Shown here: in pieces, positions 1 to 64,000 of the stretch
Position numbering within the stretch: position 1 is the stretch's first letter
Layout of the letters: each line of letters starts with the position of its first letter
Source: Butyrivibrio sp.
Lineage (GTDB): Bacteria > Bacillota > Clostridia > Lachnospirales > Lachnospiraceae
Assembly (NCBI GenBank): GCA_017615275.1
Contig: JAGAAO010000099.1
Coordinates: 1 to 64,000, forward strand
Reading direction: 5' to 3'
Length of the DNA: 64,000 nucleotides
The notes under the pieces: model-generated
The model's database searches: none
What the model was told of the DNA's origin: nothing
What the model saw: only the letters and a program-made list of their open reading frames with translations
Program-made: the position numbers and the translations under genes

Positions 1-25
1 AACGAACCGCGTGGCCCTGTGAATT

Positions 26-688
26 TTAGCTCATGCGTTTATACAAGGTGTTTCCGAGCATCTGGATTGCCTGAACGAAGGCAACGAGTACGAGCGAGCA
101 TACAATGAGGTACTCGGCTTTGTACTGCTGGTAACCGTATCTGATAGCGATGTCACCGATTCCGCCGCCACCGACTGTTCCTGCCATTGCGGAATAGCCG
201 ATAAGTGAGATGATAAGAAGAACGACGCCGTTGAGCATTCTGGGGATAGATTCTTTTACATATACGTGAATCAGAATCTGAAAGTTTGATGCGCCGAAAG
301 AACGCGCCGCTTCAATAACTCCGGGATTCGTCTCACGAAGACTTGTTTCAAATACCCTTGCAATATACGGAATAGCCGAGATCGTAAGCGGTACGATACA
401 TGCTGTTGTTCCTATAGCTTTATGAACGAGAAATCTTGTAAAAGGGATAAGTATTACCAGAAGAATTATAAAAGGAAAACTTCTGAATACATTAACTATA
501 AAACTAAGTGTCTCATATATGATTTTATTTGGTTTAAGACCATCAGGCGCTGTCAAAGTCAAGATGATGGCGGGAATGAATCCCAGTATCACCGAAAAGA
601 CAGTTGAGAAGAAAACCATATATAGAGTCTGCCAAAAGGCTGTTAGTATGACTGATTGCATACCTGCTGATGATAATACACCTGACAT
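26..688 (-). CDS. metI: Methionine ABC transporter permease MetI
   Basis: Integral membrane permease of the D-/L-methionine importer, working with MetN (ATPase) and MetQ (binding lipoprotein). The protein is about 220 residues with five or so hydrophobic helices, and the cytoplasmic EAA loop (EAARSFGASNFQILIHV) that docks on the ATPase is intact. An in-frame start at 733 exists, but the ATG at 688 is chosen because a GGAGG ribosome site lies 6 nt upstream and because 733 would overlap metN. It follows metN by 16 bp in the same operon. Family assignment is firm; substrate (methionine) follows from the NIL domain in metN and from MetQ. Confidence 0.93.
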   Translation of the reverse strand: MSGVLSSAGMQSVILTAFWQTLYMVFFSTVFSVILGFIPAIILTLTAPDGLKPNKIIYETLSFIVNVFRSFPFIILLVILIPFTRFLVHKAIGTTACIVPLTISAIPYIARVFETSLRETNPGVIEAARSFGASNFQILIHVYVKESIPRMLNGVVLLIISLIGYSAMAGTVGGGGIGDIAIRYGYQQYKAEYLIVCSLVLVAFVQAIQMLGNTLYKRMS

Positions 689-704
689 TTTTAATCCTCC
701 GATA

Positions 705-1679
705 TCAGAATTTAAGTACTTCCCATGTGACATTCTTGCTGTCTAAGAAATCACATGCTTTTTTCAGATCTTTTTCTTCCATGTTCAGAACGAGACTTCC
801 GTAGACGTCCTCTCTGAAATCTTCAAGCTTTGCCCAACATATGTTGAAGCTTGTTCCAAGCTCTCTTGCCATATCCGTTACGATAGGGCGCTGATTGCCT
901 TCGCCGTAGAAGAATAGTTTGAGGTTGGCTCCTGTGGTTGGAAGCTTGTCACTTTCTTCTCTGAGGAACTGCCTGATCTCATCTTCTTTTGGCCAAACAA
1001 ACATCTGCTCAGGCTGTCCGACTGAAAGGACTTTTCCCTTGTTTAAAAAAGCAACTTTTCTGCAGATCTGTTTAACAACTTCCATCTGATGAGTGACAAC
1101 GATTATTGTTATTCCCATCTCTTTGTTAATCTTTTGCAAAAGAGCCAGGATCTCCTTTGTGATCTCGGGATCGAGGGCGCTTGTAGCCTCATCGCACAAC
1201 AGAAAATCGGGATCGAGGACAAGAGCTCTTGCAATTGCAACTCGCTGCTTCTGGCCGCCCGAAAGTTCTCTGGGCTTTGAATGAACTTTGTTCTCAAGAC
1301 CAACGAGCTTTAAAAGGTTCATGATCTTTTCTCTTGCCTCGGGTGTATTTGTGGGAATTCCCCAGAATTTCATGGGGAGAGCTACATTGTGATACACGTC
1401 GAGTCGTTCAAGAAGGTTAAATCCCTGAAAGATCATTCCCATTCTCTTCTGAAGATTTCGAAGAGCCTTCTTGTCACGGATGTTTACAACTGTGTCATCT
1501 ACTGTGATAGTTCCTTCATCATAAGGCTCTAGGCCGTTTATGCATCTTAAAAGAGTAGATTTTCCTGCGCCACTCTGACCGATTATACCGAAGATGTCGC
1601 CTTTTTCAATATCCATAGATACGCCTTTTAAGACGTCGGTACCGCCGAATGACTTTGTAACGTTTGTGATACGAATCAT
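705..1679 (-). CDS. metN: Methionine ABC transporter ATP-binding protein MetN
   Basis: ATPase that powers methionine import at the inner face of the membrane. Visible motifs are Walker A (GQSGAGKST, about residues 37-45), Q-loop region, signature LSGGQKQR, Walker B (FLLCDEATSALD) and the switch histidine in VVTHQMEVV. The last ~80 residues form a NIL-type C-terminal domain, which in MetN binds methionine and inhibits transport when cytoplasmic methionine is high. Length (324 aa) is slightly below the usual ~340. It lies between metQ and metI; a strong stem-loop separates it from metQ, so it is probably transcribed at lower level than the binding protein. Confidence 0.95.
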   Translation of the reverse strand: MIRITNVTKSFGGTDVLKGVSMDIEKGDIFGIIGQSGAGKSTLLRCINGLEPYDEGTITVDDTVVNIRDKKALRNLQKRMGMIFQGFNLLERLDVYHNVALPMKFWGIPTNTPEAREKIMNLLKLVGLENKVHSKPRELSGGQKQRVAIARALVLDPDFLLCDEATSALDPEITKEILALLQKINKEMGITIIVVTHQMEVVKQICRKVAFLNKGKVLSVGQPEQMFVWPKEDEIRQFLREESDKLPTTGANLKLFFYGEGNQRPIVTDMARELGTSFNICWAKLEDFREDVYGSLVLNMEEKDLKKACDFLDSKNVTWEVLKF

Positions 1680-1713
1680 ATTTTTACCGCTTTCTCATAA
1701 AAATTTACACGTA

Positions 1714-1743
1714 AAATGGCACGTTCCGCAAAACGTGCCATTT
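1714..1743 (-). promoter_or_regulatory. Stem-loop between metQ and metN
   Basis: A perfect 12-bp inverted repeat (AAATGGCACGTT at 1714-1725 and its complement at 1732-1743) with a 6-nt loop sits in the 109-bp metQ-metN gap. On the minus-strand transcript only a short U stretch follows, so it is more likely a partial terminator or mRNA-stabilising end that leaves metQ message in excess of metNI than a complete terminator. Confidence 0.7.
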
Positions 1744-1788
1744 CATTATAGCATAACTAATCATTTAGTGAGGTTATATGCAACAGTT

Positions 1789-2703
1789 TTATTCAGCATC
1801 TATAAATGAAGTAATAACGGCACCCTTGTATGTGTCATCGATGTACTTCTGTACTTCGTCTGACTGAAGGGCTGCTACAAGAGCTTTGATCTTTTCTGAA
1901 TCCTGATTGCCGTCTTTAACAACAAGGAAGTTTGTTCTCTTTACTTTGAGTTCGTCTGTAAAGTCTTCGATCTCAAGAGCGGGATGCTTTGCGGGAAGCT
2001 CAGCTTCAAGAGCGTAGTTTCCGTTGATAACGGCTGCGTCAAGATCGGGAAGTGAAAGAGGAAGGTTTGCTGCCTCTAAAGCTGTGATCTTGTAGCCGTG
2101 AGGGTTTGCATCCTTGTCGGATGAAAGTGAGCTCTCTGTGTAAGAAGCGTCTGTTCCGAATCCGCCCTTTGATGTGAGAAGTCCCTTCTGAACAAGAAGG
2201 TCAATCGCTCTTTCACCGTTGTCGGGATCGTTAGGGATTCCGATTTCAGCTCCGTCAGGAAGATCTGCAATAGCTGTATATTTTTCTGAGTAGATGCCCA
2301 TGGGCTCAATGTGGATACCTGCTACTGCTGTAAGGTGAAGACCTGCGTCCTCGTTCTGCTGATTCATGTATCCGAGAGTCTGGAAGTAGTTGGCATCAAG
2401 CTCGTCTGATTCAAGTGATGTGTTTGGAAGTACGTAGTCCTGGAATACAACTGTCTCAAGAGTCCAACCGTCTTTTGCAAGGACATCCTTTACAACGTTG
2501 TCAAGAATCTCTGCATGAGGTACAGGTGTTGCACCTACAGTGATTGTCTTGTCTTCACTGCCTGCATTGTTATCTGCAGCATCTGTAGCGGGGGCTCCCT
2601 GCTCAGGCTGTGTAACTTCCTCTGATTTGGAACCGCAACCTGTGAGTGTTCCGAGTGCAAGAGTTGCAGCCAAGATCAAACTTGTTAATACTTTCTTTTT
2701 CAT
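1789..2703 (-). CDS. metQ: Methionine-binding lipoprotein MetQ
   Basis: Extracytoplasmic substrate-binding protein of the methionine importer, NLPA (lipoprotein_9) family. It starts with a lipoprotein signal peptide ending in the lipobox LTGC (Cys about residue 23), followed by a Ser/Glu/Asp/Ala-rich linker and a two-lobed domain that starts around KTITVGATPVPHAEIL, a conserved opening of this family. 304 aa is typical. The start has a GAGGAGG ribosome site 9 nt upstream. It is the first gene of metQNI and has its own promoter; no S-box riboswitch can be seen in the short leader. Confidence 0.94.
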   Translation of the reverse strand: MKKKVLTSLILAATLALGTLTGCGSKSEEVTQPEQGAPATDAADNNAGSEDKTITVGATPVPHAEILDNVVKDVLAKDGWTLETVVFQDYVLPNTSLESDELDANYFQTLGYMNQQNEDAGLHLTAVAGIHIEPMGIYSEKYTAIADLPDGAEIGIPNDPDNGERAIDLLVQKGLLTSKGGFGTDASYTESSLSSDKDANPHGYKITALEAANLPLSLPDLDAAVINGNYALEAELPAKHPALEIEDFTDELKVKRTNFLVVKDGNQDSEKIKALVAALQSDEVQKYIDDTYKGAVITSFIDAE

Positions 2704-2735
2704 AATGGTAATTCCTCCTCGATTGGTATGAATGC

Positions 2736-2764
2736 ATTATACAAGATGAATTTAAAAATGGGAA
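2736..2764 (-). promoter_or_regulatory. metQ promoter
   Basis: On the minus strand TTCCCA (2759-2764), a 17-bp spacer and a perfect TATAAT (2736-2741) lie about 33 bp before the metQ start. The leader is too short to hold a SAM riboswitch, so any methionine control must be at the DNA level or by the NIL domain. Confidence 0.6.
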
Positions 2765-2898
2765 ATAAATAAAAACTATCATTCGTGAAAGGTTTAGATT
2801 ATAGAAATGTTTTTATGATAAAATAATACTATGATTTTGAATATAAGAGAAACATGCGGCGAAAAAGTTTTTTAAGACTTAGAAAGACGGTGTGATCT

Positions 2899-3822
2899 AT
2901 GAAAGAAAAAGTTGCTTTGCTTAAGGAAAATATCGGGAATAGAATTGTGGGAAAGGGCGACGTTATAGATAAGATCATCGTTTGTCTTATAGCCGGCGGA
3001 CATGCGCTCCTTGAAGATGTTCCGGGAGTCGGTAAAACATCTCTTGCCAAGGCGCTTGCGGATTCTCTTTCTATATCTTTTGCAAGGATTCAGTGTACAC
3101 CGGATACGACTCCGTCCGATATTACCGGCTTCTCAATGTATGATTCCAAAAAGAATGAATTTAATATTATTGAAGGACCTGTCGTGAACAGTATCGTCCT
3201 GGCGGATGAGCTTAACAGGACGTCTCCCAAGACGCAGGCGGCTCTTCTTGAAGTTATGGATGAGCATAAAGTTACCATAGACGGAAAAGATATTGCGGTT
3301 CCGGAACCTTTTATGGTCATTGGAACGCAGAATCCTGCTGAAATGGCTGGAACATATCCTCTTCCCGAGGCACAGCTCGACAGATTTATGATAAGACTTT
3401 CCGTCGGATATCCCGCAGAGGATGCATCAGTCGATATGGCGAAAAGTTTTCTTGAAGGTAAGCTTCATGCCGATACGGAGTCTGTTCTTTCGGGAAAAGA
3501 TGTTATCGATATGCGAAACGAAGCGGAGAAGGTAAGCATAAAGGAAGAACTGCTTACATACGCTGTGCAGGTAGTTGAGGCAACAAGGAGTAATTCAGAG
3601 ATCTCATGCGGAGCATCGCCGAGAGCGCTTCTTTCTATGCTGAGGTTCGCTCAGGCGCTTGCATATGTTGATGACAGAAATTACTGCATTCCCGAAGATA
3701 TTGCAAATGCAGCTTCACTTACCCTCCCGCACAGGTTGATACTCACTGCGCAAGCCAAGATGGGACGCATGGACAAAGAACTTTTGGTTAAACAGATTCT
3801 TGGGAAAGTACGTGTGAAATGA
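2899..3822 (+). CDS. MoxR-family AAA+ ATPase
   Basis: MoxR-type chaperone ATPase, usually partner of DUF58/VWA proteins in assembly or activation of membrane or secreted complexes. Walker A is PGVGKTSLAKAL (residues about 43-54), Walker B with sensor region is IVLADELNRTSPKTQAALLE, and the lid domain carries CGASPRALLSMLRFA. Length 307 aa is normal. It is the first gene of a tight operon: its stop overlaps the next start by 4 bp (ATGA), and the DUF58 and transglutaminase neighbours are the standard MoxR companions. The ribosome site is weak (AGACGG). Target unknown. Confidence 0.9.
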   Translation: MKEKVALLKENIGNRIVGKGDVIDKIIVCLIAGGHALLEDVPGVGKTSLAKALADSLSISFARIQCTPDTTPSDITGFSMYDSKKNEFNIIEGPVVNSIVLADELNRTSPKTQAALLEVMDEHKVTIDGKDIAVPEPFMVIGTQNPAEMAGTYPLPEAQLDRFMIRLSVGYPAEDASVDMAKSFLEGKLHADTESVLSGKDVIDMRNEAEKVSIKEELLTYAVQVVEATRSNSEISCGASPRALLSMLRFAQALAYVDDRNYCIPEDIANAASLTLPHRLILTAQAKMGRMDKELLVKQILGKVRVK

Positions 3823-4883
3823 AAATCTCTTTTTATAAAAAAGGTGTGATCATATTTTTGCTTTTTCTTGCAGCGGGTCTGGTCTTTTCGAGCTTCTATG
3901 GCGGAGAAGTCTCTTTTGTGTGGCTTTATTCGGCGATTCTTCTTATTCCGGTTTCTTTTTTGTACATACTGATAAATTATAAGTTTTTGAGCATATACCA
4001 GGAGATGGGGACGCACAGAGTCTTAAAGGGCGATGAGCATTCTTTTATGTTCGTATTTGAGAACGAAGGTCTTTTGCCTGTGCATAAGATGCAGCTTAGA
4101 ACTTACAAAGACAGGTGCATGCTTGGAGATGTAGAGGACGGCATGCTGCTCAGTCTCGGAAGCTTTAACAGAAAAGAGCTTTCTTCACCTATAAGTTGCA
4201 AATATGCCGGAACCTATGATGTGGGCCTTGCGGAAGTTCTTTTCACCGATCCGTTTGGAATTTTCTCGGTAAGTTTTGATGTTCCGTATAAATTCAGAGC
4301 GATAGTAAGTCCGAGGATAACCGACTCGGGAGAAAAAGCTGTGGACATCGAGAATATCATAAATAACACAGGCCTAAAAAGTCTGATGCAGTTTGAGGAT
4401 ATCCCCGGAAGTGACGCGAGAGAATATCAGAAGGGAGATGCGGTGTCGGCGATTAACTGGAAGCTTTCAGCCAGACTGTCACGCATTATGGTTCGACTTC
4501 CTGAGAGAAAAGAGAAGAGAACTCTTACGATGATCATGGAGGCGGTGGATGTTCCCGAGAGTAAGCAGGATACGGAGTTTTTAAAAGACAGGGACAGATT
4601 CCTTGAATTCGTCGTGTCGTGTGCGTACAGCTTTGCCGTGCAGGGAGTTCCGACCAAGATTGTCTATCCCTCAGGCGTTGTGAAAGAGCACATCGTCAAT
4701 TCATATGAGAGTTTTTTTGAATTCTACGGCACAGTTGCCGACGGAGTTTTTTACGGTACCAAAGAAGATTATGACAAGCTGCAGGAGATAATTTCAAACA
4801 GGAGCAGTGTGGATGGAGAAGAAACCGTTATTCTTATCAGAGAAAAGCCTTCACTTGGGGAAGAATATTGCGCTGTTATCTGA
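3819..4883 (+). CDS. DUF58 domain membrane protein
   Basis: Membrane-anchored DUF58 protein (354 aa). Two hydrophobic helices occupy residues ~8-50, then a long soluble part; the DUF58 core is visible as DIPGSDAREYQKGDAVSAIN followed by W-K-L-S-A-R-L. DUF58 proteins are found beside MoxR ATPases and transglutaminase-like proteins and are thought to form a VWA-like module, but their reaction is not known. It overlaps moxR by 4 bp and its 3' end overlaps the next gene by about 70 bp, which indicates translational coupling of all three. Confidence 0.85.
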   Translation: MKISFYKKGVIIFLLFLAAGLVFSSFYGGEVSFVWLYSAILLIPVSFLYILINYKFLSIYQEMGTHRVLKGDEHSFMFVFENEGLLPVHKMQLRTYKDRCMLGDVEDGMLLSLGSFNRKELSSPISCKYAGTYDVGLAEVLFTDPFGIFSVSFDVPYKFRAIVSPRITDSGEKAVDIENIINNTGLKSLMQFEDIPGSDAREYQKGDAVSAINWKLSARLSRIMVRLPERKEKRTLTMIMEAVDVPESKQDTEFLKDRDRFLEFVVSCAYSFAVQGVPTKIVYPSGVVKEHIVNSYESFFEFYGTVADGVFYGTKEDYDKLQEIISNRSSVDGEETVILIREKPSLGEEYCAVI

Positions 4884-7086
4884 TGAGCTTCAACTTCATA
4901 TTTTTGTTTTTGTACTTATCTCCGCGTGCCTTGAGATCTTATATGGTTTCAGCGCATTTCCGGTAGAGTACTACAGCAAAAGCTTTCTGTTTTTGTCGAT
5001 ATTCTTTTTCTTTTTTTACGCGGTGATCGGATATGTTTTTGATCTCATCGTGTCGGGAAAAGTTTCGGTTTTATTTTCTGTGCTTCCGAGTATTCTTTTA
5101 TTTCTTTTGTTAAAAAGAACTGCCGTGGCTTATGCAGGTGTTGCAGCGATAGTTGCAGCAGTACTGCGCCTTTCGTTTGCTCTTTTACCCAAAAGAAAGA
5201 CAGTGCTGATGGCAGGAAGTATCGTGCTTGGTGGGATCTGCTTTTATCTCTGGTTTTCGAATGATGCGGAGTTTGTGGACGGTGCTGTACGGAATCTTAC
5301 GTATGTATTTGCAGCAGTGCTCATTCTGGCTGCGGTTCAGGAGTTTTTTTATGAGAAAAGAAAGGATGGCTTTCCGTTCTACTTTTTTGTTATCCTATCG
5401 ATTTTCCTTGCGGTAATCCCAAAGTCGCAAGAGCCGATAAATTGGAATGTTGTACTTGATGTCGGCAGAAAATTTGTTGAATCGGTTTCTTATTATATGC
5501 CTGATATATTCGGAGGCGCTTCTTACAACACGGGATACAGTTCGTTTAATGTAACAGGTGGGAAACTGCATTTTACGGAAAAGATACAGATCAGTCTTTC
5601 GACTTTTGACATGCCGTACTATACATTTGAGGATGAGAACGGTACTCTGATAAACAGGCGCAAAGTCCTTTATCTTGCGGGCGGAAGAGGAAGTGAAAAA
5701 GATCAGATAGTTTCATTTATTAACATGCTGCACAGCGCCGGGGTAAATAAGCAGGAGGCAAAAGTTTTTTCGGAGGTATGTTCCGTCGGAGTTGATTACC
5801 GTTTCCTTAAGACATATGACGAGATCGCGCCCATCAATGCGCTTTCTCTTCTTAGAAACGAGCAGATCGTCGAAGGCGGAAAGAGTACCGAGCTTCACAA
5901 GACGGGATATCATCTCAGAGTGAAATACCTGAGTATCGATTACGGAAATGCTTATCTTGCGGACATTATAAGAAACAGCGGACAGGACTTGGGCAATCAA
6001 AAAGCATATATGTCTTTTTCTGAGGCGTGTGATTATTTTGAGGAAATCTACGGCGTTGAGCTGTTGGCATATGTCAGCGAAGAAGAATATAACAATGCAT
6101 GCGAAAAAGGATTTCTTAAGGGCGGAAGATCGGAGTTTCTGAGCACGGGTAACACAAGTTCCAATATGCAGGATCTTGCCAAAGAGCTGACCGAAAATGT
6201 TTCGGGCGATTATGATAAGTGCAAGTCAATTGAGAATTATTTAAGACAATATACATATTCAACAGATATAAAATACGACGGCGAGGAATATGATATGTCG
6301 ACTCCCGAGGGTGCGGGAGCCTTGGCAGAGAAGTTCCTTTTTGAGGACGGAGAGGGATACTGTGTTCATTTCACTTCATCCATGCTGATGCTGCTGAGAC
6401 TTTCGGGGATTCCTGCGAGAGTGTCGGTAGGTTACCGGTATGTTTTTCCTTTTGAAAAAGCCGATTCTTACGAGATCTTGGGAAAAGACGCACATGCATG
6501 GCCTGAGGCATACATAGAAAATGTGGGATGGGTTCCGTTCGAGCCTACAAGCGGATTCAGGTCAATGGAAGAAAATACGTGGAACAGAGTTTTGCAAGAG
6601 GCGCCTGATAATGAGAAAACAGTATATCCTTCCATGCAAGCTCCCAAATTCACGCAGGGTGAAAATAAATCTAATGAAGAAGATGCAAAAGAAGAAAGTA
6701 TTTTTATAGAGCTTGTTAGAGTGGTGCTTCCAGTATTTGCGAGCATCATCGGACTTCTTGTTGTTCTGATGGCGGGAACTGTCCTGATAAACAGGATAGT
6801 TTACAATATGGCTTCAGCTGATAAGAAATTTGAAATAAACGTTGAGCACATCAAGAAGGAGATTAGGAAGAAATCTGCGGATGATTTTGCCGATAGGGGG
6901 CTTTTATCGGATTATGAAAAAAGAGTTCCGGATGAACTTCGCGATAACGCAAAAGAAGTATTTGGAATTTATTACAGGATGCTTTACGGCGGATCCGATA
7001 TTTCTTCCGTTTCAGAAGAGGAAGTTACCAAAGCTGAGGCGCTTCGTGCTATACTGTCTCATGGTGCAAAGGCACATACAACTTAA
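4813..7086 (+). CDS. Membrane transglutaminase-like protein
   Basis: Large (757 aa) membrane protein with a surface transglutaminase-like fold, similar in plan to TgpA-type proteins that accompany MoxR/DUF58. About six N-terminal helices (residues ~20-200) precede an extracytoplasmic part holding the catalytic core: Cys in GEGYCVHFTSSM (residue ~517), His in DAHAWPEAYI (~561) and an acidic residue in WVPFEPTSG, where the third member is Glu rather than Asp. One further helix near residue 640 leads to a cytoplasmic tail. The ATG at 4813 is preferred over GTG 4807 because AGGAG then sits 8 nt upstream; either way it overlaps DUF58. Role: probably peptide-bond or cross-link chemistry at the wall; inferred. 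Confidence 0.85.
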   Translation: MEKKPLFLSEKSLHLGKNIALLSDELQLHIFVFVLISACLEILYGFSAFPVEYYSKSFLFLSIFFFFFYAVIGYVFDLIVSGKVSVLFSVLPSILLFLLLKRTAVAYAGVAAIVAAVLRLSFALLPKRKTVLMAGSIVLGGICFYLWFSNDAEFVDGAVRNLTYVFAAVLILAAVQEFFYEKRKDGFPFYFFVILSIFLAVIPKSQEPINWNVVLDVGRKFVESVSYYMPDIFGGASYNTGYSSFNVTGGKLHFTEKIQISLSTFDMPYYTFEDENGTLINRRKVLYLAGGRGSEKDQIVSFINMLHSAGVNKQEAKVFSEVCSVGVDYRFLKTYDEIAPINALSLLRNEQIVEGGKSTELHKTGYHLRVKYLSIDYGNAYLADIIRNSGQDLGNQKAYMSFSEACDYFEEIYGVELLAYVSEEEYNNACEKGFLKGGRSEFLSTGNTSSNMQDLAKELTENVSGDYDKCKSIENYLRQYTYSTDIKYDGEEYDMSTPEGAGALAEKFLFEDGEGYCVHFTSSMLMLLRLSGIPARVSVGYRYVFPFEKADSYEILGKDAHAWPEAYIENVGWVPFEPTSGFRSMEENTWNRVLQEAPDNEKTVYPSMQAPKFTQGENKSNEEDAKEESIFIELVRVVLPVFASIIGLLVVLMAGTVLINRIVYNMASADKKFEINVEHIKKEIRKKSADDFADRGLLSDYEKRVPDELRDNAKEVFGIYYRMLYGGSDISSVSEEEVTKAEALRAILSHGAKAHTT

Positions 7087-7106
7087 GAAAAAGAGGATAT
7101 TATTTC

Positions 7107-8147
7107 ATGATAAAGAGAGTGATCCCGGTCGCTGCGACAGCGGTTGTTGCACTGAGCCTTGCGGGTTGCGGACTTGGCAAAAAAACGAGCACGAGCACTA
7201 TTTTTGCCATGGATACCATAATGGAATTCAATATAGAAGGTGATGAATCGCTCCTTAGAGATTCTGAGGAGATGATAAGAAATCTTGAAAGCGAGCTGTC
7301 CGTCACTGATGAGAACAGTGCGATTGCAAAATTAAACAAAGAGAAGAAGGCACAGTTTTCGGAGTCCGGTACGGAGCTTATCAGTACCGCACTGAATATC
7401 TGCGATAAGACAGGTGGAACGCTTGATATAACCGTATATCCCGTGCTCAGAGACTGGGGCTTTACGACGGGAGACTACAAAGTTCCTACAGACAGCGAGA
7501 TAGAGGGACTTCTTGCGGGAGTTGATTACAGCAAGGTTACTGTGGAAGGCAACGATGTTTCGGTTCCGGGTGACGTTCTGGTCGATCTTGGCAGTGTCGC
7601 AAAGGGCTATGCGGGGCACAAGGTTTCCGAATATCTAAGAGGAAAAGGCGTAACGTCGGGACTTATAAATCTTGGCGGAAATGTTGAGTGTATAGGAAGC
7701 AAAAGAGGCGGAAAGCCTTGGAAAGTTGCCATAAAGAGTCCTTTTGACGACAGCGTTTCGGGAGTTCTCGGAGTGCTTGATGCAAGCGATGTTGCTGTGA
7801 TAACGTCGGGAGGATATGAGAGATTTTTTGAAGAAAACGGTGAAAAATACTGGCATATCATTGATCCCAAGACGGGCAAGCCTGCAAAGAGCGGTCTTAT
7901 CTCGGTTACGGTTATAGGTAAAGACGGAACAATCTGTGACGGACTTTCCACGGCACTTTTTGTAATGGGTGAAAAAAGCGCAGAGGAGTTCTATAAGAAG
8001 TACGGAAGCGGTGAGAACGGAATTGCGGCTTTTGACCTTATAATGGTCACGGATGATAAAAAAGTGTATGTGACAAAAGGTGTGAGCGCAGCTTTTAGTT
8101 TGAGCTCAGAGTATGTTAATTCGGATATTACCGTTATAGGCGGGTAA
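7107..8147 (+). CDS. apbE: FAD:protein FMN transferase (ApbE), lipoprotein
   Basis: Flavin transferase that attaches FMN to Thr residues of exported or membrane proteins such as RnfG/NqrC-type subunits, Mg-dependent. Signal peptide with lipobox LAGC (Cys ~21), then MDTIMEF near the N terminus, DLGSVAKGYAGHKV, GLINLGGNVE, and the hallmark HIIDPKTGKPAKSG with CDGLSTALFVMG that binds the metal. Length 346 aa fits. It starts 20 bp after the transglutaminase gene and may be cotranscribed. No Rnf or other obvious target gene is in the window. Confidence 0.93.
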   Translation: MIKRVIPVAATAVVALSLAGCGLGKKTSTSTIFAMDTIMEFNIEGDESLLRDSEEMIRNLESELSVTDENSAIAKLNKEKKAQFSESGTELISTALNICDKTGGTLDITVYPVLRDWGFTTGDYKVPTDSEIEGLLAGVDYSKVTVEGNDVSVPGDVLVDLGSVAKGYAGHKVSEYLRGKGVTSGLINLGGNVECIGSKRGGKPWKVAIKSPFDDSVSGVLGVLDASDVAVITSGGYERFFEENGEKYWHIIDPKTGKPAKSGLISVTVIGKDGTICDGLSTALFVMGEKSAEEFYKKYGSGENGIAAFDLIMVTDDKKVYVTKGVSAAFSLSSEYVNSDITVIGG

Positions 8148-8181
8148 TGTGATATATTTATACACATGGAGGGGATTTTCT

Positions 8182-9132
8182 ATGGATAAACTTAAAAAGA
8201 TTTTTTATTCGATATTTAATGCATTGAAGAGGGCTTTTTATGCAGTATGTAATAACTGGTTCAGATGGTATGACATGTTTATTATTACGGCTATAGTTGC
8301 GCTTGTAATTATGCTATTAGGGGATTATCTTGGAGCTGTTATATTTTCCGTGCTTTTTCCGGGGGAAGAAACGGCGTTTACTGATGCTTTAAAGTTCTAT
8401 GGAGTTCAGATTGGAGTTTGGATTGTTCTTATCGCGTACCTCTTTATCGTAAATCCGGATAAGCCGATACTTAGAACGTTTTGGACAAAATATAAGGGAA
8501 ATTCGGTGGCACTCTTTTTGCTTGGACTTGCTGTCGGCGGAGGAATGAACCTCTTCTGCGCAGTTATGGCAATATTTAATAAAGATATTGCTGTATATCT
8601 AAGCGATGATATTCAGTTTTTTAAAGTGTTTGCTGTGTTTATCATGGTGTTTTTCCAGTCGGGAAGCGAAGAAATTATCTGCAGAGGCTTTTTATATCAG
8701 AGGCTCAGACGTTCATACCGCTCTCCTTGGGTTGCCATAATAGGAAATTCTATGGTGTTTGCTTGCTTGCACCTTTTGAATCCGGGAATAACAATTCTTT
8801 CGTTCTTGAATCTTATTTTGTGCGGAGTGTTCCTTGCACTTATGATCTATTACTTTGAGAGTATGTGGATGGCGATCGCATTCCACACCGCATGGAATTT
8901 CATGCAGAGCATTGTTTTGGGACTTCCTAACAGCGGAATTGTTTTTGATTTTTCTGTCTTTAAACTTGACGCCGCTTCAGCAACAAACAGTTTTGCTTAC
9001 AATGTGAATTTCGGCATAGAGGGAACGATTCTTTCCTCGCTCGTCCTTGCCTTCGGCATAGTAGTAATAATCGTACTCGGACAAAAACAACAGAGAGAAA
9101 ATCTCTGGGTTGTTGGAGATACGATTATCTAA
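8182..9132 (+). CDS. CPBP-family intramembrane metalloprotease
   Basis: Polytopic membrane protein of the CPBP (CAAX protease / Abi) family, about eight helices, 316 aa. The family motifs are present: SEEIICRGFLYQRLRR (motif 1, EExxxR), FACLHLL (motif 2 His) and AFHTAWNF (motif 3 His). The start at ATG 8182 is chosen because GGAGGGG lies 8 nt upstream; an earlier in-frame codon at 8149 has no such site. Its stop overlaps the convergent cobD stop by 4 bp. Function could be peptide or bacteriocin processing or immunity; context gives no firm clue. Confidence 0.88.
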   Translation: MDKLKKIFYSIFNALKRAFYAVCNNWFRWYDMFIITAIVALVIMLLGDYLGAVIFSVLFPGEETAFTDALKFYGVQIGVWIVLIAYLFIVNPDKPILRTFWTKYKGNSVALFLLGLAVGGGMNLFCAVMAIFNKDIAVYLSDDIQFFKVFAVFIMVFFQSGSEEIICRGFLYQRLRRSYRSPWVAIIGNSMVFACLHLLNPGITILSFLNLILCGVFLALMIYYFESMWMAIAFHTAWNFMQSIVLGLPNSGIVFDFSVFKLDAASATNSFAYNVNFGIEGTILSSLVLAFGIVVIIVLGQKQQRENLWVVGDTII

Positions 9133-10223
9133 ATGTATTTTTTTAAAGCGTGCAACAATTCGGCATTTTCCGAGTGATTTCTGACTGCGATACGGAAATA
9201 CGAACTGTCGAGACCGCTGAAATTATCGCAGTTTCTTATTAGGATTCCGCTGTCTTTTGCAAGGCGGTCAACGAATGAATTGCACTCGGTTATCGCAGAC
9301 GGCGAATTCAGTATAGACAGTGGAAGCCTTGTAAGCAGGAAATTGGCTTCGCTGTCAAATACCGTAAATCCCATATCGAGGAGTTCTTTTGTAAGGAACT
9401 CTCTTTCGGCGGATATCAGATCGATGGAATTTTTTACATATTCGTCTTCCGATAATGCTGTTTCGCCCGCAAGCATTGCGTAACTTGATACGTTCCATTC
9501 GGGTTTGAGCGCGTTAAGATCGGATATGATACGTTTATTTGAACAAGCACAGTAACCAAGCCTTATTCCGGGCAGGCAGTAGAGTTTGGTGAGTGCATTT
9601 ATAACTACAAGGTGCGGGTGGTCTTTTACAAGAGAAAGGGCACTTGCATTTTTTTCGTTGGAAACAAAGCCCATGAAACATTCGTCTATAACAAGATATA
9701 TTCCGAAATCTTCGCAGAAATCTGCAAGTTTTTTTATAAATTCGCGGGATATAAGTGTTCCCGTGGGATTGTTGGGATTGCAGAGAAAGATTGCGTCTGC
9801 TTCGCGTTCTCTTTTTACATCAGTCAGAAAATCTTCCGTAAGCATGAAATTATCTTCACTTCTTAGTTCATACTCTTTAACATAGCAGTTTCTTGAGGAG
9901 AGGGCTTTTCTGTATCCTGAGAATGTCGGAACCGGGACTATGGCGGTGCGCGGCAGGATAGCCTGCGAAATAAGAGTGATTACTTCGGAAGCGCCGTTTC
10001 CTATGAAGAAGCAGTCTTCGGGGATATTGTATTTGGAAGATATTTTTGTCAAAAAGGGACAATCTTCCGAGTTGGGATATTTTTCCAAAAGAGAAATGTT
10101 TTCGACAAGTACGTTTTTAACCCTTTCGGGCATTCCCAAAGGGTTTACGTTTACGCTGAAATCATATTTTATATTGTAACTCTTATCATATATTCCGCCG
10201 TGTTCGTAGGTTCTGTACGTCAT
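9129..10223 (-). CDS. cobD: L-threonine-O-3-phosphate decarboxylase CobD
   Basis: PLP enzyme of fold type I that makes (R)-1-amino-2-propanol O-2-phosphate, the aminopropanol linker of cobalamin. The PLP lysine lies in ALTKLYCLPGIRLGY; the cofactor Asp/Asn motifs are CNPNNPTG and VIDECFMGF. It resembles histidinol-phosphate aminotransferase, which is the main alternative, but the adjacent cobT-cobU-cobS-cbiB genes decide for CobD. The start at 10223 is preferred over 10229 because GGAGG is 7 nt upstream of it rather than 1. Divergent from cobT with a ~100-bp shared control region. Confidence 0.87.
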   Translation of the reverse strand: MTYRTYEHGGIYDKSYNIKYDFSVNVNPLGMPERVKNVLVENISLLEKYPNSEDCPFLTKISSKYNIPEDCFFIGNGASEVITLISQAILPRTAIVPVPTFSGYRKALSSRNCYVKEYELRSEDNFMLTEDFLTDVKREREADAIFLCNPNNPTGTLISREFIKKLADFCEDFGIYLVIDECFMGFVSNEKNASALSLVKDHPHLVVINALTKLYCLPGIRLGYCACSNKRIISDLNALKPEWNVSSYAMLAGETALSEDEYVKNSIDLISAEREFLTKELLDMGFTVFDSEANFLLTRLPLSILNSPSAITECNSFVDRLAKDSGILIRNCDNFSGLDSSYFRIAVRNHSENAELLHALKKYI

Positions 10224-10314
10224 ATACATTCCTCCGTAAATTCTGTTTAAAGAGCCTGACTATAATATGAGTATAAGGGTATTTTTGATACTTTTACAAC
10301 ACTGATTATGTGTG

Positions 10315-10320
10315 TAAAAT
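10315..10320 (+). promoter_or_regulatory. Possible -10 box giving a leaderless cobT mRNA
   Basis: TAAAAT ends 6 nt before the cobT ATG (10327), and no Shine-Dalgarno sequence lies between them. If this box is used, transcription would begin at or next to the start codon. No good -35 accompanies it, so the assignment is tentative; a B12 riboswitch is not present in the ~100-bp cobD-cobT gap. Confidence 0.35.
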
Positions 10321-10326
10321 AAACAT

Positions 10327-11487
10327 ATGACAGGAACTACTGAGAAAATAATAAAAAAGTACATAGATGGTGTCAGAAACGCCGACAGTGAAGCAAAAGC
10401 TAAGGCAAAGAAGTATGACGATGCCCTTATCAAGCCGCCCCGCAGCTTTGGAAAGCTTGAAGATATTGCCGTTAAAATGGCGGGAATAACAGGATGTGTA
10501 AAGAATAAAGTAGGTTCGAAAAGAATCCTTGTTTTCTGCGCGGATAACGGTGTTACAAAAGAGGGAGTTGCATCTGCTCCGATCACCGTAACTTCGAGTC
10601 AGGCAGTGAATATGACATCAGGTATAACCGGAATGTCGGCGCTTGCAAGAAATTTCGGCACTGAAGTAGTTGTTGTTGACGTGGGAGTAGCCACGGATTT
10701 TCCACTGACTTTTGATGGAAAAAAAGCATCTATCATAGATAAAAAAATCAGAAAAGGGACCGGAAATATTGCATGTGAGCCCGCTATGAGTATCGATGAG
10801 TGCTTGTGTGCCATTCTTACGGGAATAGAGATAGCGGCAGGTGATTGCGATAATGATGAAACGGAAGCAGGCAAAAGAGAGGGCGAGATTATCGACCTTG
10901 TCGGAATCGGCGAGATGGGAATCGGAAATACCACCACGTCAGCAGCTGTTTTGTCAGCTGTAACGGGAACAGACAGCGACAGCCTCACGGGATACGGCGC
11001 CGGAATAAGTGATAGAGCTTACGATAATAAAAAGAATGTTATAAAAAGAGCACTTTCACTGCATGGATTTACAGATGGTTGTAACAGGTACGGCAGTGAC
11101 TTTGAGGCAGTGACGGATATTTTGTCCAAAGTAGGTGGTCTTGATATTGCGGCTATGTGCGGCGCATACATCGGTGCGGCATATGCCGGAAAGGGAGCTG
11201 TGATAGACGGATATATATCTGCGGTTGCGGCGCTCCTTGCGGTAAAGCTTTGTCCCGCTGTTTCGCATTATCTTTTTCCCTCACATATATCTACCGAACC
11301 CGGATATAAGCTTGCTATTAAAGAACTTGGGCTTGATCCGTACCTTGACCTTAACATGGGACTTGGCGAGGGAAGCGGATGTGTGCTCGCTTTTGGAATT
11401 ATAGAGGGAGCCTGTGCCATGATGAATAACATGGCGACATTTGAAGGCGGCGGAATCGACGATTCATACCTGGAAGGAATCAGATAG
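10327..11487 (+). CDS. cobT: Nicotinate-nucleotide-dimethylbenzimidazole phosphoribosyltransferase CobT
   Basis: Activates the lower-ligand base to alpha-ribazole phosphate using NaMN, in cobalamin nucleotide-loop assembly. Family motifs are clear: FCADNGVTKEGVASAPITVT, GIGEMGIGNTTTSAA (phosphate binding) and the C-terminal YLDLNMGLGEGSGCVLAFG with the catalytic Glu. Length 386 aa is somewhat longer than the usual ~350, from a short acidic insertion around NDETEAGKREGEI. First plus-strand gene of the cob group; cobU follows after 2 bp. No ribosome site is visible at the ATG. Confidence 0.94.
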   Translation: MTGTTEKIIKKYIDGVRNADSEAKAKAKKYDDALIKPPRSFGKLEDIAVKMAGITGCVKNKVGSKRILVFCADNGVTKEGVASAPITVTSSQAVNMTSGITGMSALARNFGTEVVVVDVGVATDFPLTFDGKKASIIDKKIRKGTGNIACEPAMSIDECLCAILTGIEIAAGDCDNDETEAGKREGEIIDLVGIGEMGIGNTTTSAAVLSAVTGTDSDSLTGYGAGISDRAYDNKKNVIKRALSLHGFTDGCNRYGSDFEAVTDILSKVGGLDIAAMCGAYIGAAYAGKGAVIDGYISAVAALLAVKLCPAVSHYLFPSHISTEPGYKLAIKELGLDPYLDLNMGLGEGSGCVLAFGIIEGACAMMNNMATFEGGGIDDSYLEGIR

Positions 11488-11489
11488 AT

Positions 11490-12452
11490 ATGATAGTTCT
11501 TTTGACCGGAGGATGTAAAAACGGCAAATCAAATACTGCGCAGGATATTGCCTGCAAACTGAGGACTGAGTCGGGCGGAGGCCTGTATTATGTTGCGACT
11601 ATGAAGTCTACGGGAGAAGAGGACGACGAGCGAATAAGAAAACATGTGGAGAACAGAGAGGGTCTTGGCTTTGAGACCATTGAGATCTCGCGGGATATAA
11701 AGAGAATAATCGCTGAGAAAGAACATTTTTTAAAGAATACGTTTCTTGTTGACAGTCTCACGGCTTTACTTGCAAATGAGATGTTTCAAACAAACGAAAA
11801 CGGAGAGTTTTTTGAGGATCGCAGCGCACCCGAAAGAGTGTGTGAAGATATAAGGTTTTTGTGCAAAGATAAGAATTCTGATTTCATCTTTGTCAGTGAC
11901 GGAATATATAGCGATGCCGCAGTTTATGACTCCGGAACCGAAAGCTACAGAGCGGGACTTGCTCTTGTTGAGAGAGAAGTTGCGCGCGTGGCGGACGAAG
12001 TCATAGAGATGTGTGCGGGAAAAGAGATCAGACATAAAAACTTACACTTGAGAGAGGCAGATCTTATGATTAAAGATGGATGCGGAGTTCTGATTGTTGG
12101 CGGCGCAGGTCAGGGAAAGCTTGAATTTGCGAAGTGTATTACCGGCGCTTTTTCACGCGAAGATGTGTGTATTTATGATGTAAAGGATGCGGCGGATAAA
12201 GTTCCCGGCGGTTACAAGATTTATCGTCATGCGGAAAGACTTGCACGTGGTACGGATAAGAGCGCGGAGGAACTTGCGAGGCTCTTTCCGAAAGAGGCTG
12301 TTGTCATATGCGAAGATATAACCTGCGGTATTGTTCCCATAGACGCCACCGACAGGAAGTGGCGCAAAGATGCGGGCAGGCTTATGCAGGCGCTTTCCAG
12401 AGGAAGGAAAGTTTTTAGAGTTATCTGCGGAATAGGGGAAGAGATAGGATGA
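11490..12452 (+). CDS. cobU: Adenosylcobinamide kinase/guanylyltransferase CobU with an extra CobU-like half
   Basis: CobU phosphorylates adenosylcobinamide and transfers GMP to it. The N-terminal ~190 residues follow the family: P-loop GGCKNGKS, YYVATMKSTGEEDDERIRKH (RIxxH), LVDSLTALLANEM, and a closing block VADEVIEMCAG. The protein is 320 aa rather than ~180: from about residue 195 a second P-loop-like GGAGQGK appears, and residues ~275-320 (CEDITCGIVPIDATDRKWRK, then DAGRLMQALSRG) match the normal CobU C-terminal motif better than the first half does. So it looks like a full plus a shortened CobU domain. It overlaps cobS by 4 bp. Confidence 0.83.
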   Translation: MIVLLTGGCKNGKSNTAQDIACKLRTESGGGLYYVATMKSTGEEDDERIRKHVENREGLGFETIEISRDIKRIIAEKEHFLKNTFLVDSLTALLANEMFQTNENGEFFEDRSAPERVCEDIRFLCKDKNSDFIFVSDGIYSDAAVYDSGTESYRAGLALVEREVARVADEVIEMCAGKEIRHKNLHLREADLMIKDGCGVLIVGGAGQGKLEFAKCITGAFSREDVCIYDVKDAADKVPGGYKIYRHAERLARGTDKSAEELARLFPKEAVVICEDITCGIVPIDATDRKWRKDAGRLMQALSRGRKVFRVICGIGEEIG

Positions 12453-13237
12453 AAAGTTTATTCAGAGCTTTTGCCATAGCTTTTTCTATGTATTCCAAGA
12501 TCCCGATGCCACAGTTTAAGTGGGAAGAAGAGGATATGAAGTACAGCATAGTTTTCTTTCCGCTTATAGGAGGTGTTCTTTTTGCGGTTGTGTGCGGGAT
12601 AAAATGCTGCGCGGAGTATTTCGAGATAGGAAGTATTCCTGCGGGTCTTTTGATGATGGCTTCGATCGCCCTGATAACAGGCGGAATACACATTGACGGA
12701 TATATGGATTGCAGCGATGCTTTTTCATCTTATGCGAGCAGGGAAAAGAAACTTGAGATCCTAAAAGATCCGCATATCGGCGCTTTTGCCGTGATACGTG
12801 TCCTGACACTTGCCGCGGTATATCTCGCGAGCATCAGCATTTTGCTTGATAGGGGAACGGAGCATGCTTTCTTGATCCTGGGACTTGGTTATATTTTATC
12901 CAGAGCTCTCAGCGGAATATCTGTTGTGAGCTTTAAATGCGCCAAGGAAGAAGGAACGCTTTATACCTTTGCGGAGGGATCGGATAAGAGAAGGTGTCTT
13001 AATATATTGGTAAAAGAAGCCGTGATAGCTGCTTTTATAATGATAATAATAGGGCAGTTCTACGGAGCGTGTGCCATCGTTGCGGCTGCCGGTATCTTTG
13101 TTTATTACAAATACAGGACAGGTAAAGAGCTCGGAGGAATAACGGGAGATGCCGCGGGCTGGTTTCTTTGTCTTGTGGAGACTGCAATGGCGGTTGCCGT
13201 GTGCATCTGCGATATTATAGTTAATGTTTTGGGATAG
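12449..13237 (+). CDS. cobS: Adenosylcobinamide-GDP ribazoletransferase CobS
   Basis: Polytopic membrane enzyme that joins GDP-activated cobinamide to alpha-ribazole, the last assembly step of cobalamin. The metal/phosphate motif GGIHIDGYMDCSDAF followed by REKKLEILKDPHIGAFAV is diagnostic, with a second Asp-containing stretch GGITGDAAGW near the C terminus. 262 aa and five to six helices are normal. Starts within the cobU stop (ATGA overlap) and is followed after 11 bp by cbiB. Confidence 0.95.
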   Translation: MKSLFRAFAIAFSMYSKIPMPQFKWEEEDMKYSIVFFPLIGGVLFAVVCGIKCCAEYFEIGSIPAGLLMMASIALITGGIHIDGYMDCSDAFSSYASREKKLEILKDPHIGAFAVIRVLTLAAVYLASISILLDRGTEHAFLILGLGYILSRALSGISVVSFKCAKEEGTLYTFAEGSDKRRCLNILVKEAVIAAFIMIIIGQFYGACAIVAAAGIFVYYKYRTGKELGGITGDAAGWFLCLVETAMAVAVCICDIIVNVLG

Positions 13238-13248
13238 TTGGAAGGAAT

Positions 13249-14295
13249 ATGATGGATTTTTGGACAGAGTATTTTAAATATGTGCCTGTATCTGTCTTAA
13301 TTGGGATTCTGATCGATATTATAGCGGGAGATCCCGCTTTTTTGCTGCATCCGGTTCAGGTAATGGGAAAGCTCATTGAGGCTTTGGAGAGAATTCTTCG
13401 AGGTGAAAATGTAGGAAGCCACCGGGATAAAAAGTCCGAAACGGTTGATTATATAAAGGGAATATTTGAAGTTGTGGGAGTGACTTTTATCACAGGTGCG
13501 GTTTCATTCGGAATCTGTTATGTGGCGTATAGGATAAATATCTGCTTCATGGTTGCTGTTATGAGCATCATGTGCTGGCAGTGCATTGCGGCTCGAAGTT
13601 TAAAGGATGCGGCAATGAAAGTCTATAAGCCTCTTTCAAAAGGTGATACGGAGGGGGCAAGAAAAGCCGTGGCAATGATCGTCGGCAGGGATACGCAGAG
13701 TCTTGATGATATAGGGATCGCGAAGGCAGCAGTTGAGACTGTTGCGGAGAATACGAACGACGGCGTGATCTGTCCTCTTTTTTTCCAAATGCTCGGAGGT
13801 CCTATTCTTTCATATGTCTATAAGTCGGTCAGCACAATGGATTCCATGATTGGTTACAAGAATGACAAGTATATGTTTTTTGGAAGATTTGCCGCAAAGA
13901 CAGATGACGTCTTTGCTTTTATTCCGGCAAGGATAAGTGCGATATTGATGATCGCGGGGACAGCGCTATTGGAGACATTCGGAAAGATATCCGGGTCAAA
14001 GAATGTGTTTAATTACAGTGCAAAGGGCGCGGCAAAGATTTTTGTCAGAGACAGATACAATCACGCAAGCCCCAATTCAGCTCAGTGTGAGAGCGTCTGT
14101 GCGGGAGCGCTGGGACTTAAGCTTGCGGGACCCGCGAGTTATTTCGGGAAAATTCATGACAAGCAGTATATTGGCGATGAGAAACGCACAATAGAGCCTG
14201 AAGACATCAGGCGCAGCGTGGCTCTTATGAATATGACGACCGCTATATGCGTTGTTATCTACTTTTTAATAATTATTTGCGCAAAGTTTAGATAA
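13249..14295 (+). CDS. cbiB: Adenosylcobinamide-phosphate synthase CbiB
   Basis: Membrane protein that attaches aminopropanol phosphate (made by CobD) to adenosylcobyric acid. Motifs: HPVQVMGKLIEALE near the N terminus, IVGRDTQSLDD, ETVAENTNDGVICPLFF, and NHASPNSAQCES. 348 aa fits the family. Two adjacent ATGs (13249, 13252) follow AAGGA; either may be used. The window carries CobD, CobT, CobU, CobS and CbiB, that is, all steps from cobyric acid to cobalamin phosphate, but none for the corrin ring, so the ring genes are elsewhere or corrinoids are salvaged. Confidence 0.95.
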   Translation: MMDFWTEYFKYVPVSVLIGILIDIIAGDPAFLLHPVQVMGKLIEALERILRGENVGSHRDKKSETVDYIKGIFEVVGVTFITGAVSFGICYVAYRINICFMVAVMSIMCWQCIAARSLKDAAMKVYKPLSKGDTEGARKAVAMIVGRDTQSLDDIGIAKAAVETVAENTNDGVICPLFFQMLGGPILSYVYKSVSTMDSMIGYKNDKYMFFGRFAAKTDDVFAFIPARISAILMIAGTALLETFGKISGSKNVFNYSAKGAAKIFVRDRYNHASPNSAQCESVCAGALGLKLAGPASYFGKIHDKQYIGDEKRTIEPEDIRRSVALMNMTTAICVVIYFLIIICAKFR

Positions 14296-14331
14296 TAGGT
14301 ATCATATATTGGGGCAAAAAATTTTACATGT

Positions 14332-15957
14332 ATGGAAAAAGGAAAGATGGAAAAAAAATCAATTTTAAATAACAAAATGTTTTTGTATATGACAGAATTC
14401 TTTGCAGGAATGTCTGTTATGGCAGTTGAGCTTGGAGCCAGCAGACTTCTCGCTCCTTATTTCAGTTCCTCACAGATCGTGTGGACAATAATCATCGGAA
14501 CAATAATGATAGCCATGGCGCTCGGTAATATCTACGGCGGAAAAGCGGCTGACAAAAATCCGGATCCCGGAAGGCTTTACAAGAGGATTCTTGTGGCAGC
14601 TATCTGGATCGCAGCTATACCGGTACTTGGCAAATATATAATAATAGGAATCTCGGCACTGCTTGTGTTTGCGGTTAATTCGAATTTCCTTGTAATCGCT
14701 GCTTTTGCAACGTGTATGGTAGTGTTTGTGTTTCCGCTTTTTCTTCTCGGAACGGTTACACCTTCGCTTGCAAAGTACACGACAGAGTCTCTTGAAGACA
14801 ACGGCAAGATTATAGGAACTCTCGGTGCATTCAACACGGTAGGAAGCATAATCGGAACATTCGTGCCGACATTCGTTACGATTCCCGCTGTCGGAACGGC
14901 GGTCACATTCCTGATCTTTGCAGGAATTCTCATGGCGCTTTGCATCGCGTTTTTTGTTAGCTCAGGTAAAAAAGAGACCAAAAGGGTGGTTGCAGGGCTT
15001 TTGATCTTTATAATATGCTGTTTTTTCGGACACAGCACCTCATTTGCTTTTTGGGAAAATAAATTAACATATGAGGGTGAGTCTGTTTATAACTATCTTC
15101 AGGTAAAAGAAACTCCGGACAGCGTGATTTTGTCTACAAACGTTCTCTTCGGAGTTCAGTCGATACACATTAAGGACGGCGCTCTTACAGGAATGTACTA
15201 TGATTATGCGCTCGCGGCTCCCTACATGAGCGGTGTAAAAGAGAAGGCTGCTTCGGGAGAAAATTCTGATCTGCTCATTCTCGGAATGGGAACCGGAACC
15301 TATGCAACGCAAGTATCAAGATACTTTGACAATGTAAATGTCGAAGGTGTTGAGATTGACGATAAGATTACAGATCTTGCCCATAAGTACTTCGAACTTC
15401 CGAAGGAAACAAAGGTTACGACTTATGACGGAAGAGCCTATCTTGCGGCAGTTGATAAGAAGTACGATGTAATAATGGTGGATGCGTATCAGGATATCAC
15501 GATACCTTTTCAGATGTCGTCCACAGAATTTTTTACAATGGTAAAAGAGCACCTTGCTCCGGGCGGAGTTATGGTTGTTAACATGAATATGTACAGCGAT
15601 GACAACGAATCCACAATTAACAGATATCTTGCGGATACCATTTCATCGGTGTTTGAGAATGTTGTTACCGTAGATGTTCCGAATTCTACCAATAAGGAGC
15701 TTTTTGCTACGGATAATGCGGAATTTCTGGACAGACTATCGCAGAACAGTGCACTTGAGGAAGATGCGCAGTTGCGTGCGATGATGGGGAAAGTCAGAGA
15801 TAATTGCATTTGTTACGAGAAAGGTAACAATATAATGACGGATGACAAAGCTCCTGTGGAACTGCTTGGAATGAAGCAGATCGACTCCATCATAAAGAGT
15901 GAAGTTAAGTATTATAAGGATGTTTTTAAGACACAGGGAATACAGGGATTATTCTGA
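14332..15957 (+). CDS. Membrane-fused spermidine-synthase-like methyltransferase-fold protein
   Basis: Two-part protein (541 aa). Residues ~20-235 are about seven transmembrane helices, and residues ~250-541 are a soluble polyamine-synthase-like Rossmann domain with the nucleotide loop LLILGMGTGTYATQV, VEIDD at the ribose-binding position and DVIMVDAYQD. This is the fused MFS/spermidine synthase type found in many bacteria, whose substrate is generally untested; aminopropyl transfer is only inferred. The start is uncertain: ATG 14332 lacks a good ribosome site, ATG 14347 has AGGA at 3 nt. A strong terminator follows the stop. Confidence 0.8.
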   Translation: MEKGKMEKKSILNNKMFLYMTEFFAGMSVMAVELGASRLLAPYFSSSQIVWTIIIGTIMIAMALGNIYGGKAADKNPDPGRLYKRILVAAIWIAAIPVLGKYIIIGISALLVFAVNSNFLVIAAFATCMVVFVFPLFLLGTVTPSLAKYTTESLEDNGKIIGTLGAFNTVGSIIGTFVPTFVTIPAVGTAVTFLIFAGILMALCIAFFVSSGKKETKRVVAGLLIFIICCFFGHSTSFAFWENKLTYEGESVYNYLQVKETPDSVILSTNVLFGVQSIHIKDGALTGMYYDYALAAPYMSGVKEKAASGENSDLLILGMGTGTYATQVSRYFDNVNVEGVEIDDKITDLAHKYFELPKETKVTTYDGRAYLAAVDKKYDVIMVDAYQDITIPFQMSSTEFFTMVKEHLAPGGVMVVNMNMYSDDNESTINRYLADTISSVFENVVTVDVPNSTNKELFATDNAEFLDRLSQNSALEEDAQLRAMMGKVRDNCICYEKGNNIMTDDKAPVELLGMKQIDSIIKSEVKYYKDVFKTQGIQGLF

Positions 15958-15978
15958 ATAACAGTGAATGACAGCGAA

Positions 15979-16017
15979 AGAGCCTCTTTCCGAACACATC
16001 GGAAAAGAGGCTCTTTT
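15979..16017 (+). terminator. Rho-independent terminator after the spermidine-synthase-like gene
   Basis: Arms 15979-15993 (AGAGCCTCTTTCCGA) and 15999-16014 pair over about 15 bp with one bulged A and a 5-nt loop, followed by a T-rich tract. It isolates the next operon. Confidence 0.88.
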
Positions 16018-16100
16018 CTCTATTTCTAAAAGAGATTTGTAATATATAAGTTTACATTCGAAAATGCTTCAGGTCAATAGAACAGTGGGAAAATATCGGG

Positions 16101-16136
16101 AATAGCAATAATTGAGAAGAAAATAGCAATAACTGA
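16101..16136 (+). promoter_or_regulatory. Two direct repeats upstream of the xylanase promoter
   Basis: AATAGCAATAATTGA (16101-16115) and AATAGCAATAACTGA (16122-16136) differ at one base and are 21 bp apart, exactly two helix turns. The second abuts the -35 region of the xylanase promoter. This is the arrangement of activator sites such as those of AraC-type regulators. The regulator is not in the window; the function is inferred from geometry. Confidence 0.6.
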
Positions 16137-16158
16137 AAGATTACAAAATGATTAAATA

Positions 16159-16167
16159 TGTTACAAT
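16159..16167 (+). promoter_or_regulatory. Extended -10 promoter of the xylan operon
   Basis: TGTTACAAT forms an extended -10 (TG at 16159-16160, TACAAT at 16162-16167). TTACAA at 16141-16146 is the nearest -35-like hexamer at a short 15-bp spacing, consistent with a promoter that needs an activator. The gene start is at 16216 with GGGAGG upstream. Confidence 0.55.
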
Positions 16168-16215
16168 AATGTTACTTAAAGGTTTAAGAATTAAAGTATT
16201 TAGTGGGAGGTCAAT

Positions 16216-18348
16216 ATGAAGAGAAAAAAACTAACGAGTTTTATTGCAAAACTCATGGCAGTTCTCTGTGTCTTCACAATGGGTATGTCCAATTCATCGG
16301 TGAACGCGCAGGCGGCAGAAGGAACGCTTCTTAATACTTATGGCGCTGCATACGGTCGTTCAGGAACCTGTATCAACTTATATCAGTTAAGAGATTCCAA
16401 TCAGTTAAAAATTTTAAAGAAACACTATAATTCTATAACACTTGAGAATGAAATGAAACCCGATGCTTTGCTCGGCGGATCAGCTAAGCTTATATCCGTT
16501 CAGGAAGCAAAGAACAAAGGATATTATATTCCCGATGGTTATCGTGAGTCAACTGTTCCGCAGATCAACTTCGGTACTGTAGATGAAGTAATGAAGATCT
16601 GTTCACAGAATGGTCTCGGAATGAGAGCGCATACTTTGGTATGGCATTCACAGACTCCTTCATGGTTCTTTAGAAACAACTATTCGGGTAACGGCGGTTT
16701 TGTTAACCAGCAGACAATGGATGCACGTCTCGAGATGTACGTTAAGACAGTTATGAATCACGTATATTCAAACCAGTACGGCGGATGTGTATACGCATGG
16801 GACGTAGCAAACGAAGTTATTCATGCCAACAATTCAGGTTGGGAAGCAGTTTACGGAAACAACAGAACAAATGCCCCTTACGTAAAGAAGGCATTCAACT
16901 ATGCTTATGAAGTACTTGAGAAATATAAGCTTACAGATTCCGTTAAGCTTTTCTACAACGATTACAACACATATCAGGAAGTAAACAAGATAACTACTCT
17001 TGTTAATTATATAAATCAGGGTAAAAAAGTTTGCGCAGGTGTAGGTATGCAGTCTCACCTCGGAACAAATTATCCTTCGGTAGATACTTATATTCAGGCT
17101 CTTAACTCTTTCCTTAAGTCAGGATTTGAGGTACAGATCACAGAGCTTGATATCACCAACAAAGGTGATAGCGATATGGCCAACTATTCTTACAACCTGT
17201 TTAAGCAGATCAACAATGTTAAAAAGAATGGCGGAAATATTACAGGTATTACATGGTGGGGATTGTCCGACCAGACAACATGGATCAATAACTCTAAGCC
17301 GTTGTTGTTCTCATCACCCGGTAATCCTAAGCAGGCTTACAACAAGGTAATCCAGGCATACACAGATGTTCTAGGCCAGCCCGGATCAAATCCCAACACA
17401 AAGCCTGTTCAGCCACAACCTTCAGAACAGCAGCAACAGCCCTCTGAGCAGCCTTCAGAGCAGCAGAAGGAAACTTCACAGCCCTCAGAGCAGCAACAGC
17501 CTGCACAGCAGACAACAAATAACAACGCAACAGCAAACATCCCTGATGGATGGTATTACATAAAGAATACTCTTTCACAGAAGTATCTTACAGTAAAGGG
17601 TGACAAGGCAAAGAAAACAACAAACGTAATCATTAGTAAGGGCACAGGAGTAAAGGGCCAGAAATGGTACGTTAAGAATAAAGGAAACGGATACATCACA
17701 CTTAAGTCAGGTCTTGGAGAGTTCAATCTTGACGTTGCAAACGGCAAGAATGAGGATGGAGCTAACATCCAGATCTATGATGCATACGGACATGATGCAC
17801 AGCAGTTTATTGTAAAGGCAACCAAGAAGGACGGAGTTTACACAATCGGAACAAAGTCTTCCAACGGATCAAAGACTCTTGATGTATATGAGCACAAGAC
17901 AGACGATGGCACAAACGTATGCCAGTGGAAGTTCTATGGCAATCCTAATCAGGAGTGGATCTTTGAGCCTGTACAGCAGTCTTCTGATCAGGCTTCAAGC
18001 CAGCAGACTACACATAATGAGCCTCAGCAGGCTACACAGGATACACAGAAGACTACAGGAAACGGTCTTGACCTTAGTTATTCAACAAACACCTGGGGCA
18101 ACGGATATACAGTAAGCATCAAGCTTGCCAATAATTCCAAAAAGACTGTTAGTAATTGGTCACTTAAAGTAAAGAAGAGTGAAGTAAATATCAGTAATTG
18201 CTGGAATATGTCTTATAAGACCAGCGGGGACTACTATGTCATTACTCCCATAGATTGGAATAAGTCAATCGCTGCGGGACAGACGGTAGAAATTGGTTTT
18301 GTAGGATCGGGGAAACCGTCAAGTACAGTTAACTTTAGTATGGAATGA
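16216..18348 (+). CDS. Secreted endo-1,4-beta-xylanase GH10-CBM13-CBM2
   Basis: Secreted xylan-degrading enzyme, 710 aa. Signal peptide ends near SVNAQAAE (~35). The GH10 barrel (residues ~37-390) shows HTLVWHSQTPSWF, WDVANEV with acid/base Glu200, and VQITELDIT with nucleophile Glu310, plus the conserved WWGLSDQTTW. A Gln/Pro/Ser-rich linker (~395-437) leads to a ricin-type CBM13 module (~440-590) and, after another linker, a C-terminal CBM2-like module (~615-710) with Trp residues in NTWGNGY and SNWSLKV. Ribosome site GGGAGG. First gene of a two-gene xylan operon; the CBM13 copy is nearly the same as that of the next gene. Confidence 0.95.
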   Translation: MKRKKLTSFIAKLMAVLCVFTMGMSNSSVNAQAAEGTLLNTYGAAYGRSGTCINLYQLRDSNQLKILKKHYNSITLENEMKPDALLGGSAKLISVQEAKNKGYYIPDGYRESTVPQINFGTVDEVMKICSQNGLGMRAHTLVWHSQTPSWFFRNNYSGNGGFVNQQTMDARLEMYVKTVMNHVYSNQYGGCVYAWDVANEVIHANNSGWEAVYGNNRTNAPYVKKAFNYAYEVLEKYKLTDSVKLFYNDYNTYQEVNKITTLVNYINQGKKVCAGVGMQSHLGTNYPSVDTYIQALNSFLKSGFEVQITELDITNKGDSDMANYSYNLFKQINNVKKNGGNITGITWWGLSDQTTWINNSKPLLFSSPGNPKQAYNKVIQAYTDVLGQPGSNPNTKPVQPQPSEQQQQPSEQPSEQQKETSQPSEQQQPAQQTTNNNATANIPDGWYYIKNTLSQKYLTVKGDKAKKTTNVIISKGTGVKGQKWYVKNKGNGYITLKSGLGEFNLDVANGKNEDGANIQIYDAYGHDAQQFIVKATKKDGVYTIGTKSSNGSKTLDVYEHKTDDGTNVCQWKFYGNPNQEWIFEPVQQSSDQASSQQTTHNEPQQATQDTQKTTGNGLDLSYSTNTWGNGYTVSIKLANNSKKTVSNWSLKVKKSEVNISNCWNMSYKTSGDYYVITPIDWNKSIAAGQTVEIGFVGSGKPSSTVNFSME
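17539..17973 (+). repeat. CBM13-coding module, copy 1
   Basis: The ricin-type module of the xylanase gene. It has a close nucleotide match at 20086-20519 in the next gene, with long identical stretches (for example around AAACGTAATCATTAGTAA); the flanking linkers do not match. The encoded modules show about 22 differences in roughly 145 residues by eye. Confidence 0.85.
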
Positions 18349-18358
18349 TAAATTAGGA

Positions 18359-18387
18359 GTGTTGCCTCGCTTGTAACGGGGCAACAC
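18359..18387 (+). promoter_or_regulatory. Intercistronic stem-loop in the xylan operon
   Basis: GTGTTGCCTCG (18359-18369) pairs with CGGGGCAACAC (18377-18387) over 11 bp with one G-U pair and a 7-nt loop. No T-run follows, so it is not a classical terminator; it may mark RNA processing or protect the upstream mRNA between the two glycoside-hydrolase genes. Confidence 0.55.
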
Positions 18388-18424
18388 GCTAAAGAGTGGC
18401 AATGGGGAAGCTACTCGTGTATGA

Positions 18425-21484
<3,060 letters not shown>

Positions 21485-21502
21485 ATAACAGATAAATTTA
21501 CC

Positions 21503-21534
21503 AAAAAACTAAGGAGGGGCGTAAGCTCCTCCTT
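21503..21534 (-). terminator. Terminator of the minus-strand gene at 21546
   Basis: A 10-bp stem (21511-21520 / 21525-21534) capped by a GTAA loop; on the minus strand six Ts follow (21503-21508). It may also slow plus-strand transcription leaving the GH43 gene. Confidence 0.8.
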
Positions 21535-21545
21535 GTCCTATGTAG

Positions 21546-21896
21546 TTATGCAAAAAGATCCAGGTTTCCTCCGACAGTACCGTATGTCAAAGCAGATGAA
21601 TCACCTGCGTAACCGACTGTCATGCTTCCGAATTTTTCGGCTATCTTGTTGTACATTTTATTGGCTTCCTGAGATCTGACCACAGAAGCTGTGGAATCTG
21701 AGTTGTTATTACCTGATGGGGATTGAAGCTCACGTGCGTTCGGATATTGCACGGGAGGAACGTTTGTAATAGCGTTCTGCATTCCTGTCTCTTCAAAGGC
21801 ATCAGATATTTCGGATTTATTCTTTAGTCCATAATTAAGTGGCTGTACAAAAGAATTTCCGTATGAAGTTGAAAGTGAACCTACCGATAATCCCAT
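21546..21896 (-). CDS. Small uncharacterised protein
   Basis: Not recognised. A 116-aa protein, without signal peptide or membrane segment, rich in Ser, Asn and Gly, with a C-terminal stretch (YNKIAEKFGSMTVGYAG) that may be helical followed by a Gly/Leu tail. The ATG at 21896 is used because AAAGGAG lies 6 nt upstream; an in-frame TTG at 21911 would place that ribosome site inside the gene. It has its own promoter and terminator, so it is a single-gene unit, divergent from another small gene at 22088. Function unknown. Confidence 0.65.
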   Translation of the reverse strand: MGLSVGSLSTSYGNSFVQPLNYGLKNKSEISDAFEETGMQNAITNVPPVQYPNARELQSPSGNNNSDSTASVVRSQEANKMYNKIAEKFGSMTVGYAGDSSALTYGTVGGNLDLFA

Positions 21897-21926
21897 GGTT
21901 GCTCCTTTCAAGTGAGTTATGCGAAT

Positions 21927-21955
21927 ATGATATCCGTTTTTTCGACAATATTCAA
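21927..21955 (-). promoter_or_regulatory. Promoter of the small gene at 21546
   Basis: On the minus strand TTGAAT (21950-21955), 17 bp, TATCAT (21927-21932), about 30 bp before the start codon. Confidence 0.6.
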
Positions 21956-22087
21956 TTTCTTTTTCTGAAATTAAATATAAAAAAATACTAATAATTTATG
22001 AAATTTTGTTTAAAATGTGTTATTATTTAGAAGAAGGTGTACAAATCGTGTAATTTGTGTTTTTTGACGAGAAAGGAGCGACTTCCT

Positions 22088-22369
22088 ATGGGAAATAGCC
22101 AGCTGCAATATTCTCCGTTCAAACCAAATTTGAAGACTGCCGAAGTATTTGCGTGGGGCGATCCGGAGTACAACTTATTTGATCAGTTAAGTGAGAAATA
22201 TGAAAGGACACACCCGGAGTTTAAGGATCTGTCTTCCTATGAGAAGATGGTCATCAAAGAGCAGATTCATCATGAGGCTATCGGTCTTACACCGCTTAAC
22301 CTCATTATGGACTTTGTGGAAGATCCGCAGTTCGATGAATTCAGAGTAGTTAACACCGACAGAAGATAA
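22088..22369 (+). CDS. Small uncharacterised protein
   Basis: Not recognised. 93 aa, soluble, acidic, with aromatic residues near the N terminus (QYSPFKPN) and a central helical segment (SSYEKMVIKEQIHHEAIG). The start at 22088 is preferred to 22037 because AAAGGAG lies 9 nt upstream and the earlier stretch is Cys-rich and unlike a real N terminus. It is divergent from the small gene at 21546 and is followed by a strong terminator, so it forms its own transcript. Confidence 0.65.
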   Translation: MGNSQLQYSPFKPNLKTAEVFAWGDPEYNLFDQLSEKYERTHPEFKDLSSYEKMVIKEQIHHEAIGLTPLNLIMDFVEDPQFDEFRVVNTDRR

Positions 22370-22392
22370 GACAATTTAATAAAGATAAAAAT

Positions 22393-22429
22393 AAGGGCTG
22401 TGAAGTTTAGCGCTTCACAGCCTTTCTTT
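22393..22429 (+). terminator. Terminator after the small gene at 22088
   Basis: Arms 22393-22405 and 22413-22425 pair over 13 bp (core GGCTGTGAAG/CTTCACAGCC) with a 7-nt loop, followed by TTTT. Confidence 0.85.
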
Positions 22430-22440
22430 TAATATCAAAA

Positions 22441-22570
22441 CTACAAATTCACTAGGCTCGCAGTAAGCTCGAATGCCGAACTTACGCTCTCGCTTTGCTC
22501 GGCGTAAGACGTTCGAACTAGCCTCGAAAGGACCTCGGCAAGTTCTCTCAGCTCGCTAACTGCTCTACAC
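22441..22570 (-). repeat. Modular intergenic repeat, minus-oriented copy
   Basis: Read on the minus strand it begins GTGTAGAGCA and holds ACTTGCCGAGGTCCTTTCGA followed by GGCTAGTTCGAAC, which match the element at 43908-44114 with a few substitutions. A stem CTTACGC/GCGTAAG and a second GCGAGCCTAGTGAA block lie further in. It fills the 207-bp gap between two genes and contains no ORF of its own. Confidence 0.6.
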
Positions 22571-22576
22571 AAAAAA

Positions 22577-23080
22577 TTATCTGGTCAGCATTCTTGCTTC
22601 GCGGATCTTGTCGTTAACGTCAGATAAAAATTTGTAGTTTGTGGGATCCGAGATGAAATCAAGAAAGTCGATAGCTTCATTGGGGGCGAGTTTTTGTCTC
22701 TTTGTAAGATAGTCAAAGATTTCTTCTTTTGTTTTTCCCTCAGTCATGAACTTGTCCACGGTATCAAAAAGAACCATGAATCTACGCATCTTTACGCGGA
22801 CTTTGATATTATGAAGTTCAACGAAAATGGTGATCAGAATAGAGGAAAAGAACAAAACTATTCCAAAGAAAACGAAACTCCACATGATGCGACCCATCAT
22901 GAAGTTAAGTATACCGGCGCTTAAGTCCGACAGTATTAAGGTTGCGAGTGAAACTACAACGATGCCGAGCCTGGCTTTATTTCGCTCTGAATTATTGAGA
23001 GCCATGAGCTTAACGGCTATTCCGAAAACAAGATAGAAGACTAATGAAAATGCAATCCCCACATAAGATAAGTATAACAT
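22577..23080 (-). CDS. Uncharacterised membrane protein
   Basis: Not recognised. 167 aa with four predicted helices in the first ~110 residues (for example IGIVVVSLATLILSD-like and FVFFGIVLFFSSILITIFV), then a basic cytoplasmic tail with two helices (DTVDKFMTEGKTKEEIFDYL and NEAIDFLDFISDPTNYKFL). The ATG at 23080 is chosen because AAGGGGGA is ~8 nt upstream; the longer frame to 23152 is unlikely. Divergent from the CotH-kinase gene at 23202. Confidence 0.7.
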   Translation of the reverse strand: MLYLSYVGIAFSLVFYLVFGIAVKLMALNNSERNKARLGIVVVSLATLILSDLSAGILNFMMGRIMWSFVFFGIVLFFSSILITIFVELHNIKVRVKMRRFMVLFDTVDKFMTEGKTKEEIFDYLTKRQKLAPNEAIDFLDFISDPTNYKFLSDVNDKIREARMLTR

Positions 23081-23201
23081 TATGCTTCCCCCTTTAAGTA
23101 ATTGTAACAACCATAAAGAATAAATGCAACGTACATGTGGGCAGAATTGCATTATAATTGACTATGATGTACTTTATATGTATTATTCGTGGAGTTTTTA
23201 C

Positions 23202-25688
23202 GTGTTTATGACTAAGAAGATAGCTTTTTTAATTACAGTAAGTATATTGGCACTTGCAGCACTTGTTTATGTGCGCTTTGCAAGTGAAGATTATATGTCC
23301 GGTCACATAATAGATGACAAGAAATTTGAGGAAATAAAGGCATCCAGAAAAAATGTAAACGATCTTGAATTCAATGTTTCTTTTGATGGTATGGACCTTT
23401 TTTATGATAAGACTACAGAATCTTTTTTCTATTCTTTAATAGATGACGACAAGACAGCATATGATCCTTCTGTCAGTGTTGTAAGCGATACCGATATGCA
23501 ATTTGCTTTTTTGAACTCAGGTATCAGCGATGAAGCTATTGAGAATAATTCTCCCATTACTGCAGTTTTTTATAATGATGACAGTTATTGCGTAAGAAAT
23601 ATCATCTGTACATTTCTTCCTATTATGAATATCAATTGTGAGGACGAGATCACAGAGCTTGATGGCAAGATGAATATGAGGCTCTATGATAACAGGAAAC
23701 AGTGCGCTGTAAGAGATATGTATTCTGACGGTTTTATCCGTATCAGAGGCGGAAATACCAGATCTTTTCCCAAAAAACCTTTGAAGATATCTCTTATCCA
23801 CGGAGCGAACGGCGATAATTATCAGAAAAACAACATGTCGCTTCTCGGAATGAGAAAAGATGATGATTACATTCTTTATCCTGCGTACAACGACGCGGAA
23901 AAAGTAAGAAATGTTTTTAGCCAGAATCTGTGGCACAAGAGCTGTAATGAGGATAATTTCTATGGGATCACGACAGGTATCGAATACAAATTTTTGGAAC
24001 TGTTTGTAAATGACGAGTATTACGGTCTGTATGCTCTCGGTTATACGCCTGATGAGAAGATGATCGGTGTTTCAAAGACCGATGATTATGCGGGATTCTA
24101 TAAAAGAGTTGTAGGTATTGATTCGAGCGAACTTTTTATCGGAGATTACGGCAATCTCTATGGATGGAGAGCGGAGAATGTGCCTGCCGATGACAGGACG
24201 AGTGAGTATGAAGAAAAAAGGTGGAAGCTTTTGATTGATTATCTGTACCATCTTCAGGAAAACTCGTCGGATCCCGGGGAACTGCAGAAATGCATAGACG
24301 TTGAGAATGCGATTGACTATACACTTTTTATCAATCTGATTCAGGGTGACGATAATCTTTTTAAGAATTACTATCTTTTTGTAAGAGAGAAGATGGGTGG
24401 AAGCTACTATTCGTATTACTGTCCGTGGGATCTCGATGTTGCATGGGGCAATATGTGGGTACCGAATGCTCTGAACGGATATCTTCAGTATGGGCATAAA
24501 CCTTATTACAATCTTCTTTTTGAAGATCTGTATTTTGGCAGGATAATGTCGGGAAATGACAGTAAGATTGTGGAAAAGACCTGCGACAGATTCAGGGAAC
24601 TTAGGAAAAAAGGCTGGTCTGATGAAGTTATAGAAGAGATGCTGGATGAGTATGAAAAAGATATATACTTTTCCGGTGCTTATCTGCGTGATAAAAAGCG
24701 TTGGCCAGAAGGCAATTATAAAGAGGCGGGTGAAGCCAATAATCTTGACAGGTTCAGAGAGTACGTTAGGCAGAGACTTGCTGAAGCGGATGCTTATTAT
24801 GCGGGGTTAAAAAAGCTTTCGAATGAAGATGTCTTTATAAGGAGAACGGCGCAGTACAAGCATTTTGATGATTCGAGTTTTGTTTTGCAGATAAATGATA
24901 AGGAGCTTTTGAAGGACAGTCCCTATGCAGATCTTATCAAAAGGATAGGCGGCGTGGACATTTCCAAGATAACCAAAGACATCAAATATGTGATAAAGCC
25001 GGCAGGAGAGGAAGCGGTTTATCTGGGAGATGTCATCGGATCGGAAAATCCTTGTGATAAGCCTTATTCCATGAAGGTAGGCAAACATGATCTTACATTT
25101 AAGGTCGGTGAAGAACGAGACTACACCTATGAGGATACCGGATATACGGTATATCTTGACGGAGTCGCATATTACGACGCGTACACGGATCACAGTGAAG
25201 GAATGGTTGTTTCACTTTCTTATGACGGCTTTGGTGAAAAGATGAATCTTAAGCGCGATTACAAGATCAATCCTGTTTACAGTACTTTCAATAATACGGA
25301 ACTCTTTTTCGAAGCGGTCAAATGTGCAAACGGAAAGCTCCTTATACTTACTGATAATGATAAAAGAAGTAAGAAGTCAAATGAGAGTGCTTTAAACGAA
25401 TTTGAAATGACTAAGTGCGGCGCAGACAATGAAAATGGGGTGACGGCGTATCTTGTTGATGCAGGCGCTAAGAAGTGCGCAGAAATAAGCGGAGGTATCG
25501 GAGAAGATGTTTCATATGAGACTGAGCTTGGTAAATACACGTGCATCAAAGACGGAGATGGCTACCGTATAAGTGTTGACGGAAAAGAACTTTTTGAGTA
25601 TACGGGAGAACATAAAGATAAGAGCGTAATTGCTGTATATACCGACGATACGTATGCTGAGATAAAAGATGTAGCGGAATTTGATTGA
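23202..25688 (+). CDS. CotH-kinase family surface protein
   Basis: 828-aa protein with one N-terminal membrane anchor (ITVSILALAALVYVRF) and an extracellular CotH-kinase-like domain. CotH proteins have an atypical protein-kinase fold. Supporting motifs: IRIRGGNTRSFPKKPLKI, ELFVNDEYYGLYALG, and DLDVAWGNMW, where Asp residues bind metal and ATP in the family. The C-terminal ~250 residues are beta-rich with no clear match. GTG 23202 is taken as start (GGAG 7 nt upstream; the next ATG is at 23208 and is farther from the site). Target unknown; a surface-protein or polysaccharide-linked role is inferred. A second CotH gene is at 49797. Confidence 0.78.
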   Translation: MFMTKKIAFLITVSILALAALVYVRFASEDYMSGHIIDDKKFEEIKASRKNVNDLEFNVSFDGMDLFYDKTTESFFYSLIDDDKTAYDPSVSVVSDTDMQFAFLNSGISDEAIENNSPITAVFYNDDSYCVRNIICTFLPIMNINCEDEITELDGKMNMRLYDNRKQCAVRDMYSDGFIRIRGGNTRSFPKKPLKISLIHGANGDNYQKNNMSLLGMRKDDDYILYPAYNDAEKVRNVFSQNLWHKSCNEDNFYGITTGIEYKFLELFVNDEYYGLYALGYTPDEKMIGVSKTDDYAGFYKRVVGIDSSELFIGDYGNLYGWRAENVPADDRTSEYEEKRWKLLIDYLYHLQENSSDPGELQKCIDVENAIDYTLFINLIQGDDNLFKNYYLFVREKMGGSYYSYYCPWDLDVAWGNMWVPNALNGYLQYGHKPYYNLLFEDLYFGRIMSGNDSKIVEKTCDRFRELRKKGWSDEVIEEMLDEYEKDIYFSGAYLRDKKRWPEGNYKEAGEANNLDRFREYVRQRLAEADAYYAGLKKLSNEDVFIRRTAQYKHFDDSSFVLQINDKELLKDSPYADLIKRIGGVDISKITKDIKYVIKPAGEEAVYLGDVIGSENPCDKPYSMKVGKHDLTFKVGEERDYTYEDTGYTVYLDGVAYYDAYTDHSEGMVVSLSYDGFGEKMNLKRDYKINPVYSTFNNTELFFEAVKCANGKLLILTDNDKRSKKSNESALNEFEMTKCGADNENGVTAYLVDAGAKKCAEISGGIGEDVSYETELGKYTCIKDGDGYRISVDGKELFEYTGEHKDKSVIAVYTDDTYAEIKDVAEFD

Positions 25689-25800
25689 GGTGGTAAAAAA
25701 GTGTTGACTTTTTACTTATGATAATTTAACCTTTTAAGATAATAAAGAGATTGTATACAAATATACATTTCCGCATTTCTTTTTCCAGGAGGATTATATT

Positions 25801-27015
25801 ATGAAGAAATTTAACAAGGTTGTAAGTGCAGTTATGGCTTCAGCAATGGTTGTTTCAATGCTTGCAGGTTGTACGGATGCAGCAAGCACAGATACACCCG
25901 ATGCTAAGACTGATACAGCACAGCAGACAAATAACTCATCAGATAGCGGCGCTACATTTAAGATCGGTGCCATCGGACCTCTTACAGGCGGTGCAGCAGC
26001 ATATGGTAACGCTGTATGTAACGCAGCAGAGCTTGCAGTTGACGAGATCAACGCAGCAGGTGGTATCAACGGATATCAGATCGAATACAACAAAGAGGAT
26101 GACGAGCATAACGCAGAGAAGTCTGTAAATGCATACAATACACTTAAAGACTGGGGAATGCAGATTTTGGTGGGACCTACAACAAGTACACCTTCAATCG
26201 CAGTTTCCGAGTACACAAAGGCTGACAATATGTTCCAGCTTACACCTTCAGGATCTGCAGTGGATTGCGTAAAGTATGACAACGTATTCCGTGTATGTTT
26301 CTCAGATCCTAACCAGGGTATTGCTTCAGCTCAGTACATTGCAGATAAGAAGCTTGCTACAAAAGTTGGTGTCATCTATGACAGTTCTGATGTTTACTCA
26401 AACGGTATTTATCAGAAGTTTGCTGAAGAGGCAAAGAGCAAGAACTTAGAGATTGTTTCTGCAGAAGCTTTCACACAGGACAATAACACAGATTTCTCAG
26501 TTCAGCTTCAGAAGGCTAAGGATGCAGGTGCAGACCTCGTATTCCTTCCTATATACTACAAGGATGCATCACTCATCCTTACACAGGCAAATACAATGGG
26601 ATACACACCCACATTCTTCGGTGTAGACGGAATGGACGGTATCCTTACAGTTGATAACTTTGATACAAAGCTTGCAGAGGGCGTAATGCTTCTTACACCT
26701 TTCGCTGCAGATGCAACAGACGATCTTACAGTTAACTTTGTAAAGAACTATCAGGATAAGTACGGTGAGGTTCCCAACCAGTTCGCTGCAGATGCATACG
26801 ATGCAGTATACATCCTTAAGCAGGCACTTGAGGCTAAGAACGTAACTCCCGATATGAGCATTTCAGATATCTGCGAAGCTGTAAAGGGTGCTATGGTTGA
26901 GATTGAGGCAGCAGGTCTTACATCTTCAAAGATGACTTGGGATGCTTCAGGTGAGCCTAACAAAGAGCCTAAGGCAGTTGTTATTAAGGAAGGCGCTTAC
27001 GTATCAGCTGAGTAA
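25801..27015 (+). CDS. livJ: Branched-chain amino acid-binding lipoprotein LivJ
   Basis: Substrate-binding protein of a LIV-type ABC importer (Peripla_BP_6 fold), 404 aa. Signal peptide with lipobox MLAGC (Cys ~24), an Asp/Thr/Gln-rich linker, then FKIGAIGPLTGGAAAYGNAV, typical of the family start, and INAAGGINGYQIEY. Ribosome site AGGAGG. First gene of livJHMGF; an 18-bp stem-loop after the stop probably limits read-through so that the binding protein is made in excess. Ligand (Leu/Ile/Val) is inferred from family. Confidence 0.92.
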   Translation: MKKFNKVVSAVMASAMVVSMLAGCTDAASTDTPDAKTDTAQQTNNSSDSGATFKIGAIGPLTGGAAAYGNAVCNAAELAVDEINAAGGINGYQIEYNKEDDEHNAEKSVNAYNTLKDWGMQILVGPTTSTPSIAVSEYTKADNMFQLTPSGSAVDCVKYDNVFRVCFSDPNQGIASAQYIADKKLATKVGVIYDSSDVYSNGIYQKFAEEAKSKNLEIVSAEAFTQDNNTDFSVQLQKAKDAGADLVFLPIYYKDASLILTQANTMGYTPTFFGVDGMDGILTVDNFDTKLAEGVMLLTPFAADATDDLTVNFVKNYQDKYGEVPNQFAADAYDAVYILKQALEAKNVTPDMSISDICEAVKGAMVEIEAAGLTSSKMTWDASGEPNKEPKAVVIKEGAYVSAE

Positions 27016-27073
27016 TCAGATTTTAATTGCACAATGAAGTGCTGCGCAGGGTTCCTATTTAAGGTTCCCTGCG

Positions 27074-27114
27074 TTCTCTTTATCATTGAATTTTTAATTC
27101 AGTGATAAAGAGAA
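27074..27114 (+). promoter_or_regulatory. Long stem-loop between livJ and livH
   Basis: TTCTCTTTATCATTGAAT (27074-27091) pairs with 27097-27114 over 18 bp with one G-U pair and a 5-nt loop. A weaker GC-rich hairpin precedes it (27048-27073). Only a short T stretch follows. Likely an attenuator between the binding protein and the membrane genes. Confidence 0.7.
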
Positions 27115-27166
27115 CGTTTAGTTATGTTATTATTTATATGGAATATTTAGTTTTTGGAGGTATCAG

Positions 27167-28063
27167 ATGAGCTTTCTTACTTATCTCATCAACGGACTTA
27201 GTCTGGGCAGTATTTATGCCATTATCGCTCTTGGTTATACGATGGTTTACGGAATTGCCAAGATGCTCAATTTCGCCCACGGTGATTTTATCATGGTCGG
27301 ATGTTATATTATCTTTTCCGTGAGCGGCGCTATAGGCGGCGGATCGACAATGGGAGTGATATTATCAGTGATCTTGTCGGTAGTTCTTTGTTCACTTCTC
27401 GGAATCACAACTGAATTTATTGCATACAGACCTCTTCGAGGCGCGGCTTCACCTCTTGCGGTTCTTATTACTGCGATCGGTGTGAGTTATCTTCTTGAAA
27501 ATGTGGCTCTGCTTATTTTTGGTGCTGACGTTAAATCTTTCTCTTCAGTTATTACATGGCAGGGACTTTCATTTGCAGACGGACAGCTTAGAATACAGGG
27601 TGTCACAATTGTTACGATCGTTGTGAGTCTGGTAATACTTATATGCCTCCAGCTCTTTATAAACAAAACCAAGCAGGGACAGGCTATGCTTGCGGTTGCA
27701 GAGGACAAAGGAGCAGCTACTTTGATGGGTATCAATGTCAATAAGACGATCATGCTCACATTTGCTATAGGTTCTGCGCTTGCTGCTGTTGCCGGTGCAC
27801 TTTTATGTTCGGCATATCCGAATCTTTCTCCTTATGTTGGCGCTATGCCCGGTATCAAGGCATTCGTTGCGGCGGTTCTGGGTGGAATCGGTTCAATTCC
27901 AGGAGCAATGATAGGAGGACTCGTACTCGGAATCGTTGAGATTCTCAGTAAGACCTATATTTCATCACAGTTATCCGATGCGATAGTGTTCGGAATTCTC
28001 GTAATCGTGCTTATCGTTAAGCCTACGGGTATTTTAGGAAAAGTCATTCAGGAAAAGGTTTAA
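27167..28063 (+). CDS. livH: Branched-chain amino acid ABC transporter permease LivH
   Basis: First of two permease subunits of the LIV importer; about eight helices, 298 aa. Family features are LGSIYAIIALGYTMVYGI near the N terminus, LNFAHGDFIMVG and, near the C terminus, AAVLGGIGSIPGAMIGG, the ATPase-docking region. GGAGG lies 7 nt before the ATG. Followed after 13 bp by livM. Confidence 0.95.
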   Translation: MSFLTYLINGLSLGSIYAIIALGYTMVYGIAKMLNFAHGDFIMVGCYIIFSVSGAIGGGSTMGVILSVILSVVLCSLLGITTEFIAYRPLRGAASPLAVLITAIGVSYLLENVALLIFGADVKSFSSVITWQGLSFADGQLRIQGVTIVTIVVSLVILICLQLFINKTKQGQAMLAVAEDKGAATLMGINVNKTIMLTFAIGSALAAVAGALLCSAYPNLSPYVGAMPGIKAFVAAVLGGIGSIPGAMIGGLVLGIVEILSKTYISSQLSDAIVFGILVIVLIVKPTGILGKVIQEKV

Positions 28064-28076
28064 TGAGGTGACGATT

Positions 28077-29123
28077 ATGCGTATTGATAAAAAGACAAAA
28101 GACAATTTGATAACTTACGGAATCGTTGTTGCGGCATTTCTTCTTATTCAGGTGCTTGCTTCAACGGGACATCTTTCAAGTCATATGAAGGGACTTCTGG
28201 TTCCTATGACATATTACGCAATAATAGCAGTGGCGCTTAATCTTTGCGTAGGTATCCTCGGAGAGCTCAGTATCGGACACTGTGGATTCATGTGTATCGG
28301 TGCTTTTACCAGCGCATTTTTTTCAAAGCTGACAGAGGAAACTCTTCCCGGAGGGCTTAGATTTTTCCTTGCATTTGTGATCGGTATCGGATTTGCCGCA
28401 CTCTTCGGATTCCTAATCGGTATTCCCGTTCTCAGACTTAAGGGTGACTATCTGGCAATCGTTACGCTTGCATTCGGTGAGATCATTAAAAACGTTCTTA
28501 ACGCATTTTACATCGGCTATGACAGCAAGGGATTCCATTTTTCAATGAAGAGTCAGATGGATCTTGGGCTTGAGCCTGACGGTGATACTGTAATAAACGG
28601 AGCAATGGGAATAATGGGAACTCCTCATGATGCGGGATTTACTGTCGGGATCATCGTGCTTCTCATTTCGCTCATGGTTGTTCTCAACCTTATCAATTCA
28701 AGGGACGGACGTGCGATCATGGCGATAAGGGATAACTATATTGCGGCTGAAGCATCGGGTATCAATGTAACAAGATATAAGATGATGGCATTTACTATTT
28801 CAGCAGCTATTGCAGGTGCTGCAGGAGTTATCTATTCACATAATATTACGACACTTACGGCTTCATCACAGTACTTCGGATACAATGCATCTATCATGAT
28901 CCTTGTATATGTGGTTCTCGGAGGAATCGGAAACATCAGAGGAAGCGTTATCGCAGCCTGCATTTTGTATCTTCTCCCCGAGCTTTTGAGAGGCCTTAAC
29001 AAATACAGAATGCTTATTTATTCAATCGTTCTTATCGTGATGATGATCGTTAACTGGTCACCGAAGGTGATTGAATGGAGAAAAAGAACTTTCGGTAACT
29101 TGGGAATTAAGAAAAAGATTTAA
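28077..29123 (+). CDS. livM: Branched-chain amino acid ABC transporter permease LivM
   Basis: Second LIV permease, about ten helices, 348 aa. Diagnostic: LCVGILGELSIGHCGFMCIGAF and the docking loop YVVLGGIGNIRGSV. The ATG at 28077 is used because GAGGTG is 6 nt upstream; the GTG at 28068 lies in that site itself. It sits in order between livH and livG with 12 bp to the next start. Confidence 0.94.
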   Translation: MRIDKKTKDNLITYGIVVAAFLLIQVLASTGHLSSHMKGLLVPMTYYAIIAVALNLCVGILGELSIGHCGFMCIGAFTSAFFSKLTEETLPGGLRFFLAFVIGIGFAALFGFLIGIPVLRLKGDYLAIVTLAFGEIIKNVLNAFYIGYDSKGFHFSMKSQMDLGLEPDGDTVINGAMGIMGTPHDAGFTVGIIVLLISLMVVLNLINSRDGRAIMAIRDNYIAAEASGINVTRYKMMAFTISAAIAGAAGVIYSHNITTLTASSQYFGYNASIMILVYVVLGGIGNIRGSVIAACILYLLPELLRGLNKYRMLIYSIVLIVMMIVNWSPKVIEWRKRTFGNLGIKKKI

Positions 29124-29135
29124 GGTGGTGACACA

Positions 29136-29894
29136 ATGGCACTTTTGAATGTAACCAATTTGAGCATATCCTTCGGCGGATTGCGTGCGGTTGACGATTT
29201 TAATATGACGATAGAAAAAGGTGAACTCTATGGACTTATTGGCCCCAACGGTGCAGGTAAGACCACGGTATTCAACCTTCTTACAGGCGTGTACAAGCCA
29301 AACGAGGGAATAATAAAACTTGATGATGAAGATATCACAAGGAAGAACACAATAGAGATAAATCACGCGGGAATAGCCAGAACATTCCAGAACATCAGAC
29401 TTTTCAAGCAGATGTCTGTTATCGACAATGTTAAGGTTGGTCTTTCCGAGAGATTCAAATACAGTACACTTGAGGGAATCCTTCATGTGGGCAGATACAG
29501 AAAAGTTGAGAAGCAGATGGATGACGAGGCAATGCGCCTTCTCAAAGTCTTTGATCTTGATGGAGAGAGAGAAACTCTTGCATCAAATCTTCCTTATGGA
29601 AAGCAGAGAAAACTGGAAATCGCAAGAGCAATGGCTACAGATCCCAAGCTCCTTCTTTTGGATGAGCCTGCCGCAGGAATGAACCCCAACGAGACCAAGG
29701 AGCTTATGGAAACTATCGCTCTTGTAAGAAAAGAGTTTGATATGACAATCCTTCTTATCGAGCATGACATGAAACTTGTGTCCGGAATCTGTGAGAAACT
29801 TACGGTTCTCAATTTCGGTAAGGTACTCTGCCAGGGCGAGACCAAGGAAGTGCTTTCAAATCCTGAAGTAATAAAAGCGTATTTAGGAGGCTAA
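29136..29894 (+). CDS. livG: Branched-chain amino acid ABC transporter ATPase LivG
   Basis: One of two ATPase subunits of the LIV importer. Walker A GPNGAGKTT, Walker B LLLLDEPAAGMNP, the LivG-type GIARTFQNIRLF after the Q-loop and the switch His in LLIEHDMKLV. The usual LSGG signature is replaced by LPYGKQRKLEIARA, which is normal for LivG. 252 aa. AGGTGG ribosome site. Confidence 0.95.
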   Translation: MALLNVTNLSISFGGLRAVDDFNMTIEKGELYGLIGPNGAGKTTVFNLLTGVYKPNEGIIKLDDEDITRKNTIEINHAGIARTFQNIRLFKQMSVIDNVKVGLSERFKYSTLEGILHVGRYRKVEKQMDDEAMRLLKVFDLDGERETLASNLPYGKQRKLEIARAMATDPKLLLLDEPAAGMNPNETKELMETIALVRKEFDMTILLIEHDMKLVSGICEKLTVLNFGKVLCQGETKEVLSNPEVIKAYLGG

Positions 29895-29928
29895 GAGCAC
29901 TCTAAGTAAACATTTTTCGAGGTATTTT

Positions 29929-30642
29929 ATGGAACCAATTTTAGAAGTAAATGATTTAAGTGTATATTATGGAGTTATCCAAGCCCTGAAAGGAATTTCC
30001 TTTAAGGTAAATAAGGGAGAGGTTGTGGCACTTATCGGAGCAAACGGTGCAGGTAAGACAACAACACTTCACACTCTTTCAGGTCTTATAAAAGCGGACA
30101 CAGGTCTGATAAAATATAAGGGAGAGGAGATAACCAAGATTCCCGGACACAAGATAGTATCAATGGGAATGGCTCAGGTTCCTGAGGGAAGAAGAGTTTT
30201 TGCCGAGATGACTGTTTTCCAGAATCTTAAGATGGGAGCTTATACGAGAGATAACAGTGCAGAGTTTCAGGAGACACTTGAGAAGATCTACACTCGTTTT
30301 CCCAGACTTAAAGAGAGATCGAGTCAGCTTGCGGGAACACTTTCAGGTGGTGAGCAGCAGATGCTTGCTATGGGAAGAGCGCTTATGTCTCATCCCGAAA
30401 TTATCCTGATGGATGAGCCTTCAATGGGACTTTCTCCCATATTTGTAAATGAGATCTTCAATATCATTGAGGATGTAAATAAAGACGGCGTTACAGTTCT
30501 TTTGGTTGAGCAGAATGCCAAAAAGGCGCTTTCAATTGCGAACAGAGCATATGTCCTTGAGACAGGAAGTATCGTAAAGGAAGGCAATGCCGCAGATCTG
30601 TTAAACGATGAGGCAATCAAAAAAGCTTATCTTGGTGAATAA
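29929..30642 (+). CDS. livF: Branched-chain amino acid ABC transporter ATPase LivF
   Basis: Second ATPase subunit, 237 aa: Walker A GANGAGKTT, LivF-type VPEGRRVFAEMTVFQNL, signature LSGGEQQMLAMGRAL, Walker B IILMDEPSMGLSP and LLVEQNAKKAL (Gln in place of the switch His, as is usual for LivF). A CGAGG ribosome site precedes the ATG. Last transport gene; the kinase-like gene begins 33 bp later. Confidence 0.95.
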   Translation: MEPILEVNDLSVYYGVIQALKGISFKVNKGEVVALIGANGAGKTTTLHTLSGLIKADTGLIKYKGEEITKIPGHKIVSMGMAQVPEGRRVFAEMTVFQNLKMGAYTRDNSAEFQETLEKIYTRFPRLKERSSQLAGTLSGGEQQMLAMGRALMSHPEIILMDEPSMGLSPIFVNEIFNIIEDVNKDGVTVLLVEQNAKKALSIANRAYVLETGSIVKEGNAADLLNDEAIKKAYLGE

Positions 30643-30675
30643 GCTGAGAGCACTTGCCAGGCAGGGGGATACGCT

Positions 30676-31299
30676 ATGAAGAAAAACATTGTTTTTACAA
30701 TTGCAAGACAGTACGGAAGTGGTGGAAGAACAGTCGGTAAGATGCTTGCAAAAGATCTTGGTATTAACTATTACAACAAAGAGCTTTTGCGCCTTGCATC
30801 GGAAGAGAGCGGAATTAATGAGGATCTCTTTATTGATGCCGATGAACGTTGCAGGACTGTCGGATTTTTTAAACAGCCCATAAATGTGTATACAGGGGAA
30901 ATAATAGGCCCTGAAAGCAAGGACTTTACTTCTTTCGATAATCTGTTTAATTTCCAGGCAAAGACAATCAAGAAGATTGCCGAAACTACAGGTGGAGTGA
31001 TCATTGGTAGAGCAGCCAATTTTGTTCTTAAAGATTATGACAATGTTATCAGTGTATTCGTTCATGCACCTCAGGATTTCCTGATGGAACAGGCTGCCAA
31101 GGTTCAGAGCCTCAGGGGCGAAGAACTGGAGAAATTCATTGCAAAAGAGGATAAGTACAGAGCTGATTACTACGAACATCACACAGGTTCAAAGTGGGCA
31201 AATGCCATGAACTACGACCTGTGCCTCGACAGCAGTAAGCTTGGTTTTGAGAAATGTGTAGAGGCAATAAAGGCTTACGCAGAAGTCAGATTCGGCTGA
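30676..31299 (+). CDS. Cytidylate-kinase-like family protein
   Basis: 207-aa P-loop protein of the cytidylate-kinase-like (AAA_26) family common in Clostridia. The opening FTIARQYGSGGRTVGKMLAK is the modified P-loop typical of the family, followed by YYNKELLRLASEESG; GGVIIGRAANFVLKDY is the second conserved block. The substrate of these proteins is not known; it is not the housekeeping Cmk. Positioned 33 bp after livF with GGGGG upstream, so possibly cotranscribed with the liv operon. Its stop directly touches that of the convergent gene. Confidence 0.85.
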   Translation: MKKNIVFTIARQYGSGGRTVGKMLAKDLGINYYNKELLRLASEESGINEDLFIDADERCRTVGFFKQPINVYTGEIIGPESKDFTSFDNLFNFQAKTIKKIAETTGGVIIGRAANFVLKDYDNVISVFVHAPQDFLMEQAAKVQSLRGEELEKFIAKEDKYRADYYEHHTGSKWANAMNYDLCLDSSKLGFEKCVEAIKAYAEVRFG

Positions 31300-32331
31300 T
31301 TACGCGAATAGGTCTTTACTCGCCGATTCTGTTGCCTGAGTGTGCAACATTGTAAAATAGTTTATATAGTCAGGTGTGTAGCCAATCGCAGTTTGTGGAT
31401 TGTGAGTGTGAATGGCGTCAAGCACCTGATTTATCATCTCGTCTCTTCCGGAGACTATTCCATGTATTTCTGAAACTTGAATATATCTCATATCCGCAGT
31501 CAGCAATTTGACTGCGGTGAGAGAGATTCCAAGTCCCGATCTTTCGTTAACTCTGTATGCCCAGAGAATATCCTGATATTTTATGACATTAAGACTGCTC
31601 CCGAAGCTTATTAAGTATCCGGGGGTCAGATAAGTACTGCCTTTTTTGATATATACTGTTCGCGGATCGCCTGTCTCCGTGCAGAGAGTATTTGTATCAG
31701 ACTCAGACATTTCTTTTAGAAGCAGTCTGTGCCTTACATATGGAATGCTGGCGGAGATAAGTATTATAACGGATATCACCGCAAGACAAATTCCACCAAA
31801 AACAAATGTAGATTCAGAAGAAGCCATACCGTTTGCTTCTATTCCGACATCACAAAAATAAGAAGAAAAATCTTCTCTTGTGAGATCTCCTTCAGGATCT
31901 GTATCATCACCGTTATATACGCTTATTGCGAGATCTATTACCTCATCTTTCAGCGTGGTAACGGTTCCGACAATGTGACTTCTTCCTTTTTCATTTATAT
32001 CTTCATGGATCTTTTCATAAACTGAGTACGGACATTTGAGAATGTATAGATTGGTGTCATCGGTGACATAGAAAAAATACTCGGAATCATTATAATATCC
32101 GATTGCGTACGGCTCCTCTTTGACATTGACAAAGTAGTATCCCGAATTATCAATGTTGCCTTTTTTATAGACATCCAAAAAAGGGTGTTGCCTGTCTATA
32201 TTCAACTGGGCCTGACGATTACTCTGGACAAAACAAGCGATAGATATAAGTGCCAGCAATGTCCCGATAATAAATCCGGCTATTCTTCCGGAATATGCTC
32301 TTTTAAGACTTGTGGTTATATTCTTAGCCAT
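31300..32331 (-). CDS. Uncharacterised two-helix membrane protein
   Basis: Not recognised. 343 aa: a helix near the N terminus (IAGFIIGTLLALISIACFV), an outside domain of ~140 residues, a second helix (FGGICLAVISVIILISA, ~190-212), and a cytoplasmic C-terminal domain of ~120 residues beginning YIKKGSTYLTPGYLISFG. The start at 32331 is used (AAAGGATG 6 nt upstream) rather than 32412. It is convergent with the cytidylate-kinase-like gene with no gap and divergent from the LtaS-like gene. Confidence 0.75.
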   Translation of the reverse strand: MAKNITTSLKRAYSGRIAGFIIGTLLALISIACFVQSNRQAQLNIDRQHPFLDVYKKGNIDNSGYYFVNVKEEPYAIGYYNDSEYFFYVTDDTNLYILKCPYSVYEKIHEDINEKGRSHIVGTVTTLKDEVIDLAISVYNGDDTDPEGDLTREDFSSYFCDVGIEANGMASSESTFVFGGICLAVISVIILISASIPYVRHRLLLKEMSESDTNTLCTETGDPRTVYIKKGSTYLTPGYLISFGSSLNVIKYQDILWAYRVNERSGLGISLTAVKLLTADMRYIQVSEIHGIVSGRDEMINQVLDAIHTHNPQTAIGYTPDYINYFTMLHTQATESASKDLFA

Positions 32332-32423
32332 ATTTTCATCCTTTTTGTATGAGTCATACGTAAAAATAATGGTAACATGAACAATTTTTTTAATCAACAA
32401 ATCATTGGACAAAAAAGATATCG

Positions 32424-32452
32424 CTGATTAATCAGTGGTTCCATAGTATAAT
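32424..32452 (+). promoter_or_regulatory. Promoter with palindrome upstream of the LtaS-like gene
   Basis: A perfect TATAAT (32447-32452) has no good -35; instead a perfect 12-bp palindrome CTGATTAATCAG (32424-32435) covers the -35 position. This would suit an operator or activator site. The ATG used for the gene is at 32491. Confidence 0.5.
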
Positions 32453-32490
32453 TGTCTGATGAAATGACATAAGTGTGAAGGGTGTATCAG

Positions 32491-35418
32491 ATGAAAAAAC
32501 GTATTGAAACTGTTCTGTTATCTGTGATTGGAGTAATCATCAGTCTTTTTGGGTTTTCTGTTGTCTGGTGTATGAATACTTGGCGAAGACTGAGCATGGA
32601 TGAGCTCGTCTATGAGCTTTCAGCGCCTCTTAAGGGTACCGGAAGTGATATGATGTTGAGATTCTTGGTTAAATGTCTGCTTCCGACCGTTGTGATCGCT
32701 GTAATTATAATGGTTGTGACATACAAGGTGCAAAAAACTAAGATAATAAAATGGTGGGTTATAGTTTCAGCAGGTTTTGCAATACTGGCAACCGTTATTT
32801 TTTGTAAAAGGCTGAATGTCGATGAATATCTGATAAATATGAAAGACGATTCTGTTTTTATTGAGAATCATTATGTCGATGCGGGAAAAGCTAAGCTTAC
32901 TTTTCCTGAGAAAAAGAGAAATCTTATATATATATTCCTTGAATCAATGGAAATAACGTACAGCGATATTGAGGACGGGGGAGGCTTTCCCTATAACACT
33001 ATTCCTGAGCTTACCGAGCTTAGCAGGGAATATGAGTGTTTTTCGGGTGATGATAAAATAAACGGCGCGTATGCACCATCCGGCGCAACATGGACTATGG
33101 GAGGAATGTTTGCTGAAACATCGGGACTTCCGCTTAAAATTTTGGTAGAAGAGAACAGTATGTCTGAAGAAAGCGTATTTTTCCCGGGTGCTACTTGCAT
33201 TGGAGATATCCTTGAGAAGGAAGGCTATAATCAGGAGCTCCTATTGGGCTCGGAAGCGGTTTTTGGCGGAAGAGAACTCTATTTTGCAAGTCATGGAAAT
33301 TATGTGATGCATGACTATAACTATGCACTTGATAATAAGATTATTCCACAGGGATATCATGTTTTCTGGGGATATGAAGATGCGAAACTTTTTGAAAATG
33401 CCAAAAAAGATCTGCAGGAACTAAGTAAAAAAGATGAGCCTTTCAATCTTACGATGCTTACGGTTGACACACATTTTCCCGATGGATATGCGTGTGAACA
33501 TTGCAAGAAAAAATTTGGGGATAATCAGTATGCGAATGTTATGGCATGTTCAAGTATGCAGGTTGCCGATTTTATCAATTGGGTAAAGAAGCAGGATTTT
33601 TATGATAATACTACAATAGTTCTTTGCGGCGATCACACTACAATGAACGAGACTTTCTGTAATGATATTCCAAAAGATTATGAGAGAAAAGTATACTCGT
33701 TGGTGATCAATTCCGCAGTGGAAAAGAAAAGGAAAGATACAATAAGCTATTCAACACTTGATATGTTTCCAACGACACTTGCGGCACTTGGCGTAGAGAT
33801 AGAGGGAAACAGGCTTGGACTTGGAACAAATCTTTTTTCCGGTGAAAAGACTCTGATAGAGGAATACGGTATTACAGAAGTGAATAATCAGCTTAAGAAA
33901 AATTCTGCGTTTATGGACAGTATGTCCGAAATTATCGATGAAGAGCTGATGCGGGAAAAGGGGATGCTTCCGGATGCCGAGGTAGGTATTACGGCGTATG
34001 ACAAGGCTACGGGAACGGTAACTTTGAAGGTTGATAATCTCATAAATGTCGGAGACTGTAAAAAAGTGGTGGCATCTGTTTATGATGTTAATATGAACGA
34101 AGTTGGCTCATATGACATGATAATGGATGACAAAAGAAATTATACATGCCAAATTGATATCAGCGCTTTGGCGGACAGAACCGGAACTATTGTTATTGAG
34201 GCAATTGGAAAAGAAAAATACAAGATAGGGGAAATGACAGGAGATCTGAGTATTTGGGCACACGAGAATTTCGGAGAATACGTGGATCTTTTGAAAGCCA
34301 AAGATAATATTGCGATATTGTTTGCTGCGGATGGAGATTTTTCGAGCGTCGCTTTGGATAAGGATCTGAATAGACTCAGAGAACTTGGAATAGATGAACA
34401 ATTTTCAGGACAAGAGCCTGAGAGCTTTTATGGCGTGGTTGATGTTCCGAGTATCGCATATGAGACCGATGCAGAAAAAGTCAGCTTTGATGCCGAATTT
34501 ATGGGGAATGATACCAAGTATCATTTGGAAAGTGAAGTTGGTGAAAATAATGATTGCAGTATTGTAATAGACGGAAAGGAGTATGCGCTTAAGGAAAAGG
34601 GACTTAACTGTGTGGTCTATGATTATGAGCTGGGTAAAGTAATAGATTCGGCATGTTTCGATCTTTCCGCAAAGGGGGAGGATTATGTTGAAAATAACAT
34701 AAATGTTGAGCTTGTGGGAAAAGATAAAATTTCTGTTTCTGTTAAGGAGCTTTCTGATTATGCTATTTGGAATTATGAAGGGCTTTTGTGGGATAAAAAA
34801 CATGTGAATAAGCCCTTGAAGATAAAGTTTTCATCTGAGGATGATACTATTTTTACCGCGGAACTAAAGACAAAAGGGTATGATCTGTCGGATGCATGCA
34901 TTGAGATATACGGAGATGACAGTACGCATAAGAGGCATCGTTGCCTTGATTGGAGCGGCGACATCTTGATGCTGAAGAGTGATCCCAAGGAGTATTTTGA
35001 TTATTTAAGTGCGAATATGGATGACAGAATTATTCTAATGAGTTCCAGAGATAATATGAAAATGTCTGAAGATAAGGCTGTCACAGATGCGTTGAATATA
35101 CTCGGAATAGAGAAATTTTCACAGACCGAAGAGCAGAATGCCTGGTATGCCGTAATAACTAAAGACGGAGTAAAAGAAGATTTTGGAAGTGCGAAATTGT
35201 CATGCCAAGGTGAGTATAGGGGCGCAAAGTATGCGATAAAAAGCGCCGGATGGCAGGAAGGATTCTATTCGTCTATCATGCTGAACGGAATTGATTATTC
35301 CGAGGGAGACAGTGGAATAAATATTTTGGTATATAATGTTGCTGACGGAGAGATTGAAGATATTGTCACATACGAAAACATGTATAATGATAAAAATGAC
35401 AAAATCTTTGAAAGATAA
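32491..35418 (+). CDS. LtaS/OpgB-like phosphoglycerol transferase with C-terminal repeats
   Basis: 975-aa membrane enzyme. Two to three N-terminal helices (residues ~8-110) lead to an extracellular sulfatase-fold domain with IYIFLESMEITY (metal Glu), the nucleophile region GATWTMGGMFAETSG (Thr200 or Thr202, closest to OpgB-type enzymes), VDTHFPDG and LCGDHTTMN. Such enzymes move phosphoglycerol from phosphatidylglycerol to polymers or glycans. After ~residue 460 there are about 500 residues that appear to contain two similar modules, each with an LRELGI or LNILGI block and a VVYDYELGKVIDS-like strand. Start 32491 follows AAGGGTG; it is the head of the envelope region. Confidence 0.82.
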   Translation: MKKRIETVLLSVIGVIISLFGFSVVWCMNTWRRLSMDELVYELSAPLKGTGSDMMLRFLVKCLLPTVVIAVIIMVVTYKVQKTKIIKWWVIVSAGFAILATVIFCKRLNVDEYLINMKDDSVFIENHYVDAGKAKLTFPEKKRNLIYIFLESMEITYSDIEDGGGFPYNTIPELTELSREYECFSGDDKINGAYAPSGATWTMGGMFAETSGLPLKILVEENSMSEESVFFPGATCIGDILEKEGYNQELLLGSEAVFGGRELYFASHGNYVMHDYNYALDNKIIPQGYHVFWGYEDAKLFENAKKDLQELSKKDEPFNLTMLTVDTHFPDGYACEHCKKKFGDNQYANVMACSSMQVADFINWVKKQDFYDNTTIVLCGDHTTMNETFCNDIPKDYERKVYSLVINSAVEKKRKDTISYSTLDMFPTTLAALGVEIEGNRLGLGTNLFSGEKTLIEEYGITEVNNQLKKNSAFMDSMSEIIDEELMREKGMLPDAEVGITAYDKATGTVTLKVDNLINVGDCKKVVASVYDVNMNEVGSYDMIMDDKRNYTCQIDISALADRTGTIVIEAIGKEKYKIGEMTGDLSIWAHENFGEYVDLLKAKDNIAILFAADGDFSSVALDKDLNRLRELGIDEQFSGQEPESFYGVVDVPSIAYETDAEKVSFDAEFMGNDTKYHLESEVGENNDCSIVIDGKEYALKEKGLNCVVYDYELGKVIDSACFDLSAKGEDYVENNINVELVGKDKISVSVKELSDYAIWNYEGLLWDKKHVNKPLKIKFSSEDDTIFTAELKTKGYDLSDACIEIYGDDSTHKRHRCLDWSGDILMLKSDPKEYFDYLSANMDDRIILMSSRDNMKMSEDKAVTDALNILGIEKFSQTEEQNAWYAVITKDGVKEDFGSAKLSCQGEYRGAKYAIKSAGWQEGFYSSIMLNGIDYSEGDSGINILVYNVADGEIEDIVTYENMYNDKNDKIFER

Positions 35419-35437
35419 GAGGGTTATTACGGATTAA

Positions 35438-37723
35438 ATGAAAAAAATTTTTGCTGACAAGAAGAAATTGATCATAGCTGTAATCATCTTTGAACTGTTG
35501 CTGCTTATTTTTAATGCATTAAGATTTAACAGGAGCGAGACATATTCGTTTACTCAAGATGATTTCCTATTAAAGCATTATAACTATGAGACGAGGGAAT
35601 ATGATTCCGAGATCGGCTTCTATGCAGATCATAGTACGTTTGAAGGTGCATATATAGTTACTAAGCCTGTGAAGCTTAAAAAGGGAATCTATTCCGTTGC
35701 GGTCACATATGATACGAATTCAGACGGGAACTGGCACACATGCTACACCACGATGGAAGCGACTTATGATATATCCAAGAATAATTCGGCGCATCTGGTA
35801 TACAGCGATCATATAGCGATGCCGGGAACCAAAAATGTTGTAACATACGATTCATGGGTAAGGTACGGCACGGATTTTGAAGTCCGCATGGGACCTGAGA
35901 CCGATTCGACGGGCGATAATATTTATGTTATCGCGCAGGATGCAAGTATCACCTATCTCAGAGGAAGAACTATGGTGCATGAGACGACCAAGTTGTTCCT
36001 GCTGTTTCTGGCGTTGGATGTTCTTTTGTTCCTTATTTGGATAAAAAAAGAAGAGACAAAAAGTTTTTTACAAGAAAAGGCACTCGCTGTTTCGGTATTA
36101 CTGTTTACGGTATTGTTCGCAAGTTATCCGCTTCTTGGAAGTACCTTGTATTTTGGCGATGATATATATTATCACTTAAGACGAATTGCATATACAGCTG
36201 AAGCTATAAGATATGGGCAGTTTCCTGTACATATACTTCCCGGATGGGATAACGGATACGGATATGCAGCCGGAGTCGGATATGGGGATCTGTTATTATA
36301 TCCTTCTGCGATAATGGTCATTCTGGGATTTACTGTGCAGACAGCATACAAGTTTTATGTTTTCCTTACAAATACGCTTGCTGCACTTACAGCGTATTTC
36401 GCATTCGGTAAGATATCCGGGGATAAAAAAGTAGGACTGGCATCATCGGTTCTTTTTACACTTGTAGGATTTAGGCTTCATAGCGTATATTCAGGTGCTA
36501 CAGTGGGTGAATTCGGAGCGTTTACATTCCTTCCGCTCGTAATATTGGGCTTGTGGGGAATCTACACCAAGAAGGATAAAAAATCTTATTGGTATCTGGC
36601 TTTTGGTGTTACGCTCACATTGTCGTGCCATGTGCTTTCGGCATTTATATTGGCGCTTGTCATTCCTGTTTTTTGCCTGATCCTTATTGAGAAGACTTTG
36701 CAAAAAGATATTCTTATTCCGCTGTTAAAGGGTCTTGCTGCGATAATACTCTTAAATCTTCATTTTGTGGTGCCGCTCCTTGATTATATGCTGTTCCAAA
36801 ACATGAAGGGAAATACCGTCACTACTATGCTCTGGGGAAGAGCGAGAGATTTTGTTACATTCTTTAGTTATTTTCAGGCAGAATTTCTTGATACAGGCGG
36901 ATTTTTGGGACTTGGCATTCCTTGCATAGCGATTTTTGCGATAGCTTTGGCATTTATAATAACAGGAAAATTTGTCGACGGATCATGGGTGTATTTCAGA
37001 GTTTTTGTTCTGAGCATAATATTTGTGCTTCTGAGTACTAATTCAATGTTCTATTATGTGCTTATGCAAGATGCACCTGTTATATATAAACTACTTGCAA
37101 ATATGCAGTTCCCATGGCATTTTCTGGATGTGTCGTGCGGTATGATGGTATTCTGGTTTGCGATAACTATGGGTGATGTGGTAAACAAGTTCCGCAAGGA
37201 AACAGCAGGTTTTATTGCCATGGCACTTATATGTTTTGCTTGCGTGATTCAGGCGGATACACTTCTTGGAGACGTTGTTAAGGAAGCAAATCCGATAACG
37301 ATGTATGACGAAGTCGGCGTGTCGGATCCGTTCAGTGCAGAGTTTAGTATATCGGGTTCAAATACAGATATTACTTTAGTTGAAACAGATATGGTAATCC
37401 GTGAAGATGTTGGTGCGACCGCTGAGATGACAGGAAAGAAAGGAACAACTGTGTACGCGCAGGTTGATAATCCAACAGGTGAACCTGTTGTGACAGAAGC
37501 ACCTCTTTGGGCCTACAGACATTATGTGGCAAAAGCGGGAGGAAAGAAGCTGAAAGTCTCTATGGCAGCCAGTAAGAAGCTTGCTGTTGAGATTCCTGCA
37601 GGATACAGCGGAGAGATAAAGATTTTCTTCAGAGAACCGTTTTTGTGGAGACTGTCGGAGCTGATCTCATTGGCGACAGTAATTTTTGCATTAAGAATGC
37701 GCAACTTGCGTAAAAGAAAATAA
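35438..37723 (+). CDS. PTPS_related-type polytopic membrane protein (GT-C-like)
   Basis: 761 aa. One N-terminal helix, an outside beta-rich domain (~30-190), then 10 or more helices. The loop after the first core helix has FGDDIYYHLRRIAYTAEAIR followed by GQFPVHILPGWDNGYGYAAG, which is the signature of PTPS_related membrane proteins; acidic residues there resemble the catalytic loop of GT-C glycosyltransferases. Another copy of this family is at 41775. It begins 19 bp after the LtaS-like gene, so they are likely cotranscribed. Sugar transfer to an envelope glycan is inferred, not shown. Confidence 0.7.
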   Translation: MKKIFADKKKLIIAVIIFELLLLIFNALRFNRSETYSFTQDDFLLKHYNYETREYDSEIGFYADHSTFEGAYIVTKPVKLKKGIYSVAVTYDTNSDGNWHTCYTTMEATYDISKNNSAHLVYSDHIAMPGTKNVVTYDSWVRYGTDFEVRMGPETDSTGDNIYVIAQDASITYLRGRTMVHETTKLFLLFLALDVLLFLIWIKKEETKSFLQEKALAVSVLLFTVLFASYPLLGSTLYFGDDIYYHLRRIAYTAEAIRYGQFPVHILPGWDNGYGYAAGVGYGDLLLYPSAIMVILGFTVQTAYKFYVFLTNTLAALTAYFAFGKISGDKKVGLASSVLFTLVGFRLHSVYSGATVGEFGAFTFLPLVILGLWGIYTKKDKKSYWYLAFGVTLTLSCHVLSAFILALVIPVFCLILIEKTLQKDILIPLLKGLAAIILLNLHFVVPLLDYMLFQNMKGNTVTTMLWGRARDFVTFFSYFQAEFLDTGGFLGLGIPCIAIFAIALAFIITGKFVDGSWVYFRVFVLSIIFVLLSTNSMFYYVLMQDAPVIYKLLANMQFPWHFLDVSCGMMVFWFAITMGDVVNKFRKETAGFIAMALICFACVIQADTLLGDVVKEANPITMYDEVGVSDPFSAEFSISGSNTDITLVETDMVIREDVGATAEMTGKKGTTVYAQVDNPTGEPVVTEAPLWAYRHYVAKAGGKKLKVSMAASKKLAVEIPAGYSGEIKIFFREPFLWRLSELISLATVIFALRMRNLRKRK

Positions 37724-37761
37724 TATCTTTGCAATTCCACTCGGGAGCAAAAGCATTGTAA

Positions 37762-37812
37762 AAAACTTCCCACATTGAAAAGGAGTAACTCCTATTTTAT
37801 GTGGGAAGTTTT
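37762..37812. terminator. Bidirectional terminator
   Basis: Arms 37762-37775 (AAAACTTCCCACAT) and 37799-37812 pair perfectly over 14 bp; a small inner hairpin AGGAG-TAA-CTCCT sits in the loop. A/T runs flank both sides, so it serves both the plus gene ending at 37723 and the minus gene ending at 37854. Confidence 0.85.
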
Positions 37813-37853
37813 AATCACATTAAAATTATAATAATCACTATGGTTACATACTT

Positions 37854-38696
37854 TTAATTCCAACTAATTCTTAAGAAATAACCATGTCCGTCAGGGTTGC
37901 TATAATTTCCGGATGTGCCATAACGGAATGTGTAATTTGCTGCCTTTCGTTCTCCGCCACCATCTTCACCGGCAACATGAACATAACATATTGCAGAGGC
38001 TTTTCCTGCCGCAAGACCTCTATCATAGCCTGCTTTGTCGCCATCTTTTTTTCCTGCATCATAGCCCTCCTGACGTGCAGTTGTAGCTATTGTAGACATA
38101 TCCGCTTTTCCTTCTTTAAGACCCTCTTCTTTTCCTTCCTTAAAACCTTCCTCTTTTCCTTCCTGACGGGCAGCCTCAACTATTGCAGAAATATCAATTG
38201 TACCGCCTTCATAATATCCGCTCTCAATCGTATATTTACCATTATCGTCCGGAGTAACATCCAATGTTCCCTGATACTTTATATTATTAATCTTTGAAAT
38301 GATATCTGAGTATGTTGCATTTTCGGATATATTATCATTTGCATAAACGCTTTTATTTAAACCGTTTATAATGGAAGTTCTATTCTTATCAATTGTCACT
38401 TTAAGTTTGGAATAATTTTTACTGAGTTTTGAAATTGTTTCGTTAAGAATATCAACCACATCAGATATATCAGAAATATCATCTGATAGGTCCTCATCCT
38501 GACAATTGTCATTAAGCGCATCAACTTTTTCATCAAGAGTATCGATTCCATCAGATATTGAAGTAATATCTTCTGAATCCACCAAATCTTCTACTTCCTC
38601 CGCATGCACACTTACCGAAAGCAGTAGAGATGTTGCCAATGTTGCCCCAATCAGGTTCATAAATTTTCGCGTAAAATCAACATTTCTTTTTTTCAT
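37854..38696 (-). CDS. Secreted GK-repeat protein, paralogue of 57271
   Basis: Not a named family. 280 aa with a signal peptide (cleavage near VHA-EE, ~32), an acidic helical region with heptad-like spacing, a conserved block (KNYSKLKVTIDKNRTSIING then LNKSVYANDNISENATY), TIESGYYEGGTIDIS, then octapeptide repeats of the form GKEEGFKE and a C-terminal beta-rich domain of ~45 residues. The same order of blocks is found at 57271. The layout (stalk, repeats, terminal domain) suggests a fibrous surface or tail-like protein. GGAGG lies 10 nt before the ATG; a bidirectional terminator follows. Confidence 0.75.
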   Translation of the reverse strand: MKKRNVDFTRKFMNLIGATLATSLLLSVSVHAEEVEDLVDSEDITSISDGIDTLDEKVDALNDNCQDEDLSDDISDISDVVDILNETISKLSKNYSKLKVTIDKNRTSIINGLNKSVYANDNISENATYSDIISKINNIKYQGTLDVTPDDNGKYTIESGYYEGGTIDISAIVEAARQEGKEEGFKEGKEEGLKEGKADMSTIATTARQEGYDAGKKDGDKAGYDRGLAAGKASAICYVHVAGEDGGGERKAANYTFRYGTSGNYSNPDGHGYFLRISWN

Positions 38697-38811
38697 ACAT
38701 CTAATTCCTCCAGTCTTTGTTTTTTGTGCTATATCGAATTATAGAACATTTGCTATCAAATTGTATATATTTTTATATAATATTGATTATTTTCAAACGG
38801 AAAGTTTTAAG

Positions 38812-38841
38812 TTGTAAAACAACTCTTCATTCGAGTATAAT
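38812..38841 (+). promoter_or_regulatory. Promoter of the membrane-protein operon at 38887
   Basis: TTGTAA (38812-38817), 18 bp, TATAAT (38836-38841), 45 bp before the first start codon. Confidence 0.65.
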
Positions 38842-38886
38842 GTCTGATGTGTTAAAAACAAAATTTGTTTCTTGGGCGGAGATTAA

Positions 38887-40182
38887 ATGAAGAAAGAATG
38901 GATAAAACGGGGTATCATTTGTGTACTTGTAGTTATCGCGTCATGGTTTGTGGGCGCGCTTTTGGAGAGCCTTGTTTATTGTATTCCTACCGATATTATC
39001 AGAAAGAACATATCAAGAGGAGTAAATATATACAGTACAGAGACTGATTTCTACATGTATTCCGAAGACTATCTTACGACTATGAATGACAACGACAGTG
39101 ATTCGGTCATTCTATGTGAAACTGCTTATTCAACGGGACATCCTCTGTATGATGCTATGCGTTCTGCGTACCCCGGCGGAAATGCATCCAGAGTTAATAA
39201 TATAATCGCATGGTCCAATTTTCATGATGATGATTTTTCTATTACAGATTACTCAAGGTATTGGCATGGTTATGTAACTGTTTTTAAACCGCTCTTTTGC
39301 TTGTTTACTTTCGCAGATATGAGAGTATTAAAGTACATCGTTGAGATGGCAATATATGGATTTTTGGGACTGCAGATAATCTGCAACAAGAATCTCGGCA
39401 AAGAGTATTCAGTGGCGTACCTTTCATTGTTGGTACTACTCAATCCGATAATTATTTCACTTGCTTTTCAATATATGCCTTGCACCTATATAGCGCTTCT
39501 TACGTCTATTGTGATCCTAAGATACAGTGTTAAGGTGTGGGATGAAAGTTTGATATATATTATGCTTGGAAGCGGCATATTGACGAGCTTTTTCGACTTT
39601 TTGACTTTTCCTGTAATTACGCTTGGAATTCCTCTTACGCTTACGCTTATTTATGAGGGGACTGTTTCAAGAAAAATAAAGCATATGATAGCAGCGTCCG
39701 TTTCATGGGCATTCGGTTATTTGGGAATGTGGAGCGGGAAATGGATCTTATCGTCGGTTGTTACCGGGAACAATATAATAACCGAGGCGTTTAAGTATGT
39801 TAAACACAGAACAGGTAATACAGAACCCGATACGACGAGATTCGGAGCGCTCCTTGCTGTTACAAGAGTGGTGATAAAAAGACCGTATGTGCTCTTCTTT
39901 TTCATTGTTGCGGTTTATCTTTTCATTAAGTACATATTACCGCTGATCAAGAAAAAGAAAATTGTTGCTATGCTAAAACTGCTTATACCTTTTGCTGTTT
40001 TGGCAATGTACAGTGTTGTATGGATTCTCCTGACGTTCCAACATTGTTATGAGAATCAGAAATTTACTTACAGAAATTATGGAATCATGATCTTTGCATT
40101 GATTGTTGGTATAGTTTATTCCGGCAATTATGTAATGGTAACTGAGAATAACTCTGATATAAAGGAAATTGGGAATGAATAA
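38887..40182 (+). CDS. Uncharacterised polytopic membrane protein
   Basis: 431 aa; a helix at ~8-28, an outside domain of ~100 residues with YWHGYVTVFKPLF at its end, then about eight helices. No family is recognised with confidence; the arrangement (helix, large outside loop, helix bundle) is like GT-C glycosyltransferases or their partners. It begins an apparent three-gene operon: its last codons overlap the start of the DUF6056-like gene by 8 bp, and the PTPS_related gene follows. Its start has GGCGGAG upstream. Confidence 0.7.
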   Translation: MKKEWIKRGIICVLVVIASWFVGALLESLVYCIPTDIIRKNISRGVNIYSTETDFYMYSEDYLTTMNDNDSDSVILCETAYSTGHPLYDAMRSAYPGGNASRVNNIIAWSNFHDDDFSITDYSRYWHGYVTVFKPLFCLFTFADMRVLKYIVEMAIYGFLGLQIICNKNLGKEYSVAYLSLLVLLNPIIISLAFQYMPCTYIALLTSIVILRYSVKVWDESLIYIMLGSGILTSFFDFLTFPVITLGIPLTLTLIYEGTVSRKIKHMIAASVSWAFGYLGMWSGKWILSSVVTGNNIITEAFKYVKHRTGNTEPDTTRFGALLAVTRVVIKRPYVLFFFIVAVYLFIKYILPLIKKKKIVAMLKLLIPFAVLAMYSVVWILLTFQHCYENQKFTYRNYGIMIFALIVGIVYSGNYVMVTENNSDIKEIGNE

Positions 40183-41686
40183 AGAAAACGGAAAACAATA
40201 TATTTCAGTAGCTCTTTCTTCACTTTTTTGCGTAGTAAGTTTAATACCGCTTATGTACTGTGCCATGTTTGATTATGCGACAGGAGATGATCTTATTAAA
40301 AGCGCAAGCGTGCATAGACTTATTGTAAACGGAGCGTCTTTTGTACAGATAATTGCGCAGGCAGGAAAAGAGGCTGCTGGGGTATGGCGTGCGCATGAGG
40401 GAACTTGGGCATCTAATTTTATATTGGCATTACAGCCCGGAATTTGGGGAGAAAAATACTATGTTGTTACTCCTTTTATTGGACTGTTTTTTTTGTTCGG
40501 AGGAGTTGGTATATTCCTTCATGAGATTATTGTGAAATCATTTGGATATTCCAAGAAAGTGTTCTTTACAATGTTTTTTGTGTTAATGATAATAATGACG
40601 CAGTACATGCCTTTTATTAGGGGTGGTTTATTCTGGTTTACGGGAATGGCACATTATACTATTCCTTTTGGAATGGCACTTTTATTATTGACATTAGATA
40701 TAAAATATCTGAAAAGTGGTTCTGTTAAACTTGTACCATTCATGATTCTTATCAGTATTTATATTGGGGGATCTCATTATCAGGCAATATTGTTGGTACT
40801 TATTTTGCAGGTCGTTTTTTCGTATGTTTTTTACAATCGGGAAAAAAAGATTTATCTGTATTCCATCGCGAATCAGATATTATTTGAATTGATAGGACTT
40901 GCTATATGTGCCAAAGCTCCCGGTAATGCTGAGAGAGCAGGAGACGAGTTTTCTTTTTCAACAAGCAGAGCACTTTATACTATTGTACATAGCATAGAAG
41001 TCAGCTTTCGTGATGGAATAGATTATTTTGTTTCGATAAAACTTATACCTGTTTATATGCTTTTGGTAATCGCTTTTGTTGTAATGACAGGAAAGACCAG
41101 AGAAAAGAAAACATTAAAAAAGTATCCTTTAGTGATAGTTTTAGCTTTCTTGACTTATTGTGCCATGTATTCACCGGGAATTTATTATTCGACTTTTGGT
41201 GCGGATGAGGGAATATCAGGTGGCTTTTATGACTTTAATTATTTTTCTTTTTTGCTTTTCTTAACGATTGCGGGAATTATAATAGGTGAAATTGCTACGT
41301 TCTTCATAAAAAATGAAATGACTTCAAGATATGCGCTTGGCATTGGTGTGATTTCTTTGGGGCTTTTTGTTGTCTCAGGGAAAAGTATAGTCAAGGAAAG
41401 TGCAGATTATATGATCTACACTTTTGTTAGTAATGGGCATCTTAAAGATTATGACAACCAAATGAAGGAAAGACTTAGGATTCTTCAGGATGATACTGTC
41501 AAAAATGTAATTCTTCCTGAGATGAATAACGAGCAAGGGCCATTCATGCATATGGCTATTACAAAAGATGTTGATAATTTTTCAAATACAGCAACGATGT
41601 CTTTTTATGATAAAGAATCAGTAATAGCTATTCCCAGAGATGAGTATTACGAAAAGTATGAAAACAATGATGTGAATGATCAATAA
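40175..41686 (+). CDS. DUF6056-like polytopic membrane protein
   Basis: 503 aa, about twelve helices. Early acidic residues (DYATGDDLIKSASVH), then WRAHEGTWASNFILALQPG and GGLFWFTGMAHYTIP, which look like the DUF6056 family of membrane proteins. That family is often in cell-surface polysaccharide regions and may be GT-C-like. The ATG at 40175 overlaps the previous gene by 8 bp and has AAGGAAA ahead of it. Function unknown; family call is by motif resemblance. Confidence 0.65.
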   Translation: MNKENGKQYISVALSSLFCVVSLIPLMYCAMFDYATGDDLIKSASVHRLIVNGASFVQIIAQAGKEAAGVWRAHEGTWASNFILALQPGIWGEKYYVVTPFIGLFFLFGGVGIFLHEIIVKSFGYSKKVFFTMFFVLMIIMTQYMPFIRGGLFWFTGMAHYTIPFGMALLLLTLDIKYLKSGSVKLVPFMILISIYIGGSHYQAILLVLILQVVFSYVFYNREKKIYLYSIANQILFELIGLAICAKAPGNAERAGDEFSFSTSRALYTIVHSIEVSFRDGIDYFVSIKLIPVYMLLVIAFVVMTGKTREKKTLKKYPLVIVLAFLTYCAMYSPGIYYSTFGADEGISGGFYDFNYFSFLLFLTIAGIIIGEIATFFIKNEMTSRYALGIGVISLGLFVVSGKSIVKESADYMIYTFVSNGHLKDYDNQMKERLRILQDDTVKNVILPEMNNEQGPFMHMAITKDVDNFSNTATMSFYDKESVIAIPRDEYYEKYENNDVNDQ

Positions 41687-41774
41687 AAGGATATAGATAA
41701 AAAAGGAAAGAGAGTAATACCAAATTAATATCAAAGGGCATAGCGAAAAATTTAAGACTTGAGGAGTAGTTGAC

Positions 41775-43514
41775 ATGAATAGCAGAAATAAAGAGAATTT
41801 TTTAAGCATATTATGTATCCTTGTTATGGTGTTGGTCTTTGGGATACCGTATTATCAGAAAGGTTTTGTTCAAGGTGGAGACGGATCTTTTCATATGGCG
41901 AGAATAGCTAGCTTGGTGGCTTCGATCAAGACAGGAGTATTTCCTCCAAAGATAAGACCTATATTGATGAAATCATACGGATATGCTGTGGGTATTTTCT
42001 ATCCGGATTTTTTTCTTTATTTTCCGGCAGCGATAAAAGCGCTGTTTCATCTTGATGTTTTTATGGCATGGAAGATTTATTTTTTCATTTTCTTGTTTGT
42101 TACAGGTATAGTTAATTGGAAATGCATCACGAAGCTCACAGATAACAGGTTCCTTGGTATTTTCGGAGCACTCATATATATAGGAGCCAATGCATGGCTG
42201 TGGGATTTCTCGTTCTGTGGCGGACGCGTGGGAACAATTCATTCAATGATGTTCATCATGCTTACGATAATCGGACTTATTTTGTCACTTAGAGATGATA
42301 AAAAAGGATATCTAATCTACGGAGTTGGACTTATCTCAACACTTTTGTCTCATCATCTGGACTTTACCATGTTGATGTTGTTTATCTTTGTATATATTAT
42401 TCTTAGTTTTGATGTTGTGATAAAGAATTACAAAATACTTCTGAGAATAATAGGCGTAAGTTTCATAGATCTGTTTGCAAGTACGGCATATTGGCTTCCT
42501 GCAATGGAACAGGCGGCAGATCAGAAGATGAAGGCTTTGTATGACAATATCTATGAGGCGAAAGATAATATATTCTTGTTTTCAAGATTCTATAAAGATC
42601 TCCCGATGCTTCCATATACAATAATGTACCTGTTATCGGTTGTGCTGTTCATAGGCGTATGTGTATACAAGAAGAAAGTAAGCAAAGACGCAGTAAAAAT
42701 GAATATTATGCTTATTTTCTTTGTGTGGTTTACCACTTCGCATTTTATCTGGGAGGGTATTATAGGAGAGGCATTAAGTTTCTTCCAGTATACATACAGA
42801 ATTATGGCGATAAATGAAGCACTGTTTGTTTTGGCTATTATTTTCAATCTGCAGCATATATATAACTGCATGCAGGATAAATTCGTTAATATAAAGAGTC
42901 CTTATTATGTAGGGCTTGCAGTAAGTATGGTTATAGCATTGGCATCATATCCTGTTTTAAGCGATATGTTTACAAGATATCTTTCTATTACACATATAGA
43001 TGAACATGAGCTTCTCTATGACAGATACAACGGAGCAGCAGGTCAAGAGTGGCTTCCGGTTGAAACTCAGAGTTTTGCCCTGACTTCGCCCGAAACAGCA
43101 AAAGCCGATGACGGTTCCGGTGCGGACGGAGTCAAATATGATGATGGAAAATGGTTTGATGTCTGGCTGTTGATGGATAAAGAGTACTATGATATGCCGT
43201 ATGTGTATTACAAGGGATACCATGCTTATCTTTTGGGCGATGACAACGAGGTAATCGAGGAACTTAAAGTCGGAAAGGCAGAAGAGGACAACGGCCTTTT
43301 GAGAGTGTTCATTCCAAAGGATCATGGCGAAATCGGCCATGTGATGGTGACATACAGGAAGATTGCAATACAGAAGATTTCGTATGTTATAAGCTTTATT
43401 ACAGTAATAAGTTTAATGGTTTGCTTTGTGCTGGAGAAACGACGATTGAAGGGTTCTTTACGTGAGAAGCTGCTTGATTTATATTCCAACTCACGTAAAA
43501 ATCTTGCTTCTTAA
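41775..43514 (+). CDS. PTPS_related-type polytopic membrane protein (GT-C-like)
   Basis: 579 aa and ~12 helices, same family as the 35438 gene: QGGDGSFHMARIASLV followed by GYAVGIFYPDFFLYFPAAI. A late outside loop (~400-530) precedes a last helix. The start has GGAG 8 nt upstream. The final ~20 codons contain the first two units of the regularly spaced repeat array, so the basic C-terminal tail (REKLLDLYSNSRKN) is encoded by array sequence. Last gene of the membrane-protein operon. Confidence 0.7.
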   Translation: MNSRNKENFLSILCILVMVLVFGIPYYQKGFVQGGDGSFHMARIASLVASIKTGVFPPKIRPILMKSYGYAVGIFYPDFFLYFPAAIKALFHLDVFMAWKIYFFIFLFVTGIVNWKCITKLTDNRFLGIFGALIYIGANAWLWDFSFCGGRVGTIHSMMFIMLTIIGLILSLRDDKKGYLIYGVGLISTLLSHHLDFTMLMLFIFVYIILSFDVVIKNYKILLRIIGVSFIDLFASTAYWLPAMEQAADQKMKALYDNIYEAKDNIFLFSRFYKDLPMLPYTIMYLLSVVLFIGVCVYKKKVSKDAVKMNIMLIFFVWFTTSHFIWEGIIGEALSFFQYTYRIMAINEALFVLAIIFNLQHIYNCMQDKFVNIKSPYYVGLAVSMVIALASYPVLSDMFTRYLSITHIDEHELLYDRYNGAAGQEWLPVETQSFALTSPETAKADDGSGADGVKYDDGKWFDVWLLMDKEYYDMPYVYYKGYHAYLLGDDNEVIEELKVGKAEEDNGLLRVFIPKDHGEIGHVMVTYRKIAIQKISYVISFITVISLMVCFVLEKRRLKGSLREKLLDLYSNSRKNLAS

Positions 43515-43686
43515 GCTGAATCTACGTGAATGGTTCCGCCTTTTTGCATAATCTCACGTAAAAAATTCGGATTTCCGGTGATTTCTACGTGAATCAGTTC
43601 TATTTTTCACCGCACTTCACGTAAATGTTGCAAATTACAGGCAAAATTTACGTGAGGTGCTCTTATTTTCTGCAGTGTCTCACGTA
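43459..43686. repeat. Array of eight alternating, regularly spaced 8-bp motifs
   Basis: Cores TACGTGAR at 43459, 43523, 43586 and 43649 alternate with YTCACGTA at 43490, 43553, 43616 and 43679. Spacers within each pair are 23, 22, 22 and 22 bp and those between pairs are all 25 bp, so the unit repeats every ~63 bp and neighbouring motif centres are ~31.5 bp apart. Spacer sequences are unrelated except that the within-pair spacers have a T-rich middle. The variable base matches in three of four pairs (G with C, A with T) but not between pairs. The first two units lie inside the gene ending at 43514, the rest in the intergenic region. Confidence 0.9.
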
Positions 43687-43752
43687 ACCTGAGATTCCTC
43701 GGTATTCTTAACCTTTTCCTATAAAACGCCGAAAAAAACTTGAAAAAAATAC

Positions 43753-43781
43753 TTGCACAATTTGGCAGCGTATGCTAATAT
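43753..43781 (+). promoter_or_regulatory. Promoter of the small RNA candidate
   Basis: TTGCAC (43753-43758), exactly 17 bp, TAATAT (43776-43781) with an extended TG at 43773-43774. Predicted start is near 43788, where the first hairpin begins. Confidence 0.65.
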
Positions 43782-43787
43782 GTCTTT

Positions 43788-43905
43788 GTTAGCAATAGCT
43801 AACTAGCAAAAACGTCAATGCCAAGGCGTTATTTACTTGTGACATACAATAGTCATAAGAAATCTCCTACCTAAACAGGTGCATCTTGCCAATGCACCTG
43901 TTTTT
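43788..43905 (+). ncRNA. Candidate structured small RNA (~118 nt)
   Basis: Between promoter and terminator lie four hairpins and no ORF: GTTAGC-AATA-GCTAAC (43788-43803), a weaker AACG/CGTT stem (~43811-43830), CTTGTGAC/GTCATAAG with 8-nt loop (43836-43859) and the terminator hairpin. ACCTAAACAGGT just before the terminator can pair on itself, competing with it. Not matched to tmRNA, SRP RNA, RNase P or any riboswitch I know. It could be a free small RNA or an attenuated leader of the exonuclease gene 290 bp downstream, although that gene has its own promoter. Confidence 0.55.
43876..43905 (+). terminator. Terminator of the small RNA candidate
   Basis: CAGGTGCAT (43876-43884) pairs with ATGCACCTG (43892-43900), 7-nt loop, then TTTTT. 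Confidence 0.85.
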
Positions 43906-43907
43906 CT

Positions 43908-44114
43908 TGTGTAGAGCACTTGACGAGGTATTATCGAGTCTAGTGCGAACCATACAAGTTCACTTGGCGAGGTTTTTTCGAGCATAGTGAAGCTTGTATA
44001 TGAAAAAGCTCCGCAGCTCGCGGAGAGGTAATTAATTGCTTCGCAATACCGCTCGCGCGCCAGCATTTTGCAAGCAAAATGCTTATCTGTGTAGAGCACT
44101 TGACGAGGTATTAT
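43908..44114 (+). repeat. Modular repeat bounded by 27-bp direct repeats
   Basis: The 27-bp sequence starting TGTGTAGAGCACTTGACGAG and ending GTATTAT occurs at 43908-43934 and, identically, at 44088-44114. Between them is a related block (CACTTGGCGAGGTTTTTTCG at 43961 onward) and several hairpins, the best being AGCATTTTGC-AA-GCAAAATGCT (44062-44083). A diverged copy lies in reverse at 22441-22570. No ORF. Confidence 0.7.
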
Positions 44115-44119
44115 ATTGT

Positions 44120-44148
44120 TTGAGTTGCCGGAAAAAATATGTTTAAAT
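44120..44148 (+). promoter_or_regulatory. Promoter of the exonuclease gene
   Basis: TTGAGT (44120-44125), 17 bp, TTAAAT (44143-44148) with TG at 44140-44141. The remaining ~45 bp to the ATG hold AAGGAG. The whole 640-bp gap 43515-44154 is thus filled by array, small RNA, repeat and this promoter. Confidence 0.5.
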
Positions 44149-44193
44149 AAATAGGTGAGCGTCGGGAAAGGCGTTTGCAAGGAGATGATGACT

Positions 44194-45231
44194 ATGGAAA
44201 ACAACAAATTTATTCTTATAGACGGAAGTTCCATGCTGGTTACAAACTACTACGGAAATCTTCCGAAGGCACTTTTATTTGAAAAAGATCCTGAGAAAAA
44301 AGAAAAACTCTATTCTCAGATTATGCATAACGAAAAGGGACAGTATACGAACGCTATGTTCGGAATGATGCGTGTGATCTTAAAGATCATCAAGGAGCAG
44401 AATCCTACGCATATGATGTTTGCATTTGATATGACAAGAGATACGTTCAGGAGAGAGAAGTACCCGGATTACAAGGGGAACCGAGGAGAGACACCCGAGC
44501 CATTGAAAGAGCAGTTTGAGAATATGGAGAAGCTTCTTGAAGATATCGGATTTCAGGTTATGTATGATATGAAGTATGAGGCGGATGATATTGTAGGAAG
44601 TGTAGCTGCCAAGTTTGAGAAAGAAATTCCTTCATACATTATCACCAAAGATCACGATTATCTTCAACTTGTAAATGACTACACAAGGGTGTGGCTCATC
44701 CAGACAAAGCAGGAGACCGCAGATGAACTTCAGAGCAAGTATGGTGCGGAATATGGCTATAACAGTAAGTTTGCGGCTATACCCGACAAGGCATTCGAAG
44801 TAACTCCACCTCTTTGTCTTTCTGAATACGGAGTACGCCCTGAGCAGATTCCGGATCTCAAGGGTATCCAGGGAGATCCGAGCGACAATATTCCCGGAGT
44901 TAAGGGAGTCAGCAGCGCAGCAATGCCTCTTCTTGCAAGATACGGAACTATTGAAAAAGTGTATGAAGCAATTGACGCCTGCGCTGATGCAAAGGAGCAG
45001 AAGGCACTTAACACCATGTGGAAAGAGGAACTTGGAATTTCGAGAAGCCCACTCAAAGCAATGATCCAATACAGGGATCTTGCACTTCTTTCAAAGGATC
45101 TCGCCACTATCAGAAAAGACTACGAATTCGGAAAATCACTCGATGATTTCAAAATAAGTATTAATACGGAGAAAGCCAAAGAAGAGTTTGAGAGATATGG
45201 CTTCAAGTCCCTTATAGACAAGATTCCGTAA
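44194..45231 (+). CDS. 5'-3' exonuclease (Pol I N-domain type)
   Basis: Stand-alone flap/5' nuclease like the N-terminal part of DNA polymerase I, 345 aa. PIN-like nuclease motifs: ILIDGSSML (metal Asp), FAFDMTRDTFRREKYPDYKG, YEADDIVGS and ITKDHDYLQLV; the helix-hairpin-helix DNA clamp is IQGDPSDNIPGVKG. The ATG at 44194 is 9 nt after AAGGAG; the frame could extend upstream to 44155 but without a site. A role in removing RNA primers or repair flaps is known for the family. It is a single gene with its own promoter. Confidence 0.9.
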   Translation: MENNKFILIDGSSMLVTNYYGNLPKALLFEKDPEKKEKLYSQIMHNEKGQYTNAMFGMMRVILKIIKEQNPTHMMFAFDMTRDTFRREKYPDYKGNRGETPEPLKEQFENMEKLLEDIGFQVMYDMKYEADDIVGSVAAKFEKEIPSYIITKDHDYLQLVNDYTRVWLIQTKQETADELQSKYGAEYGYNSKFAAIPDKAFEVTPPLCLSEYGVRPEQIPDLKGIQGDPSDNIPGVKGVSSAAMPLLARYGTIEKVYEAIDACADAKEQKALNTMWKEELGISRSPLKAMIQYRDLALLSKDLATIRKDYEFGKSLDDFKISINTEKAKEEFERYGFKSLIDKIP

Positions 45232-45282
45232 GACTGACTTATTGAAAAGTTGAGGATATAAGATGCATTAATCCATGAAATA

Positions 45283-45291
45283 TGGTAAAAT
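45283..45291 (+). promoter_or_regulatory. Extended -10 upstream of plsC-like gene
   Basis: TGGTAAAAT (TG at 45283-45284, TAAAAT at 45286-45291), without a clear -35, 40 bp before the likely start. Confidence 0.4.
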
Positions 45292-45331
45292 GCATTGTTG
45301 TTAAAAATTTTTGAGAAAAGAAAATGATCTG

Positions 45332-46081
45332 ATGCGGAATTTTTATCACACGATCCTAATAAATCTTCACAGTATAATTTTTTATATTATCAAGTCCAGA
45401 ATATGGTTAAGACATATTGAGGACCATTCGGAAGAAGACAGGTACGCGCTTGCAAACGCGATGGTCACATGCATGAATCGCTCGTCGGGATACAATACCA
45501 TAGCATACGGCTATGAGAATCTCCCGAAAGAAGGCGGATATATGCTGTATCCAAATCATCAGGGCAAGTATGATGTGCCCGGAATATTCAATACGCACAA
45601 GAGACCGGTTTCCTTTGTAATGGATGAAAAGAGATCTCATCTTATGCTTGTTTCGGAATTTTTGGGACTTGTCGGTGGAAAGACGATAAGCCTCAATGAT
45701 CCCAGACATACAATAACCGTTTTTAATGAAATGGCGGAAGAGCTTAAGCAGGGCAAGAGATATATTCTTTTCCCCGAAGGTGGCTACAAGGAGAACAATA
45801 ACAATGTGGTTGAACCGTTCAAAGCGGGAAGCTTTAAGGTTGCACAGATGTCGCATGTTCCCATCGTCCCTGTGGCTCTTGTGGATTCGTACAAAGTATA
45901 CAACAGCGATCATGTCGGTCCTGTTACAACATACGTCTACTATCTTGATCCCATTAAATATGAAGAATACAAGGGTATGCGAAGTCATGAGATCGCAGCC
46001 ATGGTCGAGAAGATAATTAAGGAAAAGATCGCAGAACATCTTAGGAATATAAATAATACTTCCGGAGGTCGAGATGAATAA
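45332..46081 (+). CDS. 1-acyl-sn-glycerol-3-phosphate acyltransferase (PlsC family)
   Basis: Membrane-associated acyltransferase that would make phosphatidate from lysophosphatidate. Motif I is NHQGKYD (HX4D, catalytic His), motif III is FPEGGYKENN (usual FPEGTR is altered to EGGYK), and motif IV is VPIVPVALVDS. 249 aa fits the family; an N-terminal hydrophobic segment anchors it. The start is uncertain: ATG 45332 has no strong ribosome site. It overlaps the small membrane gene by 8 bp. Confidence 0.82.
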   Translation: MRNFYHTILINLHSIIFYIIKSRIWLRHIEDHSEEDRYALANAMVTCMNRSSGYNTIAYGYENLPKEGGYMLYPNHQGKYDVPGIFNTHKRPVSFVMDEKRSHLMLVSEFLGLVGGKTISLNDPRHTITVFNEMAEELKQGKRYILFPEGGYKENNNNVVEPFKAGSFKVAQMSHVPIVPVALVDSYKVYNSDHVGPVTTYVYYLDPIKYEEYKGMRSHEIAAMVEKIIKEKIAEHLRNINNTSGGRDE

Positions 46082-46259
46082 ACTCTTTGCGGTATTCGCG
46101 GCAGTTGTTTTTATTGCCGGCGTTGTGGTTTTTACATACGGAGAACTCAACAAAAACAGTGAGGATGAGCCCGAGACCTATCATTGGATGAAGATACTCG
46201 GGGTTATTTTGATAATACTTGCACTCGCATGTGCGGTCGTGTGCAGAAGTAAGGTATAA
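46074..46259 (+). CDS. Small two-helix membrane protein
   Basis: 61 aa with two hydrophobic helices (AVFAAVVFIAGVVVFTYG and ILGVILIILALACAVVC) separated by an acidic loop. No family recognised. A clear CGGAGG ribosome site 5 nt upstream and overlap of the plsC stop by 8 bp make it a real, cotranscribed gene. It may associate with the acyltransferase; that is inference. Confidence 0.72.
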   Translation: MNKLFAVFAAVVFIAGVVVFTYGELNKNSEDEPETYHWMKILGVILIILALACAVVCRSKV

Positions 46260-46339
46260 CAGGTGTTCCTTTTTTGTAATATTAGGTGTAAAATAATACG
46301 TAATTGAAGTTATTTTTTATTGAAGGGGAGGAAATAAAA

Positions 46340-46537
46340 ATGGCGGCAACAAGTATTAAAACCAAAATTGAAATTCAGTATGCGGATCTGGCAGTTACAG
46401 AGGATCAGCTCGTTTCAAAGGCTAAGAAGGCCTATGGAAAGAAGAATATCAAGGAGCTCAACATTTATGTTAAGCCCGAGGAGATGAAAGGATACTACGT
46501 TGTAAACGGAAGTGACAACGGATTTTTTGATCTTTGA
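46340..46537 (+). CDS. DUF6465-like small protein
   Basis: 65 aa, soluble. Sequence features are IEIQYADLAVTEDQLVSKAK, then KELNIYVKPEEMKGYYVVNG, which agree with the DUF6465 family of small clostridial proteins as I remember it. Function unknown. The ATG at 46340 has GGGGAGG 7 nt upstream; an upstream extension to 46304 is unlikely. A terminator follows, so it is a short transcription unit. Confidence 0.75.
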   Translation: MAATSIKTKIEIQYADLAVTEDQLVSKAKKAYGKKNIKELNIYVKPEEMKGYYVVNGSDNGFFDL

Positions 46538-46564
46538 TATTCTTAACTAAACAGACTTTAGATC

Positions 46565-46597
46565 GCAGACGAAGAACTAGTTTTTTCGTCTGCTTTT
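46565..46597 (+). terminator. Terminator after the DUF6465-like gene
   Basis: GCAGACGAA (46565-46573) pairs with TTCGTCTGC (46585-46593), followed by TTTT. Confidence 0.85.
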
Positions 46598-46657
46598 CTT
46601 ATGCGGAATTTATGATATTATAGAATGGTTAAAGCGTAACCTTGGAAGGATGAACAG

Positions 46658-47812
46658 TTGGGCAGATCATTCGGTTCAGATAAAAGCAAACTTAATATCG
46701 CCATGCTCGGACATAAGCGTGTGCCTTCGCGAGAGGGCGGAGTGGAAGTTGTTGTAACGGAGCTTTCCGTAAGAATGGCTAAGCTTGGACATAATGTCAC
46801 ATGTTATAACAGAAAAGGGCACCATGTTGCGGGCGAGGAATATGATTCTTTTGCAGGAGATACATTCAACGGTGTCAGACTTATAAATGTGCCGACCATA
46901 AACAGAAAAGGATTTGCGGCAGCTACGTCATCGGTGATAGGTGCAATAAAAGCAGCTTTTGGAAAATACGATGTTGTTCATTTCCATGCAGAAGGACCGT
47001 GCGCAGCAATGGGCATAACTAAGCTCATGGGAAAAAGATGCATCGCTACGATTCACGGTCTCGATCATATGCGACAGAAGTGGAGCAGATTTGCCAGTGC
47101 ATATATAATGATGGGCGAGAAAGCTGCAGTAAAACATGCAGATGAGATAATAGTACTCAGCAAGAATGTTCAGAAGTACTTTATGGACAAATACGGAAGA
47201 GAAACCGTATATATACCAAACGGAGTGACAAGACCGGTTATTACGATGCCGCACAAAATTAAGAGTGCATACGGACTTGAAAAAGATGATTACATTCTTT
47301 ATCTTGGGCGTCTTGTACCTGAAAAGGGACTTGAATATCTTATAAAAGCGTTCATGGAGCTTGATACTGATAAGAAACTTGTTGTTGCCGGAAGCAGCAG
47401 TGATACTCATGAATATGTCGACAGAGTTCATGAACTTGCAAAGAATGATGACAGAATAATATTTACAGGATTTGTTCAGGGAACAGAGCTTTCGGAGCTT
47501 CTGAGTAACAGCTATGTATATGTGATACCATCCGATCTTGAGGGTATGCCGCTCACACTTCTTGAAGCAATGAGCTACGGAAACTGTTGTCTTACTTCAG
47601 ATATACCGGAGTGTATAGAGGTTTGCAGAGATAAGGCTGTTTCGTTTAGGCGCGGGGATATAGAAGATCTTAGAGAGAAGCTTGGTACTCTTATAAAAGA
47701 TAAAAATATGGTTGATAAATATCGCGCGGAAGCGACCCAATATGTCTGTGAGCGATATGATTGGGATAGAATAGTTGAGAATACTCTAAAGTTGTACAGA
47801 GGAGAGAGATAA
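46658..47812 (+). CDS. GT4-family glycosyltransferase
   Basis: Cytoplasmic retaining glycosyltransferase of GT-B fold, 384 aa. N-terminal domain: IAMLGHKRVPSREGGVEVVV, with the glycine-rich acceptor loop; linker YIPNGVTRP; C-terminal donor site LYLGRLVPEKGLEYLIKA and the EX7E-type SDLEGMPLTLLEAMSYG. The start is a TTG at 46658 with GGAAGGA 7 nt upstream. It runs directly into the PseC-like gene (1-bp gap), which suggests synthesis of a glycan that uses an amino-dideoxy sugar. Donor and acceptor unknown. Confidence 0.87.
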   Translation: MGRSFGSDKSKLNIAMLGHKRVPSREGGVEVVVTELSVRMAKLGHNVTCYNRKGHHVAGEEYDSFAGDTFNGVRLINVPTINRKGFAAATSSVIGAIKAAFGKYDVVHFHAEGPCAAMGITKLMGKRCIATIHGLDHMRQKWSRFASAYIMMGEKAAVKHADEIIVLSKNVQKYFMDKYGRETVYIPNGVTRPVITMPHKIKSAYGLEKDDYILYLGRLVPEKGLEYLIKAFMELDTDKKLVVAGSSSDTHEYVDRVHELAKNDDRIIFTGFVQGTELSELLSNSYVYVIPSDLEGMPLTLLEAMSYGNCCLTSDIPECIEVCRDKAVSFRRGDIEDLREKLGTLIKDKNMVDKYRAEATQYVCERYDWDRIVENTLKLYRGER

Positions 47813-47813
47813 A

Positions 47814-49007
47814 ATGGAGAAACTTGCAATTAATGGTGGAACTCCGGTAAGAAAAGAAAAGATCTACTACGGAAGACAGTGGATAGATGACGATGATGTT
47901 AAGGTTGTGGCAGAGGCACTTAAGGGCGACCTTATAACATGCGGTCCTCGTGTCGTTGAGCTTGAAAAGAAGTTGTGTGAAGTTACAGGAGCAAAGTATG
48001 CAGTGGCGGTAAGTAACGGCACTGCGGCTCTTCACTGCGCATGTCTGGCTGCGGGACTTGGAGAAGGAGATGAAGTGATCACATCACCCATCACTTTTGC
48101 AGCATCTGCAAATTGTGCGATATATGTGGGAGCGACACCTGTTTTTGCTGATATAAATCCTGAAACCTACAATATCGATCCTGACAGTATAGAGGCACAT
48201 ATAACAGATAAGACCAAGGCTGTGGTTGCAGTTAATTACACAGGTCAGGCTGTTGAGTATGACAGGATTATGGATATATGCGATAAGCACGGGCTTACTC
48301 TTATAATCGATGCTGCGCATGCTATCGGCACAAAGTACAATGGAAAGCCTGTAGGTTCTATCGGAGATATGACCTGTTTTAGTTTCCATCCTGTAAAAAC
48401 GGTTACATCCGGAGAGGGTGGCGCGATAACAACAAACGATCCCGAGCTTTACAGAAAGCTTAAACTTGCTTCACAGCACGGAATAGTAAGAAATCCTGAT
48501 GAACTTTGTCATGATGCTGAAGGCATCTGGTACTATGAGATGCAGGAACTTGGATTTAATTACAGACTTACGGATATTCAGGCTGCGCTTCTGATAAGCC
48601 AGCTGGGTAAACTTAAGATGTTCTCAGACAAGAGAAAATCTATAGTAAACAGATATAACGAAGCTTTTAAAGATATACCCGAGATTATTGTGCAGAAAGA
48701 GATTCCGGAGTCGGATACTACAAGACATCTGTATGTGATACAGCTGGATCTTGATAAGCTTAAATGTACAAGAAGAGAGTTCTTTGATGCGCTCTCCGCT
48801 GAGAATGTTCAGCCACAGGTTCATTATGTTCCTGTGTACTTCTTCCCTTTTTATGAAAAGAGAGGGTATAAGAAAGGCCTGTGTCCTGAAGCTGAGAAGC
48901 TTTACAAAGGAATGATGAGCATTCCGCTTTATCCGCTTATGACAGATGATGATGTAAATGACGTTATAGCAGCGGTAAAGAAGGTAGTTGAGGCCTACAG
49001 AGTGTGA
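47814..49007 (+). CDS. PseC-like DegT/DnrJ/EryC1 aminotransferase
   Basis: PLP sugar aminotransferase, 397 aa, closest in motifs to PseC (UDP-4-amino-4,6-dideoxy-N-acetyl-altrosamine synthesis). The PLP lysine lies in FHPVKTVTSGEGGAI, cofactor-binding in VSNGTAALHC and IIDAAHAIGTKYNG, and the substrate loop in SQHGIVRN. No other pseudaminic-acid genes (pseB, pseI) are visible here, so the product could be another 4-amino sugar. It follows the GT4 gene by 1 bp, with AGGAGAG overlapping that stop. Confidence 0.85.
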   Translation: MEKLAINGGTPVRKEKIYYGRQWIDDDDVKVVAEALKGDLITCGPRVVELEKKLCEVTGAKYAVAVSNGTAALHCACLAAGLGEGDEVITSPITFAASANCAIYVGATPVFADINPETYNIDPDSIEAHITDKTKAVVAVNYTGQAVEYDRIMDICDKHGLTLIIDAAHAIGTKYNGKPVGSIGDMTCFSFHPVKTVTSGEGGAITTNDPELYRKLKLASQHGIVRNPDELCHDAEGIWYYEMQELGFNYRLTDIQAALLISQLGKLKMFSDKRKSIVNRYNEAFKDIPEIIVQKEIPESDTTRHLYVIQLDLDKLKCTRREFFDALSAENVQPQVHYVPVYFFPFYEKRGYKKGLCPEAEKLYKGMMSIPLYPLMTDDDVNDVIAAVKKVVEAYRV

Positions 49008-49055
49008 TTTACGGCAGATATTTTGTGCCGACAATAAAAAGTAGACAATCTTTCA

Positions 49056-49061
49056 TATAAT
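49056..49061 (+). promoter_or_regulatory. -10 box of the superoxide dismutase gene
   Basis: A perfect TATAAT 58 bp before the sodA start; the -35 position is poor. GAAAGGAG precedes the ATG. Confidence 0.5.
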
Positions 49062-49119
49062 GAATTAAAATTGTGCTTAAGTAAATAAAATATATGCTTT
49101 CATAGAAAGGAGATACACC

Positions 49120-49737
49120 ATGTACGAACAGATTAAATTACCTTATGCTACGAATGCTCTTGAGCCACATATTGATCAGCTTACCATTGAGACTCATCAC
49201 GGTAAGCATCATGCTACTTATACCAAAACATTTAATGAACTTGCAGAAAAAGCGGGCATGAGTAATCTCTCGGCAGAGGAACTCCTTGCATCTCTTGATA
49301 AAGTTTCGGATGAAATCTTGAGAAAGGGCCTTAGAAATCAGGGAGGCGGTTATTACAACCACAATCTCTATTTTGAAATGTTTTCACCTAATCCTGCTAA
49401 GACTCCTTCGGGAAAACTTGCAGAAGAGATTGATAAGACATTTGGCGGAATTGATGCACTTAAAGAGCAGCTCTCAAAGGCTGCCGCAGGTCAGTTTGGA
49501 TCCGGATGGGCATGGCTCTCAACCGATAAGAGCGGTAAGCTTTCGGTTTCTGCTTCACCCAATCAGGACAACCCTATAAGTGAGGGAAAGGGACTTATTC
49601 CTATCGTAGCCCTTGATGTATGGGAACATGCATATTACCTCAAGTACAAGAATTTAAGAGCTGATTATATCAAAGCATATTTCGAGATTCTCGATTGGAA
49701 TAAAGTATCGGAAAGATATAATGAAATAATAGGCTAA
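49120..49737 (+). CDS. sodA: Superoxide dismutase (Fe/Mn)
   Basis: Converts superoxide to hydrogen peroxide and oxygen in the cytoplasm. All four metal ligands are in place: His26 (THHGKHH), His81 (NHNLYFEMF), Asp166 and His170 (DVWEHAYY). 205 aa is standard. Fe versus Mn cannot be told from the sequence alone. It stands alone with its own promoter and terminator. Its presence fits an anaerobe that meets occasional oxygen. Confidence 0.95.
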   Translation: MYEQIKLPYATNALEPHIDQLTIETHHGKHHATYTKTFNELAEKAGMSNLSAEELLASLDKVSDEILRKGLRNQGGGYYNHNLYFEMFSPNPAKTPSGKLAEEIDKTFGGIDALKEQLSKAAAGQFGSGWAWLSTDKSGKLSVSASPNQDNPISEGKGLIPIVALDVWEHAYYLKYKNLRADYIKAYFEILDWNKVSERYNEIIG

Positions 49738-49740
49738 AGA

Positions 49741-49784
49741 AAAAGCTTCGAGTAAATGATTATTGTCATCTGCTCGAAGCTTTT
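49741..49784. terminator. Bidirectional terminator after sodA
   Basis: Arms 49741-49752 and 49773-49784 (CTCGAAGCTTTT) pair over 12 bp, with a small ATGA/TCAT stem in the loop; also serves the convergent CotH gene. Confidence 0.85.
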
Positions 49785-49796
49785 ACTAACTGTTTT

Positions 49797-52277
49797 TTAT
49801 TTTTCTGTAATCGCACGTACGGTTGTGTTTGTTCCCGAAAGCGTAACATCGTAATCGGGAGATGAAGAAACTATCTTGCCGTTTATTTCCCAGCCTACAA
49901 ACTTGGCTGAATCTGAAGTGTAGGACAAATGCACAGGATAATCTGTGTAATAATTTCCTTCCCAAGAGTTACTAAGGTTACTTAATGAGAGTGTATTGAC
50001 CTTTATCTCATATGAAGAAGTATTGTCGCAGGAAACAGATAATTTGTTTAGAGTTCCTGTGAGCTTAAGATCATCCTTAAGATACTTTGTCATATATTCC
50101 GGGCGCTTTTTGAAGAAATCAGAAATGACGCCTATATCTACCGCAAAATCTTCTTCTGAATACGGAGCGTTGAATTCTTCGTTTTCATCATATCCGCTTA
50201 CTATGTAGGGACCGCGGAATCTCTCATGAGACTTCACATCACCTTCTTTGAATTTCTCAGAATCAGAATCCAATTTTGGAATGACAATATCGGGACTGAA
50301 GTTGTGATTTGTCATATCCATGAAGGTTGTTACAAACTGTTTTTTGAAATCTTCGTTGTTTAAAAGAGAGGTAAATAACACATCGCTTGTGAGCGGGTGT
50401 GAGTCCCTCCAATGTCCGTCAACAAATGAGTCCACGGAAGGATTGTTCATTTCGCTTATAATACCTGCGGATTCGTCAAGGTCATAGACAAGCCAGCGCC
50501 ACTTACCGTCGCTGTATTTGCCGACTTCAGGATTTATGGTTCTCCAGATGGCAAGGTTATTGGTAAATGCGTCTCCGTTCGCAACGTATATCTCCGTTAT
50601 AAAATAATCTATGAAACTTTGTATATCTATTCTGTCCGATATCCATTTATAATTTTCGGGCAAAGACAGATCGTTCTTGGATGCAAAATCTAATATATCT
50701 GTGTACAGTTTGACATCTTCGGGATTGTCTGTACTTGCATCGTATATATCTTCGGTGTTCTTGATTATAAGCACGTTTTCGGGTGATACGCCGTAGTGCT
50801 CGCTTACGTAGGTCTCATTCATGGCTTCCTGCAGGACATACATGCCCCAATATTCGCCGTTTAAGAATACTTCACAGGGAAACCCTGTTTGAATACCAAC
50901 ATTTCTGTCTGATACCAGACTCTGGCAGAATACGTCACGCATCTTGGTGATAAATAAATCTCTTGAGCCGCCGGAACGGAGCATCACCTTGTTCGGGAGC
51001 TTTGTTCCGCTACCAAAAAAGTCATAAGCAAAGGTTGAATTGTTGTCATACTCGGGACGGGCATAGAGATTAAAACTCTTTTGGTTCTCGGCAACAGACC
51101 ATCCGCCGTGTATTCTGACGCCTATGTTTTGCTCAAAAACTTTTTGATGATCAGGAGATATGTATTCAAGTTTTGCGGGGCGCTCCCAGCCGCGACCTTC
51201 CTTAGCATAATTTGGATATTCATATACGAGGTCGGAAGGATCAAGGTCCACCTTGGCAACCTGCAGATCCATTACTTTACCCATGCAATAGATTCCCTTT
51301 TCGTAGCCGAACAGATCGTCCGGATCCATCGAAAGAGATATTATCGGCATATTGTTATATCCGTACGGATCAAGGGATACAAAGTAAGTTTCGGTCTCGA
51401 CGTTACTTTTTCCCTTGGGTGAAATGGCTATTGCTTTTAGTGCCGTTCCTTTATCGACAGGAAAATCGGGAAGATAGGTGTTTGCTGTTGCCGTGCCTTC
51501 CATATTGGAATAAATATTTGGCTCGGAGGTTCTGTTGGTTATGGTTATGGGGCCTTCGTATTTTAATGAAGTTTCATCAGGAACAGAACCATCAAGAGTG
51601 TAGTATATATCGCCTTCGGACGCTGATAACGTAACGACAACGTTAGAATCGTACCAGCCACCCTTAATAGAATATGTCGGGGCTTCAAGTTTCTTTGATC
51701 TGTCAATTAAAGGTTTCTCGGGTACAGCATAAGGAGTTGCACTGCACACAAAGAATCGCTTTAAATTCTCAAGAGAAGACGAATAAGTCATATTATCCGG
51801 GATATCATTTGGAAGTGCGACGCTCACAGTTGTTTTTTTGTCAGGAGATGACAGAATAACAGCTTCTCCTAGTTTTATACCGAAAGGAACATCGTGAATA
51901 TCGACGGGGACAAAGTCTGATTTATACAGAGATACATCGTCAATATTCGGACTGCACCAGACCATAACAGTGCTTCCGGGTGCGAGTACATATTCCGGAA
52001 AAACAAATTTCTCAAGGTTTTTACTGTTGTCGGAAAGAAACCATCCCTTGAGATTAACAGGTTCATCGGAGCTGTTGTAAAGCTCGATGTAATCGGCTCC
52101 GTAATTGCCGTTGTCATCGTATGCCGCGGAAATATTTTTGGCACATACTTCGGTGATCCTTATGGGAGAACCACCGACAGAAAAGTGTTTTGCCATGTAT
52201 ACGAACAGCACCAGGAATATGCCTGCGATCGGTATTAAAATTATATTTTTTCTTTGCAAAAATCGTGTTATATTCAT
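49797..52277 (-). CDS. CotH-kinase protein with lamin-tail and chitobiase-like domains
   Basis: 826 aa, anchored by one N-terminal helix (IILIPIAGIFLVLFVYMA). Outside domains in order: a lamin-tail domain (~38-150; IRITEVCAKN to GWFLSDN), a Fn3/CHB_HEX-type domain (~195-300; YYTLDGSVPDE), the CotH kinase core (~360-640; RIHGGWSVAENQKSF, EVFLNGEYWGMYVLQE and WRWLVYDLDESAG) and a C-terminal beta repeat (~750-826). This architecture is typical of secreted CotH proteins from clostridia. The ATG has no obvious ribosome site. Divergent from the GT4 gene at 52338; target unknown. Confidence 0.85.
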   Translation of the reverse strand: MNITRFLQRKNIILIPIAGIFLVLFVYMAKHFSVGGSPIRITEVCAKNISAAYDDNGNYGADYIELYNSSDEPVNLKGWFLSDNSKNLEKFVFPEYVLAPGSTVMVWCSPNIDDVSLYKSDFVPVDIHDVPFGIKLGEAVILSSPDKKTTVSVALPNDIPDNMTYSSSLENLKRFFVCSATPYAVPEKPLIDRSKKLEAPTYSIKGGWYDSNVVVTLSASEGDIYYTLDGSVPDETSLKYEGPITITNRTSEPNIYSNMEGTATANTYLPDFPVDKGTALKAIAISPKGKSNVETETYFVSLDPYGYNNMPIISLSMDPDDLFGYEKGIYCMGKVMDLQVAKVDLDPSDLVYEYPNYAKEGRGWERPAKLEYISPDHQKVFEQNIGVRIHGGWSVAENQKSFNLYARPEYDNNSTFAYDFFGSGTKLPNKVMLRSGGSRDLFITKMRDVFCQSLVSDRNVGIQTGFPCEVFLNGEYWGMYVLQEAMNETYVSEHYGVSPENVLIIKNTEDIYDASTDNPEDVKLYTDILDFASKNDLSLPENYKWISDRIDIQSFIDYFITEIYVANGDAFTNNLAIWRTINPEVGKYSDGKWRWLVYDLDESAGIISEMNNPSVDSFVDGHWRDSHPLTSDVLFTSLLNNEDFKKQFVTTFMDMTNHNFSPDIVIPKLDSDSEKFKEGDVKSHERFRGPYIVSGYDENEEFNAPYSEEDFAVDIGVISDFFKKRPEYMTKYLKDDLKLTGTLNKLSVSCDNTSSYEIKVNTLSLSNLSNSWEGNYYTDYPVHLSYTSDSAKFVGWEINGKIVSSSPDYDVTLSGTNTTVRAITEK

Positions 52278-52337
52278 ACTTATAACATTCTATTAGAAAT
52301 GAGCCTTAGTGGCAAGATGAATGGAGATTGGTATTGT

Positions 52338-53552
52338 ATGAAAATACTTATGGTCAATAAGTTCCTTTATCCAAACGGCGGATCCGAGACATATATTTTT
52401 AAATTGGGCGAAGCTCTAATGAATATGGGGCATGAAGTTCAGTATTTCGGAATGGAGCATGAGGGAAGGTGTGTGGGCAACAAGGCAGAAGCTTACACAT
52501 CCGATATGGATTTCCACGGAGGAAGCAAATTAAGTAAGCTCACATATCCCATCAAGACTATATACAGCAAAGAGGCGAGAAAGAAGATAAGACTTGTTCT
52601 TGATGATTTTAAGCCGGATGTTGTTCATCTAAACAACTTTAATTATCAGCTTACGCCTTCTGTTATCCTTGAGGTTGTAAAGTGGAGAAAAGAAAATTCG
52701 AGAAAGTGCAAGATATTCTTTACTGCGCACGATTATCAGCTTCTTTGTCCCAATCATATGTTTAATAACCCGAAGACTCACGAAAACTGCGAGAAGTGTG
52801 TGGGCGGACATTTTGCAAATTGCATCAAGGGAAGATGCATTCACGGATCTGCGGCGAAGTCGGTTGTTGGAGCCATGGAAGCGTACTTTTGGAAATATAA
52901 AGGCACATATAAATATATTGATAAGATGATATGCTGTTCGGAATTTATGAAGAACAAGATGGACACCAATCCTGTATTTGCGGGTAAAACAGTTGCCATG
53001 CACAATTTTATCACGCATGCGGATAAGGGGCCTACAAAGGATAGGGAAGCGGAAGATAACTATGTTCTCTACTTCGGAAGATATTCCGAGGAAAAGGGAA
53101 TCAGAACTCTTATAGATGCATGTAAGGCGCTTCCCGAGATAAATTTTGTGTTTGCGGGAAGTGGAGAGTATGCGGAAGAAATAAATAAATTAGAAAATGG
53201 TAAAAATGTCGGTTTCAAGACAGGCGAAGACCTCGACAAACTTATAAGAAATGCAGAGTTTACTGTATATCCGTCCGAGTGGTATGAAAATTGCCCGTTT
53301 TCTGTTATGGAGAGTCAGGAGAGGCTTGTGCCCGTAGTAGGCGCCAATATAGGCGGAATTCCTGAACTTGTTGAGGATTCGGTAACGGGTAAGCTTTTTA
53401 CAAGCGGAGATTCAAAAGAACTTACGGATGCAATACGGAATCTTTGGAATGATATCAAAGAATTGGATAAATACAGAGATAATCTCAAGAAAATAAAGAG
53501 ACTTGATGCTGATGAATATGCTATTGAACTAATAAAAAAATACGGCGAATAA
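52338..53552 (+). CDS. GT4-family glycosyltransferase
   Basis: 404 aa, GT-B fold. N terminus MKILMVNKFLYPNGGSETYI, donor half YVLYFGRYSEEKGIRTLIDA, and YENCPFSVMESQ with the final Glu of the EX7E-type motif. A Cys-rich insert (LCPNHMF to CIKGRCIHG, ~140-175) occurs in a known subset of GT4 enzymes. The start at ATG 52338 fits the family N terminus; the upstream frame to 52254 does not. It ends against the SGNH gene with no gap and shares a terminator. Confidence 0.88.
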   Translation: MKILMVNKFLYPNGGSETYIFKLGEALMNMGHEVQYFGMEHEGRCVGNKAEAYTSDMDFHGGSKLSKLTYPIKTIYSKEARKKIRLVLDDFKPDVVHLNNFNYQLTPSVILEVVKWRKENSRKCKIFFTAHDYQLLCPNHMFNNPKTHENCEKCVGGHFANCIKGRCIHGSAAKSVVGAMEAYFWKYKGTYKYIDKMICCSEFMKNKMDTNPVFAGKTVAMHNFITHADKGPTKDREAEDNYVLYFGRYSEEKGIRTLIDACKALPEINFVFAGSGEYAEEINKLENGKNVGFKTGEDLDKLIRNAEFTVYPSEWYENCPFSVMESQERLVPVVGANIGGIPELVEDSVTGKLFTSGDSKELTDAIRNLWNDIKELDKYRDNLKKIKRLDADEYAIELIKKYGE

Positions 53553-53571
53553 TCATTCATCCGCCGTATTT
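53538..53571. terminator. Bidirectional terminator across two stop codons
   Basis: AAATACGGCG (53538-53547) pairs with CGCCGTATTT (53562-53571), flanked by A and T runs, covering the ends of both convergent genes. Confidence 0.85.
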
Positions 53572-54620
53572 ACGTTATTTACCAAAGTTACATAGTCATA
53601 GTTTTTATAATAGTTTTCAAGCTCATCAAAGTATTTTATGTAGTTTTCCTTGGTGAGAAGACATTCATTGTTTTTTATGCTGCTTAATATATCACCGTTT
53701 AATTCTGAAATGTAATGATATTCGTCTTCGTATAAAGAAAGATTTGTTGTAAGATCGGTTCTGCCTGCAAAGCAGTAGAGTTTTATGTTATCACATTCAA
53801 GCAAAAGAACGGTTGCTCTTTTCATTACATTACAGACATATGGCAATTCTCCTTTAACGGCGTGATCTCTCCACCACATTATATTATATGGAGGAATAAA
53901 GAAGATAAATGTTGTTTCAGGGTGTTCACGTGCAATGGAAAGAACATTTTTTTCAAGGTTATCCGTTAGAATTTCGCTGTCACCTACTGTGAATTTTACA
54001 GTGTTATTGTCTATGGGAAGAGCTTCTCTTCCGGCAAAGCTTGCAGGAATGAATTCGCCGAACATATAGTCGTTAAATGATGTATGCCCACCGGGTTTAT
54101 GTGTCAATCGTTTTCTTATCATGGGGATACAATAGTCGGTCAGAATATCAATATTAACTACGTAAGGGAAATCGTCCCACCATATGTCGTTGTAAAGATA
54201 TTCCGGGTATTCTCCCAGATCTGTTCTTACATAGTCGCTGTCTTCGACGAGGTGATTTACGTCAAATGAACGAAAGACAATCTTTAAGTCGTGACCTGTG
54301 TCATAGGCTCTTTTGAATATATCTGCAGTTTCTTTAAACGTTGCACCTGAAAAAGGAAGCTTGATAGATCTTGTATCAAACATTTCATCAAATTCAGTTG
54401 TATGATAGTTTTGTGTTAGCGAGCTACCTGTGATTATCGTATCATAATCCCAAAATGTAGTTATGCCGAAGTTCTGAGATCTTTCGTTATCGAGCGAATA
54501 GTAGTAGCCCTTAAGTGGAGCGTGATAATGGAAAAACGGATCCATATATATTGTAATTGACATAATAATGCAGGTAAAAAGTAAAACACTTATAAAAAAT
54601 ACTGTAAGTTGCTTTTTCAT
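53553..54620 (-). CDS. SGNH-like membrane-anchored acyltransferase partner
   Basis: 355 aa with an N-terminal helix and an outside SGNH-like domain; candidates for the catalytic residues are Ser in TGSSLTQN and Asp/His in EDEYHYIS, as in DltD/AlgJ-type proteins. It follows the MBOAT gene by 13 bp, the usual pairing where the MBOAT carries an acyl group across the membrane and the SGNH protein transfers it to a glycan. Sequence identity to known subfamilies is not obvious, so the assignment rests on fold motifs plus neighbour. A similar pair is at 58539-60978. Confidence 0.72.
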   Translation of the reverse strand: MKKQLTVFFISVLLFTCIIMSITIYMDPFFHYHAPLKGYYYSLDNERSQNFGITTFWDYDTIITGSSLTQNYHTTEFDEMFDTRSIKLPFSGATFKETADIFKRAYDTGHDLKIVFRSFDVNHLVEDSDYVRTDLGEYPEYLYNDIWWDDFPYVVNIDILTDYCIPMIRKRLTHKPGGHTSFNDYMFGEFIPASFAGREALPIDNNTVKFTVGDSEILTDNLEKNVLSIAREHPETTFIFFIPPYNIMWWRDHAVKGELPYVCNVMKRATVLLLECDNIKLYCFAGRTDLTTNLSLYEDEYHYISELNGDILSSIKNNECLLTKENYIKYFDELENYYKNYDYVTLVNNVNTADE

Positions 54621-54633
54621 ACAAAAGTCTCCG

Positions 54634-56028
54634 TTAGAAGTTAAAGTATAAAAAGATAGATACTCTGTTAAGTGTCATAATGCATAGTACGAGAAGTGCT
54701 GCGTATATTACAGCAGAAAAGGTATTGTGCTTTCTTGTTCGCACATAGTTGTTTGGAAGTGCTATGCATATCAAAATTGAAAGTGCTATAACAAGAAGTG
54801 GTGAAACAGCGGAATCAAAATTACTGAGAAGTTCGTGGGATAATTCCGCTTTGTCAAAATGAAACATCTTTTTTACCATAAATATCCAGTCACTTATTCC
54901 TGAGGCTCTGAACAGAAGCCAAAGTACATTAACTATCATAAAGGTGCCAAACCAGCGAAATATTTTGGGGATTTTTGAGGTGATAGTCTTGGTGTATCTA
55001 CCTACAAGCAAAAGGATTCCGTGTAAAAGTCCCCATAATATGAAGGTGAAATTAGCACCGTGCCAGATTCCGCTTACAAGGAATACTATTAGAGTGTTTA
55101 TAACAGCCTTAAATGCACCTACCCTGTTTCCTCCCAGAGGAAAGTAGATGTATGTTGTAAGAAATCTTGTAAGGGTCATATGCCATCTTTTCCAGAAATC
55201 TCTTATTGATAGTGCTTTGTAGGGAGAATTAAAGTTCTGCGGAAGATCAAAATTAAACATCTTGGCAATTCCACATGCCATATCCGAATATCCGCTAAAA
55301 TCAAAGTATATCTGGAAAGTGTATGCAAGAGATGTGATCCATATATCAAGACTTCCAAGAAGTTCGAGATTGTCAAAAGCATAGTTTACACCGTTTCCCA
55401 GGATGTCAGCGATGAATACCTTTTTGGCTAGTCCTGTGATGAACCAGGTTAAACCAATAAATAGGTTGCTGCTGTTTATACGTTTTTTATTGTCATCTTC
55501 AAACTGTGGGATTATTTCTGAATGATAACAGATAGGTCCTGCTACAAGTTGAGGGAAGTATGTGACAAAAAGTGCGTATTCAAGGAAATTATATTTAAGA
55601 TTGCTGTTTTTGTAGGAATCGACGAGGAACGAGATCTGCTGTATGGTATAAAAGCTTATTCCGAGGGGAAGAACGATGGAGTTTATGGCAAAATCGGTGC
55701 CAAACAAAGTGTTTATGTTCCATTTGATGAAGTTTAAATATTTGTAATATCCTATGTTTGCAACGTTGAGGATGAGCCCCAAAATAAGAAGCGATAAACG
55801 GATTTTTTTATCAGAAGAACGTCTCATGATGTATGTAAGCAGGTAATTGACTATAATACTGGCGATTATTATAATGAGATATTCAGGAGTCTGATAGCCG
55901 TAAAACCACAGAGACATACCAAGAAGATATGCCTGTGCGAGTTTTGGATTGTATTTATTTAAGATAAAATATAATGCAATAGCAAGAGGCAGAAATATTA
56001 ATATAAAAATAAAAGAATTAAACAGCAT
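54634..56028 (-). CDS. MBOAT-family O-acyltransferase
   Basis: 464 aa, ~11 helices, AlgI/DltB-type MBOAT. Conserved: LVAGPICYHSEIIPQF, DFWKRWHMTLTRFLTTYIYF, and the active-site His in SGIWHGANFTFILWG. It would move acetyl or another acyl group through the membrane for a surface polysaccharide. First gene of a two-gene unit with an extended -10 promoter about 40 bp upstream. Confidence 0.92.
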   Translation of the reverse strand: MLFNSFIFILIFLPLAIALYFILNKYNPKLAQAYLLGMSLWFYGYQTPEYLIIIIASIIVNYLLTYIMRRSSDKKIRLSLLILGLILNVANIGYYKYLNFIKWNINTLFGTDFAINSIVLPLGISFYTIQQISFLVDSYKNSNLKYNFLEYALFVTYFPQLVAGPICYHSEIIPQFEDDNKKRINSSNLFIGLTWFITGLAKKVFIADILGNGVNYAFDNLELLGSLDIWITSLAYTFQIYFDFSGYSDMACGIAKMFNFDLPQNFNSPYKALSIRDFWKRWHMTLTRFLTTYIYFPLGGNRVGAFKAVINTLIVFLVSGIWHGANFTFILWGLLHGILLLVGRYTKTITSKIPKIFRWFGTFMIVNVLWLLFRASGISDWIFMVKKMFHFDKAELSHELLSNFDSAVSPLLVIALSILICIALPNNYVRTRKHNTFSAVIYAALLVLCIMTLNRVSIFLYFNF

Positions 56029-56067
56029 ATTTCTTTTGACCCTTTTTGTTGATTTTGCTACAAAGAT

Positions 56068-56076
56068 ATTATATCA
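56068..56076 (-). promoter_or_regulatory. Promoter of the first MBOAT-SGNH operon
   Basis: On the minus strand TGATATAAT: a perfect TATAAT (56068-56073) with an extended TG. The -35 (TTGTAC) is at a long 19-bp spacing. Confidence 0.6.
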
Positions 56077-56128
56077 CTGTTAACGCAATAACGTACAAAA
56101 GTTATTGGATATCGAAGTGGAGACTAAA

Positions 56129-57205
56129 ATGAAGATCTTATTTCTTCCAAACTGGAGAGTGAAAAAATGCACAGAAATCCCAAAGGATAAGCAACCACCG
56201 GACTATTATGTTAAGGGACAGGACTATTGGTTCTTCAGATATTTTAAGGAAAAGCCTGAAGTTGATGTTCTGGACATTTCTTCTGCCGGGTGGATCGAGA
56301 ATTTTGAGAAAAACAAGATTCGTTTCTATGTTATTCAGGCGCTCAGAGCAATACCGAAGCTCAATAAGTATGATCTTGTTGTTTCGCACGGTATGCAGAG
56401 CGGCGTTGTTGTAAGCCTCTGGAGACGCCTTTTTAAGACGAAGGCGAAACACATAGTTTTTGATATAGGGGCATTTAACAGCGCAGCAGAGAGCGGAGCT
56501 GCGCTTAAGCTCATGCAATTTGCGAGCAGATCGATTGATGGATTTATTTATCACACAAGCAGTCAGATCGAATATTATAAAAAGTGTTTCCCATGGATAG
56601 TGGACAGATCAAGATTTGTGAGATTCGGTACAGATTCGGAGTTTTTTGAAATAGAAGATGCAGGTGACACTGCAGATAATAAAAATGTGTCGGAGAAACC
56701 GTACTGCATCTGTGTCGGATATTCAAAAAGAGATTGGGATACTCTTATCAAGGCGTTTGAGCTGGCAGGGCAGGATAACCTTACACTCAAGCTTGTCGGA
56801 CACGTGGACGATAAGTACAAGAGCGTTTCAAATGTTGAACAGATTGGATTTGTTTCTATAAATGAGCTGAAAAAACTTATAGCGGGCTCAAAGTTTGGGA
56901 TTCTTCCGCTTAAATCATATAACTACTCATACGGCCAGATGACTCTTTTGCAGCAGATGGCTATGCACAAGTGCGTCATAACTTCCAAAGTTCCGAGCCT
57001 TGCAGACTATTTCGAAGACGGTGTGACAGCTTATTCCTATGAGCCTGAGAACGCCGAGGAACTTGCGGAAGTGATTAAGCGTGCCAATAACGATAACGCC
57101 GCCAGAGAGGCCATGGCTGCAAGAGCAGAGCAATATGTGAAGTTTGAAAACAACGAGCGTGTCATGGCTATGAAGATTGAGGAAGTGATAAAAAATATTC
57201 GATGA
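56129..57205 (+). CDS. GT4-like glycosyltransferase
   Basis: 358 aa, GT-B fold. N-terminal half opens with MKILFLPNWRVKKCTE and contains LVVSHGMQSGVVVSL; the donor half has CICVGYSKRDWDTLIKAFEL, with GILPLKSYNYSYGQMTLLQQ replacing the usual EX7E glutamates, and ends as expected for GT4. The ATG at 56129 follows GTGGAG at 6 nt; the upstream frame to 56105 lacks a site. It may be cotranscribed with nothing else: a strong promoter for the next gene starts 6 bp after its stop. Confidence 0.8.
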   Translation: MKILFLPNWRVKKCTEIPKDKQPPDYYVKGQDYWFFRYFKEKPEVDVLDISSAGWIENFEKNKIRFYVIQALRAIPKLNKYDLVVSHGMQSGVVVSLWRRLFKTKAKHIVFDIGAFNSAAESGAALKLMQFASRSIDGFIYHTSSQIEYYKKCFPWIVDRSRFVRFGTDSEFFEIEDAGDTADNKNVSEKPYCICVGYSKRDWDTLIKAFELAGQDNLTLKLVGHVDDKYKSVSNVEQIGFVSINELKKLIAGSKFGILPLKSYNYSYGQMTLLQQMAMHKCVITSKVPSLADYFEDGVTAYSYEPENAEELAEVIKRANNDNAAREAMAARAEQYVKFENNERVMAMKIEEVIKNIR

Positions 57206-57210
57206 GATTG

Positions 57211-57260
57211 TTGACATCATGTCGTGCATGAAATATCATACTTAAAAACACGACATGATG
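57211..57260 (+). promoter_or_regulatory. Strong promoter framed by a 12-bp inverted repeat
   Basis: TTGACA (57211-57216), 17 bp, TATCAT (57234-57239) is a near-consensus sigma-A promoter. CATCATGTCGTG (57215-57226) and its exact complement CACGACATGATG (57249-57260) flank the -10: one arm overlaps the -35, the other lies just after the predicted start (~57246). Since arm 1 is upstream of the start, it is a DNA operator candidate and not an RNA hairpin. Controls the secreted repeat protein at 57271. Confidence 0.75.
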
Positions 57261-57270
57261 GGAGAGACAT

Positions 57271-58482
57271 ATGAGAAACAAATCAAAAAATGTAGTTCGT
57301 AATGTGGCAAAGATCATTGGAATTGCAATGGCATTTTCAATGACAGCGCAGACAGCTGTGTATGCAGCTTCAGATTCTGAAGCGGAGTTGGATGAGGTGT
57401 TTCAGACAAAAGATTTCACGACTATGTCAGAAACAATCGATGCTATTGATGAGAAGGTTGATGATCTGAATTCTGACTCAAAGGATGAAGAAAAGACTGA
57501 TGACAATGAGTCGGGAAAAGAAAACAATCAAGAAAAGAAGATTGATGAACTTGATCTGCAGATTGAAATTCTTGCAAAAAATTACGCTGATCTTATAGCT
57601 ACAATCTACAAGTACAAAGCTGACATAATCAAAGGATTGAACAGCAGCGTCTATGCTAATGACAACATTTCGTCAGATGCATCATATACGGATATCATAT
57701 CCGGAATTAACAATATTCCTGTACCTAAAACAGCATATGGAAAATATTTTGCAAAGGGAGATAACTCCGGGCTTGGTGTTGAGTTATCAGATTCTGCAAC
57801 AAGAGCGGATGTGAATATTGATGGAGTAAACGAACTTAATCTTGGCGTTAATCAGTCGATAACTTTGCCGTCAGGATATTATGACAGAGATCTTGTTATT
57901 AATAATAATATATTGAATAGGGGAAGCTTAAGCTTGTCTCCCAAAGAGGGTAAAACATATACTATTCCCAGCGGTTTTTATGAAGGCGGTACGATTGATA
58001 CATCAAATGTATATAATGCCGGAAAAGAAGAAGGATATAGTGCAGGAAAAGAAGAAGGATATACTGCAGGAAAGGACGCAGGATACACAGCCGGAAAAGA
58101 AGCGGGATATAGCGCAGGAAAAGATGCAGGTTACAAGGAAGGAAAAGCTGCTGCAAGTGTACCGATACCACGTTATTTCACAAATTATACTGCGACATAT
58201 ACAATACCAAAGACCGGATACTATTCACTTTATTGCTGCTGCTCAGGAACCGCAGGCGATACGCATAAGTTAACTGTAAGGGCTACTATGACAAGCAATG
58301 GCAGGAATCTGTTAACTGCCGAATCATCGGGTACTATGGGAAAAAACGATGGACTTTTTACATCCAATGATGATGATGTAAGACTTACCAAAGGACAGGT
58401 AATTAATATGAATGCGACAGCGGAGGGCTTTAATGCGCATCGTACCGGACAGATGTTTGTTGTCGCATATTTAAGAGATTGA
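57271..58482 (+). CDS. Secreted GK-repeat protein, paralogue of 37854
   Basis: Not a named family. 403 aa: signal peptide (cleavage near AVYAAS, ~32), acidic helical region, a conserved block KNYADLIATIYKYKADIIKG followed by LNSSVYANDNISSDASY, a ~60-residue insert, TIPSGFYEGGTIDTS, five octapeptides G-K-[ED]-[EA]-G-Y-[STK]-[AE] (~251-290) and a C-terminal beta-rich domain of ~100 residues. Block order matches the 37854 gene, with a different C-terminal domain. GGGAG lies before the ATG. It has its own promoter and operator and a terminator, so it is separately controlled. A surface fibre role is inferred only. Confidence 0.75.
   Translation: MRNKSKNVVRNVAKIIGIAMAFSMTAQTAVYAASDSEAELDEVFQTKDFTTMSETIDAIDEKVDDLNSDSKDEEKTDDNESGKENNQEKKIDELDLQIEILAKNYADLIATIYKYKADIIKGLNSSVYANDNISSDASYTDIISGINNIPVPKTAYGKYFAKGDNSGLGVELSDSATRADVNIDGVNELNLGVNQSITLPSGYYDRDLVINNNILNRGSLSLSPKEGKTYTIPSGFYEGGTIDTSNVYNAGKEEGYSAGKEEGYTAGKDAGYTAGKEAGYSAGKDAGYKEGKAAASVPIPRYFTNYTATYTIPKTGYYSLYCCCSGTAGDTHKLTVRATMTSNGRNLLTAESSGTMGKNDGLFTSNDDDVRLTKGQVINMNATAEGFNAHRTGQMFVVAYLRD
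58021..58140 (+). repeat. Five tandem 24-bp coding repeats
   Basis: In-frame units starting GGAAAAGAAGAAGGATATAG encode GKEEGYSA-type octapeptides; units 1 and 2 are almost the same, later ones drift. Such an array may vary in copy number between strains. Confidence 0.85.
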
Positions 58483-58505
58483 TAGATGTAAAAATACAAC
58501 AGACA

Positions 58506-58540
58506 AAAGCGTGGCTTTTTGGAATGAAAAGCCACGCTTT
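58506..58540. terminator. Bidirectional terminator
   Basis: AAAGCGTGGCTTTT (58506-58519) and its exact complement (58527-58540) with a 7-nt loop separate the convergent genes; it overlaps the stop of the SGNH gene. Confidence 0.88.
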
Positions 58541-59546
58541 ATTTATCTTTCATGTACTCAGTAATCTTTTGGTAGTTCGAAGCCCAGGAATCGTAGCGTC
58601 TTTCGCCGCGCCTGTCGGGAAGGTTGTAGCGCTTTTTGAGATCTTTGCCCAGATAACTTGTGAACTTACATGCGCCCCAATAATTTAAGTGTGAAGCGTC
58701 GTTAAAATCGGTTTTGAAATCCAGTCCGATCTCGTCGTAAAGATCGTTTGCGTTGCAGAACTGTACGCCGTTTTGATCTGCAATATCTTTTATCCTGTCA
58801 TAGAAATTCTCATATTCATCATTTGTTATATACGGAGCGACTATCAGCAGAAGCTTAATGTCATGCTTTTTGGTATACTCTATGATCTTGTTGAGATATA
58901 GCTCTGACTTTGGGCTTAATTCTCCGATACTTTGCAAATTGGGATCGGTCATTGCCTGTGGTTCTTTTTTTATGTTAGGAGTATACCCTTTAAATTCCCT
59001 TAAAGTCTTTGGGGCAGTCAAAGGATACAGATAATCTTCTTCACTAAGCTGACCTAAACGGTTGTGATAGTATACAAACGAAGGGAAATACTCGCTTATC
59101 TTCGAGGGTTCGGCACTTGCGAACAGCATCTGAAGCTTATTCAATGAAAAACGCACACCGTACAGGTTCTGCAGTAGCCAGGTGTACTGGTAATCATCTC
59201 TGTTAATTGATGTGGAGTACAAATCGAGTACTACCGCTTGGGGTTTCTGATATTTGCATAATTCTTTCAGATAATAGTAGGTGGTCCAAAGAGGCTGTTC
59301 GGCAGCGCTGTAGTCATAAGCTGCAATTCCGTATTCGTGCCACAACAGACTCGTGTCTATATCGCAATGTACGTGGCTTGAGCCGAGCATCGCAACATCT
59401 ATTGAATTTCTTGGCTGATAATATAGGGCTCTTGACTGATCAATACCGTGTTCGGATTTTACGCACAGCATACCGTCCAGATACCACAATGACAGCACTG
59501 TTACCAGAATCAGTATTAATCTGGCTATTGTTTGTCTTTTCTTCAT
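58539..59546 (-). CDS. SGNH/DltD-like membrane-anchored acyltransferase partner
   Basis: 335 aa with an N-terminal helix (LILILVTVLSLWYLDGM) and an outside SGNH domain: MLGSSHVHCDID holds the likely Ser, and DFNDASHLNYWGA the Asp-x-x-His pair. DltD/AlgJ-like by motif. It follows the second MBOAT gene by 10 bp, so the two should act together on a surface glycan. Transcribed from the riboswitch-like leader at 61008-61215. Confidence 0.8.
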   Translation of the reverse strand: MKKRQTIARLILILVTVLSLWYLDGMLCVKSEHGIDQSRALYYQPRNSIDVAMLGSSHVHCDIDTSLLWHEYGIAAYDYSAAEQPLWTTYYYLKELCKYQKPQAVVLDLYSTSINRDDYQYTWLLQNLYGVRFSLNKLQMLFASAEPSKISEYFPSFVYYHNRLGQLSEEDYLYPLTAPKTLREFKGYTPNIKKEPQAMTDPNLQSIGELSPKSELYLNKIIEYTKKHDIKLLLIVAPYITNDEYENFYDRIKDIADQNGVQFCNANDLYDEIGLDFKTDFNDASHLNYWGACKFTSYLGKDLKKRYNLPDRRGERRYDSWASNYQKITEYMKDK

Positions 59547-59556
59547 GGATTTATCC

Positions 59557-60978
59557 TCAATAATTCATATACATAAAGTCTGCGCTGTTGTAGCCGGGAC
59601 CATAGATTCCAAAAACAAGAAGAGCTATGAGCATAAAATAGATAAGGGCATAGCGGAATATATAGTTTATGCTTAGAAGTGCATCGACCGAAGGCTTTTC
59701 GGATCTTAAGGACAATATGTCCATAAAAATTACCAGACAGATCAGCGGGAAAAGAACTGTGTCTACACCTGTTATTCCGAGCGAAAATATCTGTTGCATA
59801 AATCTTCCGGGGCCTTTTGTAAATGTAAGCATGCGGCTTATGTAGGTGAATGATGTTTTTAAATTATTTATTCCAAAGAACAGCCAGGCAAATGATACAC
59901 ATAGAAATGTAAGGTGTATCTCCGCAATTCTGGGAAACTTGGGCTTGCGTTCTTTTCTTTTATAAATTGCATATATGATGGAGAAGACTCCGTGCAGAGT
60001 GCCCCAAAGGATATAATGAATTCCGCATCCGTGCCACAGTCCGCAGAGAATGAATACTGCCATCAGATTAAGGCACTTGACTCCGAATCCCTTTCTGTTT
60101 CCGCCGAGCGGAATATAGACATAGTCTCTTAGCCAGAAGGACAGCGACATGTGCCACCTTCTCCAAAAGTCGGAAATATTCGCGGCGAGGTAGGGTGCGT
60201 CGAAATTTCGGGACAGTTCGAGACCGAACAATCTTCCCACGCCCCTTGCAACTGTTGTGTAGCCAAAAAAGTCGCAATATATCTGCATTGTATATGCAAG
60301 CATCCCTGCAAACAGTGTCAGACTTCCAAAGTTTTCAGGTGACTGCAATACTGCTCCTGTGTACATTCCCAGTCTGTCTGCAACAGCAACTTTTAACAGG
60401 AATCCGTAGAGCATATACAGAAAAGCTGAAGAAATCCTGTCATAATCAAGTATTTTCAAGGTTTTAAGAGCTTTGATTTTATCAAGGAATTTCTTGGGCC
60501 TTTCTATGGGGCCGCTGAGGAATTTCGGGAAAAAACACATATACAGCATAAAGTTTGCAATATTTTTTTCCGATTTAATCTTATCGCTGTAGATATCAAC
60601 AAGATATGATATTGCCTGAAAGACATAATAAGAAAAACCGATGGGGATGATAAAAAAATCGGTGACATCTGCCCCTACGGGTATGACTTCCGAATATTTA
60701 AATGCTGCAAACAGCGCAATGCATAAAGCCGATACAAATATCAGCAATCCTTTTGCAATAGATTTTCTGTTTGATTGAATCAATTTCTCGAGGGCAATAC
60801 CGATAAGATAGACCGTTACAGAGGTAAGCACCATCCATATACATGATCTGACGTTGTATTTGAGGATATAGGCGATGCTCGCAAGCAGCAGTATATACTT
60901 TCGAAAAATGCCGGGAAGCAGATAGAACGCGCAGGCGACAGCAAATATATATATAAATGTAAAAAGAGTAAATTGCAT
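59557..60978 (-). CDS. MBOAT-family O-acyltransferase
   Basis: 473 aa, ~11 helices, AlgI-type. Conserved: FLSGPIERPKKFLD, DFWRRWHMSLSFWLRDYVYI, GGNRKGFG and the active-site His in CGLWHGCGIHYILWG. GGAAGGA is 5 nt before the ATG. It is first in a two-gene operon whose ~210-nt leader ends in an intrinsic terminator 30 nt before the start, implying regulated read-through. The diguanylate cyclase gene lies immediately upstream on the same strand. Confidence 0.93.
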   Translation of the reverse strand: MQFTLFTFIYIFAVACAFYLLPGIFRKYILLLASIAYILKYNVRSCIWMVLTSVTVYLIGIALEKLIQSNRKSIAKGLLIFVSALCIALFAAFKYSEVIPVGADVTDFFIIPIGFSYYVFQAISYLVDIYSDKIKSEKNIANFMLYMCFFPKFLSGPIERPKKFLDKIKALKTLKILDYDRISSAFLYMLYGFLLKVAVADRLGMYTGAVLQSPENFGSLTLFAGMLAYTMQIYCDFFGYTTVARGVGRLFGLELSRNFDAPYLAANISDFWRRWHMSLSFWLRDYVYIPLGGNRKGFGVKCLNLMAVFILCGLWHGCGIHYILWGTLHGVFSIIYAIYKRKERKPKFPRIAEIHLTFLCVSFAWLFFGINNLKTSFTYISRMLTFTKGPGRFMQQIFSLGITGVDTVLFPLICLVIFMDILSLRSEKPSVDALLSINYIFRYALIYFMLIALLVFGIYGPGYNSADFMYMNY

Positions 60979-61007
60979 ATTGTTCCTTCCACATAAAATT
61001 ATTCAAC

Positions 61008-61069
61008 AAAAAAACAGAATATGACGAAAAAAAGCATTGTAAAATAATGCCTACTTTTCTCATATTCTG
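61008..61069 (-). terminator. Intrinsic terminator at the end of the leader
   Basis: CAGAATATGA (61015-61024) pairs with 61060-61069, with further pairing inside (GCATT/AATGC), followed on the minus strand by seven Ts (61008-61014), 30 bp before the MBOAT start. Confidence 0.85.
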
Positions 61070-61215
61070 CCGCATGCATACATTTCTTTTCACGCTCCAA
61101 AAAGCTCACTCTTATACAGAAAACGGCTAAACAGAGCAGGTTCTGTGGCGTAGTGACGAAATTCGGAGTATAAAAGCTTTGACCTGTCGGTTGTATGCTG
61201 TAACAAACACTTATA
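61008..61215 (-). ncRNA. Structured leader RNA (riboswitch- or attenuator-like) of the MBOAT operon
   Basis: From the promoter at 61222-61251 the minus transcript forms nested stems: GCATACA/TGTATGC (61192-61198 with 61076-61082), an inner stem of 6+7 bp with a 4-nt bulge (61168-61180 with 61101-61117) and a hairpin ACAGA/TCTGT (61131-61146). The loop of that hairpin (ACCTG) is complementary to CAGGT at 61182-61186, a possible pseudoknot. A terminator ends the leader. Not assigned to any class I know; c-di-GMP sensing is attractive only because of the adjacent GGDEF gene. Confidence 0.55.
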
Positions 61216-61221
61216 GCCGAA

Positions 61222-61251
61222 ATTATACCATATTATTCCCCGGCAAGACAA
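61222..61251 (-). promoter_or_regulatory. Promoter of the second MBOAT-SGNH operon
   Basis: On the minus strand TTGTCT (61246-61251), 18 bp, TATAAT (61222-61227) with an extended TGG before it. It starts 9 bp after the GGDEF stop codon. Confidence 0.75.
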
Positions 61252-61259
61252 TGCAAATA

Positions 61260-62714
61260 TTATGATGTTCGCTCAGCTTTCATTTCACGTTTGCGTTGAT
61301 ACATTGCTTCATCTGCACGCTTAAAGACGGATTCGTAATTGGCGTCCAATGTTTCATCGTACAGAGCGTATCCGAGGGCAGCTGATATGCGCTCCCATGG
61401 CTTGGCGTCAGCGTTATTGGATGTTTCTTCAATAGCAAAGTTGAACATAGAGGCAAGTTCTTCGTGGCTGTCGTAATCGGATCCTCTAAGGATGGCGACA
61501 AATTCGTCACCGCCTATGCGGAATACAGGCGAATGCGCATAGATCACACAGACAAGATGACACAGAGCTTTGATTGAGATATTGCCCTTGTCGTGACCGT
61601 ATTCGTCATTTATTTTCTTAAGGAAATTCAGATCCACCATAACGATGCCGAACTTCTTGTCGCCTTCTTTGAGAGCGGCGACAACTTTCTCTACTTCCTT
61701 GTCGTAAGCGGTTTTGTTTCGGATGCCTGTAAGTGCATCTTTGGTCGCAAGTTCGCTCAGCTGGATTGCCTTTTCTTTACTGTTTTCAAGGTCCTGTTCC
61801 AGGTTCTTTAGCTTAGTGGCTGATTCAAGCATGTTTTCAACATACGTTTTCATTTTATGCGACATTGAGCTTAGTGTATCTGAAAGAGATTCAAGCTCGT
61901 CGGCACTGTTTAGTACAGGAAGGTTAAGAACAAGCGCGTCGGGATTTCCGACTTCGGAGCTTGTTTCGTCGAATTTACGCGCAGCACTCTCTATTGCGCT
62001 TAGAGGGGTCAGAATTCTCTTTTGGAACCAACGCATCATCAAGTACTGAATAACAGCTGTCAGCAGGATGGTCACTATGATTACGGTTATTATGTATCGT
62101 CTCATTGTATTATCAATGAAGCTCAGCGACAGACTTGCTGTCATAAGCGCAACAGGTTCTCCTTTTTCGGTAAAAAGAGAGATGCCTGCCACATAATTTC
62201 TTCCAAAGTCGTTGTTGTCTGTGGAAAAATAGATCTCATGTTTGGTGTTCAGCTCCTCGTAGTAAACAGGAATGGCGGCGGGATCAAGGAACTGTCCTAT
62301 GCGGTCACCGAATTGAGGAATAGCGATTTTGCGCTGCCTCTGACCTTCTCTTTCTTCCGGTAAAAGACCCGACATAATGGAGATGACATCGTAACTGTCG
62401 CCCTCTTTGATAGGTCTTGTAAGTGTAATATAATCAAGAGAGTAGTGACGTCTTGCCTGATCGAAGAAATCTTCAAGTTCGATGAACTTTTCGCTCTTTT
62501 CTCCTGTATCGATAGTGTTTTTCAAGTCTTCAATATCTATCTGTGTCATGGTGAGATTGATGATGTCGATAAGGTGTGACCTGTATTGTTCCATCATTCT
62601 GCTTCTGAAAACAGAAAAAGTGACTGCTCCCATTGCGGCACAGATGATAAATACGAAAGTAAAGCATCCTATAAAAATACGTTTTTTCAAAGGATTCTTA
62701 TATTTTTTCTCCAT
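61260..62714 (-). CDS. Membrane diguanylate cyclase (sensor-HAMP-GGDEF)
   Basis: 484 aa. Helix 1 (FIGCFTFVFIICAAMGAVTF), an outside sensor domain of ~150 residues, helix 2 (YIITVIIVTILLTAVIQYL), a HAMP-like linker and coiled coil (ENMLESATKLKNLEQDLENS), then a GGDEF domain with intact FRIGGDEFVAI; no RxxD inhibitory site is seen just before it. It should make c-di-GMP, often linked to surface polysaccharide. The ATG at 62714 is 6 nt from GAGGTG; 62717 is also possible. Next to the MBOAT operon. Confidence 0.93.
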   Translation of the reverse strand: MEKKYKNPLKKRIFIGCFTFVFIICAAMGAVTFSVFRSRMMEQYRSHLIDIINLTMTQIDIEDLKNTIDTGEKSEKFIELEDFFDQARRHYSLDYITLTRPIKEGDSYDVISIMSGLLPEEREGQRQRKIAIPQFGDRIGQFLDPAAIPVYYEELNTKHEIYFSTDNNDFGRNYVAGISLFTEKGEPVALMTASLSLSFIDNTMRRYIITVIIVTILLTAVIQYLMMRWFQKRILTPLSAIESAARKFDETSSEVGNPDALVLNLPVLNSADELESLSDTLSSMSHKMKTYVENMLESATKLKNLEQDLENSKEKAIQLSELATKDALTGIRNKTAYDKEVEKVVAALKEGDKKFGIVMVDLNFLKKINDEYGHDKGNISIKALCHLVCVIYAHSPVFRIGGDEFVAILRGSDYDSHEELASMFNFAIEETSNNADAKPWERISAALGYALYDETLDANYESVFKRADEAMYQRKREMKAERTS

Positions 62715-62778
62715 CATAACCACCTCAGCGAAAAATGTAAAAAGAAATATATTGACGGTTTAAAGTATATGCATAAAT

Positions 62779-62787
62779 AGTATAACA
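62779..62787 (-). promoter_or_regulatory. Extended -10 of the diguanylate cyclase gene
   Basis: Minus-strand TGTTATACT, about 65 bp before the start; -35 unclear. Confidence 0.4.
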
Positions 62788-62885
62788 TATACTGTGCAAT
62801 GGTGATATGTTTACCGCTTTACTGTTATTCTTTATGAGTTTTATAATTAAGATAATTGCAGAGGATTTGTGACGGAGGAATTGTA

Positions 62886-63110
62886 ATGGCTCTAAATCGT
62901 AAAGATGACCTTTTTATGTTGCAAGTAAGGCTGTTCCGCCTTGCTCAGATAAGATGGGACAAAAATGTTGCAGAATGTGAGCAGATTTTCGATAAGTATG
63001 AATTGAACGATTATATAGAGACGTGTTATGAGGAATATCATGTGCAGGGAGATGAAGCCAATCTGGATGATATTGAAGGATATCTTAGACGTAAAGGGGT
63101 TGCGATATGA
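62886..63110 (+). CDS. DUF3791-family protein (putative antitoxin)
   Basis: 74 aa, helical, acidic. The pattern FRLAQIRWDKNVAECEQIFD then KYELNDYIETCYEEYHVQGD and a last DDIEGYLRRKG fits DUF3791. These proteins are common beside DUF3990 genes and are regarded as probable toxin-antitoxin partners. The ATG at 62886 has GGAGG 7 nt upstream and the stop overlaps the DUF3990 start by 4 bp. Function is inferred from context. Confidence 0.8.
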   Translation: MALNRKDDLFMLQVRLFRLAQIRWDKNVAECEQIFDKYELNDYIETCYEEYHVQGDEANLDDIEGYLRRKGVAI

Positions 63111-63679
63111 GGATAGAAAACGTAAAAAGATTTTATCACGGTAGTTATACCGTTGTAGAAAAACCGGATTTGGCAAAGTGCGGAAAAGGAAAAGATTTTG
63201 GGCAAGGATTTTATTTGACAACTGATATAGAGCAGGCTCGAAGGTTTGTTAGATCATCAATAGGAAAAGCAGTAAAAAATGGTGATTGCGAGAAGAATCA
63301 TAAAATTGGGTATGTATCTGTTTATGAGTTTACCGATGCTGATGGAATAGAAACATATGAATTTGAATCTGCTGACAGGGAATGGCTTCATTGTGTCGCA
63401 ATGCACAGACGAGACGGTTTGTTCAGAGATGATATTAACAGGTGGAAAAAGTATGATATGATAAGCGGAAAAATTGCAAATGATAATACTAACCAGGTAA
63501 TCACGGCATATATAAATGGGTTATATGGAGTGGTTGGAAGTGAGATTGCAGATAGAACAGCAATAGGACTGTTGATGCCCGAGAAACTGACAGATCAGAT
63601 ATGCTTAAGAACAGAGAATGCATTGAAAAAGCTAAAGTACATGTCATGTGAAGAAGTTATTGTAAAAGAGAGGCGTTGA
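63107..63679 (+). CDS. DUF3990-family protein (ADP-ribosyltransferase-like, putative toxin)
   Basis: 190 aa. FYHGSYTVVEKPD near the N terminus and GKDFGQGFYLTTDIEQARRF are the hallmark of DUF3990, which has an ADP-ribosyltransferase-like fold with His and Tyr in the NAD site. The third catalytic residue cannot be named with confidence. Position between two small helical genes, with 4-bp and 1-bp junctions, suggests a toxin with antitoxin partners. Target unknown. Confidence 0.83.
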   Translation: MRIENVKRFYHGSYTVVEKPDLAKCGKGKDFGQGFYLTTDIEQARRFVRSSIGKAVKNGDCEKNHKIGYVSVYEFTDADGIETYEFESADREWLHCVAMHRRDGLFRDDINRWKKYDMISGKIANDNTNQVITAYINGLYGVVGSEIADRTAIGLLMPEKLTDQICLRTENALKKLKYMSCEEVIVKERR

Positions 63680-63680
63680 T

Positions 63681-63908
63681 ATGAGAGTCAGTAAGTATGA
63701 ATATACCATGCAGCTTCTTGCGGCGATGGCATCTATGAATCTTGCAAGGGAAAAGAAGATATCAAGAACAAAGGCTTTCTTTGAATTTATGAAGTCGGAA
63801 ACGGCGGACATGTTGTTTGATGAAAGAACCGACATGTGGATGAACGGTCCCGATTATATTGCAGATGAGTTTAGGAGAGAACAGAAGGCCAAGAGAAGAA
63901 TTGAATAA
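63681..63908 (+). CDS. Small helical protein of the DUF3990 cassette
   Basis: 75 aa: TMQLLAAMASMNLAREKKIS then RTKAFFEFMKSETADMLFDE, ending in a basic tail. It resembles the short companion proteins often next to DUF3990 genes but I cannot give it a firm family. Starts 1 bp after the DUF3990 stop, so it is translated as part of the same message. The last 90 bp of the window hold no clear gene. Confidence 0.75.
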   Translation: MRVSKYEYTMQLLAAMASMNLAREKKISRTKAFFEFMKSETADMLFDERTDMWMNGPDYIADEFRREQKAKRRIE

Positions 63909-64000
63909 AATGGAAGAAAATTGCTGATTATACTACTCTTTTTTGTGACAATTTGATAAAATATCCTCTGTTCGATAGATAAAATGAAAAAAATAGGGGA

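Follow-up and report, generated by a model that had tools for sequence, protein, structure and literature searches.

We identified a regular array of short alternating repeats at positions 43459..43686 of a 64-kb stretch of Butyrivibrio DNA (the window, by which we mean the whole 64,000 nucleotides analysed). Inspection of the sequence shows eight TACGTGA half-sites in strictly alternating orientation, about 31.5 bp apart (start-to-start gaps of 32, 32, 31, 32, 31, 32 and 31 bp). Half-sites 1 to 4 are located at 43459-43465 (+), 43491-43497 (-), 43523-43529 (+) and 43554-43560 (-), and half-sites 5 to 8 at 43586-43592 (+), 43617-43623 (-), 43649-43655 (+) and 43680-43686 (-). Together they make four units in which a forward half-site (>) is followed by an inverted one (<), repeated with a period of 63-64 bp; no strand is assigned to the array or its parts. 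Unit 1 (43459..43497) has the structure TACGTGA-25-TCACGTA, units 2 (43523..43560), 3 (43586..43623) and 4 (43649..43686) each have a 24-bp spacer, and the junction spacers between units (43498..43522, 43561-43585 and 43624-43648) are 25 bp each. The preliminary description, which counted 8-bp motifs, had reported eight alternating copies with 22-23 bp inside pairs and 25 bp between them, starting inside the end of a coding gene. All eight copies were found again, the 8-mer count gives 23, 22, 22 and 22 bp within pairs and 25 bp in all three junctions, and the array does begin in the 3' end of an ORF.

This ORF (41775..43514, + strand) encodes 579 amino acids without a Pfam match; the array starts at residue 562 and unit 1 doubles as late codons. 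The next gene downstream of the array (44155..45231, + strand) encodes a 5'-3' exonuclease (PF02739, PF01367) and is a neighbour outside the system described below. A conserved coding region as the source of the motifs, an explanation that the preliminary description had held open, was rejected because just the first unit overlaps the ORF. Homologs of the ORF were checked in the 15 relatives from the genus with fetched loci, out of 29 other rows of the homolog list (L293 has an internal stop). Their alignments stop at residues 540-569 of 579 and their own stop codons follow at most 32 residues past the alignment end, so that the array lies at the natural end of the ORF. No array was found downstream of any of the 15 homologs, and the exonuclease gene adjoins none of them, indicating that those loci are other chromosomal places. 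Judged by these alignments, the window array is a lineage-specific addition.

A de novo scan of the window for alternating inverted chains (at least 5 sites, gaps of 21-43 bp) returned this array as the sole chain scoring at least 29 in 64 kb. The window contains ten exact TACGTGA sites, eight of them in the array, and this bare count is not extreme (4.9 expected; 6 of 100 shuffles reach 10). It is the arrangement, not the number of 7-mers, that is extreme.

The same type of array occurs at eight other places in the genome. A search of the assembly (3.18 Mb, 99 contigs, 85% complete) with the exact TACGTGA/TCACGTA pair pattern gave 33 matches, compared to none for a reversed control pattern, and these group into nine arrays on nine contigs, in unrelated places. 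Across them, 71 of 79 half-sites are exactly TACGTGA. One array (C1:24313) ends 55 bp upstream of a gene for a 266-aa protein (G000:C1:24658-25455), which we refer to as P0001. The other eight, the window array included, are solo arrays, located between long ORFs or at ORF ends in a mechanical ORF listing. No common neighbour or orientation was evident at these eight sites in the same listing, in which genes were not annotated individually, and no ORF of the P0001 family was found on their contigs (the genome has seven family matches), in the fetched loci or anywhere in the 64-kb window.

The window array and two of its relatives (L015 and L017) are homologous across the array and not beyond it; the window array and L015 are 73% identical over 237 bp. 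The mean pairwise difference among the three is 0.012 (1.2%) in the half-sites and 0.415 (41.5%) in the spacers, a difference that points to strong selection on the half-sites of arrays that have no gene beside them. We read the solo-array half-sites as kept under strong selection, with spacers apparently free to diverge.

Arrays of this type are also present in related genomes, where the preliminary description had proposed to look for the same spacing. A three-site TACGTGA pattern was detected in 26 of the 79 genomes of the genus and in 5 of 397 genomes of a family sample, two of these from the same genus. In the GTDB genome set it occurs in 55 stretches, 49 of them in records titled Butyrivibrio, Pseudobutyrivibrio or Lachnospiraceae and four in one 'uncultured Clostridiales' MAG; the two outliers, from Aliidiomarina and a planctomycete, are taken as chance matches. 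Of the 69 arrays collected, a set cleared of contained copies only, in which homologous arrays count more than once, 63 open with > and close with <. This indicates that the >< pair is the repeated unit, as had been suggested from the window alone. Spacers in the 69 arrays measure 23-25 bp inside pairs and 23-26 bp between pairs (25 or 26 bp in 165 of 172), and no array appeared in one Markov shuffle of 451 kb. A second argument for the pair as a unit, the matching of the variable eighth base within pairs, holds in three of four units here and did not extend to other arrays: among 84 non-redundant units, 29 were matched where 24.9 were expected (z 1.0).

Inverted repeats of this kind could also act as tandem RNA hairpins in transcripts, serving as an attenuator or stability element, and the preliminary description had considered hairpins at the 3' end of a transcript. 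RNA folding of the window array is indeed stronger than expected on either strand (z -6.8 and -8.4), and the first base of the junction spacer pairs more often than in shuffled sequences (38 of 63 against 27.0, z 2.9). The folding excess is real, and it is what inverted 7-mers yield by themselves. Mirror covariation in the spacers, analysed in 84 units and 63 junctions after removal of near-identical ones, was not consistent (z -4.8 to 2.3 in units and -2.6 to 2.9 in junctions), the 64 kb contain no Rfam match at gathering score, and arrays lie upstream as well as downstream of genes. A structured RNA or hairpin family was rejected on these grounds, and we consider the hairpin explanation extremely improbable. 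The spacers do share a composition, with an A/T-rich middle and C and G enriched at bases 7-9 from the half-site, which would fit bent DNA.

Neither Pfam (above cut-off) nor NCBIfam gave a match for P0001. The PDC-S68 profile of PADLOC aligns through its C-terminal part with residues 153-264 of the protein (E 3.6e-27), and a PD-(D/E)XK profile matches the C-terminus of P0001 weakly (E 0.0022). Residues R159, S160, K161, E163, P193, D194, F195, E209, H210 and K226, among others, are invariant in an alignment of 59 relatives (from 68 listed loci); all 56 members with an array have E163, D194 and E209, and 55 of them have K226. We read these residues as a putative PD-(D/E)XK-type site. The C-terminal domain thus looks PD-(D/E)XK-like and nuclease-like, a label based on the PDC-S68 match (PADLOC candidates of unproven function), the weak PD-(D/E)XK profile match and the motif-like residues. 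Structure searches by sequence gave no convincing solved relative (the best, at E 0.024, covers N-terminal helices of an unrelated enzyme), PHROGs gave weak matches only, and no transposase is among the Pfam matches of the 59 family members (25 of 40 families shown).

The P0001 family consists of proteins of about 265 amino acids with an N-terminal region and the C-terminal PD-(D/E)XK-like domain. At least one member is encoded in 69 of the 79 genomes of the genus, with up to nine per genome, and members occur in 110 of 329 genomes in a sample of Lachnospiraceae. Long matches in a phylum sample of 378 genomes are confined to Lachnospiraceae; the other 11 genomes match the C-terminal part only. 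A phage origin was rejected, as eight IMG/VR loci match just the C-terminal domain, and so was a plasmid origin, as the matches on four plasmids cover only this domain, in proteins annotated as AAA ATPase. A 4.2-kb human faecal record labelled 'phage' encodes a near full-length relative (35% identity), with no array at score 29 (best 22).

The association between P0001 and TACGTGA arrays is conserved. A TACGTGA array ending 21-90 bp before the start codon is present at each of the 13 close orthologs, a group that includes P0001 and spans 68-100% identity. Taking at least 68% identity as the definition of a close ortholog, and scoring the 63% fragment in G084 as without one, TACGTGA arrays occur in 13 of 13 genus genomes with a close ortholog and in 13 of 66 without (Fisher p 4e-8). 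Among the 13 genomes with arrays but without a close ortholog, some hold copies of a MITE-like element described below or gene remnants.

The association extends to paralogs with other half-sites. A search of the 1.1 kb before each gene for alternating inverted chains of any motif detected arrays upstream of 66 of 105 family members at a score of at least 29, compared to 0 of 315 shuffles; counted here are also the 13 P0001 orthologs, whose removal leaves 53 of 92, the repeats L194 and L179, L184 and the irregular L133. No array was found at the cut-off for 39 of 105 members, some of which lie near contig ends and some of which have weaker chains. In a control for place, 65 of 98 members had an array upstream and 1 of 102 downstream. 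The half-site varies by paralog (for example CAACAG, CTGCCTA, TGCCACC, TACGGTT, GACGTAA, TGATACG, ACGTACA and TACGCGC) and the largest array has up to 29 half-sites. CAACAG arrays were found in 14 of the 79 genus genomes (none with the reversed control); they lie upstream of family genes in G004, G005, G019, G036 and G071, and 14 further CAACAG arrays that were fetched (from G004, G005, G006, G071, G072 and G080) all lack a family ORF within about 3 kb in both directions. Solo arrays are therefore not peculiar to TACGTGA.

In six loci that were read, the order is a gene that we take to be guaA, the array and the P0001-family gene. The possibility that gene and array move as one transposon was rejected, as the shared left end near L065:855 is the conserved end of the putative guaA gene; with its left end inside this conserved region, the locus looks inherited in place.

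The spacing of the arrays follows the DNA helix. The median two-step period in 57 gene-side arrays is 51.5-54 bp in 32, 63-65 bp in 21, 74-76 bp in 3 and 68 bp in a single weak one (L202, score 29, which is in this count and not in the tree or Mantel tests). The class means of 53.25, 63.69 and 75.0 bp, divided by 5, 6 and 7 turns, give 10.65, 10.62 and 10.71 bp per turn, and array periods are therefore quantised to 5, 6 and 7 helical turns (about 53, 64 and 75 bp). The 57 arrays were taken from the better of two detection settings (the first gave 1 of 840 shuffles at 28 or above, with a maximum of 29; the second 0 of 315 at 29). Fifteen loci were left out of this set: eight near-identical P0001 orthologs (L121, L123, L125-L130), three loci that repeat an identical or nearly identical gene (L139, L179, L194), L184 with its internal stop, L133 with its irregular gaps, and the gene fragments L152 and L153; proteins shorter than 200 residues were excluded as well. 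A helically locked period is what is expected when a protein has to line up in many copies along the same side of the DNA double helix, and is not expected of an RNA element, a further point against the hairpin explanation. The multi-site scaffold on one DNA face that the preliminary description had offered as its other option gains support from these periods and from the position of arrays upstream of genes for nuclease-like proteins.

Motif and period change together with the protein. In Mantel tests on 56 members, half-site similarity correlates with protein identity (r 0.43, 0 of 2000 permutations), weakly so below 60% identity (r 0.21, 0 of 2000), and period class correlates with it as well (r 0.50, 0 of 2000). 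Period classes are mostly grouped on the protein tree; the exceptions are L155 (52) and L137 (76) among rows of 63-65 and L171 (63.5) among rows of 52-53. Regression of half-site similarity on parts of the protein singled out residues 37-80 (4 of 500 permutations) and 1-36 (14 of 500), compared to 206 of 500 for residues 81-150 and 133 of 500 for 151-266. Half-site similarity thus tracks residues 1-80 and not the C-terminal domain, so that the N-terminal part may read the DNA, for which these regressions are only suggestive.

We therefore consider the window array to be probably a gene-less copy of the cognate target array of P0001, a reading to which we give a probability of roughly three in four and in which binding is inferred from sequence. 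Comparison of sequences shows that gene and array are paired, that motif and period follow the protein, and that the half-sites are constrained; binding of P0001 to the array, cleavage and a biological role are putative. According to this model P0001 would bind each half-site, a dimer would occupy each >< unit, and neighbouring units would come together along a single DNA face. The array beside the gene would act as an operator through which the P0001 gene is autoregulated, and solo arrays would provide further binding platforms.

The arrays might instead be regulon or nucleoid-organising sites of a protein that does no more than bind DNA, its nuclease activity being irrelevant. Gene-side arrays are about as far from the start codon as a promoter would be (median 127 bp, 57 arrays), are helically phased, and solo arrays are mostly outside long ORFs, all of which agrees with such a role. 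However, the ORF listing around the eight solo arrays revealed neither a common function nor a common orientation of neighbours, and a plain DNA-binding factor would not need invariant catalytic residues. We regard this explanation as unlikely.

Relatives show two ways in which arrays spread, by copying of array-sized stretches and as cargo of a MITE-like element. A solo array in G106 is a 245-bp copy, 96% identical, of one on a second contig, and the copied stretch reaches 7-9 bp beyond the array at its ends. The second G106 array precedes a gene remnant consisting of the first codons only and is 95% identical to the array of the intact gene at L109. No empty site for this recent solo copy was found among 35 genomes of the genus of G106. 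The MITE-like element is 308 bp long, with terminal inverted repeats and a six-site array; one strain has two identical copies, and 9-bp target duplications flank at least two copies (L073, L081). As it has terminal repeats of its own, it probably depends on its own transposase. The window array itself was rejected as a MITE or transposon: inspection of its flanks by eye revealed no insertion signature (terminal inverted repeats or target-site duplication), and bounding repeats were found just in the separate 308-bp element of relatives.

These observations raise the possibility that P0001 is a domesticated or selfish mobiliser, a nuclease-like protein that, in the way proposed for RAYTs with REPs, actively copies arrays to new intergenic sites and leaves solo arrays as non-autonomous copies. 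The homology of solo arrays over the array alone, the array-sized copy in G106 with its source before a gene remnant, and the catalytic-looking E163, D194, E209 and K226 are in line with this. However, the solo-array flanks inspected by eye showed neither a target-site duplication nor a constant insertion site, the sole clear case of transposition is the 308-bp element, and the half-sites of solo arrays are too well kept for passive debris. On balance, mobilisation by P0001 strikes us as rather unlikely.

The nuclease-like residues could also belong to a sequestered nuclease in genetic conflict, in which case the arrays would hold the protein or mark self DNA, the nuclease would attack foreign DNA or act upon degradation of host DNA, and each paralog would be an orthogonal system. 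Conservation of these residues, several paralogs per genome with different half-sites and the constraint on solo-array half-sites are in line with this explanation, as is the C-terminal domain, which matches a phage-defence candidate and is found in the AAA ATPase-annotated proteins on the four plasmids. Against it, the loci inspected have varying neighbours, among which neither a modification enzyme nor a constant partner stood out. We judge it quite unlikely. A more general form of the idea is that Lachnospiraceae carry an undescribed class of elements, orthogonal one-gene systems in which a PD-(D/E)XK-like protein and its own helically phased array occur in several pairs per genome and dispersed solo arrays hold or mask the nuclease on self DNA in genetic conflict; we offer this as a speculation that is unlikely to be right as it stands.

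The P0001 arrays were compared with known systems. CRISPR arrays likewise have regular repeats and varied spacers, and a nuclease-like gene lies beside some P0001 arrays. CRISPR repeats, however, are direct repeats on the same strand with unrelated spacers, whereas the 7-bp repeats of P0001 arrays alternate, their spacers are related between arrays and the half-site of the P0001 family differs between paralogs. CRISPR was rejected because of the strict alternation and the related spacers. No cas gene stood out among the ORFs listed near the arrays. The ends of Tn7 carry TnsB sites, and TnsA is a PD-(D/E)XK protein. Such transposon end arrays also offer multiple sites for one protein, but in the P0001 system neither a second end nor a transposase partner was seen, the array is on one side of the gene and solo arrays are gene-less. 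Like parS/ParB and matS/MatP, the system has a few conserved sites for a protein scattered round the chromosome; it differs in that the site is a phased multi-copy array, its sequence is paralog-specific and the protein has a nuclease-like domain. The PDC-S68 phage-defence candidates share the C-terminal stretch of about 110 residues, but their profiles are about 1200 positions long and the match leaves out the N-terminal half of P0001.

The closest known arrangement is RAYT/REP. In both systems a single-gene protein family has a cognate repeat for each member, the repeats occur both at the gene and dispersed between genes, clusters are regularly spaced with alternating orientation (as are P0001 arrays), and repeat and protein coevolve, here seen in the Mantel correlation with half-site similarity. 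The P0001 system is nevertheless not a member. RAYT proteins are Y1 (HUH) tyrosine transposases related to IS200/IS605, whereas P0001 is PD-(D/E)XK-like without a transposase match; REP is a palindromic hairpin with a GTAG-type head, whereas the TACGTGA half-site lacks self-complementarity and a head of this kind; and the RAYT gene is flanked by two inverted repeats, whereas the array of the P0001 family is on the upstream side only. As far as the features of the RAYT/REP arrangement stated in PMC2817692 go, among them a palindromic repeat with a GT(A/G)G head, two are shared by the P0001 system and three are not. Compared to REP/BIME, the P0001 system has traits of its own in the period of whole helical turns and the nine arrays in this genome. 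The view in the preliminary description that the array fits neither CRISPR nor REP is upheld by the alternation and related spacers for the former and by the different protein family and lack of a palindromic hairpin for the latter. No prior description of such arrays or of the P0001 family was found in the titles and abstracts that searches of an open-access library listed.

These results provide the P0001 family, which is present in a third of the Lachnospiraceae genomes sampled (110 of 329) and whose tested member is not covered by a Pfam or NCBIfam model, with a readable candidate DNA target. For many members the DNA in front of the gene allows this target to be predicted. They explain one set of dispersed repeats in Butyrivibrio genomes, and the helical phasing to 5, 6 and 7 turns became clear by comparison alone. 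Common rumen and gut bacteria thereby offer many natural, probably orthogonal protein-DNA pairs, and with them a way to test for what reason bacteria retain proteins whose cognate repeats are dispersed through the genome; REP/RAYT pose the same question.

Arrays were also found in front of remnants of genes of the P0001 type (the 266-aa protein encoded elsewhere in the genome, next to another array of the same type). In the fetched locus L112 the array (768-1011) is followed by the first codons of such a gene and then by a jump to a later part of it, and in locus L100 (array from 7783 onwards) nothing is left of the gene beyond its first codons. Arrays built from TACGTGG half-sites occur in genome G033 (contig C32, 17502-17838; contig C225, 26279-26444) and in loci L085 and L075, and some of them contain longer palindromic units. 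A search of G033 for the family gene at 1e-10 found none. In locus L222, some 1.7 kb past the point where the gene begins, there is an alternating array of 11 sites with TTTATCA as seed motif and a period of 61, which lies outside the helical classes.

A six-site array is contained in a MITE-like element of 308 bp, which is present in several Butyrivibrio-type genomes (L064:7442-7748, L095:2111-2417, L081:512-819 and L073:4917-5225, among other copies). The element has inverted ends (CAATGTCATTTAGATAAG) and no matched transposase, and target duplications of 9 bp are clear in two copies (L073 and L081). In the window, a 25-bp direct repeat (TGTAGAGCACTTGACGAGGTATTAT; 43910-43934 and 44090-44114) is located in the intergenic region 3' of the array.

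The C-terminal nuclease-like domain of the family is also found within plasmid proteins annotated as AAA family ATPase (NZ_CP104897, NZ_CP115765, NZ_CP007144, and NZ_CP013539).
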